DNA of 36,184 nucleotides from assembly GCA_012735275.1 (NCBI GenBank), contig JAAYHR010000001.1:1-36184 (forward strand), written 5' to 3'. The notes beneath the pieces were generated by a model, which saw nothing but the letters and a program-made list of their open reading frames with translations, made no database searches and was not told the origin of the DNA. The position numbers were made by a program, and so were the translations under genes. Origin of the DNA: Erysipelothrix sp. (lineage in GTDB: Bacteria; Bacillota_I; Bacilli_A; Erysipelotrichales; Erysipelotrichaceae). Shown one piece after another: positions 1 to 36,184 of this stretch; positions within the stretch are counted from its first letter, which is position 1; each line of letters starts with the position of its first letter.

Positions 1-33
1 ATCAGCATTTTCTTGTAATAAATATTCACTCAT
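1..33 (-). CDS. Partial CDS, N-terminus only (unknown product)
   Basis: A minus-strand ATG at position 33 opens a frame that runs off the left edge after 11 codons (MSEYLLQENAD). It is preceded by a good ribosome binding site (AAGGATG, about 6 bases upstream) and lies just downstream of the terminator that follows the aminopeptidase gene. Too little is present to assign a function. Confidence 0.55.
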   Translation of the reverse strand, partial: MSEYLLQENAD

Positions 34-51
34 TTAATCATCCTTAATTAG

Positions 52-77
52 AAAAAAGTACTATTAATAGTACTTTA
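52..77 (-). terminator. Rho-independent terminator after the aminopeptidase gene
   Basis: Read on the minus strand, AAAGTACTA and TAGTACTTT pair around a short AT loop and are followed by a T run. The hairpin begins inside the stop codon of the aminopeptidase gene (75-77), so terminator and stop codon share bases. Confidence 0.75.
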
Positions 78-1322
78 TATTACGAAATTTCCATTCTCAA
101 ATAGTGATACTTCTTCACCATCATGTTTAATTCCTTTTATGTTCATATCTGCTGATCCAAACATAAAGTCGACATGGTTCATTGATGAGTTAAAGCCATA
201 TGTTTTTAACTCTTCTTCACTCATTGTTGTACCGCCAATAATATTCATTGGATATGCTGCACCTAGTGCTAAGTGACAAGAAGCATTTTCATCAAATAAT
301 GTATTGTAGAATAGAATTCCCGAGTTTTGAATTGGAGAGTCATGTGAGATTAATGCAACTTCACCAATATGTCTTGATCCTTCATCTGTATCTAATAACT
401 GTGTTAGTTTTTCGTCATTTTGTTTTGCTAGCGATGAAATTACTTTTCCATCTTTAAATTCTAGTTTGAAGTCTTCAATTAATACACCTTGGTAATCTAA
501 TGGTTTAGTTGAGTAAACAACTCCATTAACATTTTCACGGTGTGGCATTGTGAAGTTTTCTTCAGTTGGAATGTTTGGATTAAAGACTTGACCATTTCCA
601 GCAATCTCTGATCCACCAGCCCAACGATGACTATCTGCTAAACCGACAACCAGGTCAGTCCCTAACTCATTTGTAAAGTGTAGAGCTTTAAAGTTATATT
701 CATTTAAAGCATTATTTCTTGTTTCTAAAGCGGCATTGTGTGCTTTCCAATCTGCGATTGGATCATTGTCTTTAGTTACGCGTGATGCTGATAGGATAGC
801 TTCCCACATTTTATCAACTGCGACTTGATCGTCTTCATTTGGGAAGACTAAGTTTGCCCAACCAACACTTGGTACTGCGACAATTGTCCATTGGCCATGA
901 TTTGCCATTGAGTAATCGCGGTAACGTTTAAATGCTTGACCAGCTGCTTTAGCGTTTGCTGCCATCTTACTTGCATCTACGTCTGAGAAAATACCTGGAA
1001 CATCATCAACAATGTTTAAACGAGCAACTTTTTCATCAATGAAATGATCGTATTGAGCAACACGGTAGTCTGGAATTACTTCAAATTGACTAATGTCCGC
1101 ATTTTGGAAATTAATTTTGCTCATTAAGTCATCATGCCATAGCATATAGACAAATTTTGCGCCATATTCATATGCTACCTCAGCACAAAGACGTGCAAAG
1201 GGAGCTGCGTCAACTGATGCAGTAATAACTACTGGTTGACCTTTTTTAACGTTTATTCCGGTACTAACAGCTAATTCTGCTAGTTTTCTTAATCTTAAAT
1301 CATCAATATTTTTAAATACCAT
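75..1322 (-). CDS. M29 family metallo-aminopeptidase (AmpS/PepS type)
   Basis: This is a 415-residue cytosolic aminopeptidase of family M29, which removes N-terminal residues from peptides with a two-metal centre. The length is typical. The expected ligands can be placed: Glu254 in the NIPTEE motif, Glu321, His350, Tyr357, and His383 with Asp385 in HVDFMFG. The start is ATG at 1322 behind AAGGAGA. It is the last gene of the pfkA-pyk-ROK kinase cluster, 11 bases after the ROK kinase gene, and is followed at once by a terminator. Peptide turnover is known for the family; a functional link to glycolysis here is only co-transcription. Confidence 0.9.
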   Translation of the reverse strand: MVFKNIDDLRLRKLAELAVSTGINVKKGQPVVITASVDAAPFARLCAEVAYEYGAKFVYMLWHDDLMSKINFQNADISQFEVIPDYRVAQYDHFIDEKVARLNIVDDVPGIFSDVDASKMAANAKAAGQAFKRYRDYSMANHGQWTIVAVPSVGWANLVFPNEDDQVAVDKMWEAILSASRVTKDNDPIADWKAHNAALETRNNALNEYNFKALHFTNELGTDLVVGLADSHRWAGGSEIAGNGQVFNPNIPTEENFTMPHRENVNGVVYSTKPLDYQGVLIEDFKLEFKDGKVISSLAKQNDEKLTQLLDTDEGSRHIGEVALISHDSPIQNSGILFYNTLFDENASCHLALGAAYPMNIIGGTTMSEEELKTYGFNSSMNHVDFMFGSADMNIKGIKHDGEEVSLFENGNFVI

Positions 1323-1333
1323 AATCTATCTCC

Positions 1334-2233
1334 TTATAAACCGTATGACATTGGAAGCATTGCTGCCCCAACGATTCCTGGTTCATCTAATTCTGATAAT
1401 ACAACTTCAACACCGTGCATACCTGGATGAACGAGTGTTTCATAGTTGCGTTTAACTTTGTCAAAGTATAAATCGGCTGACTTAGTTACACCACCACCAA
1501 TTACAAAGACATGTGGATCAACAACATGAGCAATACTTGCCATCATCACTGCAAATTTATATGCGACATCGTCAATTAAATCAATTGCCAGTTCATTACC
1601 TTCTGTAAATAAGTCAAAGACTTCTTTAGCATTAACAATATTTGGATCAATGTCTTTACGAGCACGATCTGCAATTGCTGTACCACTAGCTTCATTCTCA
1701 GCGGCACCAGTAATTAAATGGTTAATCTTTTCATCTGTATCGGTAACCTTAATATTTGCGATTTCTCCAGCATAGCCGGTTCTTCCTGAGATTACACGAC
1801 CATTAGCAACTAATGCGCCACCAATTCCAGTTGAGTGAGTAATATAGTAAACAATTGCTTTACCTTTACCAGCACCAACTAGTGCTTCAGCCAGCCCTGC
1901 GACATTAGCATCATTATCCATAAATACTTTCATATCTAAAGCGTTCTCTAAATATTCAGCAACTGGGAAAAACTCAAAATCAACTAAATTTGTCGCTAAA
2001 GTAATATGACCTTTTACTGTATCAACGGGACCTGGGATGCCTACACCAATACCTGAGCATTGTGCATACTCAGGTATCTGTTTTATCATCTCTATTATAT
2101 TATTCAATACAATCTTCGGTCCTTTATCAGCAAATGAATCGCTTTTGCTTACATAAACAACTTCACCTGTTTGCGATACTTTCGCAACTCTTACTGAAGT
2201 TCCACCTAAATCTACCCCAATATAATATTTCAT
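1334..2233 (-). CDS. ROK family sugar kinase, probable glucokinase, lacking the ROK zinc motif
   Basis: This 299-residue ROK-family protein begins with the phosphate-binding motif GVDLGGTSVRVAKV and has the catalytic-loop Asp in FMDNDANVAG and a glycine-rich GGGV segment near the C-terminus. Such enzymes phosphorylate glucose or related hexoses with ATP. The usual CxCGxxGC zinc motif after GYAGEI is absent: the stretch from there to ASGTAIADRA has no cysteine. The gene lies 4 bases after pyk, so it probably supplies hexose phosphate to the PfkA and Pyk encoded upstream. Glucokinase is the favoured role from context; another hexose kinase is possible. GAGG lies rather far (12 bases) from the ATG, inside the end of pyk. 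Confidence 0.8.
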   Translation of the reverse strand: MKYYIGVDLGGTSVRVAKVSQTGEVVYVSKSDSFADKGPKIVLNNIIEMIKQIPEYAQCSGIGVGIPGPVDTVKGHITLATNLVDFEFFPVAEYLENALDMKVFMDNDANVAGLAEALVGAGKGKAIVYYITHSTGIGGALVANGRVISGRTGYAGEIANIKVTDTDEKINHLITGAAENEASGTAIADRARKDIDPNIVNAKEVFDLFTEGNELAIDLIDDVAYKFAVMMASIAHVVDPHVFVIGGGVTKSADLYFDKVKRNYETLVHPGMHGVEVVLSELDEPGIVGAAMLPMSYGL

Positions 2234-2237
2234 GTAA

Positions 2238-3665
2238 TTATTTTACCTCGATAATTTTCATCATGTTTGTTGCGCCTTGCCCTGATGGGTAACCTGCAAC
2301 GATAATAATTTGTTTTCCAACTGGAACACCGAAGTCTTTAGCAATTTGTGTCGCTAATTCTTCATCGTTATTATCCAGGTTTGGAACAGGACTAATTACT
2401 GGGTAAACTCCCCAATAGCAGTTTAGTGATCTTTGAACTTGTTCGTCAAATGTTACTGCGATAATTGGAGCTTTAGGACGGAACTTAGATAGACGTTTAG
2501 CTGTCGAGCCTGATTGTGTAAAGGCAATAATTGCTTCAACGTTTTCTAGGTTGTATGCTGAGTCAGCAACTGCAATCCCGATTGAGTCTTGAACAGTTGG
2601 TTGACTTGAAATAATTGATTTTCTTAATAATTCTTCATATGGCATAATTTCTTCCATCGTCATTGCGATAGTTGCCATTGTGTTTACTGATTCTAATGGG
2701 TAATCCCCTGCTGCAGTTTCACCTGATAACATTACCGCATCAGTTCCATCTAAAACAGCGTTTGCCACGTCACTTGCTTCAGCACGTGTTGGGCGTGGGT
2801 TGTCAGTCATTGTTTCTAACATATGTGTAGCTGTAATAACTGGTTTACCTAATTCATTAGCCATTCTAATCATTTTCTTTTGGTAAATAGGTACTAATTC
2901 AAATGAAATTTCAACACCTAAGTCTCCACGAGCAACCATTACTCCATCAGATACTTCTAAGATTTCTCTTAAGTTGTCATATCCTTCTTGGTTTTCAATT
3001 TTTGGAATAATTTGAATGTGCTCTGCACCTTCTTCTTTTAAGATTGCTTTAATTTCTAGAACGTCTTCTTTTCTTCTTGTAAATGATGCTGCGATAAAGT
3101 TAGCACCATTTCTTGCTGCAAACCGAATGTCTGATTCATCTTTTGCTGAGATAAATGGCATTGATAAGTATGCACCTGGAATATTAATTCCTTTTCTTGT
3201 TTTTACATAACCTGGGTTTTCAACTCGACATAATAATTTATCGGCAGCTACCTCTAAAATAGTCATACGAACTTTACCATCATCAACTAGTAATGTTTGA
3301 CCAACTTTAACGTCGTCATACATTTCTTGAACGTCAATGGTAAATCTTTCTTTATTTCCAATTACTTCTTCTTTAACGATTGAAACAGTTTCGCCTGTTT
3401 CGAAATAGACACCATCATCTTCGATAACGCCACAACGAATTTCTGGTCCTTTAGTATCTACTAAGATTGCTAAGTTAGTTCCTAAACGATCATTTACTTC
3501 TTTAATTGTTTTAATTCTTTCAGCATGACTCTCTTGTACTTCGTGAGAGAAGTTTAAGCGGGCAATATTAACACCAGCTAAGGCTAACTTCTCAATCATT
3601 TCTACACTTTTAGACGCAGGTCCAATAGTTGCTACAATTTTCGTTTTTCTAATATCAATCATCAT
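2238..3665 (-). CDS. pyk: Pyruvate kinase
   Basis: Pyruvate kinase converts phosphoenolpyruvate and ADP to pyruvate and ATP. The 475-residue protein begins with TKIVATIGPAS, has the active-site regions MVARGDLGVE and TATHMLETM, and the metal/substrate segment IIPKIENQEG. It ends after the C-terminal allosteric domain and lacks the extra PEP-utiliser-like domain of Bacillus pyruvate kinases, so it is the short form. Two ATGs are adjacent at the start, with GGGAGG about 9 bases upstream. It sits 20 bases downstream of pfkA, the conserved Bacillota order. Confidence 0.96.
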   Translation of the reverse strand: MMIDIRKTKIVATIGPASKSVEMIEKLALAGVNIARLNFSHEVQESHAERIKTIKEVNDRLGTNLAILVDTKGPEIRCGVIEDDGVYFETGETVSIVKEEVIGNKERFTIDVQEMYDDVKVGQTLLVDDGKVRMTILEVAADKLLCRVENPGYVKTRKGINIPGAYLSMPFISAKDESDIRFAARNGANFIAASFTRRKEDVLEIKAILKEEGAEHIQIIPKIENQEGYDNLREILEVSDGVMVARGDLGVEISFELVPIYQKKMIRMANELGKPVITATHMLETMTDNPRPTRAEASDVANAVLDGTDAVMLSGETAAGDYPLESVNTMATIAMTMEEIMPYEELLRKSIISSQPTVQDSIGIAVADSAYNLENVEAIIAFTQSGSTAKRLSKFRPKAPIIAVTFDEQVQRSLNCYWGVYPVISPVPNLDNNDEELATQIAKDFGVPVGKQIIIVAGYPSGQGATNMMKIIEVK

Positions 3666-3685
3666 TTGTAAATTCCTCCCATTTG

Positions 3686-4648
3686 TTAAACTAATCGTTT
3701 TTGTAAATCGAATAAATCGTCTTTCCTACTACGCTTGTACTCAAACGCAGCTTCAATTGGCATACTAGATATTTTTCCATCGATCCAACCAACTGCATGA
3801 TCTTTATTTCCTTCAACTAAACTCTTAACTGCACTATCGCCCATTTGGGTAGCAAGGATTCGATCCATCGCTGTTGGTGATCCACCTCTTTGGACATAAC
3901 CCAAGACCGTTGATCGACCAGAGAATGAAGTTTGCGCACTAATGTGTACTGCCAAATCTTCAACGTCAGTTAATTTCTCACTTATAACAACTACTGCATG
4001 TTTCTTCTTACGAACTTCATCTAGTTCTCTTAAGTGTTGGATAGTTTCTTTGAAATCAAAGCCAGTTTCCGGAGTAATAACTAATTCAGCACCTGTTGCA
4101 ATTCCTGAATAAAGTGCAATATCACCACAGTGATTACCCATAACCTCTACAACAGAGCATCGATGATGCGATGTCGAAGTATCCCTAAGCTTATCAATCG
4201 CTTCAATCGCCGTATTTAAGGCCGTATCAAAACCAATTGTCTGCTCAGTTCCAGGAATATCATTATCAATCGTACCAGGGATCGTCGCAACCGCAATGCC
4301 TGATTTAGCTAATGATAAAGCTCCGCGATAAGATCCATCGCCACCAATAACAACTAAAGCATCAATTTCATGTTTCTTAAGATTTTCTAAAGCTAATTCA
4401 CGAACTGCCGCTTCCTTAAAGCCAGGTACACGGGCACTTCCTAAGATAGTTCCACCCTGAACGATAATTCCACTGACATCATCAGGACCCAATTCAAAGA
4501 TATCATCATGAATTAAGCCTAAATAACCATCTCTAACTCCAAAAACTTTAATTCCATACGACATACTCGATCGAACTACTGATCGTATTGCCGCATTCAT
4601 ACCGGGAGCGTCGCCGCCGGATGTTAAAACTGCAATCTTCTTGATCAT
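3686..4648 (-). CDS. pfkA: ATP-dependent 6-phosphofructokinase
   Basis: PfkA phosphorylates fructose 6-phosphate to fructose 1,6-bisphosphate, the committed step of glycolysis. The 320-residue length is typical of bacterial PfkA. Visible motifs are GGDAPGMNA (11-19) for ATP, GGDGSYRGA (102-110), and PGTIDNDIPGTE with catalytic Asp128. The glycine at 105, where PPi-dependent enzymes carry Asp, marks ATP dependence. The start is ATG behind GGAGG. It is the first gene of pfkA-pyk-ROK-aminopeptidase, and its upstream region holds an extended -10 promoter with a palindrome over the -35 region. Confidence 0.96.
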   Translation of the reverse strand: MIKKIAVLTSGGDAPGMNAAIRSVVRSSMSYGIKVFGVRDGYLGLIHDDIFELGPDDVSGIIVQGGTILGSARVPGFKEAAVRELALENLKKHEIDALVVIGGDGSYRGALSLAKSGIAVATIPGTIDNDIPGTEQTIGFDTALNTAIEAIDKLRDTSTSHHRCSVVEVMGNHCGDIALYSGIATGAELVITPETGFDFKETIQHLRELDEVRKKKHAVVVISEKLTDVEDLAVHISAQTSFSGRSTVLGYVQRGGSPTAMDRILATQMGDSAVKSLVEGNKDHAVGWIDGKISSMPIEAAFEYKRSRKDDLFDLQKRLV

Positions 4649-4672
4649 ATATCCTATGCCTCCATCTCACTA

Positions 4673-4723
4673 ATTATATCAAAGTCCATAACTTATGTAC
4701 ACATAAAATATAATACAAAGTCC
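4673..4723 (-). promoter_or_regulatory. Promoter and possible operator of the pfkA operon
   Basis: On the minus strand TGATATAAT forms an extended -10 box (TATAAT at 4673-4678). A 6+6 palindrome, TTATGT-AC-ACATAA (4693-4706), covers the place where a -35 box would lie. It is flanked by two direct copies of GGACTTTG (4716-4723 and 4680-4687) spaced 36 bases apart. No good -35 hexamer is seen. A regulator binding here is inference. Confidence 0.5.
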
Positions 4724-4730
4724 AATTTAC

Positions 4731-5672
4731 TTAAATTTTACCTTTTACATAAATTCGACGATTATTACCTAAGAGACGAACCTCTTTACTAGTCATTCTA
4801 ATTCGCTCCATTAATCTTTTCGCAGCCAAATCATTTACTTCATTACGATTATTAACTGAGTAATATTCTTCAAGCTGAGCCATAGAAAGATTACTAGTAA
4901 AGAAACAAGTTTTATTAGTATCCATACGATAATTTAATATCGATAATAAGATATCATCACGTAGCCAATCAGAGACCCCTTCAGTACCAATATCATCAAG
5001 CACTAAAACATCCACATGTTTTAAACGCGATAATAAGCCATCTAAAGATTCACGACGAGAAATCATATTTTTAAGGTTATTTGATAAAGTTGGTGTATGC
5101 ACAAAAGCCACCTTCTTACCTTGCTTAACGATTTCATTAGTAATCGCTGATAGTAAGTAAGTTTTCCCAACTCCCACATCACCGTAAAGATAGTAGCCTG
5201 TACCATCTAGACGATTTAGATATTCAGAAACTTCTCGCACCACTTTAATGTAGCTTAGATCTTCATCTGGATTGGCAACAATGTCAGCCATCGTTACTGT
5301 CGCTAAGGTCTCAGGAATATCCATAACAATGTAGTTACTTAGTAACTCATCTTTTTGAAGTTGCTTAAGCGTATGGACACATGGTGTAATTACTTTTTGT
5401 AACAAACCATCATAAATTAGATCTTCATAATAACCATTAGCTAATAAACAGTTTTCACTCGACTCACAAGCTGTTTTTAAATCTAACTCTTTAGTCCAAT
5501 CAAAGAATCTTTGAACATTAGCCTTTAAAAAAGTTAAATCCAAATGATTATGCTCTAGAAAATCTAAAACACGCTGATCCTCAGCTAAACGCTGATACAT
5601 CGCTTCACGTTTTTCCATTAGTTCAGGATCAAGTTCAACCTTATTAATTATCATTTGTTCCAAATTGTTCAT
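4731..5672 (-). CDS. dnaI: Primosomal protein DnaI, helicase loader ATPase
   Basis: DnaI is the AAA+ ATPase that loads the replicative helicase at oriC and at restart sites in Bacillota. The 313-residue protein has an N-terminal domain with Cys residues and CVH resembling the DnaI zinc site, then Walker A GDVGVGKT, Walker B VLVLDDIG, sensor-1-like FFTSN and a C-terminal Arg cluster (ERIR). It overlaps the 3' end of dnaB by 29 bases, which suggests translational coupling, and ends the polA-mutM-coaE-dnaB-dnaI cluster. The order matches Bacillus subtilis except that nrdR and other intervening genes are missing. Confidence 0.93.
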   Translation of the reverse strand: MNNLEQMIINKVELDPELMEKREAMYQRLAEDQRVLDFLEHNHLDLTFLKANVQRFFDWTKELDLKTACESSENCLLANGYYEDLIYDGLLQKVITPCVHTLKQLQKDELLSNYIVMDIPETLATVTMADIVANPDEDLSYIKVVREVSEYLNRLDGTGYYLYGDVGVGKTYLLSAITNEIVKQGKKVAFVHTPTLSNNLKNMISRRESLDGLLSRLKHVDVLVLDDIGTEGVSDWLRDDILLSILNYRMDTNKTCFFTSNLSMAQLEEYYSVNNRNEVNDLAAKRLMERIRMTSKEVRLLGNNRRIYVKGKI

Positions 5673-6816
5673 TTAACTTCCTCCATTCCGCTTTAATTGC
5701 TTCCGCTTCCGCTTCATCGACCTCTATACTGGTCTTAGCTTGACGTTCGATTGTCGGAGATTTTTCCGATAATAAATTTTTCTTCTGTGAATAATCAACT
5801 TTACGAATAATTTTATTAGCTTCTTCAACTGTATTAACATCGAAAGCCTTCCAAGTCGTTGCGATTTGTAAGACAAAGTTATGAATTAACTGATTATTCT
5901 TACTCTCCATTACATACTCAATTAAACGGTTAACGACCTGTTTATTTAACTTCATATCAAAGGATAATTGTTCTAATAATTTCTTATTATAATCTGAGAC
6001 GGCTGCCCCATTTTGTAATGATTTAAGGAATGCCACATTCGGTAAGTCATATTTATTAACATTATGAACTACTTCCACAGTTTCACGGCGGACGCGATCT
6101 AATAGTCGATCAACAACTAACTCTTTTTCAGCATAGTTAATTGAACGATAGACTAAAGTTGCCATTCGGGTTTCACTAATACCATAAAATAAAGCTAACT
6201 CACTAATTAAATTTAAGTTTTCCTTAGTTCTTAGAATTGATGGAAACTTAAGTTCACTAGCATCATTTAAAAAGAGATCAAAGTTAAATTGACTATCTAA
6301 CGGTTTCGCAATTGGATCATTTTTAAGTAAGATTTCTAAATCTTTCTCTGAGAAAGCATTCTGATTAAAGACTTTCTTTTCAGTAATATTTACAAAGCCA
6401 TCCATCGCAATCTTCTTCTCTTTAAACTTAATTAATAAAACGTTAAATTGATGGGTTCCAATAACTTTTTTTAACTCTAAACCATAAACATAATGATTTA
6501 AGAAATCATTGGCCGCTAATGGTCGCTTGAGAATATGTGCATATTCACTTTGCTCATGATGTTTATAGGTCTCAATTAAGCGATAACGCTCTAGCATAAT
6601 TAAGGACCTTTCAATTTCATCAATATTTAATCCAGTATTACGTGCGAGATTAGTATAATCAGTATTGATTGTCGCATGTAAGAGACTTAAATAGATTGAG
6701 ATTGAGTTAGCCCCAAGAATTGGTTGATACATTAAAAAGAGCGTTTCAATTTCTTGATTATTAATCGCAAAATTAGCCTCGATTCGAAATTCATTTTCAC
6801 CATATAAATGCATCAT
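5644..6816 (-). CDS. dnaB: Replication initiation and membrane attachment protein DnaB (Bacillota type)
   Basis: This 390-residue protein matches the Bacillota DnaB, a helicase co-loader related to DnaD and not the helicase itself. The evidence is its position between coaE and dnaI, its length, an N-terminal winged-helix-like segment (ETLFLMYQPILGANSISIYL) and a C-terminal helical DnaB/DnaD-like part (VEEANKIIRKVDYSQ). The start ATG overlaps the coaE stop (ATGA) behind GAGGTGAT. It is shorter than the 472-residue B. subtilis protein. With DnaI it would remodel the initiator complex so that helicase can load. The assignment leans on synteny as well as sequence. Confidence 0.88.
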   Translation of the reverse strand: MMHLYGENEFRIEANFAINNQEIETLFLMYQPILGANSISIYLSLLHATINTDYTNLARNTGLNIDEIERSLIMLERYRLIETYKHHEQSEYAHILKRPLAANDFLNHYVYGLELKKVIGTHQFNVLLIKFKEKKIAMDGFVNITEKKVFNQNAFSEKDLEILLKNDPIAKPLDSQFNFDLFLNDASELKFPSILRTKENLNLISELALFYGISETRMATLVYRSINYAEKELVVDRLLDRVRRETVEVVHNVNKYDLPNVAFLKSLQNGAAVSDYNKKLLEQLSFDMKLNKQVVNRLIEYVMESKNNQLIHNFVLQIATTWKAFDVNTVEEANKIIRKVDYSQKKNLLSEKSPTIERQAKTSIEVDEAEAEAIKAEWRKLNEQFGTNDN

Positions 6817-7400
6817 ATCACCTCTTCTATTTTTTTAATAACCTCTTGTACTTTCAATTCTAATTCAGTATTAGTTTGGTTATTCTCAATGACAAAGTCA
6901 GCGCGAGCTACTTTATCATCAACTGACAATTGATTTTTAATTCGACTTAATGCTTGTGTGCGACTGTAATTACGATTCTTAATTAAACGATCGATAATTA
7001 CTTCCTCATCAGCTTTAACTAAGATTGAATAGTCGACAATATCTTCCATGTTTGCTTCAAAGAGCAGCGGTATTTCTAAAATAATAATCCCTGAGTGGGC
7101 CTTAGAGAAGGCGATTAGACGCGCTTTAACTAAGGGGTGGATAATTGCCTCAAGTTTCTCTTTAAACTCCTGATCAGCAAACAAACGACTAGATATCATC
7201 GATAAATCCACTTGATCTGATTCTAAATTAAACATAGCCTTATTTATCAAACGGGCACAATCACGATTAGCATAAATAGCATGGACAATATCATCGGAAG
7301 ATATAGTTGGATATAACTTAGACAAGTAATTAGTTACGGTTGATTTGCCTGAGGCAATCGTACCCGTAACCCCTATTTTAATGGCTGGCATTTTGGACAT
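6813..7400 (-). CDS. coaE: Dephospho-CoA kinase
   Basis: CoaE phosphorylates dephospho-CoA with ATP in the last step of coenzyme A synthesis. The 195-residue protein has the P-loop GVTGTIASGKST, the DDIVH segment, EIPLLFEAN (typical VPLLFE) and the late RADFVIENN motif. The start at 7400 is favoured by AAAGAGG nine bases upstream, giving a 28-base overlap with mutM; an internal ATG three codons later is an alternative. It ends in an ATGA overlap with dnaB, so it sits in a coupled operon. Confidence 0.93.
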   Translation of the reverse strand: MSKMPAIKIGVTGTIASGKSTVTNYLSKLYPTISSDDIVHAIYANRDCARLINKAMFNLESDQVDLSMISSRLFADQEFKEKLEAIIHPLVKARLIAFSKAHSGIIILEIPLLFEANMEDIVDYSILVKADEEVIIDRLIKNRNYSRTQALSRIKNQLSVDDKVARADFVIENNQTNTELELKVQEVIKKIEEVI

Positions 7401-8194
7401 AAATAAGTACCTCTTTGGGCTACACGAATTTTCTCAATGATACTTCCACAAGTTGCACACGTTTCATTCTCACGATTATGAACATGTAGACTCTGTTGAA
7501 AGAGTCCTGTAACACCAAGTGAGCTCGTATAAGATCTAATCGTTGTCCCACCAGCTTCAATCGCCGCTTCTAAAATTGCTTGCGTATATTTAATAATTTC
7601 AGCATACTTAGCCTTACCAATTGTATTAACTGGCTGTTCGGGATGTAATTCCGCTTCAAATAAAATCTCATTAACATAAATATTTCCAATACCAGCAATT
7701 ACTGCTTGATCTAGTAAGAAGGCCTTGATTGAAATACTACGGCGAGCTGCTTGTTCCATTAAGGCATCTGCTGTAAGCTTAGGATCCCATGGTTCATAAC
7801 CAATTTTCGAAAGGATCGCTAGATCCTCATCTTTTTCATATAAGTACATTTTACCAAATTTTCGCGTGTCATTATAATGCATTTCCTTACCACTTGCGAA
7901 GGTAATGATAACATGTGAATGCTTATCCTTATCGACCGCTTGATCATAAACATAGTACTTACCTTCCATACGGAGGTGTGATACTAAGTTACCATCTGAA
8001 AGTTTAAAAATAATGTATTTTCCACGACGCTCAACATCAAGCATTTCTTGACCGATAATTTTTGCTCTAAACTCACTAATTTCGGGATGAGCAATAATAT
8101 TGTTCCAGTGAATTTCAAGTCCATTGATTGTTTCACCGACAACAAGTTTCTTTAATAACCTAACAACGGTTTCGACTTCAGGTAATTCAGGCAT
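7373..8194 (-). CDS. mutM: Formamidopyrimidine-DNA glycosylase
   Basis: MutM excises 8-oxoguanine and formamidopyrimidines and cuts the abasic site. The start must be the ATG at 8194, because maturation exposes the catalytic proline of MPELPEVET; the open frame extends five codons further upstream but these are not expected to be used. It then has the H2TH region (AGIGNIYVNEILF) and a C-terminal zinc finger with CATC and CPKC (CxxC pairs). With this start, length is 273 residues. The start overlaps the polA stop by one base (TAATG), so translation is probably coupled to polA. Confidence 0.95.
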   Translation of the reverse strand: MPELPEVETVVRLLKKLVVGETINGLEIHWNNIIAHPEISEFRAKIIGQEMLDVERRGKYIIFKLSDGNLVSHLRMEGKYYVYDQAVDKDKHSHVIITFASGKEMHYNDTRKFGKMYLYEKDEDLAILSKIGYEPWDPKLTADALMEQAARRSISIKAFLLDQAVIAGIGNIYVNEILFEAELHPEQPVNTIGKAKYAEIIKYTQAILEAAIEAGGTTIRSYTSSLGVTGLFQQSLHVHNRENETCATCGSIIEKIRVAQRGTYLCPKCQPLK

Positions 8195-10740
8195 TATAGC
8201 GAGTACCAATCTAGCGCAGTAGAACCATCACTTTTTAGTGGGACTTGAAGTTCCATGGCATTTGTCATTTCATATTCAATTATTTCTCGCATAACTTCCA
8301 CCTCTTCATTTAATACATTAAAGATTAATTCGTCATGTACTTGTAGTAACATTTTTGATTTAAGGTTTTTCTCAAGCATACGATCATTAATACGGTTCAT
8401 TGCTACCTTAATTAAGTCAGCTGCGGAACCTTGAATTGGAGCATTCATTGCTGCACGCTTACCAAAGCTCTTAACCATAAAGTTCGATGATTTAATTTCC
8501 GGAATCTCACGACGACGATTTAAGATTGTTGAAACATAACCATTCTCTTCACACTCAGCAATCGTTTCATCCATATATTGCTTAATTTCTGGATAAGTTT
8601 CTAAGTACTTACTAATATATGTTTTGGCTTCACCAACAGTAATACCTAACTGTTCAGATAAACCAAAATCACTAATTCCATAGATAATTCCAAAGTTAAC
8701 TGCTTTTGCCAAATGGCGAGAGTGAGCATCAACCTCTTCAATGCCAAAGACATCACGGGCTGTTTGCTCATGGATATCTAAGTTATTATTAAAGGCGTTA
8801 ATTAGTTTTTCAACATTTGCTAAATGCGCTAATAATCTTAACTCAATTTGCGAGTAGTCATAAGCCATTAAGACTGAACCTTCATCAGCAACAAAAGCTT
8901 TTCTAATTTGACGTGATTCTTCATCACGAACTGATATATTTTGTAAGTTTGGATCAGTTGAAGATAGACGACCTGTTTGCGCAATTGTTTGATTGTAAAT
9001 CGTATGTATTCGCTCATCATCACCAATAAACTTCTGTAAACCTTCAGCATAAGTAGAATATAGTTTTTGATATTTACGTTGTTGCATAATTAAGCCAATA
9101 ATTTCGTGTTGATCTTTTAATTTTTCTAAGACATCAACTGCAGTTGAGCGTTTTTTAATCATTGGTAAACCTAAATCATCAAATAAGACTTCTGATAATT
9201 GCTTAGGAGAGTTGATATTAAATTCTTTATTAGTAATCGCAAAGATTTGTTTTGATAGTTCATCAATTTTGATTTTTGTCTTATCAGCGATATCAACAAT
9301 AATCTTACGATCAACTTTAATCCCCGTTTTCTCCATATCAAAGAGTAATTTCGTTAATGGTAGTTCAACTTCACGGTATAACTTGATCATATCTTTTTCA
9401 ATAATTTCATCTAAGATTGTTTTTGAGAATTTTAATAGTTCAGATGAATTTTGTGCAAGTGTTTCATCACTAACTTCATCATGATCTAATTCAAAAATAC
9501 TTCCACCGTATTTAGTATTGAAACTTGTCCAATCTACAACTAAATTATCAGATAAGAATGCCGCTAACTTTAAATCATCTTTAACGCCCGCAAATGCAAT
9601 CTCTTCATTATCAAATAAGTGATATAACTTCTTAACATCATAGGTTGTCTTAGCAGTGTTTTCATCAGCTAAGTAAGCTAAAAGGTTTTTATCGACTTTA
9701 GCAAATTCAGGATAAATTACTTGAGTAATTTCACCATTTGAGATCGCAATTCGATCTAGACTTTGCTTACCATAGTCACCTTTAGCATTAGCAAAAAAGA
9801 ATGAATCTTCATTTAATAATTTTGGACTAATCTTTTCAACAATTTCAAATTCAAATGTGTTTTCTTCAATATCATCATAAACATATTGTTGCAGTGCATC
9901 AGCTTGTCTTGTCATTTCATATTGACGATAGAAGTTATATAGATTTGGATAGTTAACATCTAATAAGTATGGTTCAATTTCTTGTTCAATTTCAATATCA
10001 GTCTTGATTGTTGCTAATACTTTTGATAATTTCGCAATCTCAACATTGTTTTCAACATTTTCTTTTTGCTTACCTTTTAACTTATCAGTATTAGCTAATA
10101 AATTTTCAAGATTACCATATTCTTTAACTAGTTTTAAGGCAGTGACTTTACCAATCCCTGGGATGCCTGGGATATTATCAGCTGCATCACCTTGCATGGC
10201 TTTTAAGTCTATAATTTGTGATGGTTCAACTTCGTATAGTTCTTTAAAGTTTTCACTTGTGACTTTATCCATTGCCGATGTTCCTTTTTTCATTAGATAT
10301 ACACTAGTTTCAGCATCAACTAACTGCAGCATGTCTTGATCACTTGTTAAGATAATGACTTCATTATCTTTGTTTTGCTTAGCATATGAGCCAATAATAT
10401 CATCTGCTTCAAAACCTTTGATTTCAATTCTTGGATAATTAGCTGCGTCAATTAACTCTCTAACTGTTTCAAACTGTTCAACTAATTCTTCCGGTGCTGA
10501 TGATCGGTGGCCTTTATAATCTTCAAACATGTCATGACGAAAAGTCTTATGACGAGTATCAAAAGCAATAATAATATATTTAGGTTTAAGTTCACTAATA
10601 ACATTTGTTAACATGCTATCAAAAGCAGTTACCGCATTAGTGTACTTTCCATATGATGTTCTTTGGATTCTTCCAAAAGCTGTCGCATAATACGCTCTAA
10701 ATAATAGTGAATTTCCATCTACTAATAAAATTTTATTCAT
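8194..10740 (-). CDS. polA: DNA polymerase I
   Basis: PolA (848 residues) fills repair gaps and removes Okazaki primers. It opens with the 5'-nuclease domain (ILLVDGNSLLFRAYYA; EADDIIGSYA; acidic GDAADNIPGIPGIGKVTA). The middle exonuclease-like domain shows no clear DxE proofreading motif, as in Bacillus Pol I. The polymerase domain has motif A DYSQIELRLLAH, motif B KAVNFGIIYGIS and motif C VHDE (801-804). It begins behind AGGAGG. It heads the polA-mutM-coaE-dnaB-dnaI group and follows a terminator at the end of the lipoprotein gene. Confidence 0.96.
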   Translation of the reverse strand: MNKILLVDGNSLLFRAYYATAFGRIQRTSYGKYTNAVTAFDSMLTNVISELKPKYIIIAFDTRHKTFRHDMFEDYKGHRSSAPEELVEQFETVRELIDAANYPRIEIKGFEADDIIGSYAKQNKDNEVIILTSDQDMLQLVDAETSVYLMKKGTSAMDKVTSENFKELYEVEPSQIIDLKAMQGDAADNIPGIPGIGKVTALKLVKEYGNLENLLANTDKLKGKQKENVENNVEIAKLSKVLATIKTDIEIEQEIEPYLLDVNYPNLYNFYRQYEMTRQADALQQYVYDDIEENTFEFEIVEKISPKLLNEDSFFFANAKGDYGKQSLDRIAISNGEITQVIYPEFAKVDKNLLAYLADENTAKTTYDVKKLYHLFDNEEIAFAGVKDDLKLAAFLSDNLVVDWTSFNTKYGGSIFELDHDEVSDETLAQNSSELLKFSKTILDEIIEKDMIKLYREVELPLTKLLFDMEKTGIKVDRKIIVDIADKTKIKIDELSKQIFAITNKEFNINSPKQLSEVLFDDLGLPMIKKRSTAVDVLEKLKDQHEIIGLIMQQRKYQKLYSTYAEGLQKFIGDDERIHTIYNQTIAQTGRLSSTDPNLQNISVRDEESRQIRKAFVADEGSVLMAYDYSQIELRLLAHLANVEKLINAFNNNLDIHEQTARDVFGIEEVDAHSRHLAKAVNFGIIYGISDFGLSEQLGITVGEAKTYISKYLETYPEIKQYMDETIAECEENGYVSTILNRRREIPEIKSSNFMVKSFGKRAAMNAPIQGSAADLIKVAMNRINDRMLEKNLKSKMLLQVHDELIFNVLNEEVEVMREIIEYEMTNAMELQVPLKSDGSTALDWYSL

Positions 10741-10756
10741 TTATCCTCCTATGTAA

Positions 10757-10781
10757 AAGAGTAATTTTTCAATTACTCTTG
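10757..10781 (-). terminator. Terminator between the lipoprotein gene and polA
   Basis: On the minus strand AAGAGTAATT pairs with AATTACTCTT around a short A-rich loop, followed by a short T run. The 5' arm includes the stop codon of the lipoprotein gene (10773-10775). The tract is brief, so it may be partial and allow readthrough into polA. Confidence 0.6.
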
Positions 10782-11741
10782 TTGGTTTTCTAACTTTAGC
10801 AATTCCGCTAAATTCTGGTTCATAATATGAAGGTAATCTTCTCCATTTTCAACTTGTAAAGCAGTTCTGTTAGATAAACTATAAACAGTAACTAATTCTA
10901 TTTCTAAATCTTCGGCAATTGAGTTTGCCATTTCCATAATATCACTATCTAAATTACCTTCAACAAAGAGGTACTGGACATTATCATTTAATAAGCGGGC
11001 CTTAATAACTTCTAACTGCTTATCAGATGGTAAGTTACCATATTTAGATAATATGATGGGTGATATTCTTAAATTATAGTTGTTAGCATAACGACCAAAG
11101 GCCGGTAAGATTGTTGCAACTGATAAACCTTTAAGTTTCTTTAGTTCAGCATAGTTGGCATCCAAATTAGCTAAATCAATAATTAAGCTATCATAGTTCT
11201 TTTCAAAGTAATCTTTTGATTGAGGTATTTCTGTAATAAAGTATGTGTAAATCTCATTCGCCATACTCGTCATCATAATAGGATCTAACCAAATATAAGG
11301 ATCATTGGTATATGTATCAACATTATCGAAGACGGGATTATCATAATAACGACTTGATACTTCAACCTCAACATTATCAATGATTGCGGTTGTATATCTT
11401 TCAAATGGCGTAAGTGCCCCTTTGGATCCTAACTCAATAATCGTTGGATCAAAATCTTTAATCTCATTATTAATAATATCAAGATATGGTTCTAAGCCAC
11501 CAATTGTAAAGATCGTATCACTTGTTTTAATGATATCTAAATAATCCTCAGATAGTTGTGAGCGAATCGCAATCGAGTTATCCGCAAAAGCCCGCGTCGT
11601 AACTAAGTCACCACCAATTCTTTCAATTAAGTATTGAACTGGATAAACTGTATAAGCAACTTCAACTTGTTTTTGTCCACAAGCAACTAAGAAAGCCAAG
11701 GATATAATTGATAATAAAGTTAATCTAAACAACTTCTTCAA
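10773..11741 (-). CDS. ZnuA/TroA-fold substrate-binding lipoprotein lacking metal-ligand histidines
   Basis: This 322-residue protein resembles cluster A-I (ZnuA/TroA) ABC binding proteins. I choose the TTG at 11741: it follows GTGAGG and gives a compact lipoprotein signal, MKKLFRLTLL... ending in the lipobox LVAC. The open frame extends five codons further to a GTG at 11756. Family landmarks remain (VAYTVYPVQYLIERIGGD, GGLEPYLD, WLDP, PAFGRYANNY). The three usual His ligands are absent: EPHxYE reads as an unrelated stretch, DPHxWLDP is DPYIWLDP, and the His before AF is Pro. No ABC permease or ATPase gene is adjacent. It overlaps the 3' end of the AI-2E family gene. A divergent or non-metal role is possible. 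Confidence 0.75.
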   Translation of the reverse strand: MKKLFRLTLLSIISLAFLVACGQKQVEVAYTVYPVQYLIERIGGDLVTTRAFADNSIAIRSQLSEDYLDIIKTSDTIFTIGGLEPYLDIINNEIKDFDPTIIELGSKGALTPFERYTTAIIDNVEVEVSSRYYDNPVFDNVDTYTNDPYIWLDPIMMTSMANEIYTYFITEIPQSKDYFEKNYDSLIIDLANLDANYAELKKLKGLSVATILPAFGRYANNYNLRISPIILSKYGNLPSDKQLEVIKARLLNDNVQYLFVEGNLDSDIMEMANSIAEDLEIELVTVYSLSNRTALQVENGEDYLHIMNQNLAELLKLENQQE

Positions 11742-12843
11742 GCAGACCATCCTCACTTTCTTTTAACTTAAACTCTTTTTTAACGTTCATAATTGATCTG
11801 ACAACAATATAGAATGGCATTGATAACATAACTCCAACAAAACCAAAGACTGCCGATCCAATAAAGACGAGTAAGAGTGATGTTAATGGTTCAATCTTAA
11901 CGCCTTTTTTATAAATCATTGGTGAGGTTACATAACCGTCCACTTGCGATAAGACCATAACTAATACCATCAGAATAACTAATTTATTTAAAGGTAGTGC
12001 TAAGCCGGTAAGAAGTCCAATACCAGTTACAATCATTCCACCAATATAAGGAACTAATGTTCCAACGACAACATAGAGAATTCCAATCATTAAGTAACCT
12101 TTGTGCCCCATAATGTAGTAAATAAAAGTATACTCCATAAAGTAGACAAACATTAAAACTAAAGTTGAGCGCACATAGACACCCATTTCCTTATCAATTT
12201 CTTCTAAGTAATATGGCCAATCAGGATTAATTTTACCTGCTAAACGTTTCATATTATCTTTAAACTTTTGGAAGTCCACAATCATATAGATTGTAATTGT
12301 GATCGAGAATAATAAGCTTGTAAAGAAGTTTAGTGAAGCTGAGAAGATATTAGTTAAGAAGACACGTACTATTTCCAGTAAGTTACTTTCAATTCCCTGG
12401 AATGATACTGATAACTGCTCAATGAATGCTCCTAAGAAGCCAGATGGATCTTTCGATGTTTCGGTATACCATTTCACAATTGTATCAATTGAGTTTCCAA
12501 TCGATCCCACAAAGTTAATAAACTCTTGGTATAACATTGGAAAGAGATTTACAATAACGACATAGATAAAACCACTTGTCACTAGGATAATTAATAGGAT
12601 TGATAACCCCTTACTTAAGCCCTTTTTATTTAAAAAATTAACGAGTGGATTTAAAATATAAGCCACAATAAAACCAATTATAAATGGTTTTAAACTTGTA
12701 AATGCGTAATTTAAGATTGTTGACCAAATATTCCAAGTCATACTTAGAATTAAACAAATAGCTAATACCATTAACACAATCGTTAATTGATAGATTAATT
12801 TTTGTCCTTCAAAATGTTTTTTTATTTTTCCTACAGTGTTCAT
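11725..12843 (-). CDS. AI-2E family transporter-like membrane protein
   Basis: A 372-residue multi-spanning membrane protein of the AI-2E/PerM family (PF01594 type). Hydrophobic helices begin soon after the cytoplasmic N-terminus (LTIVLMVLAICLILSMTW), with the family-typical IIGFIVAYILNPLVNFL and a cluster of membrane segments near the C-terminus (GYLMIGILYVVVGTLVPYIGG; DGYVTSPMIYKKGVKIEPL). Members include proteins linked to autoinducer-2 export and others proposed as Na+/H+ antiporters, so substrate is unknown. The start is behind GGGAGGTC. It lies 16 bases after mreD and overlaps the downstream lipoprotein gene, consistent with one transcript. Confidence 0.85.
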   Translation of the reverse strand: MNTVGKIKKHFEGQKLIYQLTIVLMVLAICLILSMTWNIWSTILNYAFTSLKPFIIGFIVAYILNPLVNFLNKKGLSKGLSILLIILVTSGFIYVVIVNLFPMLYQEFINFVGSIGNSIDTIVKWYTETSKDPSGFLGAFIEQLSVSFQGIESNLLEIVRVFLTNIFSASLNFFTSLLFSITITIYMIVDFQKFKDNMKRLAGKINPDWPYYLEEIDKEMGVYVRSTLVLMFVYFMEYTFIYYIMGHKGYLMIGILYVVVGTLVPYIGGMIVTGIGLLTGLALPLNKLVILMVLVMVLSQVDGYVTSPMIYKKGVKIEPLTSLLLVFIGSAVFGFVGVMLSMPFYIVVRSIMNVKKEFKLKESEDGLLEEVV

Positions 12844-12858
12844 AATGACCTCCCATTA

Positions 12859-13398
12859 TTAATAGCGATTATCCATAGAAGCTCTTCTTCTATTTTGTCT
12901 TTGCTTATATATATCTTCTTCAATTGCCCGTTTCTTGACAAATGAATAGATTAAAATTAGTGGTATATCAAACAGTATCGTTGCGACAAAGTGATTGAGT
13001 AAGTATGTATTTAGTGACATAGTTACTCCCGCTAAGTTTGTATAATATATAAACATCATAAACTCTTTTACAAAGACTGCGGCTAATACGGTTAAGAATA
13101 TTTCAATAATGGAATAATTAATAACACTAGTCCAGGCTTGTACGATTAATACTGTCGCTAAATAAACGATAGTATATAAAAATATAACATCACGGTTCAT
13201 TGAGTCCATCAATAATCCGGTAAAGATTGCGATTAAAATCGAATTAAATTTATGTTCTTTATATGTCACAATAATTAGTGAGATAAAGAGTAAGTTTGGT
13301 GTAATCGAGAATGATCTCGCTATCGTTGATCCAATCAGTAATGAATCGACTAAGATATCCCCAATAAAACCAATTAATAGAATAATAAGTTTAACCAT
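12859..13398 (-). CDS. mreD: Rod shape-determining protein MreD
   Basis: A 179-residue integral membrane protein with about five hydrophobic segments, located directly after mreC in the conserved mreC-mreD order. MreD works with MreC in the elongasome that organises lateral wall synthesis. The ATG at 13398, one base after the mreC stop, is preferred; the frame also reaches back to a GTG at 13410 inside mreC. MreD sequences are poorly conserved, so position carries most of the weight. The basic C-terminus (QRQNRRRASMDNRY) is presumably cytoplasmic. Confidence 0.85.
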   Translation of the reverse strand: MVKLIILLIGFIGDILVDSLLIGSTIARSFSITPNLLFISLIIVTYKEHKFNSILIAIFTGLLMDSMNRDVIFLYTIVYLATVLIVQAWTSVINYSIIEIFLTVLAAVFVKEFMMFIYYTNLAGVTMSLNTYLLNHFVATILFDIPLILIYSFVKKRAIEEDIYKQRQNRRRASMDNRY

Positions 13399-13399
13399 C

Positions 13400-14236
13400 T
13401 TAAGAACCACTTACTACATAGACATATTCAAATGACGTAAAGTTTGCATAAGGCTTAACATGGATCTTACTACCTAATTGATTAATTGATTGTTCAACAA
13501 ATGAGATTTCTCCAACTATTATTCCCGCTGGTATTAAACCACCTGATCCCGTTGTCACAACTTGATCACCTAATTGAATATCTTCATTAGCTTCCAGTAA
13601 GCTTAAGTTAAATGCTCCCGAGTTATCATCGTAGTTATCAATAATTGCTTCAACACTACTGTCATCTTCTAAATTAATCTTGACCGCAACTTTAGATGCC
13701 ATCTCAGGACTGATTAGTAATCTTACAACTGATGATTCATCTTCGACACTTTCAATTCTTCCTATTAATCCTTCAGCAAGAATTACCGCATCATTAAGCT
13801 TAACGCCATCATTAGTTCCAACATCTAGTTTAACTGTATTGGACCAAGACTCTGGGTTTCTAAAAGTTACTGTTGCGGCAATAAAGTTTAAGCCTTCATT
13901 TGTATCCTTAAACTTCATTAATTCTTTTAAAGCCTGATTCTCTTTTTCAAGTGAATCAATATAGGCTTGATTAGCAGCTAGCGCTTTAACATTTTCACGC
14001 AGTAATTTATTTTCATCAGTAATTGTTTGTAAGTCTAAAACTTCTTTTAGCTTATCATTAGCACTGTTAATTGGAGCTTGAAATAAAGTATAACGCAAAG
14101 AAGTAACGACATTAAAAACACCGTCATTTATATTATTAAAGACATCTCGCTTAAAGCTTGCCAGAAATATTGTCATAATAAAAAAGCCGGTTAATATCCA
14201 AATTAGTACTTTTTGTGTTTTGTTTAGTTTATTCAT
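13400..14236 (-). CDS. mreC: Rod shape-determining protein MreC
   Basis: MreC is a bitopic membrane protein that scaffolds the cell-elongation complex outside the membrane. The 278-residue protein has one N-terminal membrane segment (VLIWILTGFFIMTIFLA), a coiled coil around residues 60-95 (ENKLLRENVKAL...YIDSLEKENQAL), then the beta-rich MreC domain with the typical DGV and GLIGRIESVEDESS segments and GSGGLIPAGIIVGEI. It has its own extended -10 promoter upstream. In many Bacilli mreB lies between radC and mreC; here radC is directly upstream and mreB is missing. Confidence 0.93.
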   Translation of the reverse strand: MNKLNKTQKVLIWILTGFFIMTIFLASFKRDVFNNINDGVFNVVTSLRYTLFQAPINSANDKLKEVLDLQTITDENKLLRENVKALAANQAYIDSLEKENQALKELMKFKDTNEGLNFIAATVTFRNPESWSNTVKLDVGTNDGVKLNDAVILAEGLIGRIESVEDESSVVRLLISPEMASKVAVKINLEDDSSVEAIIDNYDDNSGAFNLSLLEANEDIQLGDQVVTTGSGGLIPAGIIVGEISFVEQSINQLGSKIHVKPYANFTSFEYVYVVSGS

Positions 14237-14251
14237 CCAATCACCATAAAC

Positions 14252-14257
14252 ATTATA
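14252..14257 (-). promoter_or_regulatory. Extended -10 promoter of mreC
   Basis: On the minus strand TTTGCTATAAT lies about 16 bases before the mreC start; the TGn before TATAAT makes an extended -10 box. The 5' leader must be very short. No good -35 element is seen. Confidence 0.55.
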
Positions 14258-14303
14258 GCAAATTTACGCACTTCTTACACTGTTTTAAATATGATAAGTA
14301 AAT

Positions 14304-14969
14304 TTAAAAACTATTTAAAATGCTATAAACTTGGGTTGATGAAACTACAAGGTGATCTAGTAATTTGATTCCCACAAGCTCCCCTGCTTCACGGATAACA
14401 TTTGTGATGTGTAAATCCTGCTTAGATGGATTAACATCAGCAGAAGGATGATTGTGGGCACAAATAATGCTAGTCGCATTTTGCTTAATCGCAAACTTAA
14501 AAATATCCCGAGGATGAACTATTGCCATATCGACAGTTCCAATAAAGAGGATCTTATAATCAATCACTACATTCTTAGTATTTAAACAGACAACCAGAAA
14601 ATGTTCGTTATCAAGACTACCAATCTCTGCTTTGATAAAGTCAACTAGACTATCAGGATTAGATATAACACAATTATTCTTTCCAAACTCTAAGTTAACG
14701 CGCTTAGAGAGTTCAAAGCAAACGAGTAAATCTAGAGCCTTAGCTTCCTTAATCCCCTTGATTGTAATTAGATCATTGATGGTAACACTTTTAAATAAAT
14801 GTAGTGGATACTTGCTTAATACCTCACCAGCTAGGGCGATGGCTGATTTACCTTGATAGCCAGTCCTTAAGATAATTGCTAAAAGTTCTTCATTACTTAA
14901 TGAATCTAAACCAATTACCATAGCCTTCTCACGTGGTCGTGATTGACTTGGTATTTCCTTAATTTTCAT
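14304..14969 (-). CDS. radC: RadC-like JAB domain protein
   Basis: A 221-residue RadC family protein: an N-terminal helix-hairpin-helix part (LLAIILRTGYQGKSAIALA; ITIKGIKEAKAL) and a C-terminal JAB/MPN metalloprotease-like domain with the metal motif HNHPSADVNPSKQD. The biochemical role is unsettled; the old link to DNA repair is not secure. The start is ATG behind AGGAGG. It follows the A24 peptidase gene by 10 bases and precedes mreC, as in Bacillus where radC adjoins the mre operon. Confidence 0.92.
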   Translation of the reverse strand: MKIKEIPSQSRPREKAMVIGLDSLSNEELLAIILRTGYQGKSAIALAGEVLSKYPLHLFKSVTINDLITIKGIKEAKALDLLVCFELSKRVNLEFGKNNCVISNPDSLVDFIKAEIGSLDNEHFLVVCLNTKNVVIDYKILFIGTVDMAIVHPRDIFKFAIKQNATSIICAHNHPSADVNPSKQDLHITNVIREAGELVGIKLLDHLVVSSTQVYSILNSF

Positions 14970-14979
14970 CGTAACCTCC

Positions 14980-15351
14980 TTAACAGATTAGAAATGCGAG
15001 TAAAATAAAAGGTATAAAACGCACTTGTTTTTGCTTAAAAACGAGACAATAAATAAGCGCAAAAAGTGCTGATAGAAAGATCATTAGATTAGTTTGAAAG
15101 CCATAATTAGTATATAAAAGACAGAAGACTAAAAGATCTGCTCCCCCAATATATTTTTCAAGCAAGGGATAACAAATAACAACTAGCAGCATTAATAAAT
15201 AACCCAAGGGAAAAGAAAAACCCACTAAGAGTATTAAATACCGATAGTGGATTTCCCCATAAAGATAATCTTCATAGGCTAATATACATAATCCAATGAG
15301 GCTAAGAAAATCATTTACCCCACTGCAGTTTAATTCCTGGAAGAGCGACAT
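14980..15351 (-). CDS. Minimal A24 prepilin peptidase (ComC position)
   Basis: A 123-residue integral membrane protein with about four hydrophobic segments and the two aspartates expected of family A24 (TFPP) peptidases: Asp28 in AYEDYLYGEI (family xxDxxxxxI) and Asp72 in GGAD (family GxGD). These enzymes cut the leader from type IV pilin-like proteins. It lacks the N-terminal zinc/methylation domain of full ComC/PilD and is shorter than most TadV/CpaA types. Its place between valS and radC matches comC in Bacillus subtilis, which suggests competence pseudopilins as substrates; none are in this window. The ATG at 15351 has GAGG only 2-3 bases upstream, so the start is uncertain; translation may be coupled to the overlapping small gene. 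Confidence 0.7.
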   Translation of the reverse strand: MSLFQELNCSGVNDFLSLIGLCILAYEDYLYGEIHYRYLILLVGFSFPLGYLLMLLVVICYPLLEKYIGGADLLVFCLLYTNYGFQTNLMIFLSALFALIYCLVFKQKQVRFIPFILLAFLIC

Positions 15352-15430
15352 AACCTCTTTTACTCATTAATAATTTAATACAAGCAATTGATGCTGCAAT
15401 TCCGACAATAATTGCTAGTCCAGTACTCAT
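15311..15430 (-). CDS. Small membrane protein, 39 aa, overlapping the A24 peptidase
   Basis: An ATG at 15430 preceded by a near-perfect AGGAGG site (7 bases away) opens a 39-codon frame ending with TGA at 15311-15313. The product has a short polar start (MSTG), one hydrophobic helix (LAIIVGIAASIACIKLL) and a basic tail (MSKRGYVALPGIKLQWGK). It overlaps the start of the A24 peptidase gene by 41 bases in another frame. The strong ribosome binding site, membrane helix and position in the operon make translation likely. I do not recognise a family; it has no pilin-type cleavage motif. It might couple or modulate translation of the downstream gene. Confidence 0.6.
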   Translation of the reverse strand: MSTGLAIIVGIAASIACIKLLMSKRGYVALPGIKLQWGK

Positions 15431-15492
15431 TTATAACACCTCCTAATATATTATTGACTAAGGCGCGCAAAAGTCCTATTTAGTGGATAAAT

Positions 15493-15522
15493 AAAAAAGA
15501 ATGACTTCGATTAGAAGTCAGT
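15493..15522 (-). terminator. Terminator after the copper ATPase gene
   Basis: On the minus strand TGACTTC pairs with GAAGTCA around TAATC, then ATTCTTTTTT follows. It lies 20-45 bases downstream of the ATPase stop codon. Confidence 0.75.
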
Positions 15523-15538
15523 CCAAATAAGTATTAGC

Positions 15539-17626
15539 TTACTTAATTTTTAAAAACATGGCATTAAAGGCAACGATAATAGTACTGAGTGACATTAGTA
15601 CCGCTCCAACCGCTGGTGTCAGAATAAAGCCAAATCCTGCTAAAACACCAGCTGCCAGTGGAATGGCTAAAAAGTTATAACCAGCACCCCACCATAGGTT
15701 TTGCTTCATCTTAGCTGACGTATTTGCAGCTAAGTCTAAGAAGTGAATAATATCGGATGGATTACTTTTAACTAGTACAACATCAGCTGCATCAATCGCA
15801 ACGTCTGTACCTGCACCAATCGCAATCCCAACATTAGCACGCATTAAGCTTGGTGCATCATTAACACCATCACCAACCATAATTACCGATAAGCCTTGAT
15901 CTTGATACTCACGAACTATTTGCTCTTTATCTTCAGGCATTAGTTCAGCATGAACATCTTCAATACCTAAATACTTACCAACAACATTAGCTGCTTGCTT
16001 ATTATCACCTGTAAGCATTACTGGGCGAATACCACGCTCTTTAAGCGCATTAACAATCATTAGGGCATCATCTTTAATCTTGTCCCCTTGCGCAATTAAA
16101 CCAACATTGTGACCATCAACGATTAAGTAACTAACGGAATATCCCTTAGATGCTAACTTATCAAAATCAGCCTGATTATAAGCGATATTATTGTCATCTA
16201 AGAATCTAAGTGAGACAACTTTTACTTGATGGGAGTTAACTTGACCTTCTAATCCAATCCCTGGTAAGTTAACAACATCAACCGCTGATGGAATATTAAT
16301 ATTCATTTCTTTAGCTCGTTTTAAGATACCAACAGCCAAAGGGTGTGATGATGATTGTTCTAAAGCGGCAAAGAGCTCTAATACTTTCTCTTCAGTGTAT
16401 TGATCATCATTTGAAATTAGTGATCGAACATCAAACTGTCCTTCTGTAAGTGTCCCTGTTTTATCCATCATTAGTACATCAACTTTTTGAGCAATTTCGA
16501 TTGATTGACGTGATTTAACTAAAAGTCCATTTTGTGCTCCAAGTGATGTAGAACGAGCAACTACTAGTGGAATTGCTAATCCTAAAGCATGCGGACAAGC
16601 GATTACTAAAACAGTAACCATTCTCTCAATACCAAGGCTTAAACCACCAATTGTTGTCCAGACAATAAAGGTAATGATACCGACTGTAACTGCGATATAG
16701 AATAACCATTTCGCCACTGTATCGGCTAAAGTTTCAACTTTAGATTTATCATTAGCTGCTGATTCGACTAATGTCATAACTTGGGCTAAGTATCCTGATT
16801 CACCTGTACCTGTTACTTGAATATGGATAGTTCCACTACCATTACCCGATCCACCGATAACATTATCTCCGATGACTTTTTCAACATCGCGTGATTCTCC
16901 AGTAATCATTGATTCATTAACTAAAGTTGATCCACTAATAATGATTCCATCGGTTGGAACATTCTCGCCAGCTTTTACAAGTAAGATATCTCCAACTTGA
17001 ATATGACTTAATGGACGTGTCGTATGACTACCATCTTTTTCAATTCTAACTGCTTCATTTGGTAATAACTCCGCCATTCTTTTTAAGGCATTACCAGCAT
17101 TAGTAATAGCGTCCATCTCGATCCAGTGACCAAGTAACATAATTAGAATTAATGATGCTAATTCCCAGAAGAAGTCCATTACATGGGCATTATGAACTAA
17201 AAATGTATTTGATATAAATGCCCCTACACTATAGACATAAGCAACCGTTATCCCTAGTGATACAAGTGTCATCATAGCTGGATTCTTTGCTTTTAATTCA
17301 TCCTTTGCCCCTGAAATAAATGGTTGACCTCCATAGATAAAGAGTAATGTTGCGAGTATTAGTACCAGAACATCGCTACCATAAAATGAAAATTGAAATG
17401 GTAAATTAATCCCCATCATTGGTGATAAGAATAGGATTGGTACTCCTAAAATTAATGATCTAAAGAATTTTTGTTTATATACTGCCGCATGACCTGAGTG
17501 ATCGTGACCTCCGTGGTCATGGCCATCATGACTTGCATGATCATCATGATTGGAATGATTTTCATGATTGGAATGACTATGATTTTCTAACTCAGTATTG
17601 TGATTATGTTCGTGTTTATTTTGCAT
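15539..17626 (-). CDS. copB: CopB-type P1B copper/silver-exporting ATPase
   Basis: A 695-residue heavy-metal P-type ATPase of the CPH subclass that exports copper or silver ions. The first 46 residues carry 15 His, a metal-binding tail in place of CxxC domains. Eight membrane helices are expected; the ion motif CPH is at 344-346, TGES near 242, phosphorylated Asp388 in DKTGT, SSHPLA for nucleotide binding and [10 protein letters not shown] in the hinge. CPH, not CPC, and the His-rich N-terminus favour CopB over CopA. The start is behind AGGAGG. The promoter holds a CopY-type operator. No CopY, CopZ or CopA is present nearby. Substrate (Cu+, Cu2+ or Ag+) cannot be settled from sequence. Confidence 0.92.
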
Positions 17627-17647
17627 AAAGTATACCTCCTAATAAAG

Positions 17648-17677
17648 ATAGTTACATTTGTAAACGGTGTTTGTCAA
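17648..17677 (-). promoter_or_regulatory. copB promoter with CopY/BlaI-type operator
   Basis: On the minus strand TTGACA (17672-17677) is followed after 18 bases by AACTAT (17648-17653). Within the spacer is TACAAATGTA (17653-17662), which fits the TACAnnTGTA operator of CopY and BlaI/MecI repressors. The operator overlaps the -10 region, so a bound repressor would block transcription until copper releases it. The CopY gene itself is not in the window. Confidence 0.75.
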
Positions 17678-17688
17678 CTACTTGCATT

Positions 17689-17727
17689 AAAAAAAGCTAT
17701 AAGACCTATTTTCTAGGTATTATAGCT
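17689..17727 (-). terminator. Terminator after hpf
   Basis: On the minus strand AGCTATAATACCTA pairs with TAGGTCTTATAGCT around GAAAA, followed by seven T. A long stem with a clear T tract. Confidence 0.85.
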
Positions 17728-17740
17728 AATACTTTAATTA

Positions 17741-18265
17741 CTATGTTTCTAGTAAACCATATCCACCTTGATCACGTTTATAAACAAGGGCAACTCGATT
17801 GGTTTCATCATCTGTGTATAAGAAGAAAGTATGTCCTAACATTTCCATCATTAGGATCGCCTCATCAAGAGTCATAACTTCTGCATCAATTGATTTGGTT
17901 CTAACTAATTCCTGAACTACAGCATCTTCTTTATCTGTTTGTTCTAAAAACTCTGTAACTAAACTGTCTTTATGATGATCAGTTAAACGAGATTTATGTT
18001 TCTTAATCTGTTTCTCTAACTTATCAAGTGCTACATCAATTGCTGAGTAATAATCGTCCGCAACCGCTTCTGCTCTTAATAATCCGATTTTAGTCGCAAT
18101 AGTTACTTCTACCTTATGGTATGAAGAATATATCTTAACTAAAACATTTGCTACTGTTTCATCATCTACTGCAATGTAACGATCTAAGAATTCAAGTTTA
18201 CTTTCAGCTCTTGTTCTCATTCCATCAGTAATATCGACATTTTTACCACGTACATTTACTTTCAT
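17741..18265 (-). CDS. hpf: Long-form ribosome hibernation promoting factor
   Basis: Long HPF (174 residues from the ATG at 18265) binds 30S subunits and dimerises ribosomes into 100S particles when growth slows. The N-terminal domain shows VNVRGKNVDITDGMR and the KVEVTIAT strand; the C-terminal dimerisation domain shows the family-typical IDAEVMTLDEAILMMEMLGHTFFLYTDDET... ending GGYGLLE. The open frame reaches 18298, but AGGAGG sits 7 bases before the ATG at 18265, which also matches family starts. It is monocistronic between two terminators. A short leader with TACTATACTATAAATA carries a probable -10. Confidence 0.94.
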   Translation of the reverse strand: MKVNVRGKNVDITDGMRTRAESKLEFLDRYIAVDDETVANVLVKIYSSYHKVEVTIATKIGLLRAEAVADDYYSAIDVALDKLEKQIKKHKSRLTDHHKDSLVTEFLEQTDKEDAVVQELVRTKSIDAEVMTLDEAILMMEMLGHTFFLYTDDETNRVALVYKRDQGGYGLLET

Positions 18266-18343
18266 AATTATACCTCCTATATTTATAGTATAGTACAAAT
18301 TAATCTAGTTTGCACACATAAGAACTATTATTCTCAATAAAGT

Positions 18344-18384
18344 AAAAAACTACAATTATGAATTAGCTTCAATAATTGTAGTTT
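18344..18384 (-). terminator. Terminator after valS
   Basis: On the minus strand AAACTACAATTAT pairs with ATAATTGTAGTTT around a loop of about 11 bases and is followed by a T run, starting 7 bases after the valS stop codon. Confidence 0.85.
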
Positions 18385-18390
18385 AATTAA

Positions 18391-21006
18391 TTATTTAAGT
18401 TTGTTTTTAACTTCTTCTAATGAAGCTAAGACACTCTTTAATTGTGTTTTATATGCTTCAAGTTTTTCAACTTCAATATCAACTTTAGCTTGTGGTGCTT
18501 TATCCACAAAGTTTTTATTTGCTAGCATATTTTCTGAACGTTTAATTTCATTTAATAAGCGTTCTTCTTCTTTACTTAACTTTTCAAGTTCAACCGCATA
18601 GTCAACAATGTCGGCAACTAATACGTTAACTGATCCTGCTGAATATACTCTTGATAATAGTTCACCCTCTAATTCTTCAACCATATTGGCACGAACTAAA
18701 TTAATAAGCATTTCTTTTTCAATACCTGTAAAGCTAATTAAGTTATTATCGAAATCTTTTGTATAAACATCTAATGTTTGTGATGGTTTAATATTGTACT
18801 CAACACGGATTTCTCGAACTAATTTAATTACTTCAATAATCTTACTCATTTGTTTAACCATTGCATTATCAACTGCAGCTTCTGCCTGTGGCCAAGCTTT
18901 ATCGTAGATAGATGCTCCACTTAATATTTCATAGATTTCATCAGTTACATATGGAATAAATGGATGTAAGACAGCTAGGATATTTTCTAAGATTGATTTT
19001 AGTGTATATGCTGTAGCATTTTTAACTTTTGGATCTTCTGATTTGATTCCTGCTTTTGATAATTCAATATAGTAATCACAGAACTCATCCCAAACAAAGT
19101 GATAAATTGCATTTCCAGCAATAGCATACTCATATGTTTCCATATTAGTATTAACTTCATTAATCATGGCATTAAACTTATCTTTAATCCAGATATCAGC
19201 CACTGTGTAATCTTCTGTAGCTGGCTCACTAATTTCAATTCCTTCAAGATTCATCATAACAAATCTTGAGGCATTGTATAGTTTGTTAATAAAGTTAGAT
19301 GCTGCAGTAACTTTCGTTTCATTGTAACGAATATCTTGGCCTGGACTTGAGTTTGTTGCTAAGAAGAAACGTAGTGCATCAATTCCATATTCAGCAATAA
19401 CGTCCATTGGATCAACACCATTACCAAGTGACTTACTCATCTTAACACCATGAGCATCACGAATTAATCCGTGGATAATAACATCTTTAAATGGACGTTC
19501 TTTCATTAAGTATTTTGACATAAATGCCATACGTGCTACCCAGAAGAAAATAATGTCATAACCAGTAACTAGGGCACCATTTGGGAAGTAACGATCTAAA
19601 TCGTCTGATTCCTCTGGCCAACCTAAAGTTGCAAATGGCCATAGTGCACTTGAGAACCATGTATCTAATACATCTGGATCTTGTGTATAGTTTTCAATAT
19701 CCGCTGGTGGAGTTTCACTTACGTAAACTTCACCTGTTTCATTGTGGTAGTAAGCCGGAATCTTATGTCCCCACCAAATTTGGCGTGAAATCGTCCAGTC
19801 TTCAATATTGTCTAACCAGTTGTGTAAAGTATTTTCAAATCTTGGTGGATAGAAGTTTATTTTCGTATCTTCACTCTTTTGATCTTCAAGTACTGCTTCT
19901 GCTAAAGGTTTCATCTTAACAAACCATTGCATTGATAAGTATGGCTCAACAATAACACCTGTACGCTCTGAGTGTCCTACTTGGTGTAAGTGTTCTTCAA
20001 TTTTAACAACATCATCATTTTCTTCTAAGAAAGCTACTAATTGTTTTCTTGCTTCAAAACGATCAAGACCAGCAAATTGATTTGCAAGTTCATTCATTGA
20101 TCCATCTTTGTTCATACAGTTAACTAATTCTAGATTATGACGCTCTTTAATTTCAAAGTCATTTGGATCGTGAGCTGGTGTACATTTCATTGCTCCAGTA
20201 CCAAATTCAACATCAACGTAATCATCTGCAACAATTGGAATTAATTGACCATTTGCTGGGTTAATTACTTGTTTACCAATCACATCAGTATAACGCTCAT
20301 CTGTTGGGTTAACAACGATACAAACGTCTCCAAACATAGTTTCTGGACGTGTAGTTGATACATCTAAATACTTATCTGAATTTTCAAAACGGTATTTGAA
20401 TGTATACATTTTCCCAGCTACATCTTTATGTTCTACTTCAATGTTTGATAGAGCTGTTTGAGCTTCTACGTCCCAGTTAATTATTCTCTCACCACGGTAT
20501 AGAAGTCCATCATTATATAGTTGAACAAATACTGTATTGACCGCTTCATTGAATGAAGAATCTAAAGTGAATTTTTCACGTGTGTAGTCTAGTGATAAAC
20601 CTAAACTTGCCCATTGTTCACGAATAATTGCTGCATACTCATCTTTCCAAGCGAATGCTGTCTCAGTAAACTTTTCGCGACCTAATTCATAGTGGTTAAC
20701 ACCTTGCTTACGTAGGCGGTCAACAACTACTGCTTGTGTAGCAATACCAGCATGGTCCATCCCAGGTAAAAATAATGTATCAAAATTATTCATATGTTTA
20801 TGTCTAATTAAGATATCTTGTAGTGTATTGTCCCAAGCATGTCCTAAGTGTAGGATACCTGTTACGTTTGGCGGTGGAATCATAACTGAGAATGGATCTT
20901 TACTTGAACTTGACCCTTCAGCTAAAAACCTATTTTCATTTTTCCAACGATCATAACGACCCTCTTCAATCTTCTTAAAATTATATTTTGCATCTAATTG
21001 TTTCAT
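18391..21006 (-). CDS. valS: Valyl-tRNA synthetase
   Basis: ValS charges tRNA-Val and edits mischarged threonine. The 871-residue protein has the class I signatures PPPNVTGILHLGHA (HIGH) and KMSKSLGN (KMSKS), a CP1 editing region between them (STTRPETMFGD, TGAMKCTPAHDPND), and a C-terminal tRNA-binding coiled coil (LEKLSKEEERLLNEIKRSE). I place the start at the ATG at 21006, behind GGAGG; 13 further upstream codons would run into the leader's terminator. A T-box riboswitch lies immediately upstream, so expression should rise when tRNA-Val is uncharged. Confidence 0.97.
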   Translation of the reverse strand: MKQLDAKYNFKKIEEGRYDRWKNENRFLAEGSSSSKDPFSVMIPPPNVTGILHLGHAWDNTLQDILIRHKHMNNFDTLFLPGMDHAGIATQAVVVDRLRKQGVNHYELGREKFTETAFAWKDEYAAIIREQWASLGLSLDYTREKFTLDSSFNEAVNTVFVQLYNDGLLYRGERIINWDVEAQTALSNIEVEHKDVAGKMYTFKYRFENSDKYLDVSTTRPETMFGDVCIVVNPTDERYTDVIGKQVINPANGQLIPIVADDYVDVEFGTGAMKCTPAHDPNDFEIKERHNLELVNCMNKDGSMNELANQFAGLDRFEARKQLVAFLEENDDVVKIEEHLHQVGHSERTGVIVEPYLSMQWFVKMKPLAEAVLEDQKSEDTKINFYPPRFENTLHNWLDNIEDWTISRQIWWGHKIPAYYHNETGEVYVSETPPADIENYTQDPDVLDTWFSSALWPFATLGWPEESDDLDRYFPNGALVTGYDIIFFWVARMAFMSKYLMKERPFKDVIIHGLIRDAHGVKMSKSLGNGVDPMDVIAEYGIDALRFFLATNSSPGQDIRYNETKVTAASNFINKLYNASRFVMMNLEGIEISEPATEDYTVADIWIKDKFNAMINEVNTNMETYEYAIAGNAIYHFVWDEFCDYYIELSKAGIKSEDPKVKNATAYTLKSILENILAVLHPFIPYVTDEIYEILSGASIYDKAWPQAEAAVDNAMVKQMSKIIEVIKLVREIRVEYNIKPSQTLDVYTKDFDNNLISFTGIEKEMLINLVRANMVEELEGELLSRVYSAGSVNVLVADIVDYAVELEKLSKEEERLLNEIKRSENMLANKNFVDKAPQAKVDIEVEKLEAYKTQLKSVLASLEEVKNKLK

Positions 21007-21011
21007 CTTTT

Positions 21012-21262
21012 CCTCCAATAAAAAAACGTCCCCTAAGGACGTCAATAACGCGTTACCACCTTAATTAGCACTTAAAAAGTGCTCTCTTAAAATCATTAAC
21101 GCTGATTAACGTTTTTATCTACTAATATTCAATAAAACACTCCTGGGTGACACTTCTAGTTTAAACATCTTTTTTCACCAACCAAAGACTCTCTAAAGTT
21201 CTTACTAAAATTAATCCATTCATCGTTTCTACTATAGTAACATGCTAACCTATGTTTGTAAA
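21012..21262 (-). ncRNA. T-box riboswitch leader of valS with promoter
   Basis: On the minus strand a promoter TTTACA-17-TACTAT (21257-21262, 21234-21239) precedes a leader with AGAGAG (21189-21194), the apical GGTTGGTGAA (21174-21183), a specifier zone GAAGTGTCA (21149-21156) offering GTG or GTC, both valine codons, the conserved T-box AAGGTGGTAACGCG (21049-21062), and a terminator hairpin ACGTCC/GGACGT with a long T run (21020-21043). Uncharged tRNA-Val would pair with specifier and T-box and stabilise the antiterminator. Confidence 0.93.
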
Positions 21263-21266
21263 CTGC

Positions 21267-21827
21267 TTAAATATTTTCCTTAATAATACGTTTAATCTCT
21301 GCTGCAGCTTGTTCTGGTGTTGTGTTGCAGACAGAATAATCATATTCATCTACCATATGAAGTTCACTTTCAGCTTTTGATAAGCGCTTTTGAACGACTT
21401 CTTCTGGTTCTGAATTTCTATTTCTTATCCTATTTTCCAACTCATCCATGTTTGGCGGCAGTAAGAAAATTGATAAGTGGTCACTAGCATTTTTCATAAT
21501 TTGCTTAGCACCTTCAACTTCAATTTCGAGAATAACATTGTACCCCTTATTACGCATGTCTTCTACATATTGCTTAGGAGTTCCATAGGAATTACCTACA
21601 AAACTTGCATATTCTAATAGTTCATAATTCTTAATGGCATCTTGAAATTCCTCTTCAGAAACGAAAAAATAATCCACTTTATCTACTTCGTCCTTACGGG
21701 GCTTTCTAGTTGTCATCGAGATAGAATATACTAAATTCAAATCTTGATCATCGATGAAGTGTTCACGAACAGTTCCCTTGCCGACTCCTGATGGTCCACT
21801 ATATATTATTAACAATCCCTTTTTCAT
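21267..21827 (-). CDS. gmk: Guanylate kinase
   Basis: Gmk phosphorylates GMP to GDP. The 186-residue protein has the P-loop YSGPSGVGKGT, the GMP-binding SMTTRKPRKDEVD and YFFVSEEEF motifs, and the lid segment RNRNSEPEEVVQKRL. The start is ATG behind AAGGAGA. It lies between the nptA terminator and the valS T-box promoter. In many Bacillota it is linked to rpoZ and priA; those are not here. Confidence 0.95.
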   Translation of the reverse strand: MKKGLLIIYSGPSGVGKGTVREHFIDDQDLNLVYSISMTTRKPRKDEVDKVDYFFVSEEEFQDAIKNYELLEYASFVGNSYGTPKQYVEDMRNKGYNVILEIEVEGAKQIMKNASDHLSIFLLPPNMDELENRIRNRNSEPEEVVQKRLSKAESELHMVDEYDYSVCNTTPEQAAAEIKRIIKENI

Positions 21828-21856
21828 TATATTCTCCTTTTAAATATTCTATATAA

Positions 21857-21897
21857 GAAAAGAGTAATTGTCAATTAAAATGTCCAATTACTCTTAA
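21857..21897 (-). terminator. Terminator after the Na/Pi cotransporter gene
   Basis: On the minus strand AAGAGTAATTG pairs with CAATTACTCTT around a loop of about 14 bases, followed by TTCTTATAT. The arms nearly match those of the terminator at 10757-10781. Confidence 0.7.
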
Positions 21898-21917
21898 TTC
21901 TTTTATATTAAATTTCC

Positions 21918-23582
21918 TTATAGGATATAATCTTTAATTCGATTAGCAATATTAGAAGCATAATCTCCAACACGCTCAAAGTCACTTAGGATATCAACAT
22001 ATAAAGCCATACTTGTTGAACCCATTGGTACCTTGTTTTTTAAACGATTAATGAAGGCATTACGTGCAGCCGATTCATTATGATTTAACTCCTGTTCATT
22101 ACCATAGATACGGTCAATTAAGTAACGGCTTGGTTCATCAACAAGTGCATTTAAATCAGATAGAATGATTTCGATTAACTTCATAATATCAGTTAACTCT
22201 GTAACTGCATCATCTGAGAACGTTTCACCTTGTTCATAAACTGAAGTCACGTGTGTTGCGACGTTCATCAAGTGATCGCCAATACGTTCAACATCTTTAA
22301 CTGAATACATTAAGTAGTTTAAGTAAAGTCCGCTTGACTCTGATAAACTTGCTCCTGAGATTTCAACTAAGTACATTGAAATTGAACGGTTTAATTCGTT
22401 AACGATTTCTTCAATCTCATTAGCACCATCAAATTCTTCAATATTTTTAGTTTGAATTAACTTACGTACTTTCTCAAATACATCTTTAGAATATCCTGTC
22501 ATTTCTAATAGTCCACGGTGAGCAATTTCTAGCGCTAAAGTTGGTGACTCTTCAATAATTGAATGTTCAAATTTAGTTTTAACAGAAACTTGATCAACAA
22601 CTTCCACAACTCCATCATCTTTGTATAGTTTATTAATGAATGCTTCAAGTTGTGCTAAGAATGGGAATAATAATAACATTGTAACTAAGTTGAATAAGAA
22701 GTGCGCAAAGGCAATTTCCATCATACGTCCAAGTCCAAAGTAAACAGATACCCCACTAACAATGCTTACGTAAATTGGTAATAGTGACATAAAGATTACT
22801 GTTCCAATAAAGTTAACAAAAATATGGAAGAAAGCAGTCTTTTTCGCATCTTTAGTTCCACCAATTGCTGCAAGAACTGCCGTAACTGTTGTACCAATAT
22901 TGTTACCTAATAAGATAGGTAGTGATGCTGCTAGTGATAATCCACCAGATGCATATAAAGTTTGTAGAATACCGATTGTTGCTGATGATGATTGAATTAA
23001 CATTGTCATACCAACACCTAGTAATACTCCGTAGAATGCATTACCACCTAAGATTACAGCGAACTCTGCAAACATTGGCATGTCAGATAGTACTTTTAAA
23101 CCATCGCCCATTAATTCTAATCCAAAGAATAGAATACCAAAGTAAATTGCTAAATGCGCATAAGAAATAACTTTCTTACTCTTAGAAAATAATAATACTC
23201 CAGCACCAATTAAGATTGCATATGGCGCAATAACTCCTAAGTTAAATCCAATCATAATCGCAGTAATAGTGGTACCAATATTTGATCCCATCATTACAGC
23301 TAATGCTTGCGAGAATGACATTAAGCCTGATCTTATTAATGATATTACTAGTGCAGTTGTTGCCGAACTAGATTGAAGTAGTGCTGTAACTACAATCCCT
23401 ACTAATAACCCTTTAAATTTATTCGTTGTATATTTATCAATGATAGTTTTTAATCTTGTACCAGCGATAACTTTTAACTCTTCCCCGATGGCATTAATTC
23501 CAAAGAGAAATAGACCCAAGCCCGCTACAACAATGACAATGTCAAAGCCAACGGCTCTAGCCTGTTCAATAAACGTTAACAT
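21918..23582 (-). CDS. Na/Pi cotransporter family protein with C-terminal PhoU-like domain
   Basis: A 554-residue NptA/PNaS family membrane protein. Two repeated transport motifs rich in QSSSAT are visible (LLQSSSATTALVISL and LIQSSSATIGILQTL), each followed by glycine-rich NIGTT segments, within about eight to ten hydrophobic helices (residues 15-310). The C-terminal third (about 340-550) is soluble, helical and PhoU-like, with ERIGDH and ERVGDYA segments. Family members import phosphate with sodium; the PhoU-like part is thought to regulate. The start is behind AGGAGG and the gene diverges from rqcH over a 118-base gap. Confidence 0.9.
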   Translation of the reverse strand: MLTFIEQARAVGFDIVIVVAGLGLFLFGINAIGEELKVIAGTRLKTIIDKYTTNKFKGLLVGIVVTALLQSSSATTALVISLIRSGLMSFSQALAVMMGSNIGTTITAIMIGFNLGVIAPYAILIGAGVLLFSKSKKVISYAHLAIYFGILFFGLELMGDGLKVLSDMPMFAEFAVILGGNAFYGVLLGVGMTMLIQSSSATIGILQTLYASGGLSLAASLPILLGNNIGTTVTAVLAAIGGTKDAKKTAFFHIFVNFIGTVIFMSLLPIYVSIVSGVSVYFGLGRMMEIAFAHFLFNLVTMLLLFPFLAQLEAFINKLYKDDGVVEVVDQVSVKTKFEHSIIEESPTLALEIAHRGLLEMTGYSKDVFEKVRKLIQTKNIEEFDGANEIEEIVNELNRSISMYLVEISGASLSESSGLYLNYLMYSVKDVERIGDHLMNVATHVTSVYEQGETFSDDAVTELTDIMKLIEIILSDLNALVDEPSRYLIDRIYGNEQELNHNESAARNAFINRLKNKVPMGSTSMALYVDILSDFERVGDYASNIANRIKDYIL

Positions 23583-23675
23583 AAACGCCTCCTATACCCT
23601 TTATTAATATTTTAGGTTCTTTATAATGCTAACATAACAATAGGAATAATACAACGAAATACCTAGTATTTTTGC

Positions 23676-23681
23676 TATAAT
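23676..23681 (+). promoter_or_regulatory. Extended -10 promoter of rqcH
   Basis: TTTGCTATAAT (TATAAT at 23676-23681) carries the TGn extension and sits 20 bases before the chosen start. The site AGGAGTG follows. No convincing -35 hexamer is visible. Confidence 0.6.
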
Positions 23682-23700
23682 AGAGTCAGGAGTGATGCAA

Positions 23701-25329
23701 ATGGCACTTGATGGAATTGTCTTAAATAAGATTGTAGAAAAACTAAATGAGGACTTACCAATTAGAATAAATAAAATATATTCCATTGGTAAAAATGAAA
23801 TACTTTTTAACGTACGCGCCCAGCGAGAAAACAAAAAGATCCTAATTTCAAACAACCCTAATCATAATCGAATTCAACTAACAAGTAGAAATTATGACAA
23901 TGATCAAGAACCAAGTAACTTTGTTATGCTATTAAGAAAATATCTTCTTAATGGAAATATAGTTAAAATCAATCAATTTAACTTTGATCGAATTATTGAA
24001 ATTCAAATTGAAAATCATAACAACATCGGTGATCTGGTCACATATAACTTACACTTAGAATTACTAGGTCGTTATTCAAATACGATTTTATGTGATAGTG
24101 ATAATATAATTATTGATGCAATTAAACGAATCTCACCATTTGAAAGCGAAACTAAATCAATTATCCCAGGTGCAAAATATCAAAATATTGTCGATTATGA
24201 AAAGACATCGCTATACGATGCTAAAACAATTGATATTAATGCTAACTTGTCACAAGTATATTCTGGTCTTTCCCCGGCTCTAGCTGAAGAAATAAAGTAT
24301 CGAATAAGTAAGCAGGAAGACCTAATTGATATTATTGGTGAGATTAAGAACTCAGATCAATTAGTTATATCAAAAAAAGGAGTTAAATCAGATTATCACC
24401 TGATTCCCCTAACCAATCTTTATGAAGACTTCACTGCAATGGATATCTTTGATGGTTTAGATCACTATCATTATGATAAATCTTTAAACCAAAGAATCAA
24501 ACAAGAAACTGATGACCTCTTAAAATTTATTCGAAGAGAAATAAAGAAATCTAAGAAAAAGATTGAAAAGATTTCAAATGAAATTCATGTTAATACAGAT
24601 TATGAAGACTTTAGACTTAAAGGTGACCTTTTAACTACCTACTTATATAGTTTTAAAAAGGGTGATAAAGAAGTTACCGTCATCGATTATAATGATAATC
24701 AAGAAATGACAATTCAACTAGATACTAAACTAGCACAAATTGATAATGCTCAAAAGTATTATAAGCAGTATCGTAAACGTAAAAATTCTTTAAATCACTT
24801 AAATGAGCAAATTGAAATTGCCAATAACAATATTGCGTACTTCACCCTCTTAAAGGATCAGTTAGAGTTTGCAGATATCGCTAGTGCCAAAGAAATTAAA
24901 GAAGAACTGATTGCTAATAAATATCTATTTGATAAGAAGAAAACCAAGAAAGCAAGTCAACGTAAGTCAAAACCAAATTATTTAAGTGTCTTCTATAATG
25001 ACATTTCAATAAAAGTTGGAAGAAACAACATTCAAAATGACTATCTACTAAAACAAGCTCATCGTAATGACTATTGGTTCCATGTAGCTGATTATCACGG
25101 ATCACATGTCTTAGTCTCTGCTAGTGAGTTAAGTGATGATATAATTGAGTTTGCCGCAACACTCGCTGCTCAATATTCACAAATATCGACGGCTGAGAAT
25201 GTCACAGTCAACTATACACAAGTTCGAAACATTAAAAAAACTAAGATTAAAGGTTTAGTTAATCTTAGTCAGTTTGATTCAATTACCATCCCTAATGATA
25301 AGAATCTCATTAAGGACTATATAAAATAA
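23701..25329 (+). CDS. rqcH: RqcH/NEMF-like ribosome quality control protein (NFACT, FbpA family)
   Basis: The only plus-strand gene in the window. The 542-residue product matches RqcH (formerly FbpA), which binds the obstructed 50S subunit and adds C-terminal alanine tails so that stalled peptides are degraded. The N-terminal NFACT-N part begins ALDGIVLNKIVEKL; a long coiled coil lies at about 260-400; the C-terminal NFACT-R domain shows the typical YWFHVADYHGSHVLV. The start at 23701 is preferred because AGGAGTG lies 6 bases before it; the open frame extends three codons further. It ends at a bidirectional terminator. Confidence 0.93.
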   Translation: MALDGIVLNKIVEKLNEDLPIRINKIYSIGKNEILFNVRAQRENKKILISNNPNHNRIQLTSRNYDNDQEPSNFVMLLRKYLLNGNIVKINQFNFDRIIEIQIENHNNIGDLVTYNLHLELLGRYSNTILCDSDNIIIDAIKRISPFESETKSIIPGAKYQNIVDYEKTSLYDAKTIDINANLSQVYSGLSPALAEEIKYRISKQEDLIDIIGEIKNSDQLVISKKGVKSDYHLIPLTNLYEDFTAMDIFDGLDHYHYDKSLNQRIKQETDDLLKFIRREIKKSKKKIEKISNEIHVNTDYEDFRLKGDLLTTYLYSFKKGDKEVTVIDYNDNQEMTIQLDTKLAQIDNAQKYYKQYRKRKNSLNHLNEQIEIANNNIAYFTLLKDQLEFADIASAKEIKEELIANKYLFDKKKTKKASQRKSKPNYLSVFYNDISIKVGRNNIQNDYLLKQAHRNDYWFHVADYHGSHVLVSASELSDDIIEFAATLAAQYSQISTAENVTVNYTQVRNIKKTKIKGLVNLSQFDSITIPNDKNLIKDYIK

Positions 25330-25330
25330 G

Positions 25331-25357
25331 AAAACACCAATTAAATTGGTGTTTTTT
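25331..25357. terminator. Bidirectional terminator between rqcH and the DUF349 region
   Basis: AAACACCAATT pairs with AATTGGTGTTT, flanked by T7 on the plus side and by TTTTCTTA on the minus side. It can serve both rqcH and the convergent gene. Confidence 0.85.
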
Positions 25358-25363
25358 TAACAA

Positions 25364-25675
25364 TTATCTCTCTAATTTACTTAATTCGTTGTTTAAACGG
25401 TCAAGTGTATCAAAGTGTTCATTGATTGATTTATTATTATTTGCAATATAACCTTGTAATTCTGAAAGTTCTTTTTCTCTTGCATCATGTTGTTCAGTGT
25501 ATGAATCATGATCCTCAGATGGTAAAGATCTTGACAGAACGCTATCGTATTTAGCAATAATTGTTTCATTTAATAATTCTAATGAGTCAATTTGTGCATT
25601 AACGTTTTCTAATTCTGTTTCGATATCTTCAAGTCTATTTGCAGTACTCACAGTATTTTGTGAATGTAAGTTTTT
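25364..25675 (-). CDS. C-terminal coiled-coil remainder of the DUF349 gene, after an in-frame TAA
   Basis: This is the same reading frame as the DUF349 gene, continuing after the TAA at 25676-25678. The first codons (KNLHSQNTVS) continue the fourth DUF349 helix; the rest is a coiled coil with heptads (LEDIETELENVNAQIDSLE) ending in NELSKLER. A GTG at 25651 could be called a start for a 95-residue protein, but no ribosome binding site precedes it. The simplest reading is the tail of a 443-residue protein cut by a nonsense codon. Separate translation or readthrough cannot be excluded from sequence. Confidence 0.6.
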   Translation of the reverse strand, partial: KNLHSQNTVSTANRLEDIETELENVNAQIDSLELLNETIIAKYDSVLSRSLPSEDHDSYTEQHDAREKELSELQGYIANNNKSINEHFDTLDRLNNELSKLER

Positions 25676-26695
25676 TTAGAATACGTCTCTAGCTCCTTGG
25701 AATGCTGTCCATAGTTGATTATCGTGTTTACGACCACTATATCCTGCTTCTTTCCATTCTTCCATTAACTCTTCCATTGCAACACGAGTTTCTTCGAAGT
25801 TAGTTGAGTCTTTTAATGATTCCGCTCTTTCAACTAAAGCAGTTTTAACATTAAACGCAACTTTTTGACCTTGTCTTAATTCTTCAAAGTGTTCATTTTG
25901 TCTTTGGAAGAAGTTTTGACGAGCTTCATTAAACTCAGCCCATAGAGCGTCATCAGTTCCACGTCCAGCAAAACCAGCTTTTTTCCATTCATCCATTAAA
26001 TTATGCATAATTGATGAAGTTTCTTTCCAGTTTACACTTTCATGATGTTCTTTAGCTTTTTCTACTAATTCAGCTTTAATTTCAGCTGCTTTTTCAATTC
26101 TTGAAACTCTGTTATCAAAGTGTTCTTTACGTTTTTGGAAGAAGTAATCATTTACTTCTTGGAATTTAGCCCATAATTCATCATTATCTGGCTCTCCTGC
26201 CCAACCTGACTCACGCCATTTACTTTGTAAAGATTTATACTTCTCAGCAGTTTTGTTCCAACGAGTTGAATCTTTCATTTCTTCTGCTTGTTGTAATAAG
26301 TCTTTCTTTCTTTCGATTGCTTCATCTATTGCTTCTTTAGATGCTGTATGACGTTCAATCGCTCTTTCGAAACGAGTTTCTAAACGGTCATCAGTTCCAA
26401 CAACATGAATTTGATTCCATTCATCTTGAATTTCTTCAATTTTAACTTCATTATCATCACCTTGTAAGTTAAACACTTCCTGAATTAATTCATTTTTTCT
26501 GTCATCTTGAACTGTATCTAAACTTTCCCAACCAAACTGTCTATTTGATCGATAAGATGGTTGTCTATAAGTTCTTTTTGGTGCAACCTTTTCTTCGCTT
26601 GCTACTTCTTCTGCCACTTCGACAGCTTCAGTTTCAAGACTTTCTACTACTTCAATTTCTTCTGAATTGTTTTCAACAATATCTATCTTATCCAT
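25676..26695 (-). CDS. DUF349 repeat protein, interrupted near its C-terminus
   Basis: This 339-residue frame has an acidic N-terminus (EEIEVVESLETEAVEVAEEV), then four helical DUF349 repeats, each with a W followed by a G-rich turn (KWRESGWAG, EWKKAGFAG, EWKEAGYSG) and a FFQ-type helix (YFFQKRKEHF, NFFQRQNEHF). The fourth repeat stops after DVF at a TAA where the other repeats have Gln, so CAA to TAA is likely. DUF349 function is not well defined. The gene has an extended -10 promoter (TGCTATAAT at 26717-26722) and lies downstream of the damaged surface-protein gene. Confidence 0.8.
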   Translation of the reverse strand: MDKIDIVENNSEEIEVVESLETEAVEVAEEVASEEKVAPKRTYRQPSYRSNRQFGWESLDTVQDDRKNELIQEVFNLQGDDNEVKIEEIQDEWNQIHVVGTDDRLETRFERAIERHTASKEAIDEAIERKKDLLQQAEEMKDSTRWNKTAEKYKSLQSKWRESGWAGEPDNDELWAKFQEVNDYFFQKRKEHFDNRVSRIEKAAEIKAELVEKAKEHHESVNWKETSSIMHNLMDEWKKAGFAGRGTDDALWAEFNEARQNFFQRQNEHFEELRQGQKVAFNVKTALVERAESLKDSTNFEETRVAMEELMEEWKEAGYSGRKHDNQLWTAFQGARDVF

Positions 26696-26716
26696 AAAAT
26701 CACTCCTACGTTAGAT

Positions 26717-26722
26717 ATTATA
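26717..26722 (-). promoter_or_regulatory. Extended -10 promoter of the DUF349 gene
   Basis: On the minus strand AATGCTATAAT lies about 20 bases before the start ATG of the DUF349 gene, whose binding site is AGGAGTG. A weak TTATCT lies 18 bases upstream as a possible -35. Confidence 0.55.
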
Positions 26723-26796
26723 GCATTTTTCTAAGCAAATAGATAATTAATTATTATTGTCAGGCAATCTTGTCAAAATCCCTGTAAATAAATGGA

Positions 26797-27600
26797 CTAA
26801 TTGAGTTTCTCTTTATATCCAGTCTTAGTTAAAACCCATAATGCAAGAATAATCACTAGAACATAATAGACACTACTATCACCAATTGCTGTATTAGGTG
26901 TTTTTGTTTTATTAACATTATCTACTTTAGATTGTTCTTGATTATCTAACTCTACATTATTTGGATTATCATTAATCGAACCATTATCAACTACAGGCGC
27001 TTCTTCCTTAGGTTTATCTAAATCATTCTTAACTGATTCATAAAGATCAGGATTATCTACTTTAGGCTCTTCTGGAACCTCAGGCTTAACTGGTAACTCT
27101 ACTTCAGGTTCTAAAGGCAATTCTTCTTCTGGTTCAGTTGGTAATTCGGTTTCAGGTTCTACTGGATCAGCAGGGACAATTGGTGTAACTGGAAGCTTGA
27201 TTACCTCTCTATAGGTAATTGTAATATCATCCGCAGAGTTGAAATCAACTATATATTTATAGTCACCTTCTAAAGGTACAAATCCTTCTATGCTTGGTAA
27301 TTCAATTTCTAGATCTGTACCAAATTTACTGCTTACATCAATTGACTCAAGAACCGCACCTTTTTCATCAACAATAGTTATTGTTTTTGAAATTGTATCG
27401 ACTAAAGAGAAATTATAGTTATAAGTAGATTCTTCTAATGGTCCATTTATAACTTCTAGAGTAACCATGTAATTATTATTAAGACTAATATCAATTACCT
27501 GATCAAGAATTGCTGGAATCACTAATTTACCATTAACCAAATATTCTGATTTAAGTTCGCCACTAACTATAATCTCATTAGCAACTTTGTTATTAATAAT
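26797..27600 (-). CDS. Fragment: MucBP-like domain, Pro/Glu spacer and cell-wall anchor
   Basis: This open frame continues the LRR frame after the TAA; it can start only at weak codons such as TTG at 27540 and has no ribosome binding site. It encodes a MucBP-like beta domain, a spacer of alternating Pro, Glu and Val, the TPNTA sorting-like motif, a hydrophobic segment (VYYVLVIILALWVL) and a basic end (KTGYKEKLN). Without a signal peptide it could not reach the wall by itself. Annotation pipelines may list it as a separate hypothetical protein. Confidence 0.55.
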   Translation of the reverse strand: MINNKVANEIIVSGELKSEYLVNGKLVIPAILDQVIDISLNNNYMVTLEVINGPLEESTYNYNFSLVDTISKTITIVDEKGAVLESIDVSSKFGTDLEIELPSIEGFVPLEGDYKYIVDFNSADDITITYREVIKLPVTPIVPADPVEPETELPTEPEEELPLEPEVELPVKPEVPEEPKVDNPDLYESVKNDLDKPKEEAPVVDNGSINDNPNNVELDNQEQSKVDNVNKTKTPNTAIGDSSVYYVLVIILALWVLTKTGYKEKLN

Positions 27601-28254
27601 TTACGAAATAATGATTTGATAATCAACTGCATTTTGAGAATACTTTTGGCTTAATATAGCAAAGATAGATGCATCACTTACGTTAATTGCTTGGCCTAAG
27701 TTTATTAAACCTACATTACCATATATATGTTGATTATCTAAACTTTTGTTAGCTAATGAAAATAAATCATATTCAGCAACACTTAAAGTATCAATATTAT
27801 TTTGAGCAAACATCAAATCAGAATTTGGAAGACTTAGTATTCCATCCGGTAACTGAGTTAAATAAGTTCCATATGCATATACCTGAGCTAAATTATTAAC
27901 AGTTGGTACACTTGGTAATTTAATCCTAGAGTTTGTGAAGTTTACATGTTCTAAGTTTTTTAATTCATAAAAACTTTTAGGCATATTATAAAATTTACCT
28001 TGATTTAATTTGAACCCGCCTAAGTTTAAATACAAGAATTTAAGACCAGGTATCTCATGAAAACGATCAGGAATATCCAACTCCATGTTTTGAGCACCAT
28101 TCAAGTTTAAACTAAATAAATTCTTTAATTCAAAAATCTCTACAGGAAATTTTCTTAGATTTGAGCTAGTCATTGAAAAGTTACTTAAAATTTTTAAAAT
28201 TTTCAATTCCTGCGAGACTAGTAACATTATGTGCAAGCTCGCTTGGGACAACAA
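27601..28254 (-). CDS. Fragment: leucine-rich repeat domain
   Basis: Leucine-rich repeats with spaced L/N/L pattern (ELKNLFSLNLNG, GLKFLYLNLGG, ELKNLEHVNFTN) form the middle of the surface protein. The open frame runs to a TTG/ATG region at 28254, but its first 20 or so residues (LSQASLHIML...) are out of register with the natural protein; genuine sequence resumes near SNFSMTSSN. It ends at TAA 27601-27603, and the next frame carries on in the same phase. Confidence 0.6.
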   Translation of the reverse strand: MLSQASLHIMLLVSQELKILKILSNFSMTSSNLRKFPVEIFELKNLFSLNLNGAQNMELDIPDRFHEIPGLKFLYLNLGGFKLNQGKFYNMPKSFYELKNLEHVNFTNSRIKLPSVPTVNNLAQVYAYGTYLTQLPDGILSLPNSDLMFAQNNIDTLSVAEYDLFSLANKSLDNQHIYGNVGLINLGQAINVSDASIFAILSQKYSQNAVDYQIIIS

Positions 28255-28341
28255 AATAAGTCAAATCATCAATTTGCTTTTGCGATAACGGATCAGTACC
28301 TAGCTTCTTAGCAAATGCTTTTGCCAGATTCTCATCAATTA

Positions 28342-28464
28342 TCAAATCACTAACAGTCTCCTTTCAAGAGAGTTTTCACCGTCAGCTTTCAACACTCCAA
28401 CACTATTAATCGACAGTGTAACTAGTATTAGTAACACTGTAATAAGTTTATTAATTCTATTTAT
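28342..28464 (-). CDS. Fragment: signal peptide of the LRR protein
   Basis: The frame behind AAAGGAGG begins at ATA and encodes a typical Sec signal (NRINKLITVLLILVTLSINSVGVLKA) followed by DGENSLERRLLVI, then TGA. After the deleted base near 28363 the true sequence continues in another frame as ETVSDLIIDENLAKAF. An in-frame ATG 12 codons upstream (28500) has no binding site. Confidence 0.5.
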   Translation of the reverse strand: MNRINKLITVLLILVTLSINSVGVLKADGENSLERRLLVI

Positions 28465-28498
28465 TGTGTTTCCTCCTTTATTTTTCACAACAGACACC

Positions 28499-28527
28499 AT
28501 ATTAGGAAGTACTTGTGAAATATTCAA
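28499..28527 (-). promoter_or_regulatory. Promoter of the LRR surface protein gene
   Basis: On the minus strand TTGAAT (28522-28527) and TAATAT (28499-28504) are separated by 17 bases. It lies about 35 bases before the ATA start region and AAAGGAGG. Confidence 0.5.
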
Positions 28528-28587
28528 TGAAAATGATTTAATAGACTAATTTGGGTTGTTATACTGGTGGAATAGGCTTTTTAATCC

Positions 28588-28621
28588 AAAAAAAGACCCA
28601 TATCTATTAGATATGAGTCTT
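28588..28621 (-). terminator. Terminator after greA
   Basis: On the minus strand AGACTCATATCTA pairs with TAGATATGGGTCT around a short loop, followed by seven T. Confidence 0.85.
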
Positions 28622-28648
28622 GATTGATTTACTATTTTATATTGCAAA

Positions 28649-29119
28649 TTAGTTAATTTCTAGAATTTGAATTTCGTATGGATCTTCAACTTCAACTTTA
28701 ACAACGTCATCTACTGATGAACCTAACATTGCTTGTGCAATTGGTGCTTCGTTTGAAAGTTTTCCGTTTAATGGGTCAGCTTCTACTGATCCAACAATCG
28801 CGTATACTATTTCTTCGTTTAAGAATTTATCTAAAACTTTTACTGTCGATCCTAAACGAACAGTTTTACTTGGTCCTGTATTTTCGTTTACGATTAGAAC
28901 AGTGTTTCTTAACATTATTTCTAATTCACTAATACGTGCTTCAACACGTGATTGACGATCACGAGCTGCATCGTAGTCAGCGTTTTCTGATAAATCTCCC
29001 TGCTCACGAGCAGCTTTTAACTCTTCAATTACTTCTTTACGAACATTATGGATTAAATTATTTCTTTCTTCGTTTAATTTATCTAAACCTTCTTGGGTTA
29101 CGTGTACTTTTTCACTCAT
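28649..29119 (-). CDS. greA: Transcription elongation factor GreA
   Basis: GreA enters the RNA polymerase secondary channel and stimulates cleavage of backtracked transcripts. The 156-residue protein has the N-terminal coiled coil with the acidic tip GDLSENADYDAARDR (Asp and Glu activate Mg2+) and the C-terminal domain (VRLGSTVKVLD; EIVYAIVGSVEADP). It follows udk, as in Bacillus. Its own promoter shows TGTTATTAT (TATTAT at 29141-29146), and a clear terminator follows. Confidence 0.96.
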   Translation of the reverse strand: MSEKVHVTQEGLDKLNEERNNLIHNVRKEVIEELKAAREQGDLSENADYDAARDRQSRVEARISELEIMLRNTVLIVNENTGPSKTVRLGSTVKVLDKFLNEEIVYAIVGSVEADPLNGKLSNEAPIAQAMLGSSVDDVVKVEVEDPYEIQILEIN

Positions 29120-29140
29120 TATAAATCACTCCTATGCACT

Positions 29141-29146
29141 ATAATA
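29141..29146 (-). promoter_or_regulatory. Extended -10 promoter of greA
   Basis: On the minus strand TGTTATTAT lies about 22 bases before the greA start. The TGn extension is present; no clear -35 is seen. Confidence 0.45.
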
Positions 29147-29183
29147 ACACATGCTTATATTTATTTCTATCTTTAAACTAGTA

Positions 29184-29807
29184 TTACACATTTAGAATAC
29201 TAGCGATTTTAGTTACAATTAAATCTATCGCAACTTTGTTTTCACTACCATGCGGGACAATTACGTCAGCATACCTTTTTGAAGGTTCGACAAATTGCTC
29301 ATGCATTGGTTTAACTGTCGTCTCATATTGCTCGACAACTGATTCAACTGTACGCTCACGTTCGTTGATATCACGAACTAAGCGGCGGATGAATCTCACA
29401 TCAGCATCAGTATCTACAAATATCTTAATATCTAAGATATCACGAACATCCTCTTCTTCTAGTACGAAGAGTCCTTCTAAGATAATAACTTCTACTGGAT
29501 GAATTACTTCTGTTTCCTTTGATCTTGTATGTTGAGCAAAATCATAGATTGGTTTTTCAATTGCTTTTTGATTAACTAGGTCATTAATTTGCTTAATTAA
29601 GTATTCGTTATCAAAAGCTAATGGATGATCATAGTTAGTTTTTAGTCTTTCTTCAAAGTCTAAATGATCTTGATTGAAGTAATAGTCATCTTGTCTAATT
29701 ACTTGAACTGATTTAACTTCTTGAAATGTTTCATATATCTTTTGTGATATTGAAGTTTTTCCTGAAGCTGATCCGCCTGCGATTCCAATAATTAATGTTT
29801 TTCTCAT
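29184..29807 (-). CDS. udk: Uridine kinase
   Basis: Udk phosphorylates uridine and cytidine in nucleotide salvage. The 207-residue protein has the P-loop GIAGGSASGKTS, the substrate-binding RQDDYYFN and YDHPLAFDNE segments, IILEGLFVLE and the RLVRDINERERT lid. It starts at an ATG directly after the mltG stop (1-base gap), so mltG and udk are probably co-translated, as in the conserved mltG-udk-greA order. Confidence 0.95.
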   Translation of the reverse strand: MRKTLIIGIAGGSASGKTSISQKIYETFQEVKSVQVIRQDDYYFNQDHLDFEERLKTNYDHPLAFDNEYLIKQINDLVNQKAIEKPIYDFAQHTRSKETEVIHPVEVIILEGLFVLEEEDVRDILDIKIFVDTDADVRFIRRLVRDINERERTVESVVEQYETTVKPMHEQFVEPSKRYADVIVPHGSENKVAIDLIVTKIASILNV

Positions 29808-29808
29808 A

Positions 29809-30855
29809 CTATCGTTTTAAATACTTGTCTATATTAGCTTGATGCTCTGCGAATGTTTTCGCGTAATAGACAGTATTATCTCCGTATACATCGGCAATAA
29901 AGAATAAGTAATCTGTTTTTTCAGGGAACAGTGTCGCCTTGATTGAAGATTCACCTGGATTTAAGATTGGTCCAATTGGAATACCTGCATAGACATAAGT
30001 ATTGAATGGTGAATCAATTCTTGTATTCTTTTCGCATTCTTCCCATGAGTCATACTCATATAGTGAATAGCAAACAGTTACACTTGATTCAAGTTTCATT
30101 CCAATGTCTAAACGATTGTACCAAACACCCGCAATAATTAAGTCATCTTCGTATTTACCAGATTCATATTGTGTAATTGAAGCTAGGGTAAATAATTCAT
30201 GAATGCTATAGTCTGAATTATTAAATTCATTCTCATATTTTTTATAAATAAGGTTAGTCTGATCTAATAAGACTTTTGTAATATCTCTTGGACTTGCATC
30301 AACATAAAAGTTATATGTATTTGGAGCAAGATAACCTTCTAGTGATACTTTAAGTTCATCGTTTAAGATATCATCTGTTAAGTAGTCGTATTTAGCAATC
30401 ATCTCTTTAATATATTCTTCATCATTCCAAAGTGTTAATAATTCATCTTCACTAACAGCTAATTTTTCTGATAGTGTTTTGGCCATATGCTTAGCCCATG
30501 ATCCTGGAATGAGAGTTACTGTGACTTCATTTGAGATAACATTGCTGGCAGTTTCTAAGTGCTTAAACACCTCAGCTGTTGACCAAGCACGGTCTAATTC
30601 AAAATTACCAACTACAAAACTAGGTTTTGAAATTAGTTTTCCATGAAGTTTTGCAGAAAATGCCGACTTAATAATATTACTATCTTCTAACTTTTGGGTA
30701 ATAGTTGTTAAGTTGTCATTATCAGCAACGTAGAAATTAACAATTTCACTCTCTTTACTGACAGCTTTTAAACTTGAATTAAAACCGATAAATAAGGCTG
30801 CTATTAAAAGAGCAAAACTAGCTAAAATTACAAAACTAATTTTCTTCTTGTTCAT
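29809..30855 (-). CDS. mltG: Endolytic murein transglycosylase MltG
   Basis: MltG cuts nascent glycan strands near the membrane and sets their length. The 348-residue product has one N-terminal membrane helix (ISFVILASFALLIAALFIGF), a LysM-like part and the YceG domain: EGYLAPNTYNF, LASITQYESG and SPFNTYVYAGIPIGPILNPG. The family motif ExE reads QYE here; by analogy with the ES motif of other lytic transglycosylases the retained Glu (about 231) is the catalytic one. The ATG at 30855 follows AGGAG by 9 bases; the frame opens two codons earlier at TTG. It overlaps the DUF1292 gene by 20 bases. Confidence 0.9.
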   Translation of the reverse strand: MNKKKISFVILASFALLIAALFIGFNSSLKAVSKESEIVNFYVADNDNLTTITQKLEDSNIIKSAFSAKLHGKLISKPSFVVGNFELDRAWSTAEVFKHLETASNVISNEVTVTLIPGSWAKHMAKTLSEKLAVSEDELLTLWNDEEYIKEMIAKYDYLTDDILNDELKVSLEGYLAPNTYNFYVDASPRDITKVLLDQTNLIYKKYENEFNNSDYSIHELFTLASITQYESGKYEDDLIIAGVWYNRLDIGMKLESSVTVCYSLYEYDSWEECEKNTRIDSPFNTYVYAGIPIGPILNPGESSIKATLFPEKTDYLFFIADVYGDNTVYYAKTFAEHQANIDKYLKR

Positions 30856-31078
30856 CCTCAAAGGCTCCTAATACTTCTTCGATCATATCCCATTCTTCTT
30901 CATTTTCAATTGGTTCTAAATTATTATCTTCATCATACTTAGATGCAAAGACATCCCCACTATCTACTTCTGGATCGAAGTATAGAACATATTTACTTCC
31001 TTCATTTTCAAAAGTAAATAGTAATTGCATTTTTACTTCATTTCCTAATTCATCTGATACATAGAATATATTTTCCAT
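30836..31078 (-). CDS. DUF1292 family small acidic protein (YrzB-like)
   Basis: An 80-residue acidic protein of the DUF1292 family, found between ruvX and mltG as yrzB is in Bacillus. Visible traits are VSDELGNEVKMQLLFTFENEGSKYVLYF and a very acidic C-terminus (EEEWDMIEEVLGAFEDEQEEN). Function is not known. The start is ATG behind AGAGGATT. It follows a terminator that ends the ireB-ruvX unit, so its expression may depend on partial readthrough or on a weak internal promoter. Confidence 0.9.
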   Translation of the reverse strand: MENIFYVSDELGNEVKMQLLFTFENEGSKYVLYFDPEVDSGDVFASKYDEDNNLEPIENEEEWDMIEEVLGAFEDEQEEN

Positions 31079-31095
31079 ATTTAATCCTCTTTCTT

Positions 31096-31118
31096 TAAAA
31101 AAGGGACAAAGTCCCTAA
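31096..31118 (-). terminator. Terminator or attenuator between ruvX and the DUF1292 gene
   Basis: On the minus strand AGGGAC pairs with GTCCCT around TTT, followed by a T run. The 5' arm includes the ruvX stop codon TAG (31115-31117). Confidence 0.75.
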
Positions 31119-31531
31119 TGCTTACTGTCTAAGTAGCTTTGTAGAATAACTACAGCCGCTACTTGATCAATAAGTGTTTTACGTTTTTTTCTTGATACAT
31201 TTTGCATAATTAATGATTGGTTAGCAGTTTTAGTCGATAGGCGCTCATCCCATAAAATTACTTTATAGCCAAGCTCTTCGAGTTTCTCTTTAAAATCATA
31301 AGAGATCTCACCACGTACACCGATATCACCATTCATGTGTTTAGGTAATCCAAGTACAATTGCTTCAACATCAAATTTTGATAATTCTTCTACCACTAGA
31401 TGCAAGCCTTGTTGGTAATCGTTATTTTGAAAATTAACAGTTGTATGGGTAGAAGCTAAGAGTTGCATTAAATCGCTTTTAGCAATTCCAACTGTTTTAC
31501 TACCTAAATCTAAACCAATTATTCGTTGCAT
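31115..31531 (-). CDS. ruvX: Putative pre-16S rRNA nuclease (RuvX/YqgF)
   Basis: RuvX/YqgF has an RNase H-like fold and is linked to maturation of the 16S rRNA 5' end. The 138-residue protein begins with GLDLGSKTVGIAKSD (catalytic Asp in the first strand), then IVLGLPKHMNGDIG and the late WDERLSTKTA with the further acidic residue. It overlaps the end of ireB by 13 bases in another frame, with a weak AGAGAA site, so it is probably coupled to ireB. The ireB-ruvX-DUF1292-mltG order is conserved. Confidence 0.93.
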   Translation of the reverse strand: MQRIIGLDLGSKTVGIAKSDLMQLLASTHTTVNFQNNDYQQGLHLVVEELSKFDVEAIVLGLPKHMNGDIGVRGEISYDFKEKLEELGYKVILWDERLSTKTANQSLIMQNVSRKKRKTLIDQVAAVVILQSYLDSKH

Positions 31532-31785
31532 GTATTCTCTAAATAAAATCTAACTAACTCTTCAATAATATCTGCTCTATCTACTGTTTGAACAATACTT
31601 CTAGCATTGTTGTGACTAGAGATATATGCCGGATCATTTGAAATTAAATATCCTGCTAACTGATTTACTGAGTTATACCCTCTTTGCTCTAAAGATTCAT
31701 TAACCTTTTTTAAGACTAATTTAATTGTATCGCGTTTTAAATCCTCTGAGGCAAAAGCTTTAGTTTCCGTTAAGTGTTTTGACAT
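31519..31785 (-). CDS. ireB: IreB family regulatory protein (DUF965)
   Basis: An 88-residue DUF965 protein. In Enterococcus faecalis IreB is a substrate of the Ser/Thr kinase IreK and affects cephalosporin resistance. The family pattern is clear: KLVLKKVNESLEQRGYNSVNQLAGYLISNDPAYISSHNNAR and IIEELVRFYL. The start is ATG behind AGGAGG. It follows alaS by 44 bases, as in Bacillus. The partner kinase is not in the window. Confidence 0.93.
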   Translation of the reverse strand: MSKHLTETKAFASEDLKRDTIKLVLKKVNESLEQRGYNSVNQLAGYLISNDPAYISSHNNARSIVQTVDRADIIEELVRFYLENTCNE

Positions 31786-31829
31786 AGAATACCTCCTTAA
31801 TATGTATTATATATTATTAGTGCTATTTT

Positions 31830-34454
31830 TTAAAGTTTTAGCGAGTTATTAAGTACTTCACTAATTACATTTTCTAAATTACTTGCATCCTTACCACCTG
31901 ATTGGGCAAAGTCTGGACGACCGCCCCCATTACCACCAGTAGCTTGTGCCAAGGCTTTAGCAATGTTTCCAGCGTTAACTCCTTGATTATTAACTTCCTT
32001 ATCACAACCAACAACAAAGACAACACGGTTGTTTAAAGTCGTAGCTAGGACAACTAGAGTATTAGTTAATTGATTACGTAAGTTATCAACAACATACTTA
32101 AGATCATCAGCACTTAAATTGTCATATACTTTTGAAATAAGATTAATATTACCTTTTTCTTCAAGTGTAAGTTTTAATTGCTCAACATCTTTATCTAGTT
32201 TCATTTTCGCTAGTGAATCAACTTCTGCTTGTAATTCTTTATTTTCATTAATTAATTCTTCAAGTTTACTTATTAATTGGTTTGCTTGTTTAACCGCAAC
32301 AGTTTCTTGAATTTCATCAACAAAGTTTTCTAGTGATAACATTTGATTATAAACATTTTGTCCCGTTGTAAATGATAATCTTCTAACACCACTACCAACT
32401 GACTCTTCTGATAAAATCTTAAAGATTCCAATTTCAGCAATATTATCAACGTGCGTTCCTCCACATAATTCTTTCGAGAACTCACCCATTGTTACAACAC
32501 GAACTACATCACCGTATTTTTCATCAAAGAGTGCCATTGCACCTGATGCTTTAGCTGATTCAGTATCCATATACTCAATATCAACTTTCGCTGCATTATC
32601 TAACATGTAGTTAACTTGACTTTCAATTGATTCAATTTGCTCATCAGTTAACTTTTCAAAGTGTGAGAAGTCTAAACGAGCATACTTATCATTTACAAAT
32701 GATCCCGCTTGCGCAACATGATCACCTAATGTTTTGATTAATGCCGAGTGTACTAAGTGAATTGACGAGTGATTACGTTTCGTATGTTCCCGTTTTAAAC
32801 GATCAACAACTAATTTAACTTTATCGCCAACTTTAACTAAGTCTGATGATTCAACAATTGATAATGCCTGTCCGTTAGGAGCTTTAATTGTGTCAATAAC
32901 TTCTAGGGCATGACCATTGATTAAGACTTGACCACTATCACCAGCTTGTCCACCACTTTCAGCATAGAATGGAGTTTCTTTAAAGATTAATGAACAGTTT
33001 TCATTAGTTTCACTAACTTGCTCACCATCAACAAAGATTCCAATAATTGATGTTTCAAATTCTAATTGATCATAACCAACAAATTCAGACACTTCAGTAA
33101 ACTCTAATAAGTCTTTTGATTGACTTGCCATTGAGTCAACTGATTTACGTGCTTGACGAGCACGTTCTTTTTGTGCTTCCATGTTAGCTTTAAAACCAAC
33201 CATATCAACTGTGTATCCTGATTCATTCGCAATCTCTTCCGTTAATTCAACTGGGAACCCATATGTGTCATAAAGTTTAAAGGCAACTTCACCAGTTAAC
33301 TCTTTATTCTCACTTGCTTCTAGTGCTTCACTTAATAACTCTTCACCAGCATGTAATGTTGATGAGAATCTTTCTTCTTCGGTTTTAATTAATTTCGCAA
33401 CATATTCACTACGATCATTTAATTCTGGGTAGAAGTCACTCATTGCTTTAGCGACAGTATCAACTAGCTTGTATAAGTATAGGTCACTAATACCAATTTG
33501 CTTAGAATGACGGACTGCTCTTCTTAAAAGACGGCGTAAGACATATCCACGCCCTTCATTTGAGAACATAGCTCCATCTGTTAGAGCAAAGACAATTGTT
33601 CTTAAGTGATCTGAGATAATTTTAAATGATTCTGCTTGATCACTAGCATAAGCAACACTTGCATAAGTTTCAATATCTTTAATAATTGTTTGGAAAACAT
33701 CGATATCAAAGTTTGTTTCAACATCTTGAACAAGACATGCTAAACGCTCAAGTCCCATTCCCGTATCAATATTTCTTTGTGGTAGTTCTTGATATTCAGA
33801 ACGAGGAACTCCAGCTTTGGCATCATATTGTGAGAAGACAACGTTCCAAACTTCTAAGTAACGATCATTATCAATTTCTTCAAAGAATAAACGCTCACCA
33901 ATATTTTCAGGATCGTATTCTGGACCACGGTCATAGAAGATTTCACTATTTGGACCAGCTGGACCTTCACCAATTTCCCAATAGTTACCTTCAGTTTTAA
34001 GAATACGCGCTGGATCTAATTTAACAACTTCTGTCCAAACACGGAAAGCTTCCGTATCATCTGTATGAATAGAAACATACATCTTATCAACTTCCATACC
34101 AATCCACTTGTCGGATGTTAAAAACTCCCACGCAAATAAGATCGCTTCCTCTTTAAAATAGTCTCCAATTGAGAAGTTTCCTAACATTTCAAAGAATGTA
34201 TGGTGACGAGCTGTCTTACCAACATTTTCAATGTCATTAGTTCTAATTGATTTTTGAACGTTAACAATACGACGATTACTTGGAATAACCGAACCATCAA
34301 AATATTTCTTTAAAGCAGCAACACCACTATTAACCCATAATAAAGTTGGATCATTATGCGGTACTAAAGAAGCACCTGGTTCAACCATATGGCCCTCTTG
34401 TTTAAAATAATCTAAAAATAGCAATCTAATTTCATTTGTACTTAACTTTTTCAT
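31830..34454 (-). CDS. alaS: Alanyl-tRNA synthetase
   Basis: AlaS charges tRNA-Ala and hydrolyses mischarged Ser or Gly. The 874-residue protein has the class II core (RNIDTGMGLERLA; GRGYVLRRLLRRAVRHS), the editing domain with metal-binding HSSIHLVH and CGGTH, and the C-terminal C-Ala part with a glycine-rich end (ATGGNGGGRPDFAQSGG). I choose the ATG at 34454, behind GGAGG; the frame extends 11 codons upstream into the leader's terminator. A T-box riboswitch precedes it. Confidence 0.97.
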   Translation of the reverse strand: MKKLSTNEIRLLFLDYFKQEGHMVEPGASLVPHNDPTLLWVNSGVAALKKYFDGSVIPSNRRIVNVQKSIRTNDIENVGKTARHHTFFEMLGNFSIGDYFKEEAILFAWEFLTSDKWIGMEVDKMYVSIHTDDTEAFRVWTEVVKLDPARILKTEGNYWEIGEGPAGPNSEIFYDRGPEYDPENIGERLFFEEIDNDRYLEVWNVVFSQYDAKAGVPRSEYQELPQRNIDTGMGLERLACLVQDVETNFDIDVFQTIIKDIETYASVAYASDQAESFKIISDHLRTIVFALTDGAMFSNEGRGYVLRRLLRRAVRHSKQIGISDLYLYKLVDTVAKAMSDFYPELNDRSEYVAKLIKTEEERFSSTLHAGEELLSEALEASENKELTGEVAFKLYDTYGFPVELTEEIANESGYTVDMVGFKANMEAQKERARQARKSVDSMASQSKDLLEFTEVSEFVGYDQLEFETSIIGIFVDGEQVSETNENCSLIFKETPFYAESGGQAGDSGQVLINGHALEVIDTIKAPNGQALSIVESSDLVKVGDKVKLVVDRLKREHTKRNHSSIHLVHSALIKTLGDHVAQAGSFVNDKYARLDFSHFEKLTDEQIESIESQVNYMLDNAAKVDIEYMDTESAKASGAMALFDEKYGDVVRVVTMGEFSKELCGGTHVDNIAEIGIFKILSEESVGSGVRRLSFTTGQNVYNQMLSLENFVDEIQETVAVKQANQLISKLEELINENKELQAEVDSLAKMKLDKDVEQLKLTLEEKGNINLISKVYDNLSADDLKYVVDNLRNQLTNTLVVLATTLNNRVVFVVGCDKEVNNQGVNAGNIAKALAQATGGNGGGRPDFAQSGGKDASNLENVISEVLNNSLKL

Positions 34455-34469
34455 TTCTTCTCCTCCAAT

Positions 34470-34671
34470 AAAAAAACGTCTTACCAAAAGTGAATAATCA
34501 CGGTACCATCTTGGCGGACGCTTAATAATCTTTAACGCAGATACGCGGAAACTTTAGTTTCACTCCAAAGTAGCTTCAGTAAATAATCATCATAAGTTTC
34601 ACCAAGCCTTATGTCTCTAAAAAAGATTATTTTACTTACTCATCTTTATCAATGTTTATAAATGTATTATA
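34470..34671 (-). ncRNA. T-box riboswitch leader of alaS with promoter
   Basis: On the minus strand TGGTATAAT (TATAAT at 34666-34671) is an extended -10. The leader carries AGAGA (34614-34618), a small apical hairpin CATAAG/CTTATG enclosing GCTTGGTGAAA, the specifier zone GAAGCTACTTTGGAG with GCT (Ala) at 34572-34574, and the T-box core AAGATGGTACCGTG (34499-34512). A terminator (GCGTCCGCC with GGTAAGACG) and a T run end just before the alaS binding site. Stem I looks short compared with the valS leader. Confidence 0.9.
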
Positions 34672-34706
34672 CCATACTTATTAAAAATATTAATTAGATA
34701 TTTTTA

Positions 34707-35384
34707 CTAGTTAATTTTGTCTGGACTTGGTAAATCTTGGCCTAAAGTATCAACAGTAATCGATTCAACAATTAACACTTTAGCAGGATTACCATCTTGT
34801 GAAGCATATTCATTATTAATTAAGTCTAATACATCTTCACCTTCTAGTAAATTACCAAACGCTGCATAATCAGCATTCATACGCGCCATGTTGTTAGCAT
34901 CATAGTTACCAGTTACAATATAGAACTGACTGCCTGCTGAGTCACGAGCCATTGAACGAGCAAATGCGATTGCCCCCTTATCATGTTGCGTTGGGTTATC
35001 AACACGGTTATTAGTAAATTCACCTTTAATTGAATAACCAGGTCCGCCTGTTCCAGTTCCTAAAGGATCTCCACCTTGAGCAACAAAATCTCTAATAATT
35101 CTATGCATTAATAATCCGTCATAGAAACCTTTATTAGCTAATTCTGTAAAGTTGTAAACAGACTGTGGTGCATCCATAACTTTTAATTCAAATTTCATTT
35201 CTCCGACATCTTTAAATTTAATTGTCGCAATTGGGTTTTTATACATAATTTCATTCTCCTCTTTATTTTCTTGATCATTATTTTGCTCATTCTCAACTGG
35301 CTTATTATCATAAGGGTCATCAATCATGATGCCACATCCTAATAATAAGATTGAGCCTAGCAATAAAACTAAATACTTTTTCAT
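34707..35384 (-). CDS. Lipoprotein cyclophilin-type peptidyl-prolyl isomerase
   Basis: A membrane-anchored cyclophilin that would speed prolyl isomerisation of exported proteins. The ATG at 35384 gives a 225-residue lipoprotein with signal MKKYLVLLLGSILLLGC and lipobox LLGC, then an acidic linker (NEQNNDQENKEENE) and the cyclophilin domain with HRIIRDFVAQGGDP, GSQFYIVTG and the late AAFGNLLEG. The open frame begins four codons earlier; GGTGG lies ahead of the ATG. It follows the ankyrin gene by 13 bases. Loop residues such as the catalytic Arg and the Gln of GSQF are kept. Confidence 0.93.
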   Translation of the reverse strand: MKKYLVLLLGSILLLGCGIMIDDPYDNKPVENEQNNDQENKEENEIMYKNPIATIKFKDVGEMKFELKVMDAPQSVYNFTELANKGFYDGLLMHRIIRDFVAQGGDPLGTGTGGPGYSIKGEFTNNRVDNPTQHDKGAIAFARSMARDSAGSQFYIVTGNYDANNMARMNADYAAFGNLLEGEDVLDLINNEYASQDGNPAKVLIVESITVDTLGQDLPSPDKIN

Positions 35385-35397
35385 CTTATCCACCAAA

Positions 35398-35919
35398 CTA
35401 GAAATTCACATAAGCCGATCTACTTGTTAGTAGTAACTCAATAATTTCAACATAATCATTTTCCTTAGCATACTCAATAACGGTCTTATACTTTTTATCT
35501 TGTAATCCAGCATTAGCACCATTTACAAGTAATAATTTAGCGATCTTTGGAAAAACCTGAGATCTATCATTAACTATAACAATATTAGTTAATGCCGTAA
35601 AGCCAAGATCATCTTGATTATCAATATCTTCTTCACTTGCTTTTAATAATAGTTGAACACTCTTAAGCTTACCCGCTTTTGTCGCCAAAATTAAAGCACT
35701 CGCACCATAAGCATCACGAACAGAATAATCAATCTTCGCATGTTCTAACATATATTTTAATATTTCATATCTTCCAAGACTCGCAGCTAATAAATAAGCA
35801 GTCGTCCCAGCAGCATTCTTACTATTAACATCAATATCTAAATCAATTAAAGCTTTTGCTTGAGCAATATCATTATCCTCAACAAACTTAAATAATTCCA
35901 CTTGTTTACTCTTCTCCAT
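35398..35919 (-). CDS. Ankyrin repeat protein
   Basis: A 173-residue soluble protein made of about four ankyrin repeats: VEDNDIAQAKALIDLDID, GTTAYLLAASLGRYEILKYML, GASALILATKAGKLKSVQLLL and GFTALTNIVIVNDRS with a longer insert, then KTVIEYAKENDYVEIIELLL. No signal peptide or enzymatic domain is seen, so a protein-binding role is likely but the partner is unknown. An extended -10 promoter (TGGTATAAT) precedes it, with GAGGAAG before the ATG. It is probably co-transcribed with the downstream lipoprotein cyclophilin. Confidence 0.9.
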   Translation of the reverse strand: MEKSKQVELFKFVEDNDIAQAKALIDLDIDVNSKNAAGTTAYLLAASLGRYEILKYMLEHAKIDYSVRDAYGASALILATKAGKLKSVQLLLKASEEDIDNQDDLGFTALTNIVIVNDRSQVFPKIAKLLLVNGANAGLQDKKYKTVIEYAKENDYVEIIELLLTSRSAYVNF

Positions 35920-35952
35920 ATAACTTCCTCGCCTTCTTAAATCTCATTAAAT

Positions 35953-35958
35953 ATTATA
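35953..35958 (-). promoter_or_regulatory. Extended -10 promoter of the ankyrin gene
   Basis: On the minus strand AATGGTATAAT lies about 34 bases before the ankyrin start, between recD2 and that gene. Confidence 0.55.
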
Positions 35959-35981
35959 CCATTCTTTAAAATTAATAATGC

Positions 35982-36184
35982 TTAATCAATGTATTCAAAT
36001 TGTCTAATTGAAGAAACCAAGGTTGTTAAACGTTCATGGTCATCTTCCTTTTGAATCCGCTCCATAAATAAGCTTTGTGAGCCAACTAAGAGTAAGTTCT
36101 TTTTCGATCTTGTAATTGCGGTATAGAGTAGTCGTTTTCTCAGCATATAAGATGCTGACTTAACAATTGGTATAATCACAATTG
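35982..36184 (-). CDS. recD2: C-terminal end of RecD2-like helicase (partial)
   Basis: The gene enters from the right edge; only the last 67 codons or so are here. RLLYTAITRSKKNLLLVGS is the conserved motif VI region of UvrD/RecD-type superfamily 1 helicases, preceded by VIIPIVKSASYML, as in RecD2. The frame is open to the window edge, so GTG at 36179 is not a real start. In Bacillus recD2 lies near alaS, supporting the assignment. RecD2 acts in replication-fork repair. Confidence 0.85.
   Translation of the reverse strand, partial: IVIIPIVKSASYMLRKRLLYTAITRSKKNLLLVGSQSLFMERIQKEDDHERLTTLVSSIRQFEYID

Follow-up and report, generated by a model that had tools for sequence, protein, structure and literature searches.

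An in-frame TAA at a conserved aromatic position of a DUF349 gene in Erysipelothrix sp.

The window analyzed here, a 36,184-nucleotide stretch of a draft Erysipelothrix sp. genome (G000), carries on its minus strand a DUF349 gene (25364..26695) with an in-frame TAA at codon 340 (25676..25678), and the question is whether this stop reflects a mutation, an error in the sequence or an unusual mode of decoding. The in-frame position was confirmed as the first-pass annotation had reported it, and translation through the stop gave the 443-residue product reported there, whereas termination at the stop gives a protein of 339 residues. The frame does stay open past the TAA, for 103 sense codons (25367..25675) rather than the 104 counted earlier, and then closes at a second TAA. 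The sequence around the stop reads TTC TAA AAA AAC TTA CAT; a run of seven A is present, but two of the seven belong to the TAA itself, such that the feature is a T followed by seven A (25671..25678) and not a TAA followed by seven A. A consensus scan placed a terminator-like hairpin 3′ of the second TAA (25331..25355) and listed zero minus-strand terminator-like sites between the two stops. At local base composition, 103 open codons are expected by chance with a probability of ~1e-4, and the remaining two frames of the tail region contain 7 and 18 stops. Moreover, the tail shares 86% and 77% protein identity with its counterparts in two congeners, and a chance open frame was rejected on these grounds, in keeping with the earlier description of the downstream frame as protein-like. 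We conclude from congener identity, pN/pS, a predicted model and open-frame statistics that the 103 codons encode a conserved, putatively helical tail in which signs of decay are absent.

Both congeners (G001 and G002) have a single uninterrupted gene of the same architecture over the same extent, and the counterpart of the stop codon is a Tyr codon in each, TAC in G001 and TAT in G002. An arrangement of two separate genes, which had been named as the finding that would overturn a point change, was therefore rejected for the congeners. A search of relatives covered 60 genomes and found the tail in 3, the window's own among them; within the genus, all three genomes examined have it. For comparison across the family, a 43-row alignment comprised the window, the two congeners, locus L007 and 39 family loci; L132 was omitted because its contig ends within it, and 8 of the 39 loci were fetched for their short frames, such that the proportion of short forms should not be read as a frequency. 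The stop column is aromatic in 42/42 homologues (33 Phe, 7 Tyr and 2 Trp), and the window alone has a stop there. As we read the sequence, Phe also occupies this column in the two internal repeats that come before it in the window protein. The first-pass annotation had proposed a CAA-to-TAA change, with Gln at the aligned position of the other repeats; the point change in one continuous gene survives this comparison, but the Gln ancestor does not, and a Gln-to-stop change was rejected because both congeners have Tyr. We conclude from the alignment that the ancestral codon is Tyr (TAT or TAC) and that the change was Tyr to stop.

One way to restore a long product is for the reading frame to shift, or the transcript to slip, on the run of seven A at the site. 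Run lengths of 4 to 10 A all still read TAA in frame, however, and both alternative frames close within ~14 codons of the site. Slippage therefore cannot bypass the stop, and slippage or programmed frameshifting was rejected, as the sequence excludes either unless two compensating shifts occur; we regard restoration of the long product by this route as extremely improbable. Another way is for TAA to be read as an amino acid. Stop codon usage among 28 listed window genes was TAA in 20, TAG in 7 and TGA in 1, the 28 being what remained of 36 open reading frames (ORFs) after removal of four plus-strand overlaps, the two halves of the DUF349 gene and two pieces of a neighboring gene. Reassignment of TAA was rejected because it terminates 20 of the 28. 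Functional read-through or recoding at this one site, yielding long and short forms, would account for a frame and a constraint that continue across the stop, and the family holds natural short and long forms alike. A recoded stop would be expected to be conserved among orthologues, however, and this one is found in 0 of 42 homologues, with Tyr in two of two congeners. TAA is also the main terminator in the window, and the TTCTAAAAAAAC motif occurs only once in the genome. An ochre-reading tRNA was not found in 60 pieces of G000, a weak test given that only 5 tRNA genes and a tmRNA were recovered there. We consider functional read-through very unlikely, and the same holds for a TAA that is real and kept, such that the tailless protein is the default product and ochre read-through supplies small amounts of the tailed one. 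If the latter were true, one gene would reproduce the short and long forms seen in the family as separate architectures.

Two chains could also arise from one message if translation, having produced the 339-residue protein, restarted to make a 95-residue tail fragment. The first in-frame start 3′ of the TAA is a GTG (25649..25651), and position 25651 lies only 24 bases past the stop; moreover, the tail is still under constraint. Nevertheless, the GTG is not preceded by a Shine-Dalgarno-like stretch, which agrees with the earlier statement that no ribosome binding site serves the downstream part, and G001 has another codon in its place. The constraint would be explained equally well by the youth of the stop, and we think a restart unlikely.

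Constraint bears directly on the age of the stop. Between G000 and G002, pN/pS was 0.225 for codons 57 to 339 and 0.225 for codons 341 to 443, and the replacements specific to G000 numbered 11 in the 283 codons before the stop and 4 in the 103 after it. Synonymous divergence gave a G000 branch of ~0.475. Free decay over the whole branch would be expected to leave ~111 changes in the tail, and decay over one tenth of it ~11, the probability of 4 or fewer under the latter being 0.014; these expectations are rough figures on sites that are partly saturated. Equal constraint on the two sides indicates that the stop is very young, is a consensus error or is translated through. Relative to the uninterrupted congener genes, the TAA is a lesion of putatively disabling effect, as in a pseudogene. 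Relaxed constraint and further lesions, which also mark pseudogenes, were not found in the tail, where pN/pS is unchanged and the length equals that in both congeners. We conclude that the DUF349 gene, if it is a pseudogene, would be at most a very young one.

A 3′ part without any decay would also be expected if one T or C had been misread or mis-merged as A beside the A run, and the wrong base would indeed adjoin that run. The draft assembly is in 63 contigs with a completeness of 84.64%. As a control for such errors, congener proteins were aligned to 61 pieces of G000 (685,398 bases), and the best hit reached 50% identity or more for 237 query ORFs, which together covered 202,114 bases. Stops were read only in the best-scoring piece for each query and were treated as starts or ends when they lay no more than 18 codons from the query start or within the query's last three residues. 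In the covered bases, no conserved gene other than the DUF349 gene, with its TAA, was clearly broken, and none was clearly frameshifted, both of which speak against a consensus error. The remaining stops listed in G000 fell at either end of a query, in an ORF that is probably antisense or in a gene remnant. The probable antisense ORF, in L015 (stops at 9183 and 9210 and a frame break), was set aside by inspection because the query resembles an antisense reading, and the stop at 5131 in L035 was set aside as part of a remnant of ~116 residues. In that remnant (4808-5155), only the last 116 residues can be recognized of a gene whose relative in G001 has 362.

Smaller first rounds of the same comparison were conducted on the congeners. 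For G001 (146 query ORFs), one stop was found, 5′ of a gene start, and for G002 (122 query ORFs), two broken genes were found in addition to stops at query starts. One of the two (L070, contig 23, ~15575), a pyruvate dehydrogenase E2-like gene, is interrupted late in its length, ~169 alignment positions from its end, by an in-frame TAA at a codon that is Lys in G000. The other (L053, contig 6, ~217), which encodes a single-stranded DNA-binding protein, is frameshifted ~217 bases from the contig end, the frameshift being probably a sequence error; both gene names are our own reading of the sequences. Breaks in drafts of this genus thus occur at 0 to 2 per 100 to 240 compared ORFs, and one event needs no special cause. 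The presence of breaks in two genes of the G002 draft, at least one of them probably an error, counts against a real mutation in G000. We conclude that a sole clear break in 202,114 bases excludes a high error rate genome-wide but not a local fault.

A local fault could be reflected in the several breaks that fall within 2.8 kb of the window contig. Just upstream of the DUF349 gene lies a leucine-rich-repeat (LRR) surface-type gene (26797-28500, minus strand), named for weak Pfam LRR matches below the cut-off and, by eye, an anchor-like end on its protein. Its reading passes from frame 1 to frame 0 and back to frame 1, changing at ~28360 and again at ~28190, and a TAA interrupts it in frame at 27603-27601. 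Moreover, ATA stands at the start position expected from a Shine-Dalgarno-like stretch, with an in-frame ATG upstream. Copies of its two long pieces were not found in the two congeners. Judged by its reading frames, the gene thus seems to have been disrupted by a stop and two frameshifts, which would mean either that this stretch is undergoing decay or that its sequence is locally poor. If the neighbor is truly decaying, a real mutation in the DUF349 gene becomes more believable; if the contig is locally poor, an error does. We regard a consensus error as the main rival and give it appreciable weight but stop short of favoring it.

What a real stop would remove was considered from the architecture of the protein. 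The DUF349 profile (PF03993) matched at 157.1 bits against a gathering score of 23.9, placing the protein in the family. The TAA had been placed inside a fourth repeat, but Pfam recognizes three, at residues ~109-164 (26204-26371), 173-245 (25961-26179) and 250-323 (25727-25948), all within the 339-codon upstream part (25679..26695), and codon 340 sits after the third. The structure predicted for the read-through protein (mean pLDDT of 78.0 and pTM of 0.45, from an alignment of two sequences only) is nearly all helix, with residue 340 inside a long helix (322-388) that is followed by another (396-442), and the two may pack as a hairpin. A solved structure of a relative was not found by sequence at E values up to 0.1, and a megablast for a phage copy of the gene was without match.

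Thirteen homologues naturally lack the tail (L133, L136, L138, L144, L146 and L148 to L155), which suggests that a tailless form may work and supports a real mutation. All 13 keep the aromatic residue and end 7 to 10 residues past the stop column, and the 339-residue protein of the window ends 8 to 11 residues earlier than they do. The window truncation is therefore not the same as the natural end, which counts against the nonsense reading. A tail gene downstream of the short forms was not seen by eye in five of the 13, at 400 bases each. In a tree of the part before the stop column, 12 of the 13 formed one supported clade, and the window grouped with tailed proteins. L138 fell outside that clade, with no supported joining; its genus (g2) has this tailless protein in G083 alongside tailed proteins in G003 (L156) and G115 (L157), and the taillessness of L138 is possibly a second loss or a transfer. 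We conclude, as far as these sequences tell, that the tail is dispensable in some lineages and that the lineage of the window has kept it.

With two of two congeners continuous and carrying Tyr, slippage unable to bypass the stop and TAA ending 20 of 28 genes, we favor with moderate confidence the reading that, in this small draft genome, a nonsense mutation of recent origin changed one base of a Tyr codon (TAT or TAC) to give TAA in a DUF349 gene that is normal in other respects. Signs of gene decay elsewhere in the genome, in the neighboring surface-protein gene and the L035 remnant, also support a real mutation. A TAA that is seen directly in the given sequence, is absent from the congeners and is followed by an intact remnant would then be present in the DNA of the living cell. 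By this nonsense mutation, one base change would have turned Tyr codon 340 into TAA, and translation would most likely terminate after codon 339. The 339-residue product would keep the three Pfam repeats, lose the C-terminal helical hairpin and presumably retain some function, and the 3′ part would persist as a remnant in which decay has not yet begun. A new kind of gene decoding is most likely a poorer account than a mutation of recent date or an error in the sequence. As it stands, the finding, a single young nonsense change or a sequence error, is ordinary and of little weight, and it points to the C-terminal hairpin of DUF349 proteins as a losable part. Absence of the hairpin in 13 homologues, a clade of 12 and one further case, offers a simple way to ask what its role is.

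Nonsense alleles of the ordinary kind and young pseudogenes, as they occur in draft genomes, consist of a single point change in one genome with the downstream frame still open, and the window case matches them with no demonstrable difference. The natural short DUF349 proteins resemble the 339-residue form of the window in being without the C-terminal hairpin and differ from it in the aromatic residue that they keep and in their end 7 to 10 residues past the column. MSMEG_2731 of Mycobacterium smegmatis has 454 residues and three DUF349 repeats, and it binds RNA and DNA in vitro as well as ribosomal protein S1 (PMC3348880). Likened to it by that description, the window protein also has three tandem DUF349 repeats; unlike MSMEG_2731, the window copy has a TAA at codon 340.
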